A stretch of DNA of 36,612 nt from the NCBI GenBank assembly GCA_003599365.1, contig QZJR01000064.1, positions 1 through 36,612 on the forward strand, given 5' to 3'. Below, piece after piece: positions 1 through 36,612 of the stretch. Made by a program: the position numbers and the translations under genes. Source of the stretch: Deltaproteobacteria bacterium (GTDB lineage: Bacteria; Desulfobacterota; UBA8473). The first letter of the stretch is position 1, and each line of letters opens with the position of its first letter. The notes beneath the pieces were generated by a model, which worked only from the letters and a program-made list of their open reading frames with translations, was not told the DNA's origin and searched no databases.

Positions 1-251
1 AACGGCTTGACCTCATTTTATTGCAGTGATAGTACCATAAGTCTGCCATCTAATAAAGTAATTATTGGAGAAATCCAGGCTTTTTCTACAGGCTCAACGC
101 GAAGCGTCGGGCCATCGCAAAGCTAACCCGAAGTGGCCCGATAGGGCCACGATCAGGTTCAGCGACCCGTTCGGCGACCCCCTTTTCTGTTTATGGGCGG
201 TGATGCCTCTTTTCTCATCCGGCTCAACATGGGCATGCCCAGTAAGGCGCT

Positions 252-1025
252 CTAGTCCGCCAGTAATGTGCCATATCCCCCCTTCTTGAACATATAAATC
301 GCCCACCCCAACGTTTCTCGTCCCCACCTCAGGTACGCTCTCCTGCTCTCAGACACTCGCTTCAGCACGGTCTCCACATCGGGATCATCCCGATGGTCAC
401 TCGCCCAGGTTTCTGCAGCATACCATTGCAACCCCTCATACTTATCCCAGTCATCCTGGCTGCTTACAAGTGTGTAGACCGCCTCCAATCCGTACTCTTG
501 CCCAGCTTCTACATTCTCATAATGTGTTCCGTAGTTGTTACGTGTCTCTCCGAGCGCCTCTAAATATTCTCTTTCTGGTTCATGCCGCCAGTACGGCTCG
601 CCCACGACGATCCAACTTTCTGGTGCTGCCATCTTGCATAACGCGTTCAACGTCCCTCGATGCCCGCCGTAAATCCAACTTGCGCCGATGCAGGCCACCA
701 GATCAAAGCTCTCTAAGGTTTCTGGGACATACTTAGCCCCATCCATCTCCAAGAAATGGAGTTGGGCATCTGGAACACGTGCTTGGTGCTTTTTGTGGAC
801 ATCTGCAATGCAGTAGGGAGAGAAATCAACCCCCGTCCCTGTCATTTGTCGGTACCGCTCTGCAAGCCTGATGAGGAACTCGCCCTTTCCAGTGGCGATA
901 TCAAGCACCCGTGCGCCAGGTTTCAGACGCAGAAGCGTGATAAGCTGGTCAAATTTCTCAAGACTCATCGGATTGCAGAGGATGTGCTCCCGATGCGTTA
1001 TGTTAAAGAACTTCCACATGTCCAT
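252..1025 (-). CDS. Class I SAM-dependent methyltransferase
   Basis: 257-aa ORF with motif I 'RVLDIATGKGEFLIRLAERY' and downstream 'FDLVACIGASW', typical of Rossmann SAM methyltransferases. Confidence 0.85.
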   Translation of the reverse strand: MDMWKFFNITHREHILCNPMSLEKFDQLITLLRLKPGARVLDIATGKGEFLIRLAERYRQMTGTGVDFSPYCIADVHKKHQARVPDAQLHFLEMDGAKYVPETLESFDLVACIGASWIYGGHRGTLNALCKMAAPESWIVVGEPYWRHEPEREYLEALGETRNNYGTHYENVEAGQEYGLEAVYTLVSSQDDWDKYEGLQWYAAETWASDHRDDPDVETVLKRVSESRRAYLRWGRETLGWAIYMFKKGGYGTLLAD

Positions 1026-1229
1026 GAATATACCTCCTCTATCAATGCCAGCCGAACAAGGTTATCAAGCGACAAAACGAGTGTAGCAGAAATAGGCTTT
1101 TTTATGAAATAAAATGGGCATAACCCATTAATATAATTATACTCACTTGTCGGTTAACACCGCAAACGGAAGGAATACACACAAGGCTCTCTAAGAAACC
1201 TGTTGTAAAAGTATTTATGGAGTGGTCCA

Positions 1230-1967
1230 CTAGTATTTGATCTTCGCCAGGAACAACCCCTGTGGAGGGGCTGTTATACCGGCCTTTTTTCTGTCTTTAG
1301 CTCTAAGTATCTCTTCAAATTCACTTACCCCAATCTTACCCTTGCCCACATCTGTCAGCGTTCCTACAATATTCCTTACCATCTGCTTTAAAAAGGCATT
1401 GGCTTCAATCTCAAAGATTATGAATCCCTTGGTGTCTTTATCAACGGATATGCCGTAAACCTCTCTGATAGGGTTATGGCTGTTGCAGCCTGATGCCTTA
1501 AAGGAAGAGAAATCGTGTTCCCCGACGAGGCATTGCACGGCATTTTTCATTTCTTTAATGTCCAATTTGAAAGGTATAAACCAGGAAAAATTGCGGTATA
1601 GAGGAGAAGGGAATCTCCGGTTCAGGATGACATATCTGTATATCTTGCTTTTGGCGCTGTATCGGGCATGGAAGTCTTGTTCTGCCTCACTTATCTCTTT
1701 AATGGCAATATCAGGGGGAAGCAGACTGTTTAGTCCCCTCTGGATGTTGTTTATATCCAATCGAGACTTGGTAGAAAAGTTTGCCACCTGTTCTATAGCA
1801 TGAACACCTGCGTCCGTCCTTCCTGCTGCGATCAGCCTGATCTCTTCCTGGGTGATTTTCTGTAACCTGTTCTCGATGGTCTCCTGGATACTCGTTGCAT
1901 TGGGCTGAATCTGCCAGCCGTGATAGTTGGTGCCATCGTATTCGATTAAAAGCTTGATGTTTCGCAT
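1230..1967 (-). CDS. truA: tRNA pseudouridine(38-40) synthase TruA
   Basis: 245-aa ORF beginning 'MRNIKLLIEYDGTNYHGWQIQPNATSIQETIE', with catalytic 'AAGRTDAGVHA' and C-terminal 'FLKQMVRNIVGTL'. Confidence 0.96.
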   Translation of the reverse strand: MRNIKLLIEYDGTNYHGWQIQPNATSIQETIENRLQKITQEEIRLIAAGRTDAGVHAIEQVANFSTKSRLDINNIQRGLNSLLPPDIAIKEISEAEQDFHARYSAKSKIYRYVILNRRFPSPLYRNFSWFIPFKLDIKEMKNAVQCLVGEHDFSSFKASGCNSHNPIREVYGISVDKDTKGFIIFEIEANAFLKQMVRNIVGTLTDVGKGKIGVSEFEEILRAKDRKKAGITAPPQGLFLAKIKY

Positions 1968-1972
1968 CTGCT

Positions 1973-3085
1973 TTAATCTTCCCCAGGATGTTTGATTCTC
2001 TCATTCACACAGTATATACCCTCTCCGGCCCTGGCCGGTCTGAAACACTGATTGTCGGATATGCAGGCAGCTTTTCGAATATCCCCTGCCTGCCAACGAT
2101 TGATCAATGATGGTTCCCGGATAAAGGGACGGCTCATGGATATATAATCAGCCGCACCCTCATCTACGAGTCCTTTGGCTACATGATAGGATCGTATTCC
2201 CCCTACGAGAATCAGGGGAACCTGGATTTTTTCCTTAAAGGCATGGGCCTCATCTCGAAAATACGCCTCTTTTTCTTCTGATTTAATCCCCATCCTGCTA
2301 GGACCCAGCTTAATAGCAGTAGGAAGACCTCCACTCAACTCGATGGCATCGATCCCCTCCTTGGCAAGCATACTCCCTGCCTGAACGGAATCCTTCAATG
2401 TTAAACCATTTTCCACGAAATCTTGGACATTTATTTTTGCCATGATTGGGTAATCCAGCCCAACTTCCATCCGAATTGCCTGAAGCACTTCCAAAAGGGC
2501 CCTTGCACGATTCCGGATATTACCACCATACGCATCGTTACGATGATTGTATAAAGGGGATAGAAACTGACTGAGGAGGTATCCATGAGCAGAGTGGATT
2601 TGAACACCGTCAAACCCGGCTTTTTTAGCTCTCACCGCCGCCTGAGCAAAGGCCTGAGTGGTCTCCTTAATATCCTGGATAGTCATCTCCTTTTGTGGTA
2701 ATTTTGACTCGGTCTCTACCGCTGAAGGAGCTATTGAGGGTTGTCCTGTCAACTCCCATATGGCACGGAACCCGGCATGAGCAAGCTGCATAACTATTTT
2801 GCCGTTTTGTTCATGGACCGTACGGGTCATCTCCTCAAGGCCGGGGATTAGCTCGTCTTTGTAAACGCCAAGCTGTTGAGGACTTGCCTGCCCATCGCAA
2901 CGGACATAGGCATGGCCGGTAATAATCAGCCCCACCCCTCCCTTCGCAAGGGTAGCCATCAAATCAACCAGCCCGGGAGTACATGCCCCATCTTCTTCTG
3001 CCATTCCCTCCCAGGTGGCAGACCTGACAAATCGGTTTTTTAGTACCATGCCGTTAATTGTATCTGGTTCAAATAGTTTGTTCAT
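1973..3085 (-). CDS. NADH:flavin oxidoreductase (Old Yellow Enzyme family)
   Basis: 370-aa ORF 'MNKLFEPDTINGMVLKNRFVRSATWEGMAEEDG', 'GVQIHSAHGYLLSQFLSPLYNHRNDAYGGNIRNRARALLEVL' (OYE signature), 'LVGGIRS'. Five bp upstream of truA. Confidence 0.93.
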   Translation of the reverse strand: MNKLFEPDTINGMVLKNRFVRSATWEGMAEEDGACTPGLVDLMATLAKGGVGLIITGHAYVRCDGQASPQQLGVYKDELIPGLEEMTRTVHEQNGKIVMQLAHAGFRAIWELTGQPSIAPSAVETESKLPQKEMTIQDIKETTQAFAQAAVRAKKAGFDGVQIHSAHGYLLSQFLSPLYNHRNDAYGGNIRNRARALLEVLQAIRMEVGLDYPIMAKINVQDFVENGLTLKDSVQAGSMLAKEGIDAIELSGGLPTAIKLGPSRMGIKSEEKEAYFRDEAHAFKEKIQVPLILVGGIRSYHVAKGLVDEGAADYISMSRPFIREPSLINRWQAGDIRKAACISDNQCFRPARAGEGIYCVNERIKHPGED

Positions 3086-3099
3086 TTATATGAAGCTCC

Positions 3100-3439
3100 T
3101 CTGATTTTTGCATGGTCAGTTCAATAATGAAGGGCAACACTTGGGAAATCGGAAAGGAAAACGCTATCTCAGCCGACGAAAGGCCAAGCTCATCTCTGAT
3201 CGCGTATCGCTCACCTTCCGGCGCTTGCCGCCACCTTTCAATTCCAGGGGGCTTATGCCCCGCTTTAGGCATTCTTCTTCGATGAGCTTTTCGATGGTCT
3301 TGCCGGATTGTTTAGCTTTAAGCTGCCGCAGGTGGTTTTTCTCGGTTTGTTTCAGGATGTTATTGCAGAGTGCTAGAAATATCCAATCGTGCTTGTCGCG
3401 GCATGATACGATTCTATAGAAAAACCAACTGCCTGTCAA
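3100..3439 (-). pseudogene. Degraded C-terminal remnant of a REP-associated tyrosine transposase (RAYT / IS200-like TnpA_REP)
   Basis: Two overlapping minus-strand frames: 'EECLKRGISPLELKGGGKRRKVSDTRSEMSLAFRRLR' (3164..3439) and 'RYAIRDELGLSSAEIAFSFPISQVL' (3069..3272). Together they resemble the RAYT C-terminal 'GG.RRRKVSDARS...A..AV.ELGLSGAEIA..L' segment, broken by a frameshift. Confidence 0.5.
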
Positions 3440-3511
3440 ATAATTTATTGATTAGAAGCAATGTCCCTGACTACTATCGAGTCCATAAAATTCATCTTGC
3501 CCAAAAATTAT

Positions 3512-3634
3512 GTAACTACTCAGGCACAAAGTGGCAAAGGCACATAGGCACAAAGCAGAGCAAGGTCGTTTCGTTGTTTTTCCCTACTTTGTGCCTTTGG
3601 TGCTCTGTGCCTTTGTGCCTACCTGAATAGTTAC
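3512..3634. repeat. 123-bp palindromic REP/MITE-like element (element 1)
   Basis: Starts GTAACTACTCAG and ends CTGAATAGTTAC. The internal arms are imperfect inverted repeats of GGCACAAAG-type units. Confidence 0.65.
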
Positions 3635-3827
3635 AAAATTATTGCAAAAAAGTCAAATTGCCCTATATGTTGCCAGCAGTTCAGGGGGGCTACCTGCGCT
3701 GGAGAAGAAAATTGATATCCTCAATAAAGATGGCTATAGGAAATTTTACTTAAGAAAAAGACATAGTATGCCGATAAAAGATTATGGAAATTTTAACAAG
3801 ACTTATATCAAATAAACGGAGGAAGAA

Positions 3828-4178
3828 ATGGAAAAAAGAGAAGAAAAAAGGGTATATAACAGGAAAGATTGTGAAATTACAGTAAAATTGACAACCGACA
3901 AAAGGGAATATCTTATAGAAAATGGTATTAGTAATATTAGTGAACACGGTCTCTTTGTTAAAACCTTTGCCCCTTTACCTATTGGCACTAAATTGGACAT
4001 AGAGTTTGGTATTCCAGAAGCCAATAAGGTTATTGGCTGTAAAGGCAAGGTTATGTGGGGATACAAGGCAGATCCATTGAGGGGTGGTAGAGATGTGCCT
4101 GGGATGGGAATAAAGACAGAGAATCTAAACCAACAAGATATGGGCTTAATTTCAAACTTTGTTAATAACCTCAATTAG
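3828..4178 (+). CDS. PilZ domain protein
   Basis: 116 aa, 'EKREEKRVYNRKDCEITVKLTTDKREYLIENGISNISEHGLFVKTFAPLPIGTKLDIEFGIPE...GKVMWGYK', a PilZ-like RxxxR...NISxxG pattern. RBS-like GGAGGA upstream. Confidence 0.75.
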   Translation: MEKREEKRVYNRKDCEITVKLTTDKREYLIENGISNISEHGLFVKTFAPLPIGTKLDIEFGIPEANKVIGCKGKVMWGYKADPLRGGRDVPGMGIKTENLNQQDMGLISNFVNNLN

Positions 4179-4308
4179 TTCAGCTTGAAAAATTCCCTTT
4201 TCGGCTTTTTGAAGATTTGCTTCTCCAATAGGGTTCCCCCAAATCCTGTTTGCATTTCTCTAACGGAAACTTTTTCCATTCTGACTCCTCAAGTTTGTTG
4301 CAAAGCAA

Positions 4309-5568
4309 TTAAGCTGGGCAAGAGTATTTGTTCTTAAACACCTCTACAGCCCTAAATAACTGTTCATCATCCCTATACGCTCTAAAATTTTCGATGGAGT
4401 CCAAATCTATTTCTTCTATGCCATTTTTACTTATAAAGAGAGGGACTCCAAGGCATATTTGATTTTCTCCTATGCATGTCTTCTTAGTCAGAGTTATAAC
4501 TGTACGGATATTGCTCTGAAATGCTTTTATGATGGCTATTACGGCAATTCCAACAGGAAAATCCGCCCTTTCTCCACAGTAGTATTCAATAAGGGGTTTA
4601 ATAGATAACCGTGTGGGTATAGGATAGCCGTTTATATAATTAAAGACCCCTTCGCTTCCTCTCTGGACCATCTCATAAGCCTTGTTGTATACCTCATCCA
4701 CATCCGGATTTTTCTTAAGGGTAGGAGAGACATTTTCCAATATTTGGCCCGTTGGTGGTTTGCAGTTTATCCGAAGCATACTCTTATAAATTGCCATACC
4801 TTTCAATTCATGATTGCCACCAACCAGACCATCTACAGAGATTTCTACGGGCAAATTTAACTCGTCCCTGATTTCCCTCTGAAACCTCATAGAATCCAAC
4901 ACAGGTCCTATGGCAACAACCCTCTTGAAATACTTGGAAAAGACCCACGCACTCAACTCGTTTGGATTGCTTACCACTATTACCATTTCAGGGGTATGGG
5001 AAGGGTTTTCTTTGATGGATTTAGCACAATTCTCAAAAATAGCCTTGTTCTCATGCATCAGGGTTGTTCTATCGGAAGCCTTACCTGCACCTTTTGGAAT
5101 GGTCTTTCCCGCACACATTATTAGGAGTTCTCCATCAACTCTGTCATAAGAATCGACAAATTCGATATTCGGTAAAACACCACCCATCCCGTCTTTTAAC
5201 TTTTCAATCAAGGCGTAATAAAAGTTCTTGTCTTTCCCTTGAGAGGCCTTCTTCGGTCTGCCGAATAGCTGGATCTTTTTGCAGTCTGGTAATGCTTGTT
5301 CCCTCAGGATAAGCTTGAGAATTTCGCTTCCCATTGTTCCGCTTACACCAATAATGGTTACAGTCTTAAATCTGCCTATAGCACCATAAGGGTCTTTTTG
5401 GTACTTTAGCTTCCTGGAAAAGTAATTCCTATCTCTTAAGAGATTTTTTTTCTCCTTATGTGTTGAATACCATCTGGACAAATATTTAAAGGTGACCCCC
5501 ATCTCTTTTGGATTTTCTAATTTTCTTCCTGTCTCGAATTCTATACAAGGACTATGTATTTCTTGCAC
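4309..5568 (-). CDS. Malate/lactate dehydrogenase-like NAD-binding protein
   Basis: 419 aa with 'TVTIIGVSGTMGSEILKLIL' (Rossmann), 'ELLIMCAGKTIPKGAG...', 'VIVVSNPNELSAWVFSKYFKRVVAIGPVLDSMRF' and 'VGGNHE', matching the LDH/MDH layout. Confidence 0.75.
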   Translation of the reverse strand: MQEIHSPCIEFETGRKLENPKEMGVTFKYLSRWYSTHKEKKNLLRDRNYFSRKLKYQKDPYGAIGRFKTVTIIGVSGTMGSEILKLILREQALPDCKKIQLFGRPKKASQGKDKNFYYALIEKLKDGMGGVLPNIEFVDSYDRVDGELLIMCAGKTIPKGAGKASDRTTLMHENKAIFENCAKSIKENPSHTPEMVIVVSNPNELSAWVFSKYFKRVVAIGPVLDSMRFQREIRDELNLPVEISVDGLVGGNHELKGMAIYKSMLRINCKPPTGQILENVSPTLKKNPDVDEVYNKAYEMVQRGSEGVFNYINGYPIPTRLSIKPLIEYYCGERADFPVGIAVIAIIKAFQSNIRTVITLTKKTCIGENQICLGVPLFISKNGIEEIDLDSIENFRAYRDDEQLFRAVEVFKNKYSCPA

Positions 5569-7104
5569 TTACCCCTCAACCCTCGGAAAGATAGGTTCAA
5601 TCTTTGAGACGGTAATGTTCTCTCCTATTTTACCCCATTTGGCTATGTCATCCAATCTCTGAGTGCGCAGGTTCTCCTTTATCCCCAAAGATGCCCATAT
5701 CTTCTCCGAAGTTGTCGGCATAAATGGAAAGAGAAGAACAGTAATAACCCTAAGGGCTTCTACGATATTGTACAATACGGCATTCAATCTTTCTGTTTGA
5801 TTTTCTTCCTTTGCCAGTATCCAGGGTGAAGTCTCGTCTATGTATTTATTCACAGCGGCTATGAATCCCCAGATGGCAATTAATGCCTTGTTAAATGCCA
5901 GTTGCGCCATCTGATTAATTACATCTTTAACAGTCGTTGAAGCATCATTTCTCAATCTCTCATCAACCTCCAGGTGTCCGGTTGGTTTATGAAGGACCCC
6001 CTTGAAATATTTAATAACCATTGCCAGGCTGCGACTCGCCAAATTCCCAAGATCATTTGCCAAATCAGAATTCAACCTGTTAACTAAAGCACTCTCACTG
6101 AAATTGGCATCCAATCCAAAGACCATCTCTCGCATAAGAAAATACCGAAAGGCATCGAGGCCATACTTGTCTTTTAAACTAAGGGGGTTGATGATATTCC
6201 CAAGACTCTTGGATATCTTGTTTTTATCTATGTTCCAGTAGCCGTGAACATTTAAATGCTGATATGGTTCAATGCCGGAAGCCTTTAGGATGGTTGGCCA
6301 GTAAATACCGTGGGGTTTTAGTATATCCTTCGCGATCAGGTGTTGGGTTGATGGCCAGAATTTGTGATAAAGATCAGAGTCAGGATAACCAACAGCAGTT
6401 AGATAATTGATAAGGGCATCAAACCAAACATAGGTGACATAGTCTCTATCAAATGGCAGAGTTATTCCCCAATCCAGCCTTGATTTTGGACGCGAAATAC
6501 ACAGGTCTTCTAAAGGATCTCTCAAAAAGGCCAATACCTCATTGCTATATCTTTCAGGACGAATAAAACCAGGGTGGGACTTGATGTACTCTATCAACCA
6601 ATTCTGATACTTGCTCATTCTAAAGAAATAGTTCTTTTCTTTTATAAACTCAGGGGCAACCTTATGATCAGGGCATTTGCCATCCGCAAGTTCCTTTTCA
6701 TAGTAAAAACGTTCGCATCCAAAACAATAATATCCCCCATATTCACCAAAGTAAATATCCCCTGCGTCGTATACTTTCTGAAGAATCAACTGAACAACTT
6801 TCTTATGGTCTTCATCGGTTGTTCTGATAAAGTAATCATTAGAAATGGAAAGCTCCGGCCAGATATTTCGGAATAGCATGCTTATCCTATCAGCATATTC
6901 TTTTGGGTTTTCCCCGGCAGCCTCGGCAGCTCTAACAACCTTATCCCCGTGTTCATCCGTTCCTGTAACGAAAAAGGTTTCCCTCCCATACAGTATGTTG
7001 AAACGGTTGAGAACATCTGCGGCTATAGTAGTGTAGGCATGTCCCAGATGGGGTTCAGCATTTACATAGTATATAGGAGTAGTTACATATAATGTTTTAC
7101 TCAT
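5569..7104 (-). CDS. metG: Methionyl-tRNA synthetase
   Basis: 511 aa; 'YYVNAEPHLGHAYTTIAADVLNRF' (HIGH-type), 'CFGCERFYYEKELADGKCPDH' and 'NKISKSLGN' (KMSKS-type). Confidence 0.97.
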   Translation of the reverse strand: MSKTLYVTTPIYYVNAEPHLGHAYTTIAADVLNRFNILYGRETFFVTGTDEHGDKVVRAAEAAGENPKEYADRISMLFRNIWPELSISNDYFIRTTDEDHKKVVQLILQKVYDAGDIYFGEYGGYYCFGCERFYYEKELADGKCPDHKVAPEFIKEKNYFFRMSKYQNWLIEYIKSHPGFIRPERYSNEVLAFLRDPLEDLCISRPKSRLDWGITLPFDRDYVTYVWFDALINYLTAVGYPDSDLYHKFWPSTQHLIAKDILKPHGIYWPTILKASGIEPYQHLNVHGYWNIDKNKISKSLGNIINPLSLKDKYGLDAFRYFLMREMVFGLDANFSESALVNRLNSDLANDLGNLASRSLAMVIKYFKGVLHKPTGHLEVDERLRNDASTTVKDVINQMAQLAFNKALIAIWGFIAAVNKYIDETSPWILAKEENQTERLNAVLYNIVEALRVITVLLFPFMPTTSEKIWASLGIKENLRTQRLDDIAKWGKIGENITVSKIEPIFPRVEG

Positions 7105-7547
7105 GTTTCAAACTCAACATTTACCTTAAAGATTTTTTTGGCAGGGAGATTGAGGATGTCTTTAATGGCTGTTTTTTTTGATATATCAGCGAGACTATCC
7201 CTAATCTCCTCTTTGGATTCACCAATAAAAGTAAACCATACATTATACTCATGTTCTCTTTTGTAGTTATGTGTTATGCCCTGGTATGAATGTAGTACTT
7301 TAACAAAATCTTGAATCTTTTCAGGGGGGACCCTGGCCGCACACAGTGTGCTTGTAAAACCCAGTTTCTTTGAGTCAAAGGAAGCACCGAGGCGTCGAAT
7401 ATAGCCTTTATGTATCAATTGCTTAACCCTCTCTATCATATTGTCTTCAGAGATATTTAATTCCTCTCCCAGCACTTTAAATGGTCTGGAACTGATGGGG
7501 AACTTAGACTGAATCCTATTCAATATTTCCCTATCTAACCTGTCCAT
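7101..7547 (-). CDS. AsnC/Lrp-like protein of the siroheme decarboxylase (AhbA/AhbB, NirD/L) family
   Basis: 148 aa: N-terminal HTH 'LDREILNRIQSKFPISSRPFKVLGEELNISEDNMIERVKQL', 'GYIRRLGASFDSKKLGF', 'GITHNYKREHEYNVWFT'. ATGA overlap with metG. Confidence 0.72.
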   Translation of the reverse strand: MDRLDREILNRIQSKFPISSRPFKVLGEELNISEDNMIERVKQLIHKGYIRRLGASFDSKKLGFTSTLCAARVPPEKIQDFVKVLHSYQGITHNYKREHEYNVWFTFIGESKEEIRDSLADISKKTAIKDILNLPAKKIFKVNVEFET

Positions 7548-7572
7548 GTCAGTTTACCGTGTACCTGTTCGC

Positions 7573-7738
7573 CGTTCACCGGTTCAGGGTTCAGATGTTC
7601 AAGGTTGCTTTTTCGTTGACCTTGCTCAAATCGTTCTATTTTCATGCCTTCTCCAGTCAGAGCTGATTAATTCCCGCTGAGGCGGGATTCAGATTTGTGA
7701 GGTGAATCCAGAACCTCTGAACCCTGAACCGGTGAACG
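7573..7738. repeat. 166-bp intergenic element bounded by a perfect 23-bp inverted repeat
   Basis: CGTTCACCGGTTCAGGGTTCAGA (7573..7595) is the exact reverse complement of TCTGAACCCTGAACCGGTGAACG (7716..7738). The interior has a second hairpin, TTCCCGC-TGAG-GCGGGAT. Confidence 0.8.
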
Positions 7739-7795
7739 ATTAAACATGTTTTATAAGCCTATACCATAAAAGAAATTCTTTCAAGCTAAAAATTT

Positions 7796-7824
7796 TTGAC
7801 AAAAGGAGACTATGGTGATAGATT
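7796..7824 (+). promoter_or_regulatory. Candidate sigma-70-type promoter upstream of the adenine deaminase gene
   Basis: TTGACA, 17-nt spacer, TAGATT about 60 bp upstream of the start codon. Confidence 0.35.
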
Positions 7825-7883
7825 AAATAGTTATTGGTCTTGATTAATCTAACGACTAAAACTGTCTCTACTTTTGGAAAAGC

Positions 7884-9611
7884 ATGAGAATATTTAAGAT
7901 GGAAGATCAATTGAAAAACATGATTAGAGTTGCTTGTGGAAAAGAAAAGGCAGACCTTTTGATCAAAAATGCCAGAGTTGTAAATGTATTTTCAGGCAGC
8001 ATTTTTTCTGCCGATGTGGCAATCCACGGCTCAATAATAATAGGTTTTGGAGATTATAATGCCAGGGAAATTATAGACCTAAAGGGAAGGTTTCTCTGTC
8101 CGGGTTTTATTGATGGTCATATCCATGTGGAAAGTTCAATGGTTTCAGTATCTGAATTTGCAAAGGCTGTTGTTCCTCTGGGGACTACTTCAATAGTAGC
8201 TGATCCCCATGAAATAGCCAACGTTATGGGGTTAGAAGGCATTAAATACATAGCTGAATCAGGCAGATTAACCCCCCTGGACGTATACATCATGCTGCCA
8301 TCCTGTGTGCCTGCTACAGATATGGAAACATCTGGAGCAAGATTGTCTGCTTCAGACTTTTTAAAGCTAGTTCATAAAGAATGGGTACTGGGGCTCGGTG
8401 AGGTTATGAACTTTCCAGGGGTAATAGACGGAGACCCTGAGATTTTGAGAAAGATAGAAATAGCTAAGGAAAAAAGGATTGATGGGCATGCACCTATGAT
8501 GGCTGGAAATGATCTCAATGCTTATATATCTGTGGGTATAGGTTCGGATCATGAGTGTACAACTCTTAAAGAGGCAAAAGAAAAACTCCAAAAAGGGATG
8601 TACATAATGATCCGGGAGGGAACGGTAGCAAAAAACATGAATACCCTTTTACCATTAGTAACACCCACTAATTCAAGGAGGTGCCTCTTTGTTACCGATG
8701 ACAAACATCCCCTCGACTTGTTTGAAGAAGGACATATGGATTTCCTGATAAGGAAGGCTGTTAAGCAGGGATTGGATCCCATTATTGCTGTACAGATGGC
8801 CACGTTGAACCCTGCAGAGTATTTCCGTTTGCATAGGTTGGGTGCTATAGCGCCGGGGTACAAAGCTGACATTGCCGTATTCAAAACGTTAAAAGATGTA
8901 AGAGTCGAAATGGTGTTTAAAGGCGGTAAATTGGTGGCAAAGGATGGTCGGCTTTTGGAACTACCACTAAAAGGGAAAAAACCAACCCTCAGGAACTCCA
9001 TTATAATAAAAAAGATGGACATTGATAGATTGAAAATAAAGGCATTTTCAGAGAATGCCAGGATAATAGAATTGGTCCCGAATCAGATAACGACAAAGAA
9101 GATAATTGAGAAGGTAAGAATTGTTAATGACCATGCATTGGCTGATATCGAAAGGGATATTCTTAAGATAGCGGTAATAGAAAGACATACCGGATCGGGC
9201 AATGTTGGATTGGGGTTCGTAAGGGGTTTTGGGCTGAAAACCGGCGCTATAGGATCTTCGGTTGCCCACGATTCTCATAATATAATAGTAGTGGGAACCA
9301 ATGACGATGATATGTTGAAAGCGGTAATGGAAATAGAAAAGATAGGTGGGGGACAATTGGTTGCGGCAAACGGGAATATATTGGCTTCTCTACCTTTGCC
9401 AATTGCCGGATTGATGTCCCATAGACCGCTTTTGGAAGTAGCTGATGGAATCAAAAGACTTCTTGCATCAGCAAAGACCCTTGGATGCCATGTTAGAGAT
9501 CCCTTTATGGCTTTATCTTTTCTTGCCTTGCCCGTTATCCCCGAATTAAAGATTACAGACAAAGGCATAGTGGATGTAAGTGAATTTAGGATAGTTCCCC
9601 TATTTGAATAG
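7884..9611 (+). CDS. ade: Adenine deaminase
   Basis: 575 aa; 'CPGFIDGHIHVESSMVS', 'DPHEIANVMG', 'GIGSDHECTTLKEAKEKLQKGMYIMIREGT', 'FVTDDKHP', 'VGTNDDDMLKAV...GGGQLVAANG'. Confidence 0.95.
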   Translation: MRIFKMEDQLKNMIRVACGKEKADLLIKNARVVNVFSGSIFSADVAIHGSIIIGFGDYNAREIIDLKGRFLCPGFIDGHIHVESSMVSVSEFAKAVVPLGTTSIVADPHEIANVMGLEGIKYIAESGRLTPLDVYIMLPSCVPATDMETSGARLSASDFLKLVHKEWVLGLGEVMNFPGVIDGDPEILRKIEIAKEKRIDGHAPMMAGNDLNAYISVGIGSDHECTTLKEAKEKLQKGMYIMIREGTVAKNMNTLLPLVTPTNSRRCLFVTDDKHPLDLFEEGHMDFLIRKAVKQGLDPIIAVQMATLNPAEYFRLHRLGAIAPGYKADIAVFKTLKDVRVEMVFKGGKLVAKDGRLLELPLKGKKPTLRNSIIIKKMDIDRLKIKAFSENARIIELVPNQITTKKIIEKVRIVNDHALADIERDILKIAVIERHTGSGNVGLGFVRGFGLKTGAIGSSVAHDSHNIIVVGTNDDDMLKAVMEIEKIGGGQLVAANGNILASLPLPIAGLMSHRPLLEVADGIKRLLASAKTLGCHVRDPFMALSFLALPVIPELKITDKGIVDVSEFRIVPLFE

Positions 9612-9635
9612 GAGAGTTGGAAACCTTTAATAGTG

Positions 9636-9759
9636 GTAACTATTCAGCCACAGATTCACACAGATGAACTCAGATAGGTTTAAATACAAAGAAACTACAA
9701 ATATTATAAAAGAAAAAATATCAGTGATGATCAGCGTAGATCGGTAGCTGAGTAGTTAC
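9636..9759. repeat. 124-bp palindromic REP/MITE-like element (element 2)
   Basis: Starts GTAACTATTCAG and ends CTGAGTAGTTAC. The left arm CCACAGATTCACACAGATGAACTCAGATA is imperfectly inverted in the right arm. Confidence 0.6.
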
Positions 9760-9778
9760 TAATAGTGAGGATTAATGA

Positions 9779-10051
9779 ATGAAAAAAACAAGTTTATCAA
9801 ATCGAATGACAGACGAGAGAAAAGAAAACCTGTGGGGTAAATATGTAGAGATAAAGCTTAAAGATAGCAGGACAGCAAGAGGGCTTGTTATTACCCAGGC
9901 AGGTGATTCTATTAGCATATCCGACGAGTTTAAAAATCTGGAAGAATACCAAAACTATAAACCTGAAATAATGGGAAGCTGTGGTGTAGTCTATCCACAT
10001 ACAGAGGGCTATAAATGGAGTGAAATAGATAGGATAGAGGTTGTCCTGTGA
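9779..10051 (+). CDS. Small protein of unknown function
   Basis: 90-aa ORF 'ENLWGKYVEIKLKDSRTARGLVITQAGDSISISDEFKNLEEYQNYKPEIMGSCGVVYPHTEGYKWSEIDRIEVVL'; protein-like composition and plausible small beta fold. Confidence 0.6.
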   Translation: MKKTSLSNRMTDERKENLWGKYVEIKLKDSRTARGLVITQAGDSISISDEFKNLEEYQNYKPEIMGSCGVVYPHTEGYKWSEIDRIEVVL

Positions 10052-10080
10052 TTTGAAAAAAGAATTAGTTTATTTTTTTG

Positions 10081-10109
10081 TTGACTTTTTTGCCAAATTT
10101 TTTTAATTT
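10081..10109 (+). promoter_or_regulatory. Candidate promoter for the TetR gene
   Basis: TTGACT, 17-nt spacer, TAATTT. Confidence 0.35.
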
Positions 10110-10163
10110 AGATTTAGAAAGTGAATGGTCTTCATTTAGTTAATATAATTTAAAGGAATTTAA

Positions 10164-10790
10164 ATGGGTATTCCTGAAAGGAAAGAAAAAGAAAAGATAA
10201 AGAGGCGGAAAGATATCCTTTGGGCAGCAAAAAATAGTTTTTCGAAAAAGGGTTTCATGAATGCCACAATAGAGGAAATTGCCCAGGAGTCTGAACTAAG
10301 TACGGGCACTATCTATCTTTACTTCTCGGGAAAAGAAGAATTGTACGTTTCTCTGATAGTCGAAACCTATGATATTCTTATCGAAGAACTTGGAGAAGTG
10401 CTAAAACAAGATGTGGCGCCTGATGAGTTATTGGTAAGTATAGCTACTACCTACTACGACTTTTGTGAAAATCATCCGGATCATTATAGGATTTTAAACT
10501 TCATTGTTAACGAGCATCTAAATTTAAAGCTGACACCTGAATTGACAGAGAAGATTGATGATAAAACCGATATTATCTTTAAAATGCTTAGTGAAGTGAT
10601 TAAACATGGGATTGGGATAGGCATATTCAAACAAATAGATGTCTGGGACGTTACCAGCCTTTTTTGGAGTAATATACATGGTATAATACAGACACAAACT
10701 ACCATAGATTATTTGAAAGGCAGAACTACTGATATTGAGTCTTTAATTAGAAAAAACATAGAACTGATGTTTTTAGCCATTAAGGTCTAA
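10164..10790 (+). CDS. TetR/AcrR-family transcriptional regulator
   Basis: 208 aa; 'RRKDILWAAKNSFSKKGFMNATIEEIAQESELSTGTIYLYFSGKEELY', the canonical TetR HTH. Confidence 0.92.
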   Translation: MGIPERKEKEKIKRRKDILWAAKNSFSKKGFMNATIEEIAQESELSTGTIYLYFSGKEELYVSLIVETYDILIEELGEVLKQDVAPDELLVSIATTYYDFCENHPDHYRILNFIVNEHLNLKLTPELTEKIDDKTDIIFKMLSEVIKHGIGIGIFKQIDVWDVTSLFWSNIHGIIQTQTTIDYLKGRTTDIESLIRKNIELMFLAIKV

Positions 10791-10817
10791 ATATTATATT
10801 TTCAGGAGGCTTTACCT

Positions 10818-11651
10818 ATGGCGACAGTAAGGGAGGTAAACGAGGCTTTTTTGGAGAAGGGGTTGGAGATAGAGCTTCCATTTCCGGATGATTGGTTAGT
10901 GAAGAAGGTTGACATATTGGAGAAGAGGGACAGTTCAGACAAGGTTGGAGTTCTTTTAGCTTTGAAGTTAATAGATGACATGGGCAGAGAGATATCAGAG
11001 CTTTATTATGGGGAGAGTTTAGTAAAGAGGGAGCGCAAAGTTCGGGAGGCAAAGATAGAGGTGCCTTCCAAGACTGAATTACTTCCTTTGAGGTCTAAGA
11101 TGGATTTTGACAGTGATGAAGAGGCGTGGAGCTACATAAAGGGGGCATTTATCCATTTATTAAAAGACAAGGGATACAGTATATGGGGGGATAATATTTC
11201 TAGTGGTATAGATTCATCAGTCCTTTCCCTTTTAGAAAAGGGGGAGTTGGACATATATGCGGAGAAGGATAGCAGGGGATTTCTCATAAGAGTAGCCTTA
11301 CGGTCTACAAAGGAGGATGCTTATAAGAAGGCCATTGGTTTAGTGGAGCTAAGGAAGGATTACGGGAGCCTATACGACTATGGTTTAGTAATACCTGCAT
11401 TTCAGGATTCATTAGGGGTAAAGTGGCGGGATCAGGAGTTTTGGCTTACAGTGAACAGCGAGTATTTATCAATACATCGTATAGGGTTATTTGCCGTTGA
11501 CAACCTGGATCCCAATCGGGTATATCCTCACACAGTATACGCCAAAGAGCGGGAGATATTCAGGTACATGGTGAATTCCAGCAGGCAGTGGTCAGTAGTA
11601 AGGGGGAGGTATTTACAGCAGAGAGCAAGCAGAGTTGTCAGTTCAAAGTAA
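10818..11651 (+). CDS. Protein of unknown function, first gene of a chelatase-like/CooC operon
   Basis: 277 aa, RBS AGGAGG upstream, 27 bp after the TetR gene and 23 bp before the MoxR-like ATPase. No family recognised. Confidence 0.8.
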   Translation: MATVREVNEAFLEKGLEIELPFPDDWLVKKVDILEKRDSSDKVGVLLALKLIDDMGREISELYYGESLVKRERKVREAKIEVPSKTELLPLRSKMDFDSDEEAWSYIKGAFIHLLKDKGYSIWGDNISSGIDSSVLSLLEKGELDIYAEKDSRGFLIRVALRSTKEDAYKKAIGLVELRKDYGSLYDYGLVIPAFQDSLGVKWRDQEFWLTVNSEYLSIHRIGLFAVDNLDPNRVYPHTVYAKEREIFRYMVNSSRQWSVVRGRYLQQRASRVVSSK

Positions 11652-11674
11652 ATTAATACAAAGGAGGGGTTTTA

Positions 11675-12706
11675 ATGATAATAGAAGGATTAAAAGAAAC
11701 GATTTTGGGTTGTGTTGACAGTGGTAAAGATCCGTTGGATGTTATATTTGGTCAGGAGGATGCCAAAGAGAAGATATTGGCGTCCATACTGGCAGATCAT
11801 CACGTATTGATAGAGGGGCCTCCTGGAGTAGGCAAGACCACATTGGCCAAGTATCTTGCATCCATATTGCCGCCTGTTAATGCAGTAAAGGGGTGTCCAT
11901 TTCACTGTGATCCCAGCAAACTGGTTTGTCCTTTATGCATAACCAAATCCAAAGAAGGCAACCTAGAGGTAGAGAAAGTAGAGGGTTCCAGGAGATTTGT
12001 CAGGATACAGGGCAGTCCTGATTTAACCGCAGAGGATCTTTTAGGAGACATAGATCCTACCAAGGCATTCAAATTTGGGCCTCATGATTATAGGGCATTC
12101 ACCCCTGGGAAGCTTTTAAAGGGCAATCGTGGTATAGTTTTCTTTGATGAGTTGAACAGAGTGCCGGAGAAATTGCAGAATGCCTTACTTCAGGTATTAG
12201 AAGAGAGAATAGCAACCATAGGGCCGTATGATGTGGACTATGCCTCCAACTTCATCATGTTAGCCACCATGAATCCCAGAGAGCATGCGGGAGTCGAAGA
12301 GCTATCAGACGTCTTACTTGACAGATTTGACATAGTTAGGATGGGGTATCCGGAGACACCGGAGAGAGAGAGGCAGATACTGGTAAAGTATGGATTAAAG
12401 ACAGAGGGTATAGAGATACCTGACGAAGTAATAGACTCAATAGTCAAGTTAGTCAGAGCCACCAGAGAAGAGCCCTGGGACAAAGAGTTGGACCAGGGGG
12501 CCAGTGCCAGGGCAGGGCTATCCTTATACGAGAAAGTACAGACCATAGCCTTACTTCAGAAGCGCAAAACCGCTACCATAGATGATGTAAGGAGCATGGC
12601 AGTGTCGTCTATGGGCAGCAGAATAAAGCCTTCACCTGAGTCCAAGTTTTATGATGATCCCCTTGGATTGATACAGGAGATATCGGAAGGCATATTAGGG
12701 GGGTAG
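11675..12706 (+). CDS. MoxR/BchI-type AAA+ ATPase
   Basis: 343 aa; Walker A 'GPPGVGKTT', Cys insert 'GCPFHCDPSKLVCPLC', Walker B 'GIVFFDELNR', sensor 1 'IMLATMNP'. Confidence 0.92.
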   Translation: MIIEGLKETILGCVDSGKDPLDVIFGQEDAKEKILASILADHHVLIEGPPGVGKTTLAKYLASILPPVNAVKGCPFHCDPSKLVCPLCITKSKEGNLEVEKVEGSRRFVRIQGSPDLTAEDLLGDIDPTKAFKFGPHDYRAFTPGKLLKGNRGIVFFDELNRVPEKLQNALLQVLEERIATIGPYDVDYASNFIMLATMNPREHAGVEELSDVLLDRFDIVRMGYPETPERERQILVKYGLKTEGIEIPDEVIDSIVKLVRATREEPWDKELDQGASARAGLSLYEKVQTIALLQKRKTATIDDVRSMAVSSMGSRIKPSPESKFYDDPLGLIQEISEGILGG

Positions 12707-13507
12707 ATGGATATGAGAGCAAGGGCAACAACCATTGCCATCTCTGGAAAAGGAGGGACTGGCAAAACCATGCTATCATCACTTCTGGTCAGGTATTTCT
12801 CCAGATATGGCAGTGTCTTTGCCATAGATGCGGATCCTGACTCAAACCTGCCGGAAGCCTTAGGGGTAAAGATCAAGAAAGACGTGGGGGCAGTAAGGGA
12901 AGACATACTGGACATCAGAGCCGACAAGGTATCCCCATCCATGACCAAGAAAGACCTATTTGAGATGGAGCTTTTACAGATCATAGAAGAAGGCAAAGCC
13001 TTTGACCTACTGGTCATGGGCAGGTCAGAAGGAGCGGGGTGTTATTGTACCATAAACCACATACTAAGAGAAGTAATAGACACCAAATCAAAAAACTACG
13101 ACACAGTGATAATAGACTGCGAAGCTGGTCTAGAGCACCTGAGCAGGAGGACCACCAGAGGTGCTGACATAATGATAGTAGTGACCGATGCCACCAAGAA
13201 GGGCATACTCACAGCCAGGAGAGTAAAAGAGCTATCTTTGGAGGTAGACATAGAATTTGACAGAATAGTTGTAATAGCCAACAAAGTCACCCCTGAGACC
13301 AGGCATATAATGGAGGAATTGGGTAGAGAAAACGGATTAGACATAATTGGATACGTACCTTTTGATCCATTAATTTCTCAGTATGATGCTATGGGGAGGT
13401 CCCTTTTGGAGTTACCTGAGGAAGCCCCTTCTGTTTCATCGGCCTATGAGATATTTGGCAGGATAAGGCAAGAAGCGGAGGAAAAGTACAGGAAGAGGGG
13501 AGGGTAA
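12707..13507 (+). CDS. CooC-like nickel/metal-insertion P-loop ATPase
   Basis: 266 aa; deviant Walker A 'GKGGTGKT', 'AIDADPDSNLPEALG', 'GRSEGAGCYCTINHILRE' (CxC typical of CooC), 'VIIDCEAGLEHLSRRTTRGAD'. Starts directly after the preceding stop codon. Confidence 0.9.
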   Translation: MDMRARATTIAISGKGGTGKTMLSSLLVRYFSRYGSVFAIDADPDSNLPEALGVKIKKDVGAVREDILDIRADKVSPSMTKKDLFEMELLQIIEEGKAFDLLVMGRSEGAGCYCTINHILREVIDTKSKNYDTVIIDCEAGLEHLSRRTTRGADIMIVVTDATKKGILTARRVKELSLEVDIEFDRIVVIANKVTPETRHIMEELGRENGLDIIGYVPFDPLISQYDAMGRSLLELPEEAPSVSSAYEIFGRIRQEAEEKYRKRGG

Positions 13508-13508
13508 A

Positions 13509-15701
13509 GTGTTAAGGAGAGAGATTCGGGAGCGTATAGAGAGTAACACCCTGGAGCATAACAAGGAACTATTATTTGAAGGATTTCAGATAGACGAAGC
13601 CAGGCAGGAAGACATAATATCCACCCTTCATACAGGGCATCATCTTTTAATACTGGGGCCTCCTGGATGTGGGAAGACCGTATTGGCCGAGAAGCTTGGC
13701 AGAATATTGGGAGACACAGAAGTAATAAAGGGATGTCCTGTGAACTGTGCCCCTTCTCATCCTGATTGTCCCTGGTGTTTATCAAGGGGCAACGGTTCCA
13801 AGACAGAGACAGAGATAATCCCTGGCAGAGACAGAATAAAGAGAGTACAGGGCAGTCCCGAGCTGGTGCCTGAGGACCTGATAGGGGCATTGGATCCTGA
13901 TTCTGCGGCATTTGAGTATGGCATACACGACATACGGTCATTCACCCCTGGCAAGCTATTAAGGGCCAATCGTGGTATACTCATACTCGACTTCATAGAC
14001 AGAATGCCGGAGCGGGTATTAAACGTTCTACTTTATGCCTTAGAGGGAGACACGGTAACCATAGGCAGCTACGAAGAGAAAATACCCCTTGACATCCTCA
14101 TCATTGCCACAGGAGGAGACAGAGTACTAAAGACCCTTTCCCTTGACATGATAGACCACTTTGACATAATAAAAATGGGCTACATAGCAGAAGAGGAAAA
14201 AGAGAGAGCCATAATCATGGACAGAGAGGGATGGAAGGGAGAGGAATTTGACAAGGCACTGAGAATAGTAAGAATGACCAGAGAGCATACAGACCTTCAT
14301 AGGGGAGTAAGCACCAGAGGCGGGATAAAATTTGCCGAACTCATACCCATCCACAAGAGGCTCAAAATAGAAGACACTGACGACATCCTAAAGAGAGCCT
14401 CAGTAGTATCCCTTCCCCACAGGATAGAAGTAGCGCCCCATGCAGAGGCAGTAAGGAGACCTGAAGAGATAATAGAAGAAATAGTACAAGAAGTAATAGC
14501 AGGAGAAGAGAAAAGAGAAGAGCTGGTCACCCTGTCCAAAGACGACATACTCAACCTGGTAGAAGAGATAGCCAGAGAAGACAAACTCAGAAAACCCTTA
14601 AAGCTGGGATTCTTTGACATCCTTCTAAAGAGAGTACAGCGTTTTCCTGAGACCAGATTGGCCAAGCTTCACAAAGAGATGATGAGCCAGATGGAGGACA
14701 TCTATATAGAGCGGCATCTCAAAGACAACATAACCCAGGAGATACTCGAAGACATAGAAGAGAGGCGGAAATATCGAGACAAGCTTCTGGCCGACTACAA
14801 AAAGAGCCTAGAGCAAGAGGCATTAAAAGAAACCTTAGCCCTTTTAGAGAGAAAGAGCATCTTAGAGCGGGACAAGACAGGGTGGAACCTGAGCAGAAAG
14901 GGCATAACCTTTCTCCTAGAGAAACTATCTCCGAGACTATGGGAGAACGTCAACATCTCAGGAGAGGGGAAGCACAAGACAGGCAAAAAGCTAGCCACAG
15001 GAGAGGGCAGAATAGTAGGAGTGCGCAAGTACAGATTAGGAGACAGGTACAAAGACGTCTCCTTAAAAGACACCATAAGAGAAGTCATCAAAAATCGCAG
15101 AGAGACAGTAACCAAAGAAGACATCATGGTAACCAAGAAAGACATCAGGACCAAGATGGACATCATCCTAGTAGTTGATCTATCTGGCACCATGTCACAG
15201 TTGGAGAAGCTTTGGTATGCGAAAGAGAGCGCCATAGCCTTATCCATGGCCAGCACCAAATACAAAGACAGATTAGGGGTAGTATCCTTTTCCAACCTGG
15301 CAGATGTAGTAGTAGAGATAACAGACAGTCCTTACAGAGTGACCGAGAAAATACTCGACTTAAACCTTCACGAGAATGCCTTTACCAACATAGGGTATGG
15401 GTTATTAAAGGCTCGGTCGGTATTTATGCGTCAGCGTCGGGGAGATGCCAACCAGCACATAATCTTAATATCAGACGGGGATGCGACAGCGCCGCATCCT
15501 TCACCAGAGAAGTATGCTATAAGAGAGGCTATAAAGACAGCCAGGAAGGGGATAACGATCTCCTGTGTATGCATCAATGAGAAGTCAGCCAATCCGGAGC
15601 TTATGAAGAAGATATCCCGGATAGGCAAGGGCAGAATATACATGATAGGCGAAGCAGGAGACATAACCTCCGCACTTATGGAAGAAAGAAGCAGGATGTA
15701 G
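13509..15701 (+). CDS. AAA+/VWA fusion protein (chelatase D-subunit-like)
   Basis: 730 aa; Walker A 'GPPGCGKTV', Cys insert 'GCPVNCAPSHPDCPWC', altered Walker B 'GILILDFIDRM', C-terminal VWA with MIDAS 'IILVVDLSGTMS', 'FTNIGYGL' and 'LISDGDATAPH'. Confidence 0.9.
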   Translation: MLRREIRERIESNTLEHNKELLFEGFQIDEARQEDIISTLHTGHHLLILGPPGCGKTVLAEKLGRILGDTEVIKGCPVNCAPSHPDCPWCLSRGNGSKTETEIIPGRDRIKRVQGSPELVPEDLIGALDPDSAAFEYGIHDIRSFTPGKLLRANRGILILDFIDRMPERVLNVLLYALEGDTVTIGSYEEKIPLDILIIATGGDRVLKTLSLDMIDHFDIIKMGYIAEEEKERAIIMDREGWKGEEFDKALRIVRMTREHTDLHRGVSTRGGIKFAELIPIHKRLKIEDTDDILKRASVVSLPHRIEVAPHAEAVRRPEEIIEEIVQEVIAGEEKREELVTLSKDDILNLVEEIAREDKLRKPLKLGFFDILLKRVQRFPETRLAKLHKEMMSQMEDIYIERHLKDNITQEILEDIEERRKYRDKLLADYKKSLEQEALKETLALLERKSILERDKTGWNLSRKGITFLLEKLSPRLWENVNISGEGKHKTGKKLATGEGRIVGVRKYRLGDRYKDVSLKDTIREVIKNRRETVTKEDIMVTKKDIRTKMDIILVVDLSGTMSQLEKLWYAKESAIALSMASTKYKDRLGVVSFSNLADVVVEITDSPYRVTEKILDLNLHENAFTNIGYGLLKARSVFMRQRRGDANQHIILISDGDATAPHPSPEKYAIREAIKTARKGITISCVCINEKSANPELMKKISRIGKGRIYMIGEAGDITSALMEERSRM

Positions 15702-15791
15702 CTACATACAGATGGAGGTATTTTTATGAATTAGCTTTCAGGGATACTTTTACAAAGCTCTCAAAGAGATTATCACTGAAGGGAGGATGCC

Positions 15792-16067
15792 ATGATAATC
15801 AACTATGGGTATACAGATGGCAGTGGAGAGTATTATATTGTAATAGACACTGACAAGTGTGACGGCTGTGGGGAATGTGTTCCCGCCTGTCCCCAAAATG
15901 TACTGGAACTTGCCGAGGATGATTACGGGGATATAGTTGTAAAGGTAAGAGATGAAGTAAAGAGCAAGGTTAGCTATGTATGCTTGGGTTTTAACCCGGG
16001 GTGTAGTAAAAATGAGGCGAATTGCCGAAGTGTGTGTAAACATGACGTAATCTCCCATACATGGTAG
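15792..16067 (+). CDS. Ferredoxin-type 4Fe-4S protein
   Basis: 91 aa; 'DKCDGCGECVPACPQNVLEL', then a second Cys set 'CLGFNPGCSKNEANCRSVCKHD'. Confidence 0.85.
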   Translation: MIINYGYTDGSGEYYIVIDTDKCDGCGECVPACPQNVLELAEDDYGDIVVKVRDEVKSKVSYVCLGFNPGCSKNEANCRSVCKHDVISHTW

Positions 16068-16117
16068 TGCCTTGGGGCTGAGGATTTGTGAATGCTTAAA
16101 CTCTGGGGGGACTTGAC

Positions 16118-16399
16118 ATGGAAGAGAAAGATATAAATCTGGATTTCTTTAAGAAATTTGATAATGCAAAAGATATCTTTTCTAAGATACTCAGGAAGGC
16201 AAAAAAAGAGATTATATTACAGGACAGGGAAGAATTCGTAGAGTCCATGGCTGACCAGATAATGGAGGATCACGGTCTAACTGAAGATGATGCCAATAAG
16301 TATGCAGACCTTGTATATCAAATATGGGAAGAGAGATGCGGTTGCAGCATTACCGCCCTTGACCAGGAAATATCAGCCATTAAGAAAAAGATTTTTTAG
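16118..16399 (+). CDS. Small protein of unknown function
   Basis: 93 aa; RBS-like GGGGGG upstream; charged, predominantly helical-looking sequence with 'ERCGCSI'. Co-directional with the upstream operon. Confidence 0.6.
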   Translation: MEEKDINLDFFKKFDNAKDIFSKILRKAKKEIILQDREEFVESMADQIMEDHGLTEDDANKYADLVYQIWEERCGCSITALDQEISAIKKKIF

Positions 16400-16567
16400 A
16401 TAGTCACCCCAAAAATCCCGCTAACGTTTGTTCCAGAAGATAGTTATCAATTCCCAGTAACAACTCAGTATATATTCTTATACATCCCACATATTTTGTC
16501 TTACTGATTAGCGCGCCTAAAAAAACATTGACAAAAGCAATAGCCTATTATAGACCTTCTTATTAAT

Positions 16568-17095
16568 ATGAGCCATGAAATAATCTTTGTAACAGGTGGA
16601 GCACGGAGCGGTAAGAGTACCTTTGCCTACAATCTCGCCAACTCAATGAGCAGCCCCCGAGCTTATATCGCTACTGCTGAGCCTCTGGATGAGGAGATGA
16701 GGGAAAGAATAAAGAGGCATCAAGAAGAAAGGGGGGCAGGTTGGTATACCATAGAGGAACCCATTGATCTACCAGGGATTTTTAACAGGATAAGGGGGAA
16801 GTACATAGTAGTCCTGGTAGACTGTGTAACTCTTTGGATATCTAATCTCTTACATCTATACAAAAATGATGAAAAGAATGTAATGGATGATGTTGAGAAA
16901 TTAATAAGTGTGTGTACCGAAATTGACTCTCGTCTTATTGTTGTCTCCAACGAGGTAGGGATGGGTATAGTTCCAGAAAACAGAATGGCACGGTTATTTA
17001 GGGATATCTCTGGCAAGACAAATCAAAGGTTAGGGAATATAGCCAGTTCCGTTTATTTGATAATATCGGGGTTACCTGTAAAAATAAAGGGATAG
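16568..17095 (+). CDS. cobU: Adenosylcobinamide kinase/adenosylcobinamide-phosphate guanylyltransferase
   Basis: 175 aa; 'FVTGGARSGKSTFAYNLA', 'AYIATAEPLDEEMRERIKRHQEERGAGWYTIEEP', 'LVDCVTLWISNLL', 'VVSNEVGMGIVPENRMARLFRDISGKTNQRLG'. Confidence 0.95.
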   Translation: MSHEIIFVTGGARSGKSTFAYNLANSMSSPRAYIATAEPLDEEMRERIKRHQEERGAGWYTIEEPIDLPGIFNRIRGKYIVVLVDCVTLWISNLLHLYKNDEKNVMDDVEKLISVCTEIDSRLIVVSNEVGMGIVPENRMARLFRDISGKTNQRLGNIASSVYLIISGLPVKIKG

Positions 17096-17108
17096 AGGGA
17101 GATTTAGT

Positions 17109-17195
17109 ATGCTTATAGCAGGGGGTGCTGGGGGAAAGATCCTGACCGAGATGGCTACCTTTGGGGATGCCGATGTTGAAGAAGCCATAAGATAA
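17109..17195 (+). pseudogene. 28-codon remnant resembling the extreme C-terminus of CobT
   Basis: Read from sequence: MLIAGGAGGKILTEMATFGDADVEEAIR*. The 'ILxEMATFxxAxV' pattern resembles the CobT C-terminus. It lies between cobU and cobS and its stop overlaps the cobS start (TAATG). Confidence 0.55.
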
Positions 17196-17941
17196 TGAAA
17201 CGGTTCATAATTGCTCTGCAATTTCTAACAATTGTTCGTATTTCCAGAAATATTCAATTAGAACCTAAAGAACTGGGAAGATCAATGGGATACTTTCCTA
17301 TGGTTGGATTGGTTCTTGGGTTTATCCTAGTCTTATTTAATACATTCTCCTTGCGTATCTTACCTGCTCCTGTAGTAGATGCTATCTTGATAATTATACT
17401 GATAATCTCTACCGGTGCGTTGCATCTGGATGGTCTTGCTGATACTATAGACGGTTTAGCCGGGGGAAATTCTAGAGAAGAGATTCTTCAAATAATGCGC
17501 GACAGTAATACAGGTGCCATTGGAGCTGTTGGTTTAACGATGACACTATTATTGAAATATACTGCTCTCATGAGTATCCCGCATGAAACTAAGAATCAGG
17601 TTTTGCTCGCTATGCCAATGATCGGCAGGTGGTCTATGGTAGAGCTTTCTCTCTTCTCTAAGTATGCAAGGTCAACAGAGGGTATTGGATTACCCTTTAC
17701 CGCTTATCTAAGGAAAAGGGAATTCTTATTTGCCTCGGCCACTGCCATTTTAGCATCCTTTGCGCTCTTGGGGATAAAAGGGATAATTATAATGATTGTT
17801 ATTGGCCTATTTGCCTGGGGTTCAGCCAAATTTCTAAAGGGTAAAATTGGAGGTATTACAGGAGACACCTTTGGCGCTGTCAATGAGATAAGTGAGGTTT
17901 TAGCGCTTATCTTAGTGTTGGTCCTTCTGAAAAATTTTTAA
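17195..17941 (+). CDS. cobS: Adenosylcobinamide-GDP ribazoletransferase (cobalamin synthase)
   Basis: 248 aa; 'ALQFLTIVRI', 'LHLDGLADTIDGLAGG', 'MRDSNTGAIGAVGL', 'GGITGDTFGAVNEISEV'. Confidence 0.95.
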   Translation: MKRFIIALQFLTIVRISRNIQLEPKELGRSMGYFPMVGLVLGFILVLFNTFSLRILPAPVVDAILIIILIISTGALHLDGLADTIDGLAGGNSREEILQIMRDSNTGAIGAVGLTMTLLLKYTALMSIPHETKNQVLLAMPMIGRWSMVELSLFSKYARSTEGIGLPFTAYLRKREFLFASATAILASFALLGIKGIIIMIVIGLFAWGSAKFLKGKIGGITGDTFGAVNEISEVLALILVLVLLKNF

Positions 17942-17957
17942 TCCTCCCTGATTATAT

Positions 17958-20900
17958 TTAGATTAAGCCCTCGCTACAGATGATCTTCGGTATGGTTTGG
18001 TCTTCGGATTTCCGGTTTCGTCGGTCTGACCAATCGCGCATACCGTGTTGATGATAGAGGTCTGTCAACACCCGCATTAGATCTTCTCCCATCATTCCGT
18101 TCCGGCGGATGCGGTTGAGTTCCTTATTGATAGCCGACGTCATCGGCCTGCGAAAAGCCTTTTCAAGTATGTTGATCTGAACTTTCGCATCGTCATCAGT
18201 ACTCAGTCCGAACATTACCCGCAATTCTCGCAGTGCATAACGCTGTCCCTGGGATAGTGACAGGGTATGTTCCAATTCCGATTGTCGTTGTTTGACCGTC
18301 TCTGCAAACCGGCGCTTGACCCGCATGACGGCTTCATTGTATCCGGACGAAAAACCGAGTGCCTCAAGTTCATGTCCACATTTGATAACTCCGAGGATAC
18401 GCGGGATGTCTCTGGATACAATCTCCCCCTTTTCGTTCAATAGAAACAACTGCTGATATCGACCGGCCTGACAGAACACATAAAGCCCTTTTGTTGCCGA
18501 TGGTTTCACGCTACGGATACCGTCCCGCAGATCGGCGATACGGTCATATTCCGCAGGGTTGTCACGACGCAATTGCCGGAGGAGTTCCTCCGCCTCATTG
18601 ATATCCAGAAACTCCTCTTCCTCATCCTCGAACAGGGAAAGCTGGCCGCCCTTCTTTTCGTAAATGGCGTACATGGCTTCCTCGTTAAGCTGTTCAGAGC
18701 GGTCGAGGATAGCCGAATCTTCCCCGATGGTATCGTGGATTTCCTGGATACGGTTGTGGAGTTTCTGACGAAGACCGAGATGCTTGTCAATTCCTGTTTC
18801 GGGAAGAAAGTTAAATCCATACACCACATCGTGCTCGGAGCCTATCCGGTCAATGCGGCCAAACCGTTGAATCAATCGGACCGGATTCCAGTGCAGGTCA
18901 TAGTTGATGATCTTGTCACAGTCCTGAAGGTTCAACCCTTCGGCCAAAACGTCCGTGGCAATGACCATCATCAACTCCTGCTCCCCGGCGGTGAAGCGGT
19001 ATTCCGGGTTTGCCTTTGGCGCGAAACGGCCTACAACCCTGGCCTTGCTCTTGTCTCCGCTGAAGATTACATCAATATCCCGTCGCGTTCCACGTGGGTT
19101 CAGGTTGTCAAACAGGTAGCGAGCCGTATCAGCGTACTGGGTAAAAATCAGCTTCTTGCCGTCCTGAAGCGGCTTTTCGGCAAGTCTTCCGATCAGGGTC
19201 TGAAGCTTGGCATCCCGGTCCGGTGTGACGGGCTCGATTAGCTCCAGCATCCTTTCCAGCAATCGGATATCGTGGGCGATGTGTTCCTTCAGTCTTGGCA
19301 GGTCAAAATCAGCGACGTTGTATTTTCCGGAAACCTGCCTCAGGGCATCCATTAAATCCTGTTCTTCTCCTTGATTCGGTTCGTACAGAATGGCCTGGGC
19401 GTCTTCCCCGGCAGGAACGATCCCCTGTGAGAGGGCTTCCAAGAAATGTCCGTGAACACCCAGCAAACGTCGAACCGTTTCCCGGAAGGCATAAACGCTT
19501 GATTCAAACCGCTTGAAGAGCAGAATCCTAATCAGGCCGCGCAGGTTGGATCCGGCCCGGTGGAGACTGGTGTAAGGCTCCTTTTTTTGCTTCTCCTTCA
19601 TGACATAATGCCACAGACCATACCTGGCATAGGTCAGTTCATTTGGAGGAGGCTTGACCGGTTGTCCTTTGCGTGCCTTTCCAAGATGCTCTCGCAGTTC
19701 ATGATAGAGACCCTGATACGTTTCTTCGATGCTGTATTCAACCGTTCCCAGTTCCCGCTTTGGGAAGAACTGGTGACGCCCTCCCACCATGACGTAGGCC
19801 CGGCGGCGGCCATCCTGATAATCTCTGAACCGAGAGGGATCAATCTGCCGGTGGGTTTCGGAATCAAAACCGTACCACCGCAGGATATGATTTCGTGTCC
19901 GGCGGATCAGCAGGTTCGACAAGAGATCAGGAAGATTCTTTTCCCCTTTTTCAATCATGCGGAAATATTCTTTCAGATTCGGCGGATCGATGGGCAGATC
20001 CGTCTTGTCATCCTGATGGAAGAGCTTCATTTGATAATAGACGTCCCAGGCGCTTTTATTACGGGGAGTGGCGGTGATGAAGCAGCACTTCTTCCCCGTT
20101 TCCAGGAAGGCCTCCACCATCTTGTAACGCTGGGTGTCCGCATAACGGAAATTGTGGCTTTCATCGACAAGCAGAAAGTTTCGATCCCGATAGATAACGT
20201 CTTCTTTCAGAAACTGTGCAGGCCGGTCATCCCGCTCCCTGAGGTATCCCATAGACAGTACCCGGGCATTGAGTTGATACACCTCATTATAACGCTCCCA
20301 CATCTCGACCAGCGTAGCGGGACAGATAATCAGGGGGCGTGCGTGCTCCACTCGTTCGAAGTGTTTGACAATGGCAGCGCCGATATAGGATTTCCCGAGA
20401 CCCACCACATCGGAGACAAAGGCGCCCCCGAAGTCCCGTATGATCTGAACGGCCTGCTTCACGGCAACCTTCTGGAAATCGGCCAGCCTCCGGGTGATCT
20501 CGTCATCCCAGAGGATATCCTGATCCTCACCGCCTTCGATCCGGTCTTTGACCAAGGCGTAGAGGGTCTTCATATAAACGTCATAGGGTCGGACAGGTGC
20601 GATTGCCCAGGATGCCTTCATCTCCTGCATCAGGCTTTCATCGAAATCCTGGGCTTCCTTCCAGAGGTCTTCAAACCACCGGACAAGCTCGGCATGGTTG
20701 TCGTTACCCTGAACAATAACATTGAGTTCCGTGTTGTGAGTGACGCCGGAGAGGGTCAGGTTGGATGAGCCGACAACGGCAATTCCTTCTTCGTGGCGAT
20801 CTACGGAGTTACCGTTCCGATCGTAAACCGTGCCGTAATCGAAGATATAGGCCTTCGCATGGAGACGCCCCCGTGTATAAACCCGCACCCTGAGGCGTTT

Positions 20901-21293
20901 TTCCTCAATCATCTGCACGAGGGATCTGACCAGACTTTCCCCTTCATCGGTCTGGTCCATCAGTTCCATACCGGCCCGGATGCTCCCCGTTGTCTCCGTG
21001 GACATCTGCCTGATGTCGCTCCGTTTCGGATATTGCTCCGCTTCGGCCGCTTCGACGACCATCTCCAGCCGGTGATAGCCTTCGGCCAACTGTTCCAGGG
21101 TTTCCAGGTTGGTCGTATTGCCGATGAGAAGCCGCAATTCCTTGACACGGGAGAGTTTTTCGGAAATAGCCGTCAGGCCGGACAGGAAAAAATAACCTAC
21201 GGCAAAGCGCGCCGCATCGCTGGAATCGAGAATCCGGTTGATGTGATCCACCAGTTTTTCACGACGGTTGTCTATGATGTCATGGGCAGGCAT
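17958..21293 (-). CDS. PLD-domain SNF2/DEAD-type helicase (defence-type)
   Basis: 1111 aa; N-terminal PLD 'LHAKAYIFDYG...GIAVVGSSNLTLSGV'; 'VSDVVGLGKSYIGAAIV' (Walker A), 'LLVDESHNFR', 'FITATPRNKS'; helicase C 'KLIFTQYADTARYL...VIATDVLAEGLNLQDCDKIINYDLHWNPVRLIQRFGRIDRIG'. Confidence 0.93.
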   Translation of the reverse strand: MPAHDIIDNRREKLVDHINRILDSSDAARFAVGYFFLSGLTAISEKLSRVKELRLLIGNTTNLETLEQLAEGYHRLEMVVEAAEAEQYPKRSDIRQMSTETTGSIRAGMELMDQTDEGESLVRSLVQMIEEKRLRVRVYTRGRLHAKAYIFDYGTVYDRNGNSVDRHEEGIAVVGSSNLTLSGVTHNTELNVIVQGNDNHAELVRWFEDLWKEAQDFDESLMQEMKASWAIAPVRPYDVYMKTLYALVKDRIEGGEDQDILWDDEITRRLADFQKVAVKQAVQIIRDFGGAFVSDVVGLGKSYIGAAIVKHFERVEHARPLIICPATLVEMWERYNEVYQLNARVLSMGYLRERDDRPAQFLKEDVIYRDRNFLLVDESHNFRYADTQRYKMVEAFLETGKKCCFITATPRNKSAWDVYYQMKLFHQDDKTDLPIDPPNLKEYFRMIEKGEKNLPDLLSNLLIRRTRNHILRWYGFDSETHRQIDPSRFRDYQDGRRRAYVMVGGRHQFFPKRELGTVEYSIEETYQGLYHELREHLGKARKGQPVKPPPNELTYARYGLWHYVMKEKQKKEPYTSLHRAGSNLRGLIRILLFKRFESSVYAFRETVRRLLGVHGHFLEALSQGIVPAGEDAQAILYEPNQGEEQDLMDALRQVSGKYNVADFDLPRLKEHIAHDIRLLERMLELIEPVTPDRDAKLQTLIGRLAEKPLQDGKKLIFTQYADTARYLFDNLNPRGTRRDIDVIFSGDKSKARVVGRFAPKANPEYRFTAGEQELMMVIATDVLAEGLNLQDCDKIINYDLHWNPVRLIQRFGRIDRIGSEHDVVYGFNFLPETGIDKHLGLRQKLHNRIQEIHDTIGEDSAILDRSEQLNEEAMYAIYEKKGGQLSLFEDEEEEFLDINEAEELLRQLRRDNPAEYDRIADLRDGIRSVKPSATKGLYVFCQAGRYQQLFLLNEKGEIVSRDIPRILGVIKCGHELEALGFSSGYNEAVMRVKRRFAETVKQRQSELEHTLSLSQGQRYALRELRVMFGLSTDDDAKVQINILEKAFRRPMTSAINKELNRIRRNGMMGEDLMRVLTDLYHQHGMRDWSDRRNRKSEDQTIPKIICSEGLI

Positions 21294-21307
21294 AGATCAT
21301 CCCTTCC

Positions 21308-21622
21308 TCACTCCGTCAGCCGAAGGCGGAGAAGTTTTTTGGCCAGGGCGTAGATGTCTTTTTTTGCCCCTTCTTTACGAAGGCCGACAGCTACCACGAT
21401 AACGATCACCTTCGCTTTTTCGACCTTGTAGATAATGCGATACCGCTGACCGACGGCACGAACACTCCGGTATCCCGCAAGCTCGCCCAACAGAGCTTTT
21501 CCCTGCTTTTCCGGTTCCTGCCGGAGACGGTCAATGACATCCCTGACCTTTCCTCGGACCCGCCCGTCCGGAATAGCCTGAAGCATCCGTTGCGCCGTCG
21601 GCGTGATGAAAACAGGCCACAT
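21308..21622 (-). CDS. RelE/ParE-family toxin
   Basis: The track ORF (21308..21766) starts too far upstream. The internal ATG at 21622 gives 'MWPVFITPTAQRMLQAIPDGRVRGKVRDVIDRLRQEPEKQGKALLGELAGYRSVRAVGQRYRIIYKVEKAKVIVIVVAVGLRKEG', with an ATGA overlap with the antitoxin stop. Confidence 0.9.
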   Translation of the reverse strand: MWPVFITPTAQRMLQAIPDGRVRGKVRDVIDRLRQEPEKQGKALLGELAGYRSVRAVGQRYRIIYKVEKAKVIVIVVAVGLRKEGAKKDIYALAKKLLRLRLTE

Positions 21623-21897
21623 CACCGCCCCGCCCCGGCACCGGTTTCTTCCCACGGGATAAGCTGTCCTACTTTCAGCTCCTCTATGCTTTCCCGGAGT
21701 TGCATCATCAATGCCTCGTCCCCCAAAATCTCCAGGGTTTCTTCCAGTGCTTCGTAAAGCTCCCAAGGCATAATGGCCATGACCGGTTTTCCCCGCCTGG
21801 TGACGGCAACAACGTCCAAGTCCGCCTCCTGCTCAAAAAGTTCCGGAATATTCGTCAGTTTTTTTCTTGCTTCAATAATGGATAGGCTTTTCGGCAT
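21622..21897 (-). CDS. Phd/YefM-family antitoxin
   Basis: 91 aa; 'MPKSLSIIEARKKLTNIPELFEQEADLDVVAVTRRGKPVMAIMPWELYEALEETLEIL', typical of Phd/YefM. Confidence 0.9.
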   Translation of the reverse strand: MPKSLSIIEARKKLTNIPELFEQEADLDVVAVTRRGKPVMAIMPWELYEALEETLEILGDEALMMQLRESIEELKVGQLIPWEETGAGAGR

Positions 21898-21995
21898 AAA
21901 TCCTCCTCAATCTGTACTTTAATAAGTATCTCTTTTCGTACATTCCTTGTCAAGGTTTATTTCCTTTTCCGCCGCAATACTAATCCCACCATCCA

Positions 21996-23129
21996 TTAGC
22001 CGGTACAGTTGCAAAACGGTCCTTTTTCCTCCAAACCAACGGTCTTCCAAACCTGCGGCATCTCCTTGCAAAGCGCAATCCGAACCTTACTGTTGCAACG
22101 GCGAATTTCGTCCACAATCGCGCGGAACATCTCGATCCTGTATTCCCTTGGGTATCGCAATTTTCCCGCCTCGGCAATCAGCGAGCCATTCACCTTCAGC
22201 AGGGGTGATTCCGGAAAGCGCGTTTTGATGTGGCTTGAGAGTCCTTCTGCGGGTCGATACTCGCCAATCGTGATCCTCGAAGGCTCGACGTGATCGAAAA
22301 TCATCTCCGTAAGCCTGCGATAATCTTTTTCCCATGTTGAATATCGGACCACGGGATCGATTCGCAAACGTATCTCGTACCCGGCATCTTGAACCTTGCG
22401 TGCCGCTTTTAGCCGGTCCGTTGGTGACGGCGTCCGGTGCTCCAGATGCTGCCATACCGTGTCTGTGTTGACGCTGAACGAAACGATCGTCTGTCCGCCA
22501 TGTTCAATCTCCAGGAGAGTTTTTACGCAGTCGCTCTTGGTCAGGAACAGCAGCTTCGTGTGAGGCGCATGTGCAGGCATAAACGGAACCAATTGCTCCG
22601 ATAATCCGGTGACATCATCCACGGCCAGCGGATCGCCAAGTTCGCCAAGATTCAAAACGCGAAGGGCATCGGGAATCTCTTGCCTGTCAAACTTCTCTAT
22701 GTCTTTAAACATCCTGTCGTAGTTCACAAAGTGCGTTGACACCGGGCAAGTACGAAACGTCAGGTACAGATAACAATACTCGCACCAGAAATTGCAGTTG
22801 TTGTAAGCCGTCAGCTTATAGAACTTCGCGCACCGTCCCAGCGGATGTTGAAACTGTTCGATGAACGGGCTCTTGCGGTCGCGAAGCAACAGGACATTCC
22901 GCTCCTCCATGAGCTTATCCATACCCCGGTCTCCATTGATTTTCGGCAGCGAGGAAAGCCATTTGACCGGCAGTCCCGATCTTTCGGCTATTCGCTGAAC
23001 ATGAGACCGATCCGACTGCCCCTCTACAGCCCACAGTTCCCGCACCAAGGCATGATCCTGCGACATACCTACCGCCGCATACGCCGCCTGCTGTTCACGA
23101 ACCGTATTTTTTGAAATGTTCAGCTTCAC
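21996..23129 (-). CDS. Radical SAM protein, spore-photoproduct-lyase-like / three-Cys-motif (Gp37/Gp68-like)
   Basis: 377 aa; 'YNNCNFWCEYCYLYLTFRTCPV' (CxxxCxxC), 'NLGELGDPLAVDDVTG', 'LLFLTKSDCVKTLLEI', 'FSVNTDTVWQHLEHRTPSPTDRLKAARKVQDAGYEIRLRIDPV'. ATGA overlap with the upstream TcmP gene. Confidence 0.8.
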   Translation of the reverse strand: MKLNISKNTVREQQAAYAAVGMSQDHALVRELWAVEGQSDRSHVQRIAERSGLPVKWLSSLPKINGDRGMDKLMEERNVLLLRDRKSPFIEQFQHPLGRCAKFYKLTAYNNCNFWCEYCYLYLTFRTCPVSTHFVNYDRMFKDIEKFDRQEIPDALRVLNLGELGDPLAVDDVTGLSEQLVPFMPAHAPHTKLLFLTKSDCVKTLLEIEHGGQTIVSFSVNTDTVWQHLEHRTPSPTDRLKAARKVQDAGYEIRLRIDPVVRYSTWEKDYRRLTEMIFDHVEPSRITIGEYRPAEGLSSHIKTRFPESPLLKVNGSLIAEAGKLRYPREYRIEMFRAIVDEIRRCNSKVRIALCKEMPQVWKTVGLEEKGPFCNCTG

Positions 23130-23986
23130 ATCATTTTCCTGTACTTCTTGAAGATGTCCAATACAACCTTTTGCGCTACCGATTGATGGGAAGCAAAGTA
23201 GAGAAAATACAGGGGGCCTCCTTTGCTGTTTTGCATCAGTATCGGTTCTGGAACAAACTTGAAACCTGCGACCGTCTCGAGTCTATTGCGAAACCACTCG
23301 GCAATTGTTCGATTGTTTCCGATTTTTCCCATTTCACCAAAAAGATCCGGCTGATACATGAGGTCTTTCCAATCTTCCGTGCCGCAGAATTCACTGAATG
23401 CAGCAACATCTGCATCATCTGCATTTGCTAAGTCCTTCCTTAGGGTATTCCGATTGATGTCCATAAGCGGAAAATTAATAAAAATATCTACGGTCCGAAG
23501 ATCGGCCAAATGTTTGATCGTTTGCCAACGAAGCGGCTTGCCGTGTATTCCATAAGGGTCCAATACACACAATCCGCGCCAGTAGGACGAATAAGTAAGA
23601 GAAGGCGCGACTTTATCATAAAGAACTTCGTTGCAGTCCCCAGGCAAAATTTCAACTCGCTTATCGTTCCCGCACAGTGTCTTTAACGATTCAACCTTCT
23701 CCGCATCAATGTCAATCAGAACTATACGATCAAATCGCGGTTCGACGAGAAGAGCATTCAATGGCGACCCCGGCACCATTTCCCGGGTTGTTTTCGAGAA
23801 GTGCATACCAGCCCCGGCAAATGCATCCACATAACAACATCCTCTGCACCATGCTTTTGTTTTAAGAATCCTGGTAAATGCACAGGCATATTCACGCAAA
23901 ATGGCTATTTTGATTTCTGACCAAATTCCGATCTCGTCCAATTTAGCATTGGCTAACTCAGGATATTGATTATCCATTTCTCTCAT
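23126..23986 (-). CDS. tcmP: Three-Cys-motif partner protein TcmP-like
   Basis: 286 aa; 'KIAILREYACAFTRILKTKAW...CCYVDAFAGAGMHF', 'GSPLNALLVEPRFDRIVLIDIDAEKVESL', 'LCVLDPYGIHGKPLRWQTIKHLADLRTVDIFINFPLMDINRN'. Translationally coupled to the radical SAM gene. Confidence 0.8.
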   Translation of the reverse strand: MREMDNQYPELANAKLDEIGIWSEIKIAILREYACAFTRILKTKAWCRGCCYVDAFAGAGMHFSKTTREMVPGSPLNALLVEPRFDRIVLIDIDAEKVESLKTLCGNDKRVEILPGDCNEVLYDKVAPSLTYSSYWRGLCVLDPYGIHGKPLRWQTIKHLADLRTVDIFINFPLMDINRNTLRKDLANADDADVAAFSEFCGTEDWKDLMYQPDLFGEMGKIGNNRTIAEWFRNRLETVAGFKFVPEPILMQNSKGGPLYFLYFASHQSVAQKVVLDIFKKYRKMM

Positions 23987-24052
23987 TTCCAGCCACCCTC
24001 TAATTGATTCGCAATAAGGCTTCAGGAAAACATACCCGTCCCCTTCTTCCCG

Positions 24053-25279
24053 TTATTGTTCAAGCAATCCCAAGAGTAATTGTATTTTTGAAAATAGCTC
24101 ATCGAAGGTAATGATTTCCACGTTCTTTAGTTCTGATCTGAATATCTCAAAGGATTTTTTTTGGGTATCATTGAGTTGCTCATTTTCAAAGCTTCCAGCT
24201 ATGAGTAAGCATCTTGGATTTATGACCTCGTATTTACATGTTGATGTTGAAGATAAAGCAAGGAAGTTTTTCTCTATTTCTTCTCTGTAGTTAAGAACCT
24301 GATTTATTGAACCTGTCAATTCGGTTGAGATGGAGAATACATTATTCCTATATATAGAAGACAAAAGTTTGGTTGTTGGCGTCTTTATTTCTACAAGCTT
24401 CACATGGGTAGTGATCTGATTCTTGTACAAAAAGTCAACTATGTTACCCCCAGTGTTATCTATAGCCTTGCCGCCTACATAGGCTTTGTCGGTAATAATC
24501 ACGACCGGGTACGAGAAAACCTGCGAAATCACCCACGGATTGGATGTCAATAGATTTTGCCAATATTCCTCTGAGCTGTTTTTCTTCTCGCGATCCCACA
24601 ACTCTATTATCCTTCTAAGATTTATGACCCCAAATACTGAGGAAATCTTGTTCAGATCATCAATACCCAGTTCCATTATTTTTGATAGTACTGGTTCGAC
24701 AAAACCTGTTTCAGCAAGCCATTTTAATAGAGCAACAGCACTGTCTAAATTGACACTAATGTGTGTTTTGTTCTCCACATCCTCAGAAACTGTATCCATC
24801 AATTCAACCAATTGCTTTAATTGAAGCCCTCGTTCAATTGCGCCACTTGCCCATCTACCGACCATTTCTATGGAGAGGCCGCTCTCTATTATTTGAGTAA
24901 CTAACTCTGGATTGTCCATGAAATCTTTAGCAATTGAGCTTTTTGTTAGTGGAATCTGGCATGCACTGGCAAAATAATTCGCAGAGGGATCAAAACTGGG
25001 ATTGTTGAGATAATCTTTGATTTTTACAACCACTGCATAATGAGTTTCTGTCTCGATCGGCATGACCTTTGCGTCATCACGAATGGTTAGAATAAGCGAG
25101 GGCTCTTTTCCTTTTGGGCACTCACTTTTAACACGCTTAGCCAAACATTTTCCATTAGGAAAGGTGGATCTATTATGATTAAAAACTTGCTCCCAATCAA
25201 AGTCAAAATAAACATTAATATAGGCAAGTCTGTCACCGCCGATGAAATTAGAAAGTTCATTATGAAAATTTTCAAACAT
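24053..25279 (-). CDS. Shedu-like (SduA / DUF4263) PD-(D/E)xK nuclease-family protein
   Basis: 408 aa; C-terminal 'NPWVISQVFSYPVVIITDKAYVGGKAIDNTGGNIVDFLYKNQITTHVKLVEIKTPTTKLLSSIYRNNVFSISTELTGSINQVLNYREE', matching the DUF4263 layout including the 'D...VEIK' nuclease residues. Confidence 0.8.
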   Translation of the reverse strand: MFENFHNELSNFIGGDRLAYINVYFDFDWEQVFNHNRSTFPNGKCLAKRVKSECPKGKEPSLILTIRDDAKVMPIETETHYAVVVKIKDYLNNPSFDPSANYFASACQIPLTKSSIAKDFMDNPELVTQIIESGLSIEMVGRWASGAIERGLQLKQLVELMDTVSEDVENKTHISVNLDSAVALLKWLAETGFVEPVLSKIMELGIDDLNKISSVFGVINLRRIIELWDREKKNSSEEYWQNLLTSNPWVISQVFSYPVVIITDKAYVGGKAIDNTGGNIVDFLYKNQITTHVKLVEIKTPTTKLLSSIYRNNVFSISTELTGSINQVLNYREEIEKNFLALSSTSTCKYEVINPRCLLIAGSFENEQLNDTQKKSFEIFRSELKNVEIITFDELFSKIQLLLGLLEQ

Positions 25280-25412
25280 CTGCCTCTCCCTTTCTTGATC
25301 TTTATCGCAAGAAAATAGAAGCTATGAACAACGCCCCCAATTCTCATTGAAATTCAATGGAACAGTTCACGATTATTCCCCGCGTCATGGCACGCTCATT
25401 GATCCACAATTC

Positions 25413-25553
25413 CTATTTCGAGGATGATGCACCCTCTACAATCTCAATTTCATCTTCCGTCAGCCCGTAAAGCTCATACACCAACCGGTAGCTATCCTTC
25501 TCCGGCGATGACGTGTCCACAGATTTGGCCACAATAGCTCTGAGCCGTGTCAT
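25413..25553 (-). pseudogene. C-terminal remnant of a second Eco57I/PglX-type methyltransferase
   Basis: Hand translation: MTRLRAIVAKSVDTSSPEKDSYRLVYELYGLTEDEIEIVEGASSSK*. Its end matches the intact methyltransferase tail 'VIYQLYGLTEEEIAIVEDSS' while the rest differs. Confidence 0.7.
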
Positions 25554-25576
25554 TTGCCGAATGCAACATCCTCAAT

Positions 25577-25861
25577 TCACGTCCGCGATTTTCTCTTGGC
25601 GCCATACCGGGTCACCTTTTCACGCACAGCCAGAGGCAGTTTCTGACGCTGCCCCAGTGATTCGTTGATGACAATCAGATTGCCGTCGTCCTCCGCTTCA
25701 AGTTGCGCGTTCGCGTTCAACAATTCAATGCCGTATACGGTTCCATCGGGAGCGATGTCCACGTTCATTTCGTCACTCACCCGAATCGTGTCCACCTGCC
25801 CTTTCTTCTCATGCAACCGCAAATAGGCGATGTTGTGTCCCGGATCGTATGTTAGTTTCAT
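25577..25861 (-). CDS. DUF2283 domain protein
   Basis: 94 aa; 'MKLTYDPGHNIAYLRLHEKKGQVDTIRVSDEMNVDIAPDGTVYGIELLNAN', typical of DUF2283. Confidence 0.85.
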   Translation of the reverse strand: MKLTYDPGHNIAYLRLHEKKGQVDTIRVSDEMNVDIAPDGTVYGIELLNANAQLEAEDDGNLIVINESLGQRQKLPLAVREKVTRYGAKRKSRT

Positions 25862-25959
25862 AACGACTTATTTCTATTCCGTCGCCCCGCGCTCGGCTCC
25901 GCGCTCCTCTGGATGTTGATGCAGCCGTACATTCATTCGCTGCCCTCTCCGCCCCTCAG

Positions 25960-28900
25960 TTACGATGAATCTTCCACAATCGCAATCTCCTCCTCCGTCA
26001 GCCCGTAAAGCTGGTAGATAACTGTATTAAGTTCCGCAATCAACTCAGATAGTCGGCTCTCATCCCTCTGCTTGTTAGCCAGAGCGCACATCTCAGCGAT
26101 TTGGCGCAGTTCTAGCCTCGCCTCCTTCCTGATGGCTGGCAACCGTATGGCAGACACCATGTCCTTGGAGAAGTTGATGCCACCATCGATCCCCAAACTG
26201 CTGAATGCAGCCCGAAGCAGAAACATGATTAGTCGAGAGTTCATGATTGCACAAATCCACCAGAGATTTCCCACGTCGTCCGACGGATCGAACGCGATAA
26301 TCGTAGATTTTCCGGCAATATAGGAACCATCCGTATCAACGAAGCTGTCAAAATATCGAATGCCCTTGATGATAACCTTCGGTCGCTCGGCCTGCTTTGC
26401 TCGGCGAGGCATGGCTTCTGTGAAGGCGCTCTTGCTTACTACCGGTTTGTCATAATGTGACTTCAGATAGGTCGTCTGTCGTAAACCCCAAAGCGAACCG
26501 AACTTCGCTATTGTACCGGTGTTCGTGAATTTATAGGATTTTCGATGTTGTGAGGACTGACTCTCGTCAAGAAGCGGCGTGAGCTCATAGGCCTCCGTGG
26601 TCGAAAATGGATTCTCGACACTGAAGAGATCTCCAACAGAGTTCGGCATCTTGCCGATCTTATCGAGCAGAGCAATGTGTGGGGACAGCAGATGTCCCCA
26701 GTTCTCATCAGACAGCGCAGATACGCCAACAGAAGCAGAGTGATGGACGTTATAGTTTGCCCAAAACCGGTCGATTTCGACAATGTCCACGAGATCTTTG
26801 GAAATGATGGACACGACGGGTGTGTTTCCTGCCTCAAATACATCAACGCGCGAGCAATCGGCAATAACCTTTAGGTGCCCGCGCAGGAACATTCGCAATG
26901 CCTTACCATATGGTGCCGAGAGCCATTTGTTTGGTGTTATGAATGACAGGAAACCACGAGCACAAAGAAGCATGAAGCTAAGCTCTGTGAACGCAACGTA
27001 GATGTCCCAATTCCCCTTTGTTGTTTCCATTCTCTCTCGAAGGTAGTCACGGAACTCGGGGCAATTACGTTTCATAAGTTCAGAATCAACATACGGCGGA
27101 TTACCAATCACCACATCGAATCCCTCCCGCACGCCGAACATCCACTCCGGGTCGAAGAAAGGGGCGGAGGCGTTCTGGTCGTAGGGGTCCCAGGCGGCGA
27201 GTCGTTTTGCCGTGATGTCACCCCAGCCATCGTGCTTGAGCAGTTCCGCAATTTCGGCACGGAGTTTTTTGTCCAGTTCTCGGCACTTGGCTTTACTGGC
27301 CGGGGTCCTGGCATTGAAGTGCTTCTCCCGCACCTTGCGCAGTTCCGCCTCTTTGGCATCAATATCCGGGTTGCGGAACATCATCTGTTTGGGCTTTTCA
27401 ATACCTATCAGTGTATTAGCGGCGACGAACTTGGTTTCCAGGTTGGGCAGCGGCCTCACGCCGAGGTTTGTTGTGTCCGGGTCCACCCGCTGGTCAACGA
27501 TCAGCGAGATGAAGAACCGCATCTTGGCGATCTGGACGGCAATGGACTGAATGTCAACGCCATAGAGGCAGTTTTCGATCAGGTAGAGCTTGCGTCCGTA
27601 ATCCAGTTCGTTGCGCTCGAACGCCTCCTCGATGCCGACAATTTGTTGCTCCAGTTCCCTGACCGTCCGCTCACGGATGGCAGCATCTTCGATCTTCTCT
27701 GCCGTGACAATGGCGTCGCACACACGCTGGATCTGCCGTTGCTCCCATTGCTCATTACCCGGATCGAGCTTGCCCAGGATGAACACCAGCTTGTGCAAGA
27801 TGCCCATCGGAAAAGCTCCTGACCCCACCGCTGGATCCAACGCCTTCAGTCCGTCAATCGCGGCGATCAGCGCTCCGGTTTCCCGGTTGTCAAAATCGTG
27901 GCCGCTCTCCTCCCACGACACCAGCCGCCGGAGTCTCTTCTCCGCGGCCTCTGCGTTCTCTGTGGAAAAACTTCCCTTCAGGAATGCTATCAATGCCTCG
28001 TCCACCATGTAATCCACGATCTCGCGCGGGGTGTAGAACGAGCCGGTCTGTTTGCGGGCCGTGGCGCCGGTTTCGGGGTTGTAGGCGGCAAGCAGGTTCT
28101 CGAATACCTTGCCGGAGAGCTCCGGATCGAGGGCGACTTCCTGCTCGATGGGCGTGTTTTCCTCAATCGTGAAGCGGTATCGGTGAAGGGTGTGGATGAG
28201 CCCGCGCACCCGGACATTCCTGAATTTCTTGTTACCATAGTCCGCACTGAGGTCTTCCTCGCGCTCAGGTCCGAAGAACAGGAAATCCGGCACAACCGGT
28301 TGGCTGTCCGGCCGTCGGGAGAATCCGTCAATGCGTACATAACGCGGCTTGGCGTTTTCGCCCAAATCCTTGTCCAGACACTCGAATAAGCCGCCGTTGA
28401 GGAACGGGATGTTTTTAAACAGCGCCAGCGCCTCGCCGGGCTTCTTGAATAAATCGCGGTGGCGATAAAGACTGTGCGCCATGAAGTTCTGCTCGTCCTT
28501 TGCCCAGCCGCGCTTCTCCATCTCGGTGTTCAACGTGGCAAAGAAAAGATTCTGCAGGATTGCCTTATAGAAGACGGAATCCTTCCCGGCATTATTGTCC
28601 GGCGCGAACCCGTCGAGCAGTTCATTCAGGCGGCGCTGATTAAACAGCACTTCGGGAATCAGGCCTTTTTCCTTCACGAACCAGCAGAAGATCAACCGTG
28701 TGATCATGCGAATCACACCGATGTGGTCGTGCCCGTCAGCCTCCTTGGGTGCATCCTTGGGGAAGTGAACATGCTTCAGCGCCCAGAAGTACCAGTTGGC
28801 AAGTTCCTTGTAGAACGCCTTGGTGACCGATTCGACATCGAAGGCGTCGTCGTGGCGTTTTTGAATCTCCAGGGCGGGAATGCCGAGCAGCTCTTTCCCG

Positions 28901-29364
28901 AACGACGCAAGATCAAGCATCTGCAGTCGCTCGGCGGCCGTGCGCAAACCGCCGCCGGTCCGCACGGTAATCCGGCGGAACAGCCGCCGCTTCTCAGCCT
29001 TCTCGTCATACTTGATGTTCAGAAAATGCCAGGCGGATTGAGTTATGTCGGAGAAAACAAACAGGCAGTAAGGATGTTCGCGGATCAACTGATCAACGAT
29101 GGGCCGTTCAAGATTTCTCTGAAGGTTTTCTGAGGCCAGGCGGCAATACACCACATGAAACGCATGTTCTTCGCCGCCGCTCGCAAACAGGATGGGATCA
29201 TCGAGCAACGCGTTTCTGGCGGAATCCGGCCAGCCGCGCACGCTGAGCGGCTTGTTTTCGCGCTCGTAATTCAGCTCTGTCCAGAACAATTCTTTCAGGG
29301 CGTTCACGCCCCGCAATTGCTCCAGCAGCTTCAACACAGTCTGCTTGCGGTCAAGAACAGACAT
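25960..29364 (-). CDS. Eco57I-type / Type IIG-like adenine-specific DNA methyltransferase (possible restriction-modification enzyme)
   Basis: 1134 aa; 'TGSFYTPREIVDYMVDEAL', motif I 'ALDPAVGSGAFPMGILHKLV', 'CLYGVDIQSIAVQIAKMRFFISLIVDQ', motif IV 'DVVIGNPPYVDSE', 'FITPNKWLSAPYGKALR'. Confidence 0.92.
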   Translation of the reverse strand: MSVLDRKQTVLKLLEQLRGVNALKELFWTELNYERENKPLSVRGWPDSARNALLDDPILFASGGEEHAFHVVYCRLASENLQRNLERPIVDQLIREHPYCLFVFSDITQSAWHFLNIKYDEKAEKRRLFRRITVRTGGGLRTAAERLQMLDLASFGKELLGIPALEIQKRHDDAFDVESVTKAFYKELANWYFWALKHVHFPKDAPKEADGHDHIGVIRMITRLIFCWFVKEKGLIPEVLFNQRRLNELLDGFAPDNNAGKDSVFYKAILQNLFFATLNTEMEKRGWAKDEQNFMAHSLYRHRDLFKKPGEALALFKNIPFLNGGLFECLDKDLGENAKPRYVRIDGFSRRPDSQPVVPDFLFFGPEREEDLSADYGNKKFRNVRVRGLIHTLHRYRFTIEENTPIEQEVALDPELSGKVFENLLAAYNPETGATARKQTGSFYTPREIVDYMVDEALIAFLKGSFSTENAEAAEKRLRRLVSWEESGHDFDNRETGALIAAIDGLKALDPAVGSGAFPMGILHKLVFILGKLDPGNEQWEQRQIQRVCDAIVTAEKIEDAAIRERTVRELEQQIVGIEEAFERNELDYGRKLYLIENCLYGVDIQSIAVQIAKMRFFISLIVDQRVDPDTTNLGVRPLPNLETKFVAANTLIGIEKPKQMMFRNPDIDAKEAELRKVREKHFNARTPASKAKCRELDKKLRAEIAELLKHDGWGDITAKRLAAWDPYDQNASAPFFDPEWMFGVREGFDVVIGNPPYVDSELMKRNCPEFRDYLRERMETTKGNWDIYVAFTELSFMLLCARGFLSFITPNKWLSAPYGKALRMFLRGHLKVIADCSRVDVFEAGNTPVVSIISKDLVDIVEIDRFWANYNVHHSASVGVSALSDENWGHLLSPHIALLDKIGKMPNSVGDLFSVENPFSTTEAYELTPLLDESQSSQHRKSYKFTNTGTIAKFGSLWGLRQTTYLKSHYDKPVVSKSAFTEAMPRRAKQAERPKVIIKGIRYFDSFVDTDGSYIAGKSTIIAFDPSDDVGNLWWICAIMNSRLIMFLLRAAFSSLGIDGGINFSKDMVSAIRLPAIRKEARLELRQIAEMCALANKQRDESRLSELIAELNTVIYQLYGLTEEEIAIVEDSS

Positions 29365-29515
29365 TACAACCCTCTCACGGCCGGATCAGGATGGGTTTAT
29401 ATCATCAATTTAACTGCTGACATTACATATGTATTTATTATCACTATACTTTAGAAATCTACTATGTAAAGAGGAATTTAATAGTCAAGACTTTCTGGAA
29501 GAAAGAGAGTTTTCG

Positions 29516-29629
29516 CTAGTATTCAAAAACCGGGTCATCCTTCATCTCTTCCTTTCTTCGTAAGTCGTCGCTTTCCAGAGAAGCCTTCGTTTCAGCCACA
29601 AAGTAGATTCTCCTGTCGGCATTATGATA
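29516..29629 (-). pseudogene. Remnant resembling the C-terminus of a Type III restriction (Res) subunit
   Basis: Hand-translated minus strand: YHNADRRIYFVAETKASLESDDLRRKEEMKDDPVFEY*, bounded by an upstream in-frame stop. It resembles the '(L/I)Y.V.ETKGS....DLR..E..K' tail of Type III Res proteins. Confidence 0.5.
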
Positions 29630-29893
29630 TCACCTGAAACCAGGGAATAACCGAGAAGTTTTTACACTAATACAAGTTATTTCCCTGATGGCAGTACGTC
29701 TGTCTCAGCGGTGGATGCGCCCAAAGCAATTAAATAACGGAGACGGTTGAAAAAGGGCCTGTTTAACGTTTCTCCCGACTTGATTTCAGATTAAGCAGTT
29801 GTCCCATGCTCTCAAATTGAATTTTATAATTTTAATCCGCACACAACCAGGTTGGTAAGATATTTCTTTTAAGTGGGTAAGGATGGCCCGTAT

Positions 29894-29986
29894 CGATTGA
29901 TGAGAGATGCCAAAGGGACTCAGATTGCCGACGGAACCAATGAGATTCAGAGGATAATCGTTTTTAGATATTTGCTGCTATCTTAA
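29894..29986 (+). pseudogene. C-terminal remnant of an acyl-CoA dehydrogenase
   Basis: Hand-translated plus strand: [30 protein letters not shown], matching the ACAD tail '[28 protein letters not shown]'. Confidence 0.75.
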
Positions 29987-30521
29987 TCCCTTCTCTGAAG
30001 GCTGCTAGATTAAGTTCCTGTAATTTATTATTGTTTTGAAACCTTTTGCTGATCTCTTCCTCTATCAATTCGGCTGGAATGGGCCTTACTTTTTCTATAT
30101 ACGCTCCTAGTAGGACCATATTTCGAGCCAGGGCATTGCCCAGCCTTGCAGCGGTTTCAACACCAGAGATTTCTAATGTTTTGATATCGTTTCTCCCCAC
30201 ATCTCCATTTTTTCCGATGCTCTCCATAATAATCAAGCCATCAGGCAGTACCCTGTCTTCAAAGACCTTAATGCGAGACGATTCTGTCATAACTATGGTC
30301 TGTGCCCCAAAAAGGAGAGGCGAGGCAATCTCATTATCAGAGAGAATAACTGTGCAATCAGCCGCAGCTCCTCTTCTTGCAGTGGTCATACTGGGGTTCC
30401 ACAGTACATGTGCATATTGGGAGACAGCCGCAGAAGCGAGAATCTGCCCTATTATCATTGACCCTGTTCCACCAATCCCAGCTATTATTACATCGTGTCT
30501 TTTGGATAATCCTTCTTTCAT
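29964..30521 (-). CDS. 2-oxoacid:ferredoxin oxidoreductase gamma subunit
   Basis: 185 aa; 'DVIIAGIGGTGSMIIGQILASAAV...', 'MTTARRGAAADCTVILSD', 'ALARNMVLLGAY'. Confidence 0.9.
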   Translation of the reverse strand: MKEGLSKRHDVIIAGIGGTGSMIIGQILASAAVSQYAHVLWNPSMTTARRGAAADCTVILSDNEIASPLLFGAQTIVMTESSRIKVFEDRVLPDGLIIMESIGKNGDVGRNDIKTLEISGVETAARLGNALARNMVLLGAYIEKVRPIPAELIEEEISKRFQNNNKLQELNLAAFREGIKIAANI

Positions 30522-30529
30522 AGAACCTC

Positions 30530-31288
30530 CTATTCAATCTTGTCAACGTCTTTGAATTCCCCTAGAGGAAATTCAGGTATTACTTCTTCCTCTATTCTCT
30601 TTAAGCTCTCTTTAGGGGATAGGTGCCAGTTGGCAGGACAGGTAGAGAGGATCTCTACAAAGCTATATCCTACACCATCTATCTGCTTCTCCAGTGCTTT
30701 TTTCATATATTTTTTAGTTTTTTTATAATTGGCTGGGCTGGTAAATGCACCCCTGGCAGAGTAGGCTACCCCTTTTAAACTGCCTATGAATTCGGTTGCC
30801 TGTATTGGGTATCCCTGATCTTGATTCCTTCCAAAGGGTGTTGTAGTAGTTACCTGTCCCATTACTGTGGTAGGGGCTAATTGTCCTCCGGTGGTTCCAT
30901 AGTTACCGTTATTGATCATAAAGGTAGTTATCTTTTCACTTCTGGCTGCTGCATGGATTGTTGGTTCGCAACCTATAGCCAGGGCATCTCCGTCTCCCTG
31001 CCAGGTTATGACTATGGTATCCTTGCCAAGGATACGTTTCATAGCAGAGGCCACATCACCTGGCCTGCCGTGGGCAACCATTATTGAATCTACGTTTACC
31101 AATACAGACGCCATTGTATAACAGCCTACACCAACTACTAAAACCGAATTTCCCTCTATCCCCAGTTCATCTATTACCTCACATAGTGCCTTCACAGCAG
31201 TACCATGCTGGCAGCCAGGACAGAAAGGTATGATCAGCGGAATGTCCCTCCATAACCTGGGTGTTCCCGTAATCCATTTTTCTTCCAT
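30530..31288 (-). CDS. 2-oxoacid:ferredoxin oxidoreductase beta subunit (TPP-binding)
   Basis: 252 aa; 'FCPGCQHGTAVKALCEVIDELG', 'AHGRPGDVASAMKRI', 'TWQGDGDALAIGCEPTIHAAARSEKITTFMINNGNYGTTGGQLAPTT'. Confidence 0.93.
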   Translation of the reverse strand: MEEKWITGTPRLWRDIPLIIPFCPGCQHGTAVKALCEVIDELGIEGNSVLVVGVGCYTMASVLVNVDSIMVAHGRPGDVASAMKRILGKDTIVITWQGDGDALAIGCEPTIHAAARSEKITTFMINNGNYGTTGGQLAPTTVMGQVTTTTPFGRNQDQGYPIQATEFIGSLKGVAYSARGAFTSPANYKKTKKYMKKALEKQIDGVGYSFVEILSTCPANWHLSPKESLKRIEEEVIPEFPLGEFKDVDKIE

Positions 31289-31302
31289 TAGAGCCCCCTT
31301 TC

Positions 31303-32385
31303 TTAAATAAATTCTTCTATTTTTTCCAGGACTTTCCGAGGATAGATCGCCCCTTCTTCTGTCGGTAAATGCCTTTCCATGGAACTTACCAGATAAACCT
31401 CAGTACGACCTTGTGCAGCCAGCTTAACGTCCTCGATCATTTGACCCATATTGTCCTCTACTACTAAGAACTTGGCTCCTTGAATGGCCTTTTCTTCAAT
31501 TATCTTCTCAGGGAAAGGCCAAAGCGTAATCGGTCGTATCATACCAACCTTTAAGCCTTTTTTCCTGGCTCTGTATAGTGCTTCTTGAGATACCCGTGCC
31601 ACATAACCAAATGCCACCAATATCAACTCGGCATCATCCACCTGACAGGTTTCATATCTGGCTTCATTTTCCTTTATAGTATCGAGCTTTTTTTTGTAAT
31701 CATCCCAGAATGCACAGAGGTTTGGGTGTTTTGGAGTGGGTAACATACCCTGGGCTATGGACGAAAAGCGTCTGTTCCCGTCTTTATGATTTGCTTTACC
31801 TGTAATTGCCCAATCTTTTCCAGGAAGCGGTTCAAAATCCAGAGTTCGAAGTTCAACGGATTCCATCATCTGGCCAAGAATTGCGTCACTGAGGACTACG
31901 ACCGGGGTTCTGTACTTGTCTCCGAGATAGAAGGCAAGCTGAACAAAATCATAGAGTTCCTGGGCTGATTTTGGCGCAAGGACTATGGTTTTATATCCTC
32001 CATATCCACCACCCTGGGTTGCAGAGGTATAATCCGTTTGTGCATGCCGTGTAGTATTCCATCCCCTTTGCACAAGGACAATAACACAGGGTAGTTCGGC
32101 ATTGGCCAGATTGGACATGCCCTCCTGCATGAGTGCCCATCCAGGGCTGGATGTTGAGGTAATTACTCTGACACCGGTAGCGGCACCTCCATGAAGCATG
32201 TTTATTGACCCTGTTTCAGAGGCAGACTGGATAAAGACCCTCCCCCTTTTTGGAAACTCCCTTGCAAACCACTCTATGATTTCATTCTGGGGTGTTATGG
32301 GATAACCAAAGAAAGCCCTGCAATCTGCTGCCAAGGCACCCCATCCAACAGCTTCGTTCCCCTGGATTAAGATTCTTTCCGTCAT
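31303..32385 (-). CDS. 2-oxoacid:ferredoxin oxidoreductase alpha subunit
   Basis: 360 aa; 'GNEAVGWGALAADCRAFFGYPITPQNEIIEWFA', 'SASETGSINMLHGGAATGVRVITSTSSPGWALMQEGMS', 'QTDYTSATQGGGYGGYKTIVLAP'. Confidence 0.93.
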   Translation of the reverse strand: MTERILIQGNEAVGWGALAADCRAFFGYPITPQNEIIEWFAREFPKRGRVFIQSASETGSINMLHGGAATGVRVITSTSSPGWALMQEGMSNLANAELPCVIVLVQRGWNTTRHAQTDYTSATQGGGYGGYKTIVLAPKSAQELYDFVQLAFYLGDKYRTPVVVLSDAILGQMMESVELRTLDFEPLPGKDWAITGKANHKDGNRRFSSIAQGMLPTPKHPNLCAFWDDYKKKLDTIKENEARYETCQVDDAELILVAFGYVARVSQEALYRARKKGLKVGMIRPITLWPFPEKIIEEKAIQGAKFLVVEDNMGQMIEDVKLAAQGRTEVYLVSSMERHLPTEEGAIYPRKVLEKIEEFI

Positions 32386-32397
32386 TTTAGTCCCCCT

Positions 32398-32637
32398 TTA
32401 GTTTGAAGTAGAAGGAGATTTCTCCAGATATTTGTAAACCTCAATAGCAACATGGGGACACATCCATGCACACATGCCACAAGCACTGCAATCCTCAGGA
32501 TTGCTGAAGTCGGGTAAGGGCAACCCAAATTGCGAAACCCTCTCCGTCATATTGATGCATCCCTTATTACAAAACATTTCACAAAAACCACAACCCATAC
32601 AGCGGTTCTCCTCGATTTGAATAACCCCTTTAGCCAT
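32398..32637 (-). CDS. 4Fe-4S ferredoxin (delta) subunit of the 2-oxoacid oxidoreductase
   Basis: 79 aa; 'NRCMGCGFCEMFCNKGCINM' and 'EDCSACGMCAWMCPHVAIEV'. Confidence 0.93.
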   Translation of the reverse strand: MAKGVIQIEENRCMGCGFCEMFCNKGCINMTERVSQFGLPLPDFSNPEDCSACGMCAWMCPHVAIEVYKYLEKSPSTSN

Positions 32638-33044
32638 TTTACCTCCTTATAGAATATAGTCAAAAATCAAAAGTCGAAAATCAGGAAAAGTAATTCAGAA
32701 GTTGTTAAATACGAGTAAATACGAATAAAGAGAAAAACCCGTTCCAAATTTACCAAATATCGATTAATCTACTAGTTAACAAATTGGTAACAATGTGTCA
32801 AATAATTTAAACAGTTTATCCTGAAAAGTAAAATTTTTGTGCTACCACACAGGGTATCCAGTGTTGTTTCTTTATGAAAATTTTTTTCTTGAAAAAGGCA
32901 TATTTATGGGGTAGTGTTTTTGAAATGGTGTTTTCGCTAACTGTTTTGCTGACAAACAAAAAATATCCAATTCATAGACAGATTTAAGGGGCAGCCTTGT
33001 CCCTTTATCTTCATTGAAAGAAATTAACTTGAAAGGAAGATACT

Positions 33045-34193
33045 ATGCAAGCACGGTTCTACAAAGAAGAGCACCAAATTTTTCGTAAGGCTTTCAGGGA
33101 TTTTGTCAATAAGGAAATTAAACCTAATGCTGAAAAGTGGGAGCATGAAAAGGGAATTCCCAGGGATTTATGGCATAAGGTGGGTGAACAAGGGTATTTA
33201 TGCCCATGGGTTGATGAGAAATACGGAGGTTCCGGGGTCGGGTTTGAATACTCGGTGATTATCCACGAAGAGCTGTGCCGGTCTGAGAACACAGGTGTGC
33301 TGGGAATGGGTGTGCATAGCGACATTGTTGTTCCGTACATTGATCACCATGGAGATGAAAGACAAAAAGAGAAGTATCTCCCCGGATGCGCCAACGGGGA
33401 TATTATCACCTCTGTGGCAATGAGCGAACCGGAGGCCGGTTCTGACCTTGTCAGAATACAAACCAAGGCAATCAGGGACGGCAATGACTACATCGTTAAC
33501 GGACAGAAGGTTTTTATTACCAATGGTATCCACTGCGATCTGGCGATAGTGGCCGTAAAAACAGACCCAAAGGCGGACCCTCTTCACAAAGGCATTAGCA
33601 TACTTCTTGTTGAAAACGGGACCCCCGGGTTTTCCAAAGGCCGCAGTCTCGAAAAGACGGGCGCTCACAGTCAGGATACCGGAGAGCTATTCTTCGAGGA
33701 TTGTCGAGTGCCTCAGGAAAATCTGCTTGGTGAAGAAGGTGAAGGGTTCAAGTATCTGATGTACAACCTGCAACAGGAGCGTCTGGTCATGACGATGGAT
33801 GCCCAGGCTGTCGCGGAATACGTTCTGGAAAAAACCATCGAATATTGTAAGGTGCGGAATGTCTTTGGGCGTCCCGTTAGCAGATTTCAGCACAACACGT
33901 TTAAGATTGTTGAAATGGCTACCGAGGTCGAAATGGGTAGAGTCTTCTTCAATTCCCTCGTCGAAGATTTTATTAACGGAGTAGACATTACCCTGAAGGT
34001 GTCAATGGCCAAGTGGTGGATAACCGAGATGGCAAATCGCATTGCTTACCAGTGTACCCAGCTCCATGGAGGGTACGGGTGCATGAAAGAGTACTATGTT
34101 GCCAGGGCGTCGGGAGATGTCCGCTCTATGACCATCGCTGCCGGCACGAGTGAAATAATGAAGATTGTCATAGGAAGAATGATGGGGTTGTAG
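33045..34193 (+). CDS. Acyl-CoA dehydrogenase (copy 1 of tandem pair)
   Basis: 382 aa; 'VAMSEPEAGSDLVRIQTKAIRDGNDYIVNGQKVFITNG', 'RNVFGRPVSRFQ', 'QLHGGYGCMKEYYVARASGDVRSMTIAAGTSEIMKIVIGRMMGL'. Confidence 0.96.
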   Translation: MQARFYKEEHQIFRKAFRDFVNKEIKPNAEKWEHEKGIPRDLWHKVGEQGYLCPWVDEKYGGSGVGFEYSVIIHEELCRSENTGVLGMGVHSDIVVPYIDHHGDERQKEKYLPGCANGDIITSVAMSEPEAGSDLVRIQTKAIRDGNDYIVNGQKVFITNGIHCDLAIVAVKTDPKADPLHKGISILLVENGTPGFSKGRSLEKTGAHSQDTGELFFEDCRVPQENLLGEEGEGFKYLMYNLQQERLVMTMDAQAVAEYVLEKTIEYCKVRNVFGRPVSRFQHNTFKIVEMATEVEMGRVFFNSLVEDFINGVDITLKVSMAKWWITEMANRIAYQCTQLHGGYGCMKEYYVARASGDVRSMTIAAGTSEIMKIVIGRMMGL

Positions 34194-34195
34194 GG

Positions 34196-35344
34196 ATGGA
34201 AGCACGATTTTACAAGGAAGAGCACCACATCTTCCGTAAGGCTTTTAGGGATTTTGTCCATAAGGAAATCAAACCCTACGCGGAAAAGTGGGATGACGAG
34301 AAGAAAATCCCCAGGGAAATATGGCATAAGATGGGTAACCAAGGGTATCTATGTCCATGGCTCGATGAGAAGTACGGCGGTTCCGGGGTCGGGTTTGAAT
34401 ACTCGGTGATTATCCACGAAGAGCTGTGCCGTTCTGAGAACACAGGTGTGCTGGGGATGGGTGTCCATAGCGACATTATTGTTCCGTACATTGATCACCA
34501 TGGAGATCAAAGACAAAAAGAGAAATATCTCCCAGGATGCGCCAACGGGGAGATCATTACCTCTATCGTCATGAGCGAACCAGGGGCCGGATCTGACCTT
34601 GCCGCTATCCGTACCAAGGCTATCAGGGACGGCAATGACTATATTGTGAATGGCCAGAAGGTTTTCATTACCAATGGTATCAGCTGTGACCTGGCCATAG
34701 TGGCCGTAAAAACAGACCCAAAAGCGGATCCTCCATACAAGGGGATCAGCATACTTCTCATTGAAGACGGTACCCCTGGGTTTTCCAAAGGCCGCAGTCT
34801 CGAAAAGACGGGTACCCACAGTCAGGATACAGGGGAGCTGTTCTTTGAGGATTGTCGGGTACCTCAAGAGAACCTGCTGGGCGAGGAAGGTGAGGGGTTT
34901 CGGTACCTCATGTACAACCTGCAGCAAGAGCGTTTAGCCCTCACCATCGACGCCCAGGCTACAGCCGAATATGCTCTAGAGAAAACTATCGAGTATTGTA
35001 AGACAAGAAATGTATTTGGACGTTGTGTGAGCGAGTTTCAACACAATACATTCAAGATCGTGGAGATGGCTACTGAGGTCGAAATTGGTAGGGTTTTTCT
35101 TAATTCCCTCATCAAAGATTTTATTGATGGGAAAGATATTACCCTGAAGGTATCGATGGCCAAGTGGTGGATACCGGAGATGGCCAATCGGCTTGCCTAT
35201 CACTGTACACAACTCCACGGAGGATACGGATGCATGAAGGAGTATTATGTTGCAAGGGTGCCAGGAGATCTCCGTTCCCTGGCTATTGCCGGCGGCGCCA
35301 CTGAAGTGATGAAGGTTGTCATAGGAAGGATGATGGGCTTGTGA
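34196..35344 (+). CDS. Acyl-CoA dehydrogenase (copy 2 of tandem pair)
   Basis: 382 aa; near-colinear paralogue of the preceding gene, starting 2 bp after its stop: 'MEARFYKEEHHIFRKAFRDFVHKEIKPYAEKWDDEKKIPREIWHKMGNQGYLCPWLDEKYGGSGVGFEYSVIIHEELCRSENTGVLGMGVHSD'. Confidence 0.96.
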   Translation: MEARFYKEEHHIFRKAFRDFVHKEIKPYAEKWDDEKKIPREIWHKMGNQGYLCPWLDEKYGGSGVGFEYSVIIHEELCRSENTGVLGMGVHSDIIVPYIDHHGDQRQKEKYLPGCANGEIITSIVMSEPGAGSDLAAIRTKAIRDGNDYIVNGQKVFITNGISCDLAIVAVKTDPKADPPYKGISILLIEDGTPGFSKGRSLEKTGTHSQDTGELFFEDCRVPQENLLGEEGEGFRYLMYNLQQERLALTIDAQATAEYALEKTIEYCKTRNVFGRCVSEFQHNTFKIVEMATEVEIGRVFLNSLIKDFIDGKDITLKVSMAKWWIPEMANRLAYHCTQLHGGYGCMKEYYVARVPGDLRSLAIAGGATEVMKVVIGRMMGL

Positions 35345-35359
35345 GATTCCTAAGGCGTG

Positions 35360-36265
35360 CTATGTTGTCGTTCGGTTAATATACCCAACATACCCCTTTA
35401 TACTGTTCTTAATAAAATACTTCTCCCTTTCTCTAATATCATCATCAAGATGATTAAATGATGCAAAGGATTTATCTACTGTAAGGAGTTTTGACATACA
35501 GTCTTCAATTAAGCTTTCGTTTTTTGATGACCTTTTAACCTGATCGGCTATTACTTCCTTCCATAGAAACAATTGCTTCCTGTGTCTTTCAAGTATCACT
35601 TTGGAATCTTTATGGATTCCAAAGTGTCCAAAGCAGATCTGTTTTTTGCCCAGATCAAGAAGCTTATCTACGCTTTCTATCGCTTCTTCAAGATGTAATT
35701 TAGGTGGAGTGGCAGGTCGTTGGTAGGTTTCGTTCTTAAAAGAATGAAATACACCTCCTGCCTCTCCGGCAAATAGGTATCTATCACAGGTATAACTTAC
35801 ATGATGCACAGCATGGCCTGGTGTATTTATAGCCTCAATGCCATCTATCTGGAACTCAAAAGAGGGGATTATTTTTTTTCCTGAGACAGGCTTCATCTCT
35901 CCATAGGCCATGGCTATATCCCCCAGTGTCTTTTTTGTCGCTTCCCATAGATTTTGAGGTTTTGCCAGATGCTCAACAGCACGTTCATGGCATACAACTT
36001 TTGCCTCAGGGAATCGCTCTATAAGTTCTCCAATGCTACCGGCATGGTCCAGATGGATATGGGTTAAAAGAACATAGTCCAATCTTTTAATCCCTAAGTT
36101 TATCAAAGACTTTACAAGCTCTTCCACTGTAGCAGAGGGACCCACATCGACCAGAAAGGTATAATCGCCAATGTATACCCAGGAACCTATGAAGTTCCTG
36201 AATCCCTTAACCTTCTGCTCTAAGTCTATCAGATACAAATTCTGACTAATCTTTAAGATGCTCAT
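35360..36265 (-). CDS. Metallo-beta-lactamase-fold hydrolase
   Basis: 301 aa; 'DYVLLTHIHLDHAGSIGELIERFPEAKVVCHERAVEHL' (HxHxDH), 'GIEAINTPGHAVHHVSY', 'FAGEAGG', 'CFGHFGIH'. Confidence 0.93.
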   Translation of the reverse strand: MSILKISQNLYLIDLEQKVKGFRNFIGSWVYIGDYTFLVDVGPSATVEELVKSLINLGIKRLDYVLLTHIHLDHAGSIGELIERFPEAKVVCHERAVEHLAKPQNLWEATKKTLGDIAMAYGEMKPVSGKKIIPSFEFQIDGIEAINTPGHAVHHVSYTCDRYLFAGEAGGVFHSFKNETYQRPATPPKLHLEEAIESVDKLLDLGKKQICFGHFGIHKDSKVILERHRKQLFLWKEVIADQVKRSSKNESLIEDCMSKLLTVDKSFASFNHLDDDIREREKYFIKNSIKGYVGYINRTTT

Positions 36266-36298
36266 TTAAAAACCTTTAAGTCTCCCTTCCCGCTCCGC

Positions 36299-36331
36299 AC
36301 AACAGCGCACTTGAGTGCGCTGTTGTTTTGG
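36299..36331. terminator. Candidate intrinsic terminator hairpin
   Basis: Perfect 12-bp stem ACAACAGCGCAC-TTGA-GTGCGCTGTTGT followed by a short T run (TTTT). Confidence 0.5.
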
Positions 36332-36563
36332 TCTGAAAATCATCTTAGTATTTAGCAGTTATGTATGCCTAAATCAAGACGAAAAATCTTGACAGACAAT
36401 TATATATCTGGATAGACTGAAATAACAGAAACGGAAAACGGTGAACCGTTACTAACTTTTAAGTCTATTAAAGGATGATGAAGTCGTAAAAAGTCAAAAA
36501 TCAGACGGCACACTAAAAAGCTCCAGATGCAAGGCGCGCAAGCCTCGACAAACGAACTCGTAG

Positions 36564-36612
36564 GGGCAGACCCATGTGTCTGCCCAATTATTGGGCGAAC
36601 ACACAGGTTCGC
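36564..36612. repeat. Dispersed-type intergenic palindrome cut by the window end
   Basis: GGGCAGAC-CCATGT-GTCTGCCC (36564..36585) followed by GGGCGAACACACAGGTTCGC, which begins a second palindrome at the window edge. Confidence 0.5.

Follow-up and report, generated by a model that had tools for sequence, protein, structure and literature searches.

What does an operon do that joins a chelatase-like AAA+ ATPase and its VWA partner to a CooC-family ATPase, and which enzyme does it serve? The question is raised by the window analysed here, a stretch of 36,612 nucleotides that makes up contig C5 of a 1.9 Mb draft genome (G000), 74% complete. The TetR gene, the six open reading frames after it and the intergenic gaps (27, 23, 0, 1, 90 and 50 bp, in order from TetR to the 93-aa ORF) all lie at the coordinates that the original prediction claimed (Table 1), and a family search of the window proteins agreed with its assignments (AAA_3/Mg_chelatase, CbiA/MinD, VWA and Fer4). 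Elsewhere in the window, two adjacent 382-aa genes (33045-34193 and 34196-35344) share 86% identity, indicating a recent tandem duplication, and a gene for an AsnC/NirDL siroheme-decarboxylase-like protein (7101-7547) adjoins a methionyl-tRNA-synthetase-like gene.

Table 1. Genes of the cassette and its surroundings in the window
Feature	Position	Strand	Evidence and remarks
TetR-family regulator	10164..10790	+	Family search; probable local regulator
P277, 277-aa protein, family unassigned	10818..11651	+	ORF; C-terminal residues ~105-251 like p168 family
MoxR/BchI-like AAA+ ATPase, active-type	11675..12706	+	Walker A/B intact; conserved four-Cys insert (GCPFHC..VCPLC)
CooC-family nickel-chaperone-like ATPase	12707..13507	+	GKGGTGKT P-loop and CXC motif (GCYC) conserved
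BchD-like AAA/VWA protein	13509..15701	+	GTG start; Walker A, MIDAS DLSGT, four-Cys insert
Ferredoxin	15792..16067	+	Fer4; genus-level neighbour, outside conserved cassette
93-aa ORF	16118..16399	+	Genus-level neighbour, outside conserved cassette
cobU	16568	+	Downstream of cassette
cobS	17195	+	Downstream of cassette

The four-gene core at 10818-15701 probably encodes a machine that uses ATP to mature an archaeal-type CODH/ACS-like complex, made of CdhA, CdhB and CdhC/ACS-beta homologues. The argument is computational and draws on gene content, conserved linkage and motifs, together with in-frame UGAs and selenocysteine (Sec) machinery in relatives. It begins with conservation. Comparison of neighbourhoods showed that homologues of the first gene are indeed linked to the ATPases and CooC, the lack of which would have refuted the original prediction: P277-AAA-CooC-VWA is kept together in G000, G001, G002, G005, G006 and G082, the last belonging to another family. 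When relatives were searched, P277 proved to have orthologues in five other members of its family, two of which also encode a 42% identical paralogue; in G004 an N-terminal fragment lies where a contig ends. In a scan of GTDB representatives P277 occurred within one family only, the G082 homologue coming from a survey of the phylum. The contigs of G003 and G004 stop inside or beside P277. In G184 the protein was not found, so P277 may be dispensable for the cassette.

The surroundings of the core are less constant. TetR is adjacent in this genus, p136 takes its place in G005 and G006, and in G082 a TetR 35% identical to that of the window stands at the opposite end of the operon. The VWA gene of G005 and G006 is followed by a gene on the opposite strand. 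The ferredoxin, the 93-aa ORF and cobU are common to the window and one genus-mate, G001, only; thus, the predicted operon stood as a four-gene core, and the ferredoxin and small ORF were rejected as conserved parts. The lineages compared are three families of one phylum, and those three families are the only independent evidence that they supply; the assemblies are drafts, mostly metagenomic.

The client can be read from the neighbours of the cassette in relatives. In G005 and G006, genes for a CdhA-like protein of 832 aa, a CdhB-like protein, a CdhC (ACS beta)-like protein and p136 (136 aa) precede the four cassette genes. In G082 the run is P277-AAA-CooC-VWA-CdhA-CdhB-ACS-p168-FeS-FwdB-amidohydrolase-TetR, in G184 it is AAA-CooC-ACS-VWA-CdhA-CdhB-p168-FwdB-FwdD-FeS, and a short contig of G047 holds VWA-CdhA-CdhB-ACS. 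Of 395 genomes surveyed across the phylum, 11 encode a homologue of the AAA/VWA protein (E<=1e-70), and these 11 include all eight genomes with a G005-like ACS (at least 45% identity over length, E<=1e-120; Fisher 1e-14, uncorrected for relatedness). The sole VWA protein found in G003, G004 and G007 is a 59-60% identical paralogue, located away from CODH genes in G003 and G004, where the operon runs off contig ends. Taken together, there is strong support for a CODH/ACS-like complex as the client, and the earlier proposal of an AAA+/VWA and CooC machine whose client lies elsewhere is well supported. The enzyme named as client is CODH/ACS (CdhA/CdhB/CdhC-like) and not benzoyl-CoA reductase, with a Fwd-like Mo/W protein as a possible extra partner.

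In the window's own genome, contig C19 carries cdhA-cdhB and the first ACS codons and then ends, while contig C48 carries p136, the gene that comes after ACS in relatives, with a 43-aa relic of the P277 C-terminus (91% identical) beside it. This relic suggests that the cassette has probably been relocated, and the simplest reading is that it once stood after cdhABC and moved within this genus. G000 presumably carries the full client gene. In several genomes ACS gene starts lie at contig ends (L074 and L075 on C9 and C29 of G004, L069, L076 and L077), some of them after a sigma-54 regulator and an acyl-CoA synthetase gene, and near-identical ACS copies probably break the assemblies. Stand-alone AAA/VWA paralogues (58-60%) occur in all eight family genomes (e.g., G000:C22:2837-5011), not beside CODH genes and, in several, near thiolase/acyl-CoA genes.

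The CdhA-like proteins match the alpha subunit of archaeal ACDS (CdhA/B/C) at near full length (2e-147), and the ACS-like proteins match ACDS/ACS beta (3e-87) as well as Moorella ACS. The canonical C-cluster ligands of CdhA, one His and five Cys, are incomplete: G005 CdhA has Asn for His250 and Ser for Cys278 (3cf4 numbering) and keeps the remaining four Cys, with corresponding losses in six others aligned. CdhA proteins without the His and first Cys ligands have already been catalogued as groups A-6 (N,S) and A-4 (D,P), confined to bacteria and found with ACS genes (PMC6344411). The G005 pattern, N,S,C,C,C,C, equals that of A-6, and the D,P of G184 at the first two sites equals that of A-4. 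Unlike archaeal ACDS and these two groups, the complexes described here have an ACS beta partner with a predicted Sec-Gly-Sec motif in some members. Every ACS aligned has the FeS cysteines (CxxC...C...C) and a nickel motif of UGU (six genomes) or CGC. Each genome encodes several CdhA-like paralogues (55-58% identical) with altered C-cluster ligands (C85, C61 and C19 in G000, and relatives), which coexist with an ordinary full-length ACS (C15 in G000).

Which metal site would be served? The likeliest target is the ACS A-cluster. A lesser possibility within the same explanation, still worth weighing, is that the target is the divergent C-cluster of CdhA. It is favoured by the role of CooC proteins in maturing CODH C-clusters (PMC6006190) and by a second P277 cluster that has CdhB and no ACS. 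Nevertheless, ACS lies inside the G184 cassette, it stands beside CooC and VWA at L078, a separate paralogous CooC-ACS-VWA set in G005, and the CdhA proteins have lost two C-cluster ligands.

The second P277-AAA-CooC cluster (L012, G002:C67; L013, G005:C290) holds genes for a CdhB-like protein, p168 copies, the 42% P277 paralogue, a PHP-like protein, AAA+, CooC and a FwdB-like protein, and L012 additionally encodes a FwdD-like protein, an FeS protein and a BcrC/HgdA-like protein. Its AAA+ is 87-93% identical to that of the window, which suggests gene conversion. No ACS gene was found near this cluster, so the machine may have CdhA/CdhB or the Fwd-like protein as its client. A third set, at L078 (G005:C156) and L082 (G002:C62), comprises a LysR-like regulator, CooC and a Cys-form ACS-like gene, with the start of an AAA/VWA paralogue at L078.

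Conceivably, the machine serves not the nickel sites but a Fwd-like Mo/W protein (FwdB/FwdD/FwdA-like), or Fwd and CODH/ACS joined in one complex, much as CoxD/CoxE serve the CuMo site of aerobic CO dehydrogenase; CoxD is an AAA+ protein that takes part in assembling the Cu-Mo cluster (PMC3471820). FwdB-like genes do occur in the G002:C67, G005:C290, G082 and G184 clusters, but no FwdB-like match was found in the 20 kb around the G005:C116 operon or the 17 kb around that of G006:C182, where CdhABC is present, and CooC points to nickel. This alternative is unlikely.

For the favoured target, the ACS A-cluster, the genes of several relatives hold a further feature. Both thiolates of the A-cluster Cys-Gly-Cys motif bridge the two nickels. 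The ACS genes of six genomes from two families (G002, G003, G004, G005, G006 and G184) carry two in-frame UGAs, at sites that read TSUGUFE (TNUGUFE in G184) and align with TSCGCFE of solved ACS, the A-cluster Cys-Gly-Cys (Cys595/597). In G005:C116 (L014) the UGAs lie at 4856-4864; L015, L071, L072, L073 and L136 carry the pair as well. The residues Ser594-Cys595 and Cys597-Phe598 surround the distal nickel site of ACS (PMC8910529). The CGC form is found in the ACS of G047 and G082 and in a paralogue in G005 and G002. A single TGA in the G047 and G082 genes was rejected as a Sec codon, since it reads as a normal C-terminal stop in proteins with Cys at both motif positions.

As explanations of the two UGAs, pseudogene stops, split genes and assembly errors are all very improbable. 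The reading as Sec codons does rest on DNA from draft, mostly metagenome-derived assemblies, and of the eight family genomes only G001, G004, G005 and G007 have a SelB over the curated cut-off (in G007 it shares a contig with cdhA-cdhB, about 0.9 kb apart). However, the two positions are the same in all six genomes, across two families and at 44-83% identity, the frame is conserved across the UGAs with no further internal stops, and most pairs of UGA forms, but no pair of Cys forms, show suppressed synonymous change over the 17 codons 3' of the UGAs. Moreover, tRNA-Sec over cut-off and SelA were found in all six UGA-ACS genomes. All six UGA forms also have in common a 27-nt hairpin after the UGAs, ATCCCTCA-GGT-TGAYGGGAT, with a bulged pyrimidine, which was not found in the three Cys forms folded and which resembles bacterial SECIS elements. 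It is the only common structure; RNA folds of individual 60-90 nt stretches did not agree with one another.

From the in-frame UGAs at Cys sites, the SECIS-like hairpin and SelA with tRNA-Sec in these relatives, we infer Sec decoding and predict a Sec-Gly-Sec nickel site in the ACS of six genomes. In the G000 draft, SelA, SelB and tRNA-Sec gave no matches over cut-offs and the relevant part of ACS is missing, so Sec use in the window's own genome would be by analogy. In G082 a cassette of this same type serves a Cys-form ACS, and the cassette is thus not Sec-specific. In [NiFeSe] hydrogenases Sec is a nickel ligand, as predicted here for ACS; the enzyme is a different one, and here both Cys of the A-cluster Cys-Gly-Cys would be replaced. 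A 2026 selenoproteome review lists HgcA (annotated CODH/ACS gamma) and not ACS beta.

The ATPases resemble several known systems. BchI and BchD of Mg-chelatase pair an active with an inactive AAA protein. The AAA+ protein of the cassette likewise keeps Walker A and B in AAA_3/Mg_chelatase domains of the MoxR/BchI type, and its AAA/VWA partner keeps Walker A and has lost the Walker-B Glu (ILDF versus FFDE; LDF, VDF or IDF in all seven aligned), while its VWA domain (PF00092, 5.8e-15) has a MIDAS motif, DLSGT, of the DxSxS/T form. BchI/BchD and TIGR02442 proteins, with the same arrangement of active I-type AAA+ and AAA-inactive D-type VWA subunits, are the best family and PDB matches. In contrast to them, however, these ATPases score far under the cut-offs and are linked to CODH/ACS, and the ORFs examined in related operons include no recognisable BchH/CobN large subunit. 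That they are cobaltochelatase-type subunits for cobalamin synthesis, as cobU and cobS next on the same strand and TIGR02442 (putative cobaltochelatase) as the best family for both might suggest, is scarcely credible and was rejected, because they score 100.7 and 105.1 bits against a cut-off of 779 and because cobU adjoins the cassette only in the window and G001, whereas the neighbours in G005, G006, G082 and G184 are CODH/ACS genes; to our knowledge, CooC also has no place in cobaltochelatase.

A second set of relatives comprises NorQ/NorD, CbbQ/CbbO, CoxD/CoxE and RavA/ViaA, in which a MoxR-type AAA+ protein also has a VWA/MIDAS partner beside a metalloenzyme. The present cassette differs in that the VWA partner has its own degenerate AAA domain, a CooC gene accompanies the pair, and the metalloenzyme served is a nickel CODH/ACS. 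As in the CooC/AcsF nickel-insertion ATPases, the CooC-like protein keeps a P-loop (a deviant Walker A) and a CXC metal site beside CODH/ACS genes, and its closest solved relative is CooC of a CODH/ACS complex (3kje, 3e-21). In Ch CooC-1 the CXC site lies at the dimer interface and binds Zn or Ni (PMC6006190). Unlike other CooC/AcsF genes, this one shares an operon with an AAA+/VWA pair and P277, a combination absent from the main texts of CODH context surveys.

P277 is, as originally noted, unrecognised: it has no Pfam or NCBIfam match, and a PDB sequence search gave nothing better than E 0.5. Its AlphaFold model is poor (mean pLDDT 52.6) and gave nothing below E 0.009 in Foldseek, so the operon-linked p168 family, present in the same CODH/ACS operons, was modelled instead (pLDDT 84.6). 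That model matched AF2093 (4.8e-7) and XisH-type proteins and, less strongly, restriction enzymes, consistent with a predicted restriction-endonuclease-like fold. The only tie of this fold to P277 is an hhalign match of residues ~105-251 to the p168 family (E 4.7e-4, from few sequences). A nuclease role of P277 appears unlikely, since the usual (D/E)xK motif is degenerate.

How might such a machine work? We infer a mechanical step followed by nickel insertion. NorQD twists its client and thereby drives the insertion of iron (PMC13036017). By analogy with BchI/BchD and NorQ/NorD, the AAA+ protein of the cassette would assemble into an active hexamer and act on its AAA/VWA partner, which is catalytically dead; the VWA (MIDAS) end would dock on the folded apo-enzyme, with P277 probably as client adaptor, and the ring would strain the docked apo-enzyme open so that the CooC/AcsF-like ATPase could supply nickel via its CXC site. 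In several relatives, the A-cluster so assembled is predicted to be built on Sec-Gly-Sec. More tentatively, the AAA+/VWA-CooC machine may assemble a selenolate-ligated dinickel A-cluster in a variant CODH/ACS, perhaps with Fwd-like and restriction-endonuclease-fold scaffolds and perhaps for chemistry other than the ordinary CO/acetyl-CoA reactions.

A literature search outside subscription journals turned up no characterised system that has these genes, as the original prediction had anticipated, and no paper on MoxR, CooC and carbon monoxide dehydrogenase together. The main text of one survey mentions no chelatase/AAA genes and no selenium (PMC6344411), and that of a 2026 CODH context study mentions no chelatase-like genes, MoxR or von Willebrand domains. 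Few nickel sites have been studied as much as the A-cluster of acetyl-CoA synthase, and its assembly is poorly known. An AAA+/VWA pair beside CooC and ACS would give CODH/ACS a remodelling machine, as is the case for chelatases, Rubisco and NO reductase, and the predicted Sec-Gly-Sec motif would, if true, place selenium naturally at both Cys of the nickel-binding motif.
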